From positions 1 through 10,766 of the forward strand of contig URVD01000038.1 of the NCBI GenBank assembly GCA_900551195.1: a DNA stretch of 10,766 nucleotides. The letters are read 5' to 3'. This document shows positions 1 to 10,766 of this stretch, piece after piece (positions within the stretch are counted from its first letter, which is position 1; every line of letters starts with the position of its first letter). This DNA comes from an uncultured Collinsella sp. GTDB lineage: Bacteria > Actinomycetota > Coriobacteriia > Coriobacteriales > Coriobacteriaceae. The translations under genes and the position numbers were made by a program. Below the pieces are notes generated by a model, which was not told where the DNA came from, did not search any database, and saw only the letters and a list, made by a program, of their open reading frames with translations.

Positions 1-57
1 GGACGGCTTACCCGCGCCTCGACTTCTGCTCAACCTGTTAGGTTAGGACCATTTGTA

Positions 58-1542
58 ATGAACACTATCCAGATCAATCCGGCCGATAACGTTATCGTCG
101 CGCTGTCGCCGCTTGCCAAGGGCGCCGCCGTCGCGGTTCCCGGGGTGGGCGAGGTCGTTGCCGCGGAGGATATTCCGCAGGGCCACAAGATGGCCGTGCG
201 TGCCATTGCGGCGGGGGAGGACGTCGTCAAGTACGGTCTTCCTATCGGCCACGTGACGGGCGACATCCAGCCCGGTCAGTGGCTTCATACGCATAACGTC
301 AAGACCAACCTTTCGGGCGAGGTCGAGTACGCTTACAAACCGACGCATCCGGTCGTTGAGCCGGTTGAGCCCGAGACCTTTATGGGCTTCCGTCGCGCCG
401 ACGGCCGCGCCGCCACGCGCAACGAGCTGTGGATCATCCCCACGGTCGGCTGCGTCAACGAGGTCGCACGTGCCATGTGCGAGCAGGCCCAGGATCTGGT
501 CGAGGGCTCGTTGGAGGGCGTTTACTACTTCCCACATCCCTTTGGCTGCTCGCAGACCGGTGCCGACCATGCCCAGACGCGCCGTCTGCTGGTGGCGCTC
601 TCGCGTCACGCAAACGCTGCGGGTGTGCTGTTCCTGTCCCTCGGTTGCGAAAACTGCACGCACCAGCAGGTACTCGACGAGCTCGGTGACTTTGATCGCG
701 AGCGCGTTCGATTCCTCGCCTGCCAGGATGTAGCCGACGAGCAGGTCGAGGGCCACAAGATTCTGTCCGAGTTGGCTGACCTGGCCAAGCAGGCCAAGCG
801 TGAGCCCATTCCGGCCTCCGAGCTGGTCATTGGCCTTAAGTGCGGCGGCTCTGACGGTCTTTCGGGCATTACCGCCAACCCCACGATCGGCCGCGTGAGC
901 GATATGGTTGTCGCCCGCGGCGGCACGTCGGTGCTCACCGAGGTTCCCGAGATGTTTGGCGCGGAGAGCATTCTGCTCGATCGCTGCGAGAGCCAGGACG
1001 TCTTTAACGCGGCGGCCGACATGCTCAACGGCTTTAAGGACTACTTCATTAGCCACGGCGAGGTCGTCTATGAGAACCCGAGTCCCGGTAACAAGGACGG
1101 CGGTATTACCACGCTCGAGGACAAGAGCTGCGGCTGCGTGCAAAAGGGCGGATCTGCCCCCATCGTCGACGTGCTGCCGTATGCCGGTCAGGCAACTAAG
1201 CACGGTCTGAACATGCTGTGCGGTCCGGGCAACGACATGGTATCCACCACGGCCCTGACGGCTGCCGGCTGCCACGTGATCCTGTTCTCGACCGGCCGCG
1301 GCACGCCGTTTGGCGCGCCGGCGCCCACGCTCAAGGTGTTCACCAACCAGCGTCTGTGCGACCACAAGGCCAACTGGATGGACTTTAACGCCGGCGTGGT
1401 CGCCACCGGCGAGCGCACGCTCGACGAGGCTGCCCACGACCTGTACCAGCTGGTGCTGGAGTGTGCGAGCGGTAGGCTTACAAGTGCCGAGCGCCGCGGC
1501 TGTCACGAGATCAGCATCTGGAAGGACGGCGTCTGCCTGTAG
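58..1542 (+). CDS. uxaA: Altronate dehydratase (UxaA)
   Basis: Dehydrates D-altronate to 2-keto-3-deoxy-D-gluconate, the last step specific to the galacturonate (isomerase) pathway; cytoplasmic and iron-dependent in the known family. The 494-residue length is close to E. coli UxaA. Visible in the sequence: an N-terminal SAF-type domain (about residues 10-82, ending in HTHN at 77-80), a linker, then the large UxaA/GarD catalytic domain beginning at GFRRADGRAATRNE (110-123). Conserved cysteine/histidine blocks follow: HPFGCSQTGADHAQT (160-174), LGCENCTHQQ (195-204), GLKCGGSDGLSGITANP (259-275), DKSCGCVQKGG (355-365) and STGRGTPFGAP (411-421). The ATG at 58 matches the family N-terminus (DNVIVAL); the frame stays open to the window edge, but the residues before it look unrelated. 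A weak AGGA lies at 45-48. A strong terminator follows, so it is transcribed separately from the transporter. Its upstream partner gene is outside the window. Confidence 0.96.
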   Translation: MNTIQINPADNVIVALSPLAKGAAVAVPGVGEVVAAEDIPQGHKMAVRAIAAGEDVVKYGLPIGHVTGDIQPGQWLHTHNVKTNLSGEVEYAYKPTHPVVEPVEPETFMGFRRADGRAATRNELWIIPTVGCVNEVARAMCEQAQDLVEGSLEGVYYFPHPFGCSQTGADHAQTRRLLVALSRHANAAGVLFLSLGCENCTHQQVLDELGDFDRERVRFLACQDVADEQVEGHKILSELADLAKQAKREPIPASELVIGLKCGGSDGLSGITANPTIGRVSDMVVARGGTSVLTEVPEMFGAESILLDRCESQDVFNAAADMLNGFKDYFISHGEVVYENPSPGNKDGGITTLEDKSCGCVQKGGSAPIVDVLPYAGQATKHGLNMLCGPGNDMVSTTALTAAGCHVILFSTGRGTPFGAPAPTLKVFTNQRLCDHKANWMDFNAGVVATGERTLDEAAHDLYQLVLECASGRLTSAERRGCHEISIWKDGVCL

Positions 1543-1575
1543 CGGCAAACGGGTTCGCATAGGGCGCTATTGACC

Positions 1576-1613
1576 ATGGCCCCGTCGGGAGTGTTCCCGG
1601 CGGGGCCATTTTT
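1576..1613 (+). terminator. Intrinsic terminator of uxaA
   Basis: A 15-bp stem pairs 1576-1590 with 1595-1609, containing one G-U wobble. The loop is GTGT (1591-1594), and the 3' arm runs into a TTTTT tract (1609-1613). It lies 33 bases after the uxaA stop codon. It should end the uxaA transcript and insulate the regulatory region downstream. Confidence 0.93.
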
Positions 1614-1663
1614 GTCCGGGCTGTAGAAGCGCGTCTTCCTGGGGGCGCGGGGGGTGGTGAATA

Positions 1664-1679
1664 CAATAAACGTTCACCC
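1664..1679. promoter_or_regulatory. Operator-like site A (AACGTTCACCC core)
   Basis: The sequence is CAATAAACGTTCACCC, centred on the CG at 1671/1672. The right half (CGTTCACCC) is identical to the other sites; the left half is degenerate. An extra GGTGAA half-site sits 11 bases before the TTCACC (1656-1661). It is 119 bp upstream of site B, which would suit an auxiliary DNA-looping operator. The central CG palindrome is typical of LacI-family operators; that assignment is inferred. Confidence 0.6.
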
Positions 1680-1742
1680 AGTCACCCTGAAATTAAAACC
1701 CACCGAATGCCCTTGTAATCGAGAATATTTTGAGTTAGGTGT

Positions 1743-1771
1743 CCGTTCAGCGATGAAAAACGACCGTTCAG
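1743..1771. promoter_or_regulatory. Pair of CCGTTCAG half-sites
   Basis: CCGTTCAG occurs at 1743-1750 and again at 1764-1771, a 21-base offset (two helical turns). Each resembles one half (CGTTCA) of the operator core. They could be weak binding sites of the same regulator or chance, since the motif is short and low in information. Confidence 0.25.
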
Positions 1772-1782
1772 GGATATTATTC

Positions 1783-1798
1783 AAGTGAACGTTCACCT
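1783..1798. promoter_or_regulatory. Operator-like site B, overlapping the -35 box
   Basis: The sequence is AAGTGAACGTTCACCT. It contains a perfect 12-bp palindrome GTGAACGTTCAC (1785-1796) with central CG, the best symmetric example in the window. Its right half forms the putative -35 hexamer TTCACC (1792-1797). A LacI-type repressor bound here would block RNA polymerase. Its centre is exactly 40 bp from site C. Confidence 0.8.
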
Positions 1799-1820
1799 AT
1801 CATAAGCAATCGCGCATAAT
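1792..1820 (+). promoter_or_regulatory. Promoter of the transporter gene
   Basis: The -35 is TTCACC (1792-1797, 4/6 to TTGACA) and the -10 is CATAAT (1815-1820, 5/6 to TATAAT), with a 17-bp spacer. The predicted start point near 1827 falls inside operator C. This leaves an untranslated leader of about 95 bases before the ATG at 1922. The position between two operators supports this choice. Confidence 0.65.
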
Positions 1821-1822
1821 CT

Positions 1823-1838
1823 AGCTAAACGTTCACCC
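1823..1838. promoter_or_regulatory. Operator-like site C, over the start point
   Basis: The sequence is AGCTAAACGTTCACCC, centred at 1830/1831. The right half is conserved and the left half partly degenerate. It covers the predicted transcription start, a classical repression position, and is exactly 40 bp from site B, the same spacing as sites D and E before the GH105 gene. Confidence 0.72.
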
Positions 1839-1881
1839 TACGAGTGGGCGATATGCAGACAGACATCGGTATGGACTCCAA

Positions 1882-1898
1882 TGTCTTGTTACAAGACA
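1882..1898. repeat. 17-bp perfect inverted repeat in transporter leader
   Basis: The sequence is TGTCTTGTTACAAGACA, 8-bp arms around a single T. As RNA it could form a 7-bp stem with a TTA loop, 12 bases before the ribosome binding site. As DNA it could be an operator of a second regulator. It differs from the AACGTTCACC sites. Its function is unknown. Confidence 0.55.
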
Positions 1899-1910
1899 AT
1901 CGAGAGAAGA

Positions 1911-1917
1911 GAGGGAG
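1911..1917 (+). promoter_or_regulatory. Ribosome binding site setting the transporter start
   Basis: GAGGGAG, 4 bases before the ATG at 1922. The open frame begins earlier (GTG at 1844, ATG at 1853 and 1871), but those codons lack such a site and the upstream residues are unlike transporter N-termini, so 1922 is preferred. Confidence 0.75.
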
Positions 1918-1921
1918 CTCG

Positions 1922-3481
1922 ATGACTAATAAGATTGGAAAAAAGCGCAAAATCACATTCTGGACGCGCTTGGGCTTTGGTATGGGCGGCATGCTCAACT
2001 CCGGTGCCCTGAGCTTTACGCACAGCTACATGGTGCTGTTCCTGTCCACGGAGTGCGGCCTGTCCGCAGGCGAGGCTGCGCTGATTAGCTCGTTCGCCAT
2101 CTATCTCAACGCCATTCTTTGCCCGCTGATGGGTTTTGTGGCCGATAACTTCTATGCCACCAAGATCGGCCGCATCTTTGGTCGTCGCCGTTTCTGGATC
2201 TTGCTGGCTATCCCGATGATGGTCGCCGAGCCGCTTATCTTCGTTGCTACGCCGTTCGGTTTCCCGTACTACTTTGCGCTGTACCTGATCTACAACGTCG
2301 CGTACACATTCTGCACCGCCAACCTGTCGCCGCTTACCATCGAGATGACCGACGACTTCAAGGAGCGTACGTACCTCACCGGCTACAAGCACCTCTTTGG
2401 CAACGCTGCCGGCTTCCTGATGGCAGCACTCGTCGGCTTTGGCTTTGGCACCTTCGGCGAGACCAACCCGTTCAGCTATTTCATCATCGCTACGATCAAC
2501 GCTTCGGTCATGGCAATCTCGCTGCTCTGCGTGTACCTGTCCACGTGGGAGCACACCCCCGAGGAGGTCGCTCAGGAGAAGATCGAGAGCGTCGGCGAGG
2601 GTATCAAGAAGTTTTTCATCGACGTTATCTCTACCTTCCGCAACAAGTCCTTCCGCAAGGTCCTGTATGCACAGGTCTCCACGAAGCTCGCTGCCGCCTG
2701 CTGGTCTGCCTGCCTGTCCTTCTTCATCGTCTACTGCCTGCAGATTCCTAAGTCCTACGAGTCCGTGATGGAGATGCCCGGCAAGGTCGTCGCTATCGTC
2801 TGCACTGCCATCTGGGTCGCCCTCATGGCCAAGAAGGGCTTCCACAAGTCTTGGTACCTGGCCAACGTCGGTTGCGCTGCGTGCATCATCGCCTACAACT
2901 ACTTCGCCTTTGGTCAGATCAACGGCACCTCCACGGTCGCCATCGCCATGATCGCCTACCCCATCATCTTCGCCATCTGGAAGTTCTTCTACGTTGGCTT
3001 CCAGTATCTGCCCGATGTTCTGCTCAACTACATCCCCGATGTCGATGAGCTCATCACCCTGCGTCGCCGCGAGGGCATCTACAGCTCCGCTCAGCAGCTC
3101 TGCCAGCAGATTGCCCAGGCTGTTGCCGTCAACGTATGGGCTATCGTCCTTGCTGCCTCCGGCTTCATTCAGACCGCCGGCAACAGCGACGCCGTGACCC
3201 AGCCCGCCACCGTGCCTCTGTACATCTGCGGCTACATGCTCATCGGCTGCGCCGGCTTCTTCCTGCTCGCGGCTGTCCTTGCCCGCGGCATCAAGATCGA
3301 CAAGGAGCAGTGCGACATCCTTTGCGACGAGATTCACCGTGTCAAGGAGGGTGGCAAGATGGCCGACGTCAAGCCCGAGGTCAAGGCGCTTTGCGAGGAG
3401 CTCTCCGGCTTTAAGTACGAGGACTGCTTCGCCCACAACAATGTTGGCTTCCAGGACGGCAGCGTAATTCCCGCCGAGTAG
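1922..3481 (+). CDS. GPH-family (MFS_2) sugar/uronide:cation symporter
   Basis: A 519-residue membrane protein of the glycoside-pentoside-hexuronide:cation symporter family. About 12 hydrophobic segments can be read, roughly at 25-43, 52-72, 92-110, 114-132, 160-178, 185-205, 255-273, 288-303, 311-330, 336-357, 398-416 and 433-454. Family signatures are GRRRFWIL (87-94), the SPLTIEMTDDFKERTYL block (136-152) with acidic and arginine residues, and DVDELITLRRREG (373-385). A 60-residue cytoplasmic tail follows. Such carriers import glycosides or uronides with Na+ or H+. Next to GH28, pectin esterases, GH105 and uxaA, the likely cargo is galacturonate or short oligogalacturonides, but substrate cannot be read from sequence. 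It has its own double-operator promoter and its own terminator, so it may be expressed at a different level from the enzymes that follow. Family call sure; substrate inferred. Confidence 0.93.
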   Translation: MTNKIGKKRKITFWTRLGFGMGGMLNSGALSFTHSYMVLFLSTECGLSAGEAALISSFAIYLNAILCPLMGFVADNFYATKIGRIFGRRRFWILLAIPMMVAEPLIFVATPFGFPYYFALYLIYNVAYTFCTANLSPLTIEMTDDFKERTYLTGYKHLFGNAAGFLMAALVGFGFGTFGETNPFSYFIIATINASVMAISLLCVYLSTWEHTPEEVAQEKIESVGEGIKKFFIDVISTFRNKSFRKVLYAQVSTKLAAACWSACLSFFIVYCLQIPKSYESVMEMPGKVVAIVCTAIWVALMAKKGFHKSWYLANVGCAACIIAYNYFAFGQINGTSTVAIAMIAYPIIFAIWKFFYVGFQYLPDVLLNYIPDVDELITLRRREGIYSSAQQLCQQIAQAVAVNVWAIVLAASGFIQTAGNSDAVTQPATVPLYICGYMLIGCAGFFLLAAVLARGIKIDKEQCDILCDEIHRVKEGGKMADVKPEVKALCEELSGFKYEDCFAHNNVGFQDGSVIPAE

Positions 3482-3502
3482 GGCCAACGCATCGTCCAAA
3501 CC

Positions 3503-3549
3503 AAAGGGCCGTGCCACCGGAGATTCACCGGCGGGTGCGGCCTTTTTTT
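3503..3549 (+). terminator. Intrinsic terminator after the transporter gene
   Basis: The 5' arm (3507-3520) pairs with the 3' arm (3528-3542). The stem is GC-rich with two G-U wobbles and a small internal bulge, the loop is 7 bases, and T7 follows (3543-3549). The interrupted stem may let some transcripts through to the GH28 gene, for which no clear separate promoter is visible. Confidence 0.85.
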
Positions 3550-3582
3550 AAAAACGAGTAGTATGAACTTCTGATTACATTT

Positions 3583-3589
3583 GAGGGAG
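3583..3589 (+). promoter_or_regulatory. Ribosome binding site setting the GH28 start
   Basis: GAGGGAG, 6 bases before the ATG at 3596. A TTG at 3581 also opens this frame but overlaps this site, so the ATG is chosen. Confidence 0.8.
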
Positions 3590-3595
3590 AGACCC

Positions 3596-5191
3596 ATGGA
3601 GACGAACGTTATCTGGCGCAACGCCCGCGCGGCCGTTATCGAGCTCGACGATGGCGGCTACTTTACCTGTGCCGATACGTGGGAAATCTTTGTCAACGAT
3701 GAGCCCGCCGGCACCACGAACACGGTCGAGACCTATGTTGACGGCCTGGTTCCCGGCAAGCGCAACCTGATCCGCTTTGTCTGCGGCGAGCGCGAGCTGA
3801 GCGTGGGAGTCACCACGCCGGCCGAGCCCTTCACCATCAACGTTCGCGACTGCGGCGCCAAGGGCGATGCCGAGCACGACGACACCACCAATATCCAGGC
3901 TGCCATCATGGCCTGCCCCAAGGGCGGACGCGTGCTGATTCCCGCCGGCAGCTACCGCATCAAGTCGCTCTTCCTTAAGAGCGATATCAATATTGAGCTT
4001 GCCGAGGGCGCGGTGCTGCTGGCCCGTCACGACCGTGCGGCACTTGCCTACATTCCGGGCACGGTCACGGGCGACGAAGGCGCCGGGTATGCCGGTACCG
4101 ACATGCTGCCCCTGGGCCGCTGGGAGGGCGAGAGCTTCTCGACCTACTGCTCTACCTTTACGGGCCTGAACGTGCACGACGTGTGCATCTATGGTCGCGG
4201 CGCGATTGACGGCCAGACCGATTTTGCCGAGGACAACTGGTGGAACAAGGACTTTAAGAACATCTTCCGTCCCGAGGAGGGCCGCGAGATCGCCCGCCCG
4301 CGCATGATCTTCCTGTCCGAGTGCCAAAACGTGAGCCTTGTCGGCTTTACCGTGCGCAACAGCCCGGCGTGGAATATCCACCCCATCCTGTGCGAGTACG
4401 TCGATGCCCTGTGCCTGTCCATCGAGGGCCCCAAGAACTCTCATAACACCGACGGCTTCGACCCCGAGAGCTGCGGTTTTGTCCGCATCCTTGGCTGCCA
4501 GTTCTCGGTGGGCGACGACTGCATCGCCATCAAGAGCGGCAAACTGGGCCTTGAGTCCGAGCTTCGTCCTGCCACGCACGACGTGTTGATCTCGCACTGC
4601 TACATGCACGACGGCCATGGCGCCGTGGTGCTGGGATCGGAGGCCGCCGGCGGCATCAAGGACCTTACCGTGAGCAAGTGCCTCTTTGAGCGCACCGACC
4701 GCGGCCTGCGCGTCAAAACTCGCCGCGGTCGCGGCAAGGATGCCGTCAACGAGGGAATCACCTTTGAGCACATTCGCATGGACAAGGTGCTCACGCCCTT
4801 CGTGGTCAACTCGTTTTACTTTTGCGACAAAGACGGCAAGAGCGACTACGTGCAGTCTCGTGAGGTGCTGCCCATCGACGACCGGACGCCCGGCTTTGGC
4901 GCAACGACGTTTTGCGATATCGAGGCCACCAACTGCCATGCGGCCGCGGCCTATATCACGGGCCTGCCCGAGAGCAAGGTGACGCGCCTGACGTTCCAAG
5001 ACGTTCACGTCACCTTTGCCGACGATGCCGAGCCCTTTGTACCTGCCATGGCCTGTGGCGTGGAGCCGATGGTGCGCCAGGGCATCATTGCGCAAAACGT
5101 TGCCGTGCTCGACCTGCAAAACGTGGTGATCGAGGGTCAGGACGGTGACGAGCTGCAGCTGCAGAACGTCGACAAGGTTATCCGCGCGTAG
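3596..5191 (+). CDS. GH28 polygalacturonase-like glycoside hydrolase
   Basis: Hydrolyses alpha-1,4 galacturonosyl linkages of pectic chains (family GH28, right-handed beta-helix). The protein has 531 residues. Residues 1-80 form a short beta-rich N-terminal domain resembling the fibronectin-III-like cap of exo-polygalacturonases. The beta-helix begins at FTINVRDCGAKGDAEHDDT (79-97), the usual pectate-lyase-fold entry. All four catalytic signatures are present: NTD (284-286), GDD (306-308), GHG (340-342) and RVK (372-374). No signal peptide or membrane segment is seen at the N-terminus (METNVIWRNARAAV), so it is probably cytoplasmic and acts on imported oligomers. Exo action is more likely than endo, by the N-terminal domain and location; this is inference. 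Specificity could also be toward rhamnogalacturonan or xylogalacturonan. It is followed by the CE8 fusion gene after 131 bases containing a hairpin. Confidence 0.93.
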   Translation: METNVIWRNARAAVIELDDGGYFTCADTWEIFVNDEPAGTTNTVETYVDGLVPGKRNLIRFVCGERELSVGVTTPAEPFTINVRDCGAKGDAEHDDTTNIQAAIMACPKGGRVLIPAGSYRIKSLFLKSDINIELAEGAVLLARHDRAALAYIPGTVTGDEGAGYAGTDMLPLGRWEGESFSTYCSTFTGLNVHDVCIYGRGAIDGQTDFAEDNWWNKDFKNIFRPEEGREIARPRMIFLSECQNVSLVGFTVRNSPAWNIHPILCEYVDALCLSIEGPKNSHNTDGFDPESCGFVRILGCQFSVGDDCIAIKSGKLGLESELRPATHDVLISHCYMHDGHGAVVLGSEAAGGIKDLTVSKCLFERTDRGLRVKTRRGRGKDAVNEGITFEHIRMDKVLTPFVVNSFYFCDKDGKSDYVQSREVLPIDDRTPGFGATTFCDIEATNCHAAAAYITGLPESKVTRLTFQDVHVTFADDAEPFVPAMACGVEPMVRQGIIAQNVAVLDLQNVVIEGQDGDELQLQNVDKVIRA

Positions 5192-5228
5192 GGTAGTGCT
5201 CCTGCACAAGTGAATACGGCATGTTGAG

Positions 5229-5264
5229 GCGTGCAACGGTCGGGTCTGTCCGGCTGTTGCACGC
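5229..5264 (+). other. Strong hairpin without U-tract between GH28 and CE8 genes
   Basis: A 15-bp stem pairs 5229-5243 with 5250-5264. The outer 9 bp (GCGTGCAAC / GTTGCACGC) are perfect, the inner part has two G-U wobbles, and the loop is GTCTGT. The bases after it (ACTCTATAGG) lack a T-run, so it is not a standard intrinsic terminator. It could stabilise or process the mRNA to set unequal levels of GH28 and the esterases, or act with Rho. Confidence 0.6.
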
Positions 5265-5322
5265 ACTCTATAGGTGCCGGTATTGCATGGTGGGTGTTCT
5301 GTGACAGAAAGCGTAATGACAG

Positions 5323-7488
5323 ATGAGTGGTAAAGAACAGCTCTTTGAGGTATCGCTCGAACGCGAAGGCGCGTATCGCAGCATTTCGGCGGCGCTTGAG
5401 GCGGCGGAGCGGTGTGTGCCCGATGCGACCGTGCCGGTGCGCGTGCTGGTGGCGCCGGGCGAGTACCGCGAACAGGTCGAAATTCGTCGTCCGCATGTGA
5501 CGCTCGAGGGCGAGACGGCCGACAGCGTTCGCATTGTGGGCTGTCTGGGTGCCAAGATGCCGTCGGAGAACGGTAGCGGTCAGGATGGAAGGCTCGGCAC
5601 CTTCCGTACGTATACGGTGCTGGTCGATGCCGACGACGTGACGCTTACAGGCTTAACGATCGAAAACGACGCCGGTGACGGTCGTGAGGTCGGCCAAGTG
5701 ATTGCCCTGTATGCCGACGGCGATCGTCTGGTGGTCGATGCCTGCCGCATCCTGGGCCATCAGGACACGCTTTTTTTGGGGCCGCTGCCGCCGTACGAGG
5801 TCAAGCCGGTCGGCTTTATAGGCCCCAAGCAGTTTGCGCCGCGCCGGGTGGGGCGCCAGTATTTTCGACGTTGCCGGATCGAGGGCGACGTCGACTTTAT
5901 CTTTGGCGGTGCGCGGGCCTACTTTGAGGGGTGTGAGATTCGCTCACTCAACCGCGATATGGATGTCAACGGGTATGTAACGGCAGCTTCCACGCCTCAG
6001 GGCGAGCCGTACGGATTTGTGTTTCATGGCTGTTCGTTTACAGCCGATGAGGGCATTGCCCCCGGATCGGTCTATCTGGGTCGTCCATGGCGCGAGTGGG
6101 CCCAGACCGTTTTGCTCGAATGCTGGCTGGGCTCCCATATTTCACTCGAGGGATGGTGGGATTGGAATAAGCCAGCGGCACATGACGGCACCCTGTATGC
6201 CGGCGGTATCCTGTTTGGCCCGGCGGGTGATACTGCTGCTTGGGTGCCGTGGGCGCATTGCCTGACCGGTCAGGATTCCGAACGCTATGCGCGTGACCGA
6301 GTTCTTGCCGGCACGGATGGTTGGGATCCTGAGGGCGGCGACGGTGATGCGGTAGAGACGGCCGGGCTATCTGCCAATGGCCGCACCGTGCACATCGAGA
6401 CGTACTACGAGGACGAACCTGCGCTGCGCGCCCGACTGAAGCGCGAGGGGCGCTCGGCCGCATTTACGGGCAAGACTCCCACAGACTTTGAGGCATGGAA
6501 GGCTGCGACCAGGACTCGTCTGTACGATATTTTGGGTCTTTCGCTTATGGACCGCGCCCCGATTGAGATTCGTGAGCTCAATCGCCTGCGGGTTGCCGGC
6601 AGCATCGTGCGTACTCATGCGGTGCTGCAGGTTGAGCACGATGTGTGGATGCCGTTTTACCTGTTGGAGCCGTCCCGCCCCAAGCTTGACGAGCGGGGAC
6701 TCAAGCGCTGCTATATCTGCCCGCATGGTCACCAGGGGGCGGGTGCTGCAAGCATAGCCGGTGTTGCGGGCGTGCCGGCGGTCGACGATGCCGTGCGTAA
6801 GTTCAATTACGACTACGGTCTGCGTTTGGCGCGCATGGGTTACGTGACCGTCTGCCCCGATGCCCGCGGTTGGGGGTATCGCCGCGATTGGAAGGGCCAG
6901 GGCGACGACGAGAACAGCTACCTGCGCGGTACGTGTCTGAATCAAGCACGTATGGCCGAGCCGCTGGGTCTTACGGTCGCGGGCCTCAACGCCTGGGACA
7001 ACATGCGCTTGATTGATTACTTGGAGACACGCGGTGACATTGCCCTGGACGACCTGGGCTGCTTTGGTTTTTCGGGCGGCGGTTACATGACGTTGTACCT
7101 GGCCGCGCTCGACCCGCGCGTGCGCAAGGCGTTTGTCTCGGGCTATCTGTACGGTGTCGATGACTCGCTGCTGCATCTCAACGGCAACTGCAGTTGCAAT
7201 TACACGCCTGGACTCTGGCGTCTGCTCGATATGGGTGACATCGCCTCGCTCATCGCGCCACGGCCGTTGTTGGTCCAAAGTTGCGAAGAGGATCATCTGA
7301 ATGGGGCACGCGGGCTCAAAAATATTGACGAGCAACTCAAAATCGTGCGCGATGCCTACGAGTTGCTGGGCCGCAGAGGAGGTCTGCGGCACGAGGTGTG
7401 TCCGGGTGGACACCATCTTGGCGTGGCGCATCTTGCCGAGGATATCGAATGGCTCGATTCGCAAGTTGCAGAATGCGCCCACGCATAG
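5323..7488 (+). CDS. CE8 pectin methylesterase fused to alpha/beta-hydrolase
   Basis: One uninterrupted 721-residue frame with two enzymes. Residues 1 to about 335 are a CE8 pectin methylesterase beta-helix, removing methyl groups from homogalacturonan. It shows GQVIALY (Gln125), GHQDTLF with Gln147 and acid/base Asp148, GDVDFIFG with nucleophile Asp191, and GRPW with Arg254. Residues about 385-721 are an alpha/beta-hydrolase: oxyanion-type HGH (468-470), nucleophile elbow GFSGGG with Ser584, IAPRPLLVQS (644-653) followed by acidic EED (655-657), and His697/His698 in PGGHHLG. This resembles acetyl-xylan-esterase/dienelactone-hydrolase-like proteins, so deacetylation of pectic sugars is plausible but inferred. 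A charged linker (336-384) joins them. No signal peptide is visible. The ATG at 5323 is the first start after in-frame stops, but its ribosome binding site is weak (AGAAAG at 5306-5311). CE8 assignment is firm; the substrate of the second half is open. Confidence 0.92.
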   Translation: MSGKEQLFEVSLEREGAYRSISAALEAAERCVPDATVPVRVLVAPGEYREQVEIRRPHVTLEGETADSVRIVGCLGAKMPSENGSGQDGRLGTFRTYTVLVDADDVTLTGLTIENDAGDGREVGQVIALYADGDRLVVDACRILGHQDTLFLGPLPPYEVKPVGFIGPKQFAPRRVGRQYFRRCRIEGDVDFIFGGARAYFEGCEIRSLNRDMDVNGYVTAASTPQGEPYGFVFHGCSFTADEGIAPGSVYLGRPWREWAQTVLLECWLGSHISLEGWWDWNKPAAHDGTLYAGGILFGPAGDTAAWVPWAHCLTGQDSERYARDRVLAGTDGWDPEGGDGDAVETAGLSANGRTVHIETYYEDEPALRARLKREGRSAAFTGKTPTDFEAWKAATRTRLYDILGLSLMDRAPIEIRELNRLRVAGSIVRTHAVLQVEHDVWMPFYLLEPSRPKLDERGLKRCYICPHGHQGAGAASIAGVAGVPAVDDAVRKFNYDYGLRLARMGYVTVCPDARGWGYRRDWKGQGDDENSYLRGTCLNQARMAEPLGLTVAGLNAWDNMRLIDYLETRGDIALDDLGCFGFSGGGYMTLYLAALDPRVRKAFVSGYLYGVDDSLLHLNGNCSCNYTPGLWRLLDMGDIASLIAPRPLLVQSCEEDHLNGARGLKNIDEQLKIVRDAYELLGRRGGLRHEVCPGGHHLGVAHLAEDIEWLDSQVAECAHA

Positions 7489-7545
7489 CCCCTCGGCATG
7501 TTGCGTATGAACGGTATGTACCTGTATGACCGCCGGTATGCGGGT

Positions 7546-7551
7546 GAGGAG
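7546..7551 (+). promoter_or_regulatory. Ribosome binding site setting the SGNH esterase start
   Basis: GAGGAG, 6 bases before the ATG at 7558. An in-frame ATG at 7498 would add 20 residues of unrelated, arginine/tyrosine-rich sequence and has no such site, so 7558 is chosen. Confidence 0.82.
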
Positions 7552-7557
7552 AAGAAT

Positions 7558-8226
7558 ATGGAAACGAAAAACTTGAGCGAATCGACCATCTGCTGCTTTG
7601 GCGATTCGACCACCTGGGGCGATAACGGATGCGGCGGGGGAGGTAACGACATCTCCTGGACCTCGCACCTGGGTGCGCTGCTGGGCGGCGCTACGGTCGA
7701 GAATTTTGGCATTAAGGGTTCGCGTATTGCCGTCAAGGCCGACCGTACCGATTCGTTTGTTGAGCGTTTGGACGGCATCGATCACGCGGCAGACATCTGC
7801 ATCGTCTTTGGCGGCGTTAACGACTTTAGCCGTAACGTGCCGCTAGGCGAGCCGGGCAGCACCGACGTGCACGAGTTCTATGGCGCGCTCGACTACCTTA
7901 TCCGCACCATCACGGCGCGCTCACCTCAGGCAAAGCTGGTGTTTATGACGCCGTGCAAGACAAGTGGTAAGCACGAGAAGGATATCCCGGCAAGCAACGA
8001 GGCCAACCGTCTGGGTCTGACGCAAGACGCCTATGTGCGCGCGATGCTGGAGGTTTGCGATCGCTACTCGGTGCCGGTGATCGACCTGTATGCGCAAAGC
8101 GGCATCAGCCCGTTTTTGCCGGAGCATCGCGAGCTCTACATGCCGGACGGTCTGCATTACAGCCCTGCCGGCTATGAGCGCCTGGCGCATCGCATTGCCG
8201 CGGCTCTCACCGCCGTTTGCCGCTAA
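7558..8226 (+). CDS. SGNH/GDSL-family esterase
   Basis: A 222-residue serine esterase of the SGNH fold. Block I is FGDSTTWG with catalytic Ser17; block II Gly51 lies in ENFGIKG; block III is FGGVNDF with Asn88; block V is DGLHYS with Asp197 and His200. All four namesake residues are present. It has no signal peptide and an unusual glycine-rich loop (GCGGGG, 24-29) just after block I. SGNH enzymes of family CE12 deacetylate rhamnogalacturonan; the pectin setting suggests an acetyl or methyl esterase on imported oligosaccharides, but the sequence alone does not assign a CE family. It starts 69 bases after the CE8 fusion gene and is probably co-transcribed with it. The downstream gene has its own promoter, so this is likely the last gene of its unit. 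Confidence 0.9.
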   Translation: METKNLSESTICCFGDSTTWGDNGCGGGGNDISWTSHLGALLGGATVENFGIKGSRIAVKADRTDSFVERLDGIDHAADICIVFGGVNDFSRNVPLGEPGSTDVHEFYGALDYLIRTITARSPQAKLVFMTPCKTSGKHEKDIPASNEANRLGLTQDAYVRAMLEVCDRYSVPVIDLYAQSGISPFLPEHRELYMPDGLHYSPAGYERLAHRIAAALTAVCR

Positions 8227-8241
8227 AAGGATGCCGTTTGC

Positions 8242-8277
8242 GGGGATTATAGGGTTAACGTTCACCCTATAATCCCC
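8242..8277. repeat. 36-bp inverted repeat with operator D at its centre
   Basis: Arms 8242-8254 (GGGGATTATAGGG) and 8265-8277 (CCCTATAATCCCC) are perfect 13-bp complements. The 10 bases between them also pair except for one mismatch (T8256/C8263). The centre, 8259/8260, is the centre of operator D. Each arm contains TATAAT (8268-8273 on +, 8246-8251 on -). It begins 15 bases after the SGNH stop codon, so the RNA hairpin could also mark the end of the upstream transcript, although no T-run follows. Confidence 0.9.
8252..8267. promoter_or_regulatory. Operator-like site D
   Basis: The sequence is GGGTTAACGTTCACCC, centred at 8259/8260. It is a 16-bp palindrome with one mismatched pair and central CG. 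It is identical to site E and shares the right half with sites A-C. It overlaps the putative -35 TTCACC (8261-8266). Confidence 0.82.
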
Positions 8278-8290
8278 TTCGCGTTACACT
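8261..8290 (+). promoter_or_regulatory. Promoter of the GH105 operon
   Basis: The -35 is TTCACC (8261-8266) and the -10 is TACACT (8285-8290, 4/6), spacer 18 bp. The predicted start near 8297 lies in operator E, giving a leader of about 36 bases. The arrangement mirrors the transporter promoter. A perfect TATAAT at 8268-8273 is an alternative -10, but no good -35 sits at the right distance. Confidence 0.5.
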
Positions 8291-8291
8291 A

Positions 8292-8307
8292 GGGTTAACG
8301 TTCACCC
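8292..8307. promoter_or_regulatory. Operator-like site E, over the start point
   Basis: The sequence is GGGTTAACGTTCACCC, identical to site D; the identity extends to 18 bp (8250-8267 and 8290-8307). Its centre is exactly 40 bp after that of D. It lies over the predicted start point and just before the ribosome binding site of the GH105 gene. Confidence 0.82.
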
Positions 8308-8332
8308 ATCAAAAACGTCAGAGGGGACAGCA

Positions 8333-9571
8333 ATGGGTTGCAATCAGATTCTGGACCGTTATATCGAGCAGTTGATCGAGACCTCTACGCCTCAGGCGCC
8401 GGCCTGGAATATCGAAAAGCTTCGCGCCGGCAAGGAGAACACCTGGAATTACATTGACGGCTGCATGATCAAGGCACTCATCGAGCTGTACGAGATCACC
8501 GGCGAGCAGCGTTACCTGACCTTCGCCGACGACTATATCGACTTCTTTGTCCAGGATGACGGCACCATCAAGCATTACGATCCCCAGGAGTACAACCTCG
8601 ACAACGTCAACGCGGGCAAAACCCTCTACAAACTCTATGACCTGGTGGGCAAGCCCAAGTACCGTGCCGCCATGGATACCATCTACCGTCAGCTCGAGAC
8701 CCAGCCGCGTACCAAAGAGGGTGTGTTTTGGCACAAAGCCGTCTACCCCAACCAGATCTGGCTCGACGGCATGTACATGGCGCAGCCGTTCTACATGCAG
8801 TACGAGCTGAGCTTCCACAACCGCCGTGCCTGCTCGGATAGCTTCCATATGTTCCAGGTGGTGCACGACCTGATGCGCAACCCCCTCAACGGCCTGTACT
8901 ATCACGCCTACGACGCGAGCCGCAAGCAGTTCTGGTGCGATCCCGTCACCGGCCTTTCGGCCAACTTCTGGCTGCGCGCCGAGGGCTGGTTCGCCATGGC
9001 GCTCATCGATACCTGGGAGCTCATGCCGCCCTCGATGTCGGCCGAGAAGGACGAGATCCGCAAGATGTTCCACGACCTGATCGACGCCATGCTGCCGTAT
9101 CAGGACGAGAAGACCGGTATGTGGCACCAGGTCATCAACCTGCCCAATATCGCCCCCAACTATCTGGAGGAGTCGGGCAGCGCCATCTTTGCCAACGCCA
9201 TCATGAAGGGCGTGCGCCTGGGCGTGCTGGGCGAGCGCTACTACCAGTACGGCCGCCGTGCGTTTGACGGCATCTGCGACACGTGCCTGTCCGAGCGCGA
9301 CGGACAGCTGGCGCTCGACAACATCTGCCTGGTGGCGGGTCTTGGCAACACCGCGCACCGCGAGGGCACGTTTGGCTACTACATGAGCGAGCCCGTCGTC
9401 AAAAACGACGCGAAGGGCGTGGCGCCGCTGGTGCTCGCCTATATCGAGACTATGCATCATGACAAGTTGGCCGGTAAGCGCGATCCGCTCGCCCCTTCGG
9501 GCGTGTGCTCCATCGATGACCCGTTTGGCGGCTACACGCCGGGCATCAATGCTCATAAGGGGCGTGAATAG
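8333..9571 (+). CDS. GH105 unsaturated galacturonyl/rhamnogalacturonyl hydrolase
   Basis: A 412-residue (alpha/alpha)6-barrel hydrolase of family GH105 (YteR/YesR type), which removes the 4,5-unsaturated uronic acid left at the non-reducing end of pectin fragments by lyases, releasing 5-keto-4-deoxyuronate. Visible signatures are YNLDNVNAGK (87-96) with Asp90 and VYPNQIWLDGMYMAQPF (137-153) with Asp145, matching Asp88 and Asp143 of YteR as known for the family, and His134. Aromatic residues along the barrel are conserved in style. No signal peptide is present, like the cytoplasmic family members. The start at 8333 has GAGGGG (8321-8326) six bases upstream. It is first in an operon under operators D/E and is followed after one base by the TIM-barrel gene. 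Whether the partner sugar is galacturonate or rhamnose cannot be told. Confidence 0.93.
   Translation: MGCNQILDRYIEQLIETSTPQAPAWNIEKLRAGKENTWNYIDGCMIKALIELYEITGEQRYLTFADDYIDFFVQDDGTIKHYDPQEYNLDNVNAGKTLYKLYDLVGKPKYRAAMDTIYRQLETQPRTKEGVFWHKAVYPNQIWLDGMYMAQPFYMQYELSFHNRRACSDSFHMFQVVHDLMRNPLNGLYYHAYDASRKQFWCDPVTGLSANFWLRAEGWFAMALIDTWELMPPSMSAEKDEIRKMFHDLIDAMLPYQDEKTGMWHQVINLPNIAPNYLEESGSAIFANAIMKGVRLGVLGERYYQYGRRAFDGICDTCLSERDGQLALDNICLVAGLGNTAHREGTFGYYMSEPVVKNDAKGVAPLVLAYIETMHHDKLAGKRDPLAPSGVCSIDDPFGGYTPGINAHKGRE
9557..9562 (+). promoter_or_regulatory. Ribosome binding site inside the GH105 3' end
   Basis: AAGGGG, 10 bases before a GTG at 9573, inside the last codons of the GH105 gene. It supports a GTG start one base after the GH105 stop. 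An in-frame ATG at 9549 has no comparable site upstream. Confidence 0.6.
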
Positions 9572-9572
9572 C

Positions 9573-10478
9573 GTGGGGGCCATTACTCCGGGCGTGCGTT
9601 TACACGACCTTCCGCAGGGGACCGTCGAGGAACGCATTCGCATGGCAGGAGAGCTGGGCTTTTCGTGCATTCAGCTGCCGAGCAAGGTGCTCTACGCATC
9701 AATGGGAATCGATCGATGCGGTCTGACCCGCGAGCTCGCCGAGCATTTGCGTGCGGTGCTCGATGAGGCGGGCGTTTCGGTCGCCGTGCTCGGCTGTTAT
9801 AAGAATCTGGCGACGCCCGATCGACAACAGCTCACGGATAACTTTGCCGAGTACGAGGCGTGCTTGAACTTTGCTCAGATGCTCGGCGGCTGTCCGGTTG
9901 GCACCGAGACCGGTCGTCCCAATGCGCAGAACTGCGTTGCTGACGACCGTATGACCGACGAGGCACTCGATGCGTTTATGGATGGACTCGCGCGCGTCTG
10001 CGAGTGCGCCGAGGCCGTGGGTGGGCAAATACTGATCGAGCCCGGCTGGAACGAGACGGTCAACACGCCAGATCGCTGCCGTGAGGTGCTGGAGCGCGTC
10101 CCGAGCCCGGCGCTCGGCGTGATCTACGACCCGGTGTCGCTGCTGCATCCCAGCGTCGTTGGCGAGGCGCAGGAAATCACCGCGCGTATGCTCTACTTAT
10201 GCGGCAGTAAGATTCGCGTGCTGCACGCCAAGGATTTTGAGGTCGTCGACAACGAGGACGAAGCCGGCTGGTGCGATGGTACGGGTTCTCGCCTGGTGTG
10301 CCACGGCGTGGGCGAGACGGGCCGCTATGACTTTGAGCCCGTGGTGGCCTGGGCGGCTGCCGCCTGTTCGGGGATTCCTTGTGTGGTCGAGAACAGCGTG
10401 CCGGCGACGGCGGCTAGCTGCCTGGCGACACTCGAGCGCATGTCCGCTCGCTGCGGGGCTCCGCATCGCGAGATATAG
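9573..10478 (+). CDS. Sugar isomerase/epimerase-like TIM-barrel protein
   Basis: A 301-residue member of the xylose-isomerase-like TIM-barrel superfamily (AP endonuclease 2 fold; sugar phosphate isomerases/epimerases). The four divalent-metal ligands at the ends of the barrel strands are visible: Glu156 in LIEPGW, Asp186 in IYDPVSLL, His218 in VLHAKDF and Glu273 in VVENS. An acidic insert (226-235) follows the histidine strand. These proteins interconvert keto- and aldo-sugars or epimerise them, and specificity is rarely readable from sequence. Tight linkage to GH105 suggests a product of pectin breakdown, for example a deoxy-keto-uronate or tagaturonate, as substrate; this is inference. The start at GTG 9573 is preferred for its ribosome binding site and for the normal length of the family; ATG 9549 is the alternative and would add eight residues. 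It ends the operon as far as can be seen. Confidence 0.85.
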   Translation: MGAITPGVRLHDLPQGTVEERIRMAGELGFSCIQLPSKVLYASMGIDRCGLTRELAEHLRAVLDEAGVSVAVLGCYKNLATPDRQQLTDNFAEYEACLNFAQMLGGCPVGTETGRPNAQNCVADDRMTDEALDAFMDGLARVCECAEAVGGQILIEPGWNETVNTPDRCREVLERVPSPALGVIYDPVSLLHPSVVGEAQEITARMLYLCGSKIRVLHAKDFEVVDNEDEAGWCDGTGSRLVCHGVGETGRYDFEPVVAWAAAACSGIPCVVENSVPATAASCLATLERMSARCGAPHREI

Positions 10479-10513
10479 CATTGGCTTTTGCCGTGGCGGC
10501 ATATTGAGTTTGC

Positions 10514-10543
10514 TTGACTGGGGGCGGCGGTGAAGGGTTTTTA
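10514..10543 (+). promoter_or_regulatory. Possible promoter of the Fe-S oxidoreductase gene
   Basis: A good -35 TTGACT (10514-10519, 5/6) is followed after 18 bp by a poor -10 TTTTTA (10538-10543). It lies in the 103-base gap before the last gene and would separate it from the pectin genes. The weak -10 makes this tentative. Confidence 0.25.
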
Positions 10544-10581
10544 TCGTCGCCTCATTGGATTACATCAAAAAGGGGAGTTGC

Positions 10582-10766
10582 GTGGCTATCCACATTGTCG
10601 AAGAGGCGAATCGTTGCCTAGGTTGCAAAAGGGCGTTCTGCCAGCTTAAAGGCTGCCCGGTGCAGACGCCTATTCCGCAGGTCATTGACTTGTTCAAGCA
10701 GCGTCGTCTGGAAGAGGCAGGTGAGCTGCTGTTCCAGAACAACCCCATGAGCGCGGTCTGCTCCAT
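10582..10766 (+). CDS. Glutamate-synthase small-subunit-like Fe-S oxidoreductase, N-terminal part
   Basis: The first 61 residues of a gene cut by the window end. They match the N-terminal iron-sulfur domain (Fer4_20 type) of GltD/GltA-like NAD(P)H-dependent oxidoreductases: RCLGCKRAFCQLKGCPVQTP with Cys12, Cys15, Cys20 and Cys25, then IPQVIDLF (31-38), EEAGELLFQNNPMSAVC (44-60) and Cys60. The third and fourth cysteines are four residues apart, one more than in the usual GltD pattern. In the family this domain relays electrons between FAD and a partner; related proteins include NfnB and SudA, so glutamate synthase activity is not assured. The start is GTG 10582 with AGGGGAG at 10571-10577. The 103-base gap and unrelated function suggest it is not part of the pectin system. 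The flavin domains lie outside the window. Confidence 0.85.
   Translation, partial: MAIHIVEEANRCLGCKRAFCQLKGCPVQTPIPQVIDLFKQRRLEEAGELLFQNNPMSAVCS

Follow-up and report, generated by a model that had tools for sequence, protein, structure and literature searches.

Two pairs of palindromic sites lie in the pectin-degrading gene cluster of the window (the whole 10,766-nt stretch of Collinsella DNA analysed here), one before the MFS transporter gene and one before the GH105 gene. They are best explained as operators bound by a single LacI-family regulator, a UxaR-like repressor of galacturonate/pectin genes whose own gene, in relatives, stands a short way upstream of uxaC and outside the window. 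We put the probability of this reading at about 0.85. Judged by sequence, the window sites are very probably bound by a single sugar-acid repressor, and the same promoters carry an upstream direct repeat with a much wider distribution. All features are collected in Table 1.

Probable Operator Sites and Putative Promoters

The motif AACGTTCACC is common to five window sites (A–E), which have a variable left arm and a better kept right arm, and its 5 matches in the window compare with an average of 0.01 when the sequence was shuffled 200 times. AACGTT cores are centred at 1790/1791 and 1830/1831 (B and C) and at 8259/8260 and 8299/8300 (D and E), in agreement with the operator positions of the original prediction; the further operator-like site A is centred at 1671/1672. 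B and C lie about 131 and 91 bp before the ATG of the MFS gene (taken at 1922), and D and E about 73 and 33 bp before that of the GH105 gene (8333). Site A, about 250 bp before the ATG, is outside the tested distance range, and its distance to B is 118–121 bp in 13/13 loci. In the long palindrome around D, two arm pairs are changed on both sides among relatives.

It had been proposed that the −35 box of each promoter lies in the first operator and the start point in the second. The former holds at both promoters, where the putative −35, TTCACC, overlaps B and D, while the starts, if placed 7 nt after the −10 boxes, would fall inside C and E. The MFS promoter is one of three promoter-like matches between 1500 and 2000 (shuffle mean 0.3). 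The GH105 promoter is the weaker call, because it has 8/12 consensus matches and no promoter was listed in the consensus scan of 8100–8400. The −10 boxes were measured in the window and in the nearest genome compared (G001), and by eye no good −10 was seen at the pairs of genomes G039 and G043.

Table 1. Genes, putative promoters and predicted regulatory sites in the window.
Feature	Position	Strand	Remarks
Galactarate/altronate dehydratase family protein (UxaA)	58..1542	+	
Operator-like site A, CAATAAACGTTCACCC	1664..1679	+	119 bp 5' of B
Upstream direct repeat, CCGTTCAGCGATGAAAAACGACCGTT	1743..1768	+	LytTR-like; first base 47 bp before B centre
Operator B, AAGTGAACGTTCACCT	1783..1798	+	Overlaps putative −35
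Putative promoter TTCACC-17-CATAAT before MFS gene	1792..1820	+	Consensus scan; boxes 1792–1797 and 1815–1820, spacer 17; 9/12 matches
Operator C, AGCTAAACGTTCACCC	1823..1838	+	Over presumed start; 40 bp from B
MFS_2 family sugar transporter	1922..3481	+	GPH model matched below cut-off
GH28 (polygalacturonase-like) hydrolase	3596..5191	+	
Pectinesterase domain then alpha/beta-hydrolase domain	5323..7488	+	
GDSL-type esterase/lipase family protein	7558..8226	+	
Second upstream direct repeat, CCGTTTGCCGCTAAAAGGATGCCGTT	8213..8238	+	Overlaps GDSL gene end; first base 46 bp before D centre
36-bp near-perfect palindrome	8242..8277	.	Operator D mid-way
Operator D, GGGTTAACGTTCACCC	8252..8267	+	Overlaps putative −35
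Putative promoter TTCACC-18-TACACT before GH105 gene	8261..8290	+	Counted by hand; boxes 8261–8266 and 8285–8290, spacer 18; 8/12 matches (own count)
Operator E, GGGTTAACGTTCACCC	8292..8307	+	Over presumed start; 40 bp from D
Glyco_hydro_88 family protein	8333..9571	+	GH105 of the original prediction
Xylose-isomerase-like TIM barrel protein	9573..10478	+	

Linkage of the Probable Operators to a LacI-Type Gene

The window itself lacks a regulator gene, as had been noted, and relatives carry a LacI gene a few kb upstream. In G001 this gene stands directly before uxaC, 3.5–4.6 kb outside the equivalent of the window, and a third operator pair, spaced 38 bp, is found at LacI–uxaC, so that operator pairs precede uxaC, MFS and GH105. 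Behind the third pair, the UxaA gene of the relatives follows uxaC and uxaB. By analogy, a LacI gene would be expected next to the window's own cluster. The G001 protein has the two domains looked for in the regulator of a LacI-family regulon, an HTH domain over the cut-off (PF00356, 38.1 bits; cut-off 27) and a sugar-binding domain (Peripla_BP_4, 77.3 bits), and its linkage to the sites comes from relatives. In a search of NCBIfam it matched 14 models, none over the cut-off (the best being UriR, with 39.7 of 550 bits), and it falls below the curated cut-offs, equivalog and subfamily alike, of the named LacI groups (UxaR, KdgR, ExuR and others).

The proposal that one LacI-type repressor controls uptake and processing is strongly supported by this gene order and by co-occurrence: the strict motif RGTKAACGTTCACY, the uxaC-type LacI and UxaC are found in the same 16 of the 43 genomes of the genus and all three are absent from the other 27, with 0 matches to a reversed-control motif in all 43. 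Co-occurrence of this kind follows gene content and descent and is no proof of binding. A genome-wide scan for the motif had been suggested earlier as a check. In G001 the six distinct strict sites all lie at 2157009–2175977, a uronate/pectin region of about 19 kb, although the looser AACGTTCACC has 13 matches (reversed control 2), 4 of them elsewhere. In C. tanakaei and C. vaginalis the operator motif is kept and the recognition-helix segment of LacI is near-constant (S-I/V-N-T-V-H-K-A) at 51–56% identity to the G001 protein. In G039 and G043, partly degenerate operator-like sites also lie in front of the LacI gene itself. At locus L182, from a Coriobacteriia MAG, a 58% LacI relative is encoded, but uxaC was not found in its 12.7-kb contig, nor was a good operator in the two stretches scanned beside the gene.

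A second LacI type, encoded next to kdgK-eda, is present in 24 of the 43 genomes, namely in all 16 that have the uxaC-type LacI and in 8 that do not. We regard it as improbable that this KdgR-like protein, or both LacIs, read the sites. Its presence in every motif genome would suit such a role, as would an operator-like site in C. tanakaei An791 just before a LacI-type gene that, in our reading, looks like a relative of the kdgK-eda LacI. However, the strict motif was not found anywhere in the 8 genomes that have the kdgK-eda LacI without the uxaC-type, which disfavours the former as reader. An operator was likewise not found in the kdgK-eda LacI neighbourhood, inspected in 7 of these 8 (two stretches ended at contig ends), in contrast to 6/10 examined genomes with the uxaC-type LacI, where one lies nearby. 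The helix segments differ as well (SPATVSRYL in the kdgK-eda LacI, SINTVHKAL in the uxaC-type).

Spacing within the Operator Pairs

In the window, the centre-to-centre distance is exactly 40 bp in B/C as well as in D/E, and this equality had been read as selected. Alignment of the promoters in related genomes, the check put forward with that claim, contradicts it. The MFS pair is spaced 40 bp in 13/13 loci, but the GH105 pair is spaced 41 bp in 11/13, with 40 bp in the window and G001 only, and the uxaC pair 38 bp in 13/16 genomes and 39, 41 and 42 bp in the other three. The second site in genome G020 has an altered core. Outside Collinsella, the genes are retained at two loci where the sites are single (Olsenella, at uxaC, uxaB and MFS) or, at one MFS promoter, form a 21-bp pair (hRUG864). 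Spacing thus varies between 38 and 42 bp by promoter and lineage and is not kept everywhere the genes are, the outcome named beforehand as refuting the claim, and an exact 40 bp is rejected as a design constant. What looked exact in a single genome is dissolved by comparison of relatives, and the match of the two pairs is largely a coincidence. If the −35 box is covered by one operator and the start point by its partner, a spacing of 38–42 bp would follow from the −35-to-start distance.

Selection of the 40-bp distance itself, to hold two dimers in a fixed helical phase for cooperative contact or bending, is therefore unlikely. The constancy of B/C speaks for it, and D/E in the window and G001 may also do so, since by our reading each lacks a different single base relative to the 41-bp form. 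Against it stand the GH105 and uxaC distances, whose 4-bp range exceeds one third of a helical turn, the single sites and 21-bp pair outside the genus, and the LacI intersite peaks at 13, 22 and 32 bp reported in PMC4052901. Recent duplication of a promoter cassette was considered and is not supported: the inter-operator stretches of G001 match at 4, 9 and 5 of 22 positions unshifted, and at 9–11 at most when shifts up to 3 are allowed.

A Direct Repeat Upstream of the Operators

Both window promoters carry a CCGTT-N16-CCGTT direct repeat, the first base of which lies 46–48 bp before the centre of operator 1, the uxaC promoters of relatives included. At uxaC it is present in 14/16 genomes, and it was not found there, with up to two mismatches, in G020 and G043. 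Its distribution is far wider than that of the uxaC-type LacI: it occurs in 41/43 genus genomes (293 matches, about 7 per genome on average), in 25/27 of those without this LacI, and in 63/65 genomes of the family, presumably Coriobacteriaceae (382 matches vs 29 for a control). In G001 it is found before unrelated genes as well. It is thus very improbable that the repeats belong to the uxaC-type LacI as extra half-operators and not to a different regulator, although they have GTTCA in common with the operator arm, and operator 1 follows the second repeat unit at a distance of about 25 bp.

To go by its sequence and distribution, the reader of the element is probably a more global regulator, our best guess being a response regulator of the LytTR type. 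The distance from CCGTT to CCGTT is 21 bp, which for a 9-nt repeat leaves a gap of 12 nt, and the element resembles the general LytTR consensus and the E. coli BtsR site. LytTR proteins are encoded in 43/43 genomes, among them the two in which the element is missing. Autoregulation was not borne out, as the element (up to two mismatches) was not found in the 18 kb around two G001 LytTR genes or the 10 kb around a third. More tentatively, and with somewhat less than even odds, CCGTT-N16-CCGTT may mark, throughout the family, a hitherto undescribed regulon under a global two-component (LytTR-type) regulator. The pectin promoters would then be composite gates, in which the galacturonate LacI and this global signal act on the same promoter at fixed distances.

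Predicted Mechanism and Significance

In the proposed mechanism, the −35 box would be covered by one operator and the start point by its partner. As long as the inducer (galacturonate or a derivative) is absent, the repressor would occupy both and shut the promoter. Inducer would free it from the operators, and uxaCBA (catabolism), MFS-GH28-pectinesterase-GDSL (uptake, depolymerisation) and GH105-TIM (oligomer processing) would be switched on together. The CCGTT repeat before operator 1, with LacI, would add global to specific control. The outcome is a testable, predicted regulon by which a genus of the human gut would control its use of pectin and galacturonate, and the widespread CCGTT element next to the operators gives a concrete starting point in the search for a global regulator. 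No description of a Collinsella pectin/galacturonate regulon was found in the titles or abstract openings of the mainly open-access literature searched with Collinsella.

Comparison with Known Systems

LytTR sites consist of two direct (or inverse) repeats of 9–11 nt, 11–13 nt apart, according to PMC4847170, and the CCGTT element has this arrangement. Like the YpdB sites described there, it has a pair of direct repeats, with a period of 21 bp, 5' of the −35 box. It differs in that the Collinsella element has about 7 matches per genome and its LytTR reader is a candidate.

For the operators, the closest comparison is with the LacI-family uronate regulons, for which PMC4052901 names the groups UxaR, ExuR, KdgR and UxuR. 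By that account, operons of LacI-family regulons commonly have several sites in front of them (about 20% of operons), with spacing peaks that are a tendency rather than a requirement; the Collinsella pairs, at 38–42 bp, are not at these peaks. The right arm is also better kept than the left here. Even palindromes of 16–22 nt with CG in the centre are given in the same paper for LacI-family sites, and the window sites share the even palindrome and central CG. The Collinsella LacI has the same HTH and periplasmic-binding-type domains as the regulators of those regulons, with uronate genes as its predicted targets.

Genes of the cluster and their order in relatives

Pfam matches in the window (galactarate/altronate dehydratase family, MFS_2 transporter, GH28, pectinesterase plus hydrolase, GDSL, Glyco_hydro_88 and TIM barrel) place its genes in pectin and uronate use, and none of the window proteins reached the cut-off of an NCBIfam model. 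The near relatives of the window are Collinsella aerofaciens or Collinsella sp.; the nearest of the 43 Collinsella genomes compared (G001) has 82% of the window's sampled 31-letter words. Since the uronate isomerase and the tagaturonate reductase encoded nearby in G001 both score above their model cut-offs, galacturonate is indicated as the probable sugar acid concerned. The gene order in G001 is a LacI-family gene (2155575-2156654), uxaC, uxaB and uxaA, followed by counterparts of the window genes. This complete order was found in 12 of the 16 loci fetched, while the stretches from G024, G039 and G043 carry LacI and uxaCBA only, and that of G020 has LacI with a partial uxaC match. A genome-wide search detected the GH105 protein in 12/43 genomes, identical to those with the full order.

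Probable operators and the candidate repressor

The loose motif AACGTTCACC occurs five times in the window (starts 1669, 1788, 1828, 8257 and 8297), whereas 200 shuffled versions gave 0.01 matches on average. The pairs B/C and D/E are each 40 bp apart at the positions originally noted. B and D overlap TTCACC, which can act as a -35 element, and C and E cover the presumed start points. A promoter scan returned the MFS promoter as one of three promoter-like matches within its 500-bp stretch; the GH105 promoter (TTCACC-18-TACACT) was absent from its output. Site A may be an auxiliary operator; looping is a possibility.

Features of the window related to the operators and promoters
Feature	Positions	Strand	Remarks
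Terminator-like stem	1576-1609		15 pairs; 3' of UxaA gene
Site A	1664-1679	+	119 bp upstream of B; 118-121 bp from B in 13/13 loci
Upstream element, MFS	1743-1768	+	first base 47 bp before operator-1 centre; A-run between repeats
Site B	1783-1798		before MFS
Site C	1823-1838		before MFS
Upstream element, GH105	8213-8238	+	first base 46 bp before operator-1 centre; A-run between repeats
Palindrome	8242-8277		36 bp; operator D inside
Site D	8252-8267		before GH105
Site E	8292-8307		before GH105

In G001, a third operator pair precedes uxaC, and the 13 matches to the loose motif (two in the reversed control) divide into nine within the region and four elsewhere. The LacI type encoded before uxaC is present in 16 of the 43 genus genomes; UxaC and the strict motif RGTKAACGTTCACY are found in those same 16, with no strict match in the other 27 or in the control. 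The operator-pair pattern occurs in 15/43 genomes (control 0), and the 16th, G020, has a pair with an altered core. Across LacI proteins of 51-56% identity the recognition-helix segment is almost constant.

A second LacI type, adjacent to kdgK-eda, is an unlikely rival candidate for the reader of these sites. It is present in 24 genomes, including all 16 with the uxaC-type LacI, and an operator lies near it in six of the ten fetched genomes that have the uxaC type; in G005 a strict site lies about 1 kb beyond the fetched stretch. Against it, the strict motif was found in none of the eight genomes carrying the second type without the first, and no operator was found in its neighbourhood in the seven of these that were fetched (two stretches incomplete). 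A further operator in G001 (2175964-2175977; 9970 of stretch L024) lies 5' of a short-chain dehydrogenase gene whose product scores above the cut-off of a gluconate 5-dehydrogenase model. An operator occurs within 3 kb of the GntR-family gene nearby in six of ten fetched genomes.

The part of the original prediction invoking one LacI-type repressor is well supported by the shared distribution of uxaC-type LacI, UxaC and strict motif. Counting against this link is a Coriobacteriia MAG contig (L182) with a LacI relative at 58%, where uxaC is absent and no good operator was found in the stretches scanned. As judged from sequence, the system is a LacI regulon with tandem operators, ordinary in kind and now well delimited.

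Spacing of the operator pairs

MFS and GH105 spacings were compared at 13 loci (12 genomes and the window). The MFS pair is 40 bp apart in all 13; the GH105 pair is 41 bp apart in 11, and 40 bp in two, the window and G001. As we read them, these two lack different single bases relative to the 41-bp form. Before uxaC the spacing is 38 bp in 13 genomes, 39 and 41 bp in C. tanakaei An791 (G020) and YIT 12063 (G039), and 42 bp in C. vaginalis (G043). Olsenella sp. Marseille-P4559 and the uncultured actinobacterium hRUG864 retain the genes and have one operator each before uxaC and uxaB; their MFS promoters have one operator and two at 21 bp, respectively, and no operator was found before GH105 in the stretch scanned. 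Because spacing differs among promoters and relatives, 40 bp is not a constant, and the claim that this exact distance is selected fails. A range of 38-42 bp would be expected if one operator must cover the -35 and the other the start. Compared between the operators, the three promoters of G001 give no appearance of recent duplication.

The palindrome enclosing operator D holds in 99.1% of pair cells across the 13 loci (eight distinct rows), with two of 14 pairs altered on both sides. That number of pairs does not by itself exceed the shuffles (194/500 reach it), whereas no shuffle matched the count of cells altered on both sides or the covariation score (0/500). The observed pattern would also result from template-directed correction of the palindrome. 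As RNA it has a predicted fold of -25.4 kcal/mol (z -6.4). Since it comes after the GDSL stop, overlapping a promoter, it may also serve as a 3' hairpin that ends or protects the upstream transcript.

A shared upstream element

A more interesting lead than exact spacing is the direct repeat CCGTT-N16-CCGTT, which begins 47 bp (MFS) and 46 bp (GH105) before the operator-1 centre at 13/13 loci each (one MFS copy with one mismatch). At uxaC it lies 48 bp before the operator-1 centre in 13 genomes and 47 bp in G039 (14/16 in all), and was not found at up to two mismatches in G020 and G043. Allowing one mismatch, the pattern matches 293 times in the 43 genus genomes and its reversed control 17 times; 38 of these 293 matches are the promoters used to derive the pattern (14 uxaC, 12 MFS, 12 GH105). 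The 65 family genomes contain 382 against 29, with the element present in 63/65 and in all six genera. By our own reading, eight of the 11 G001 sites are correctly oriented before a gene start (uxaC, MFS, GH105, PTS EIIC, antiterminator, argG, a PLP-enzyme and one gene lacking any Pfam match); a ninth is ambiguous, and the other two are placed differently. These copies are probably sites of a global regulator. G001 has three LytTR genes, two of them for regulators encoded next to histidine kinases; LytTR occurs in 43/43 genus genomes and the element in 41/43. With direct repeats at a 21-bp period, the element fits the layout given for LytTR sites in PMC4847170.
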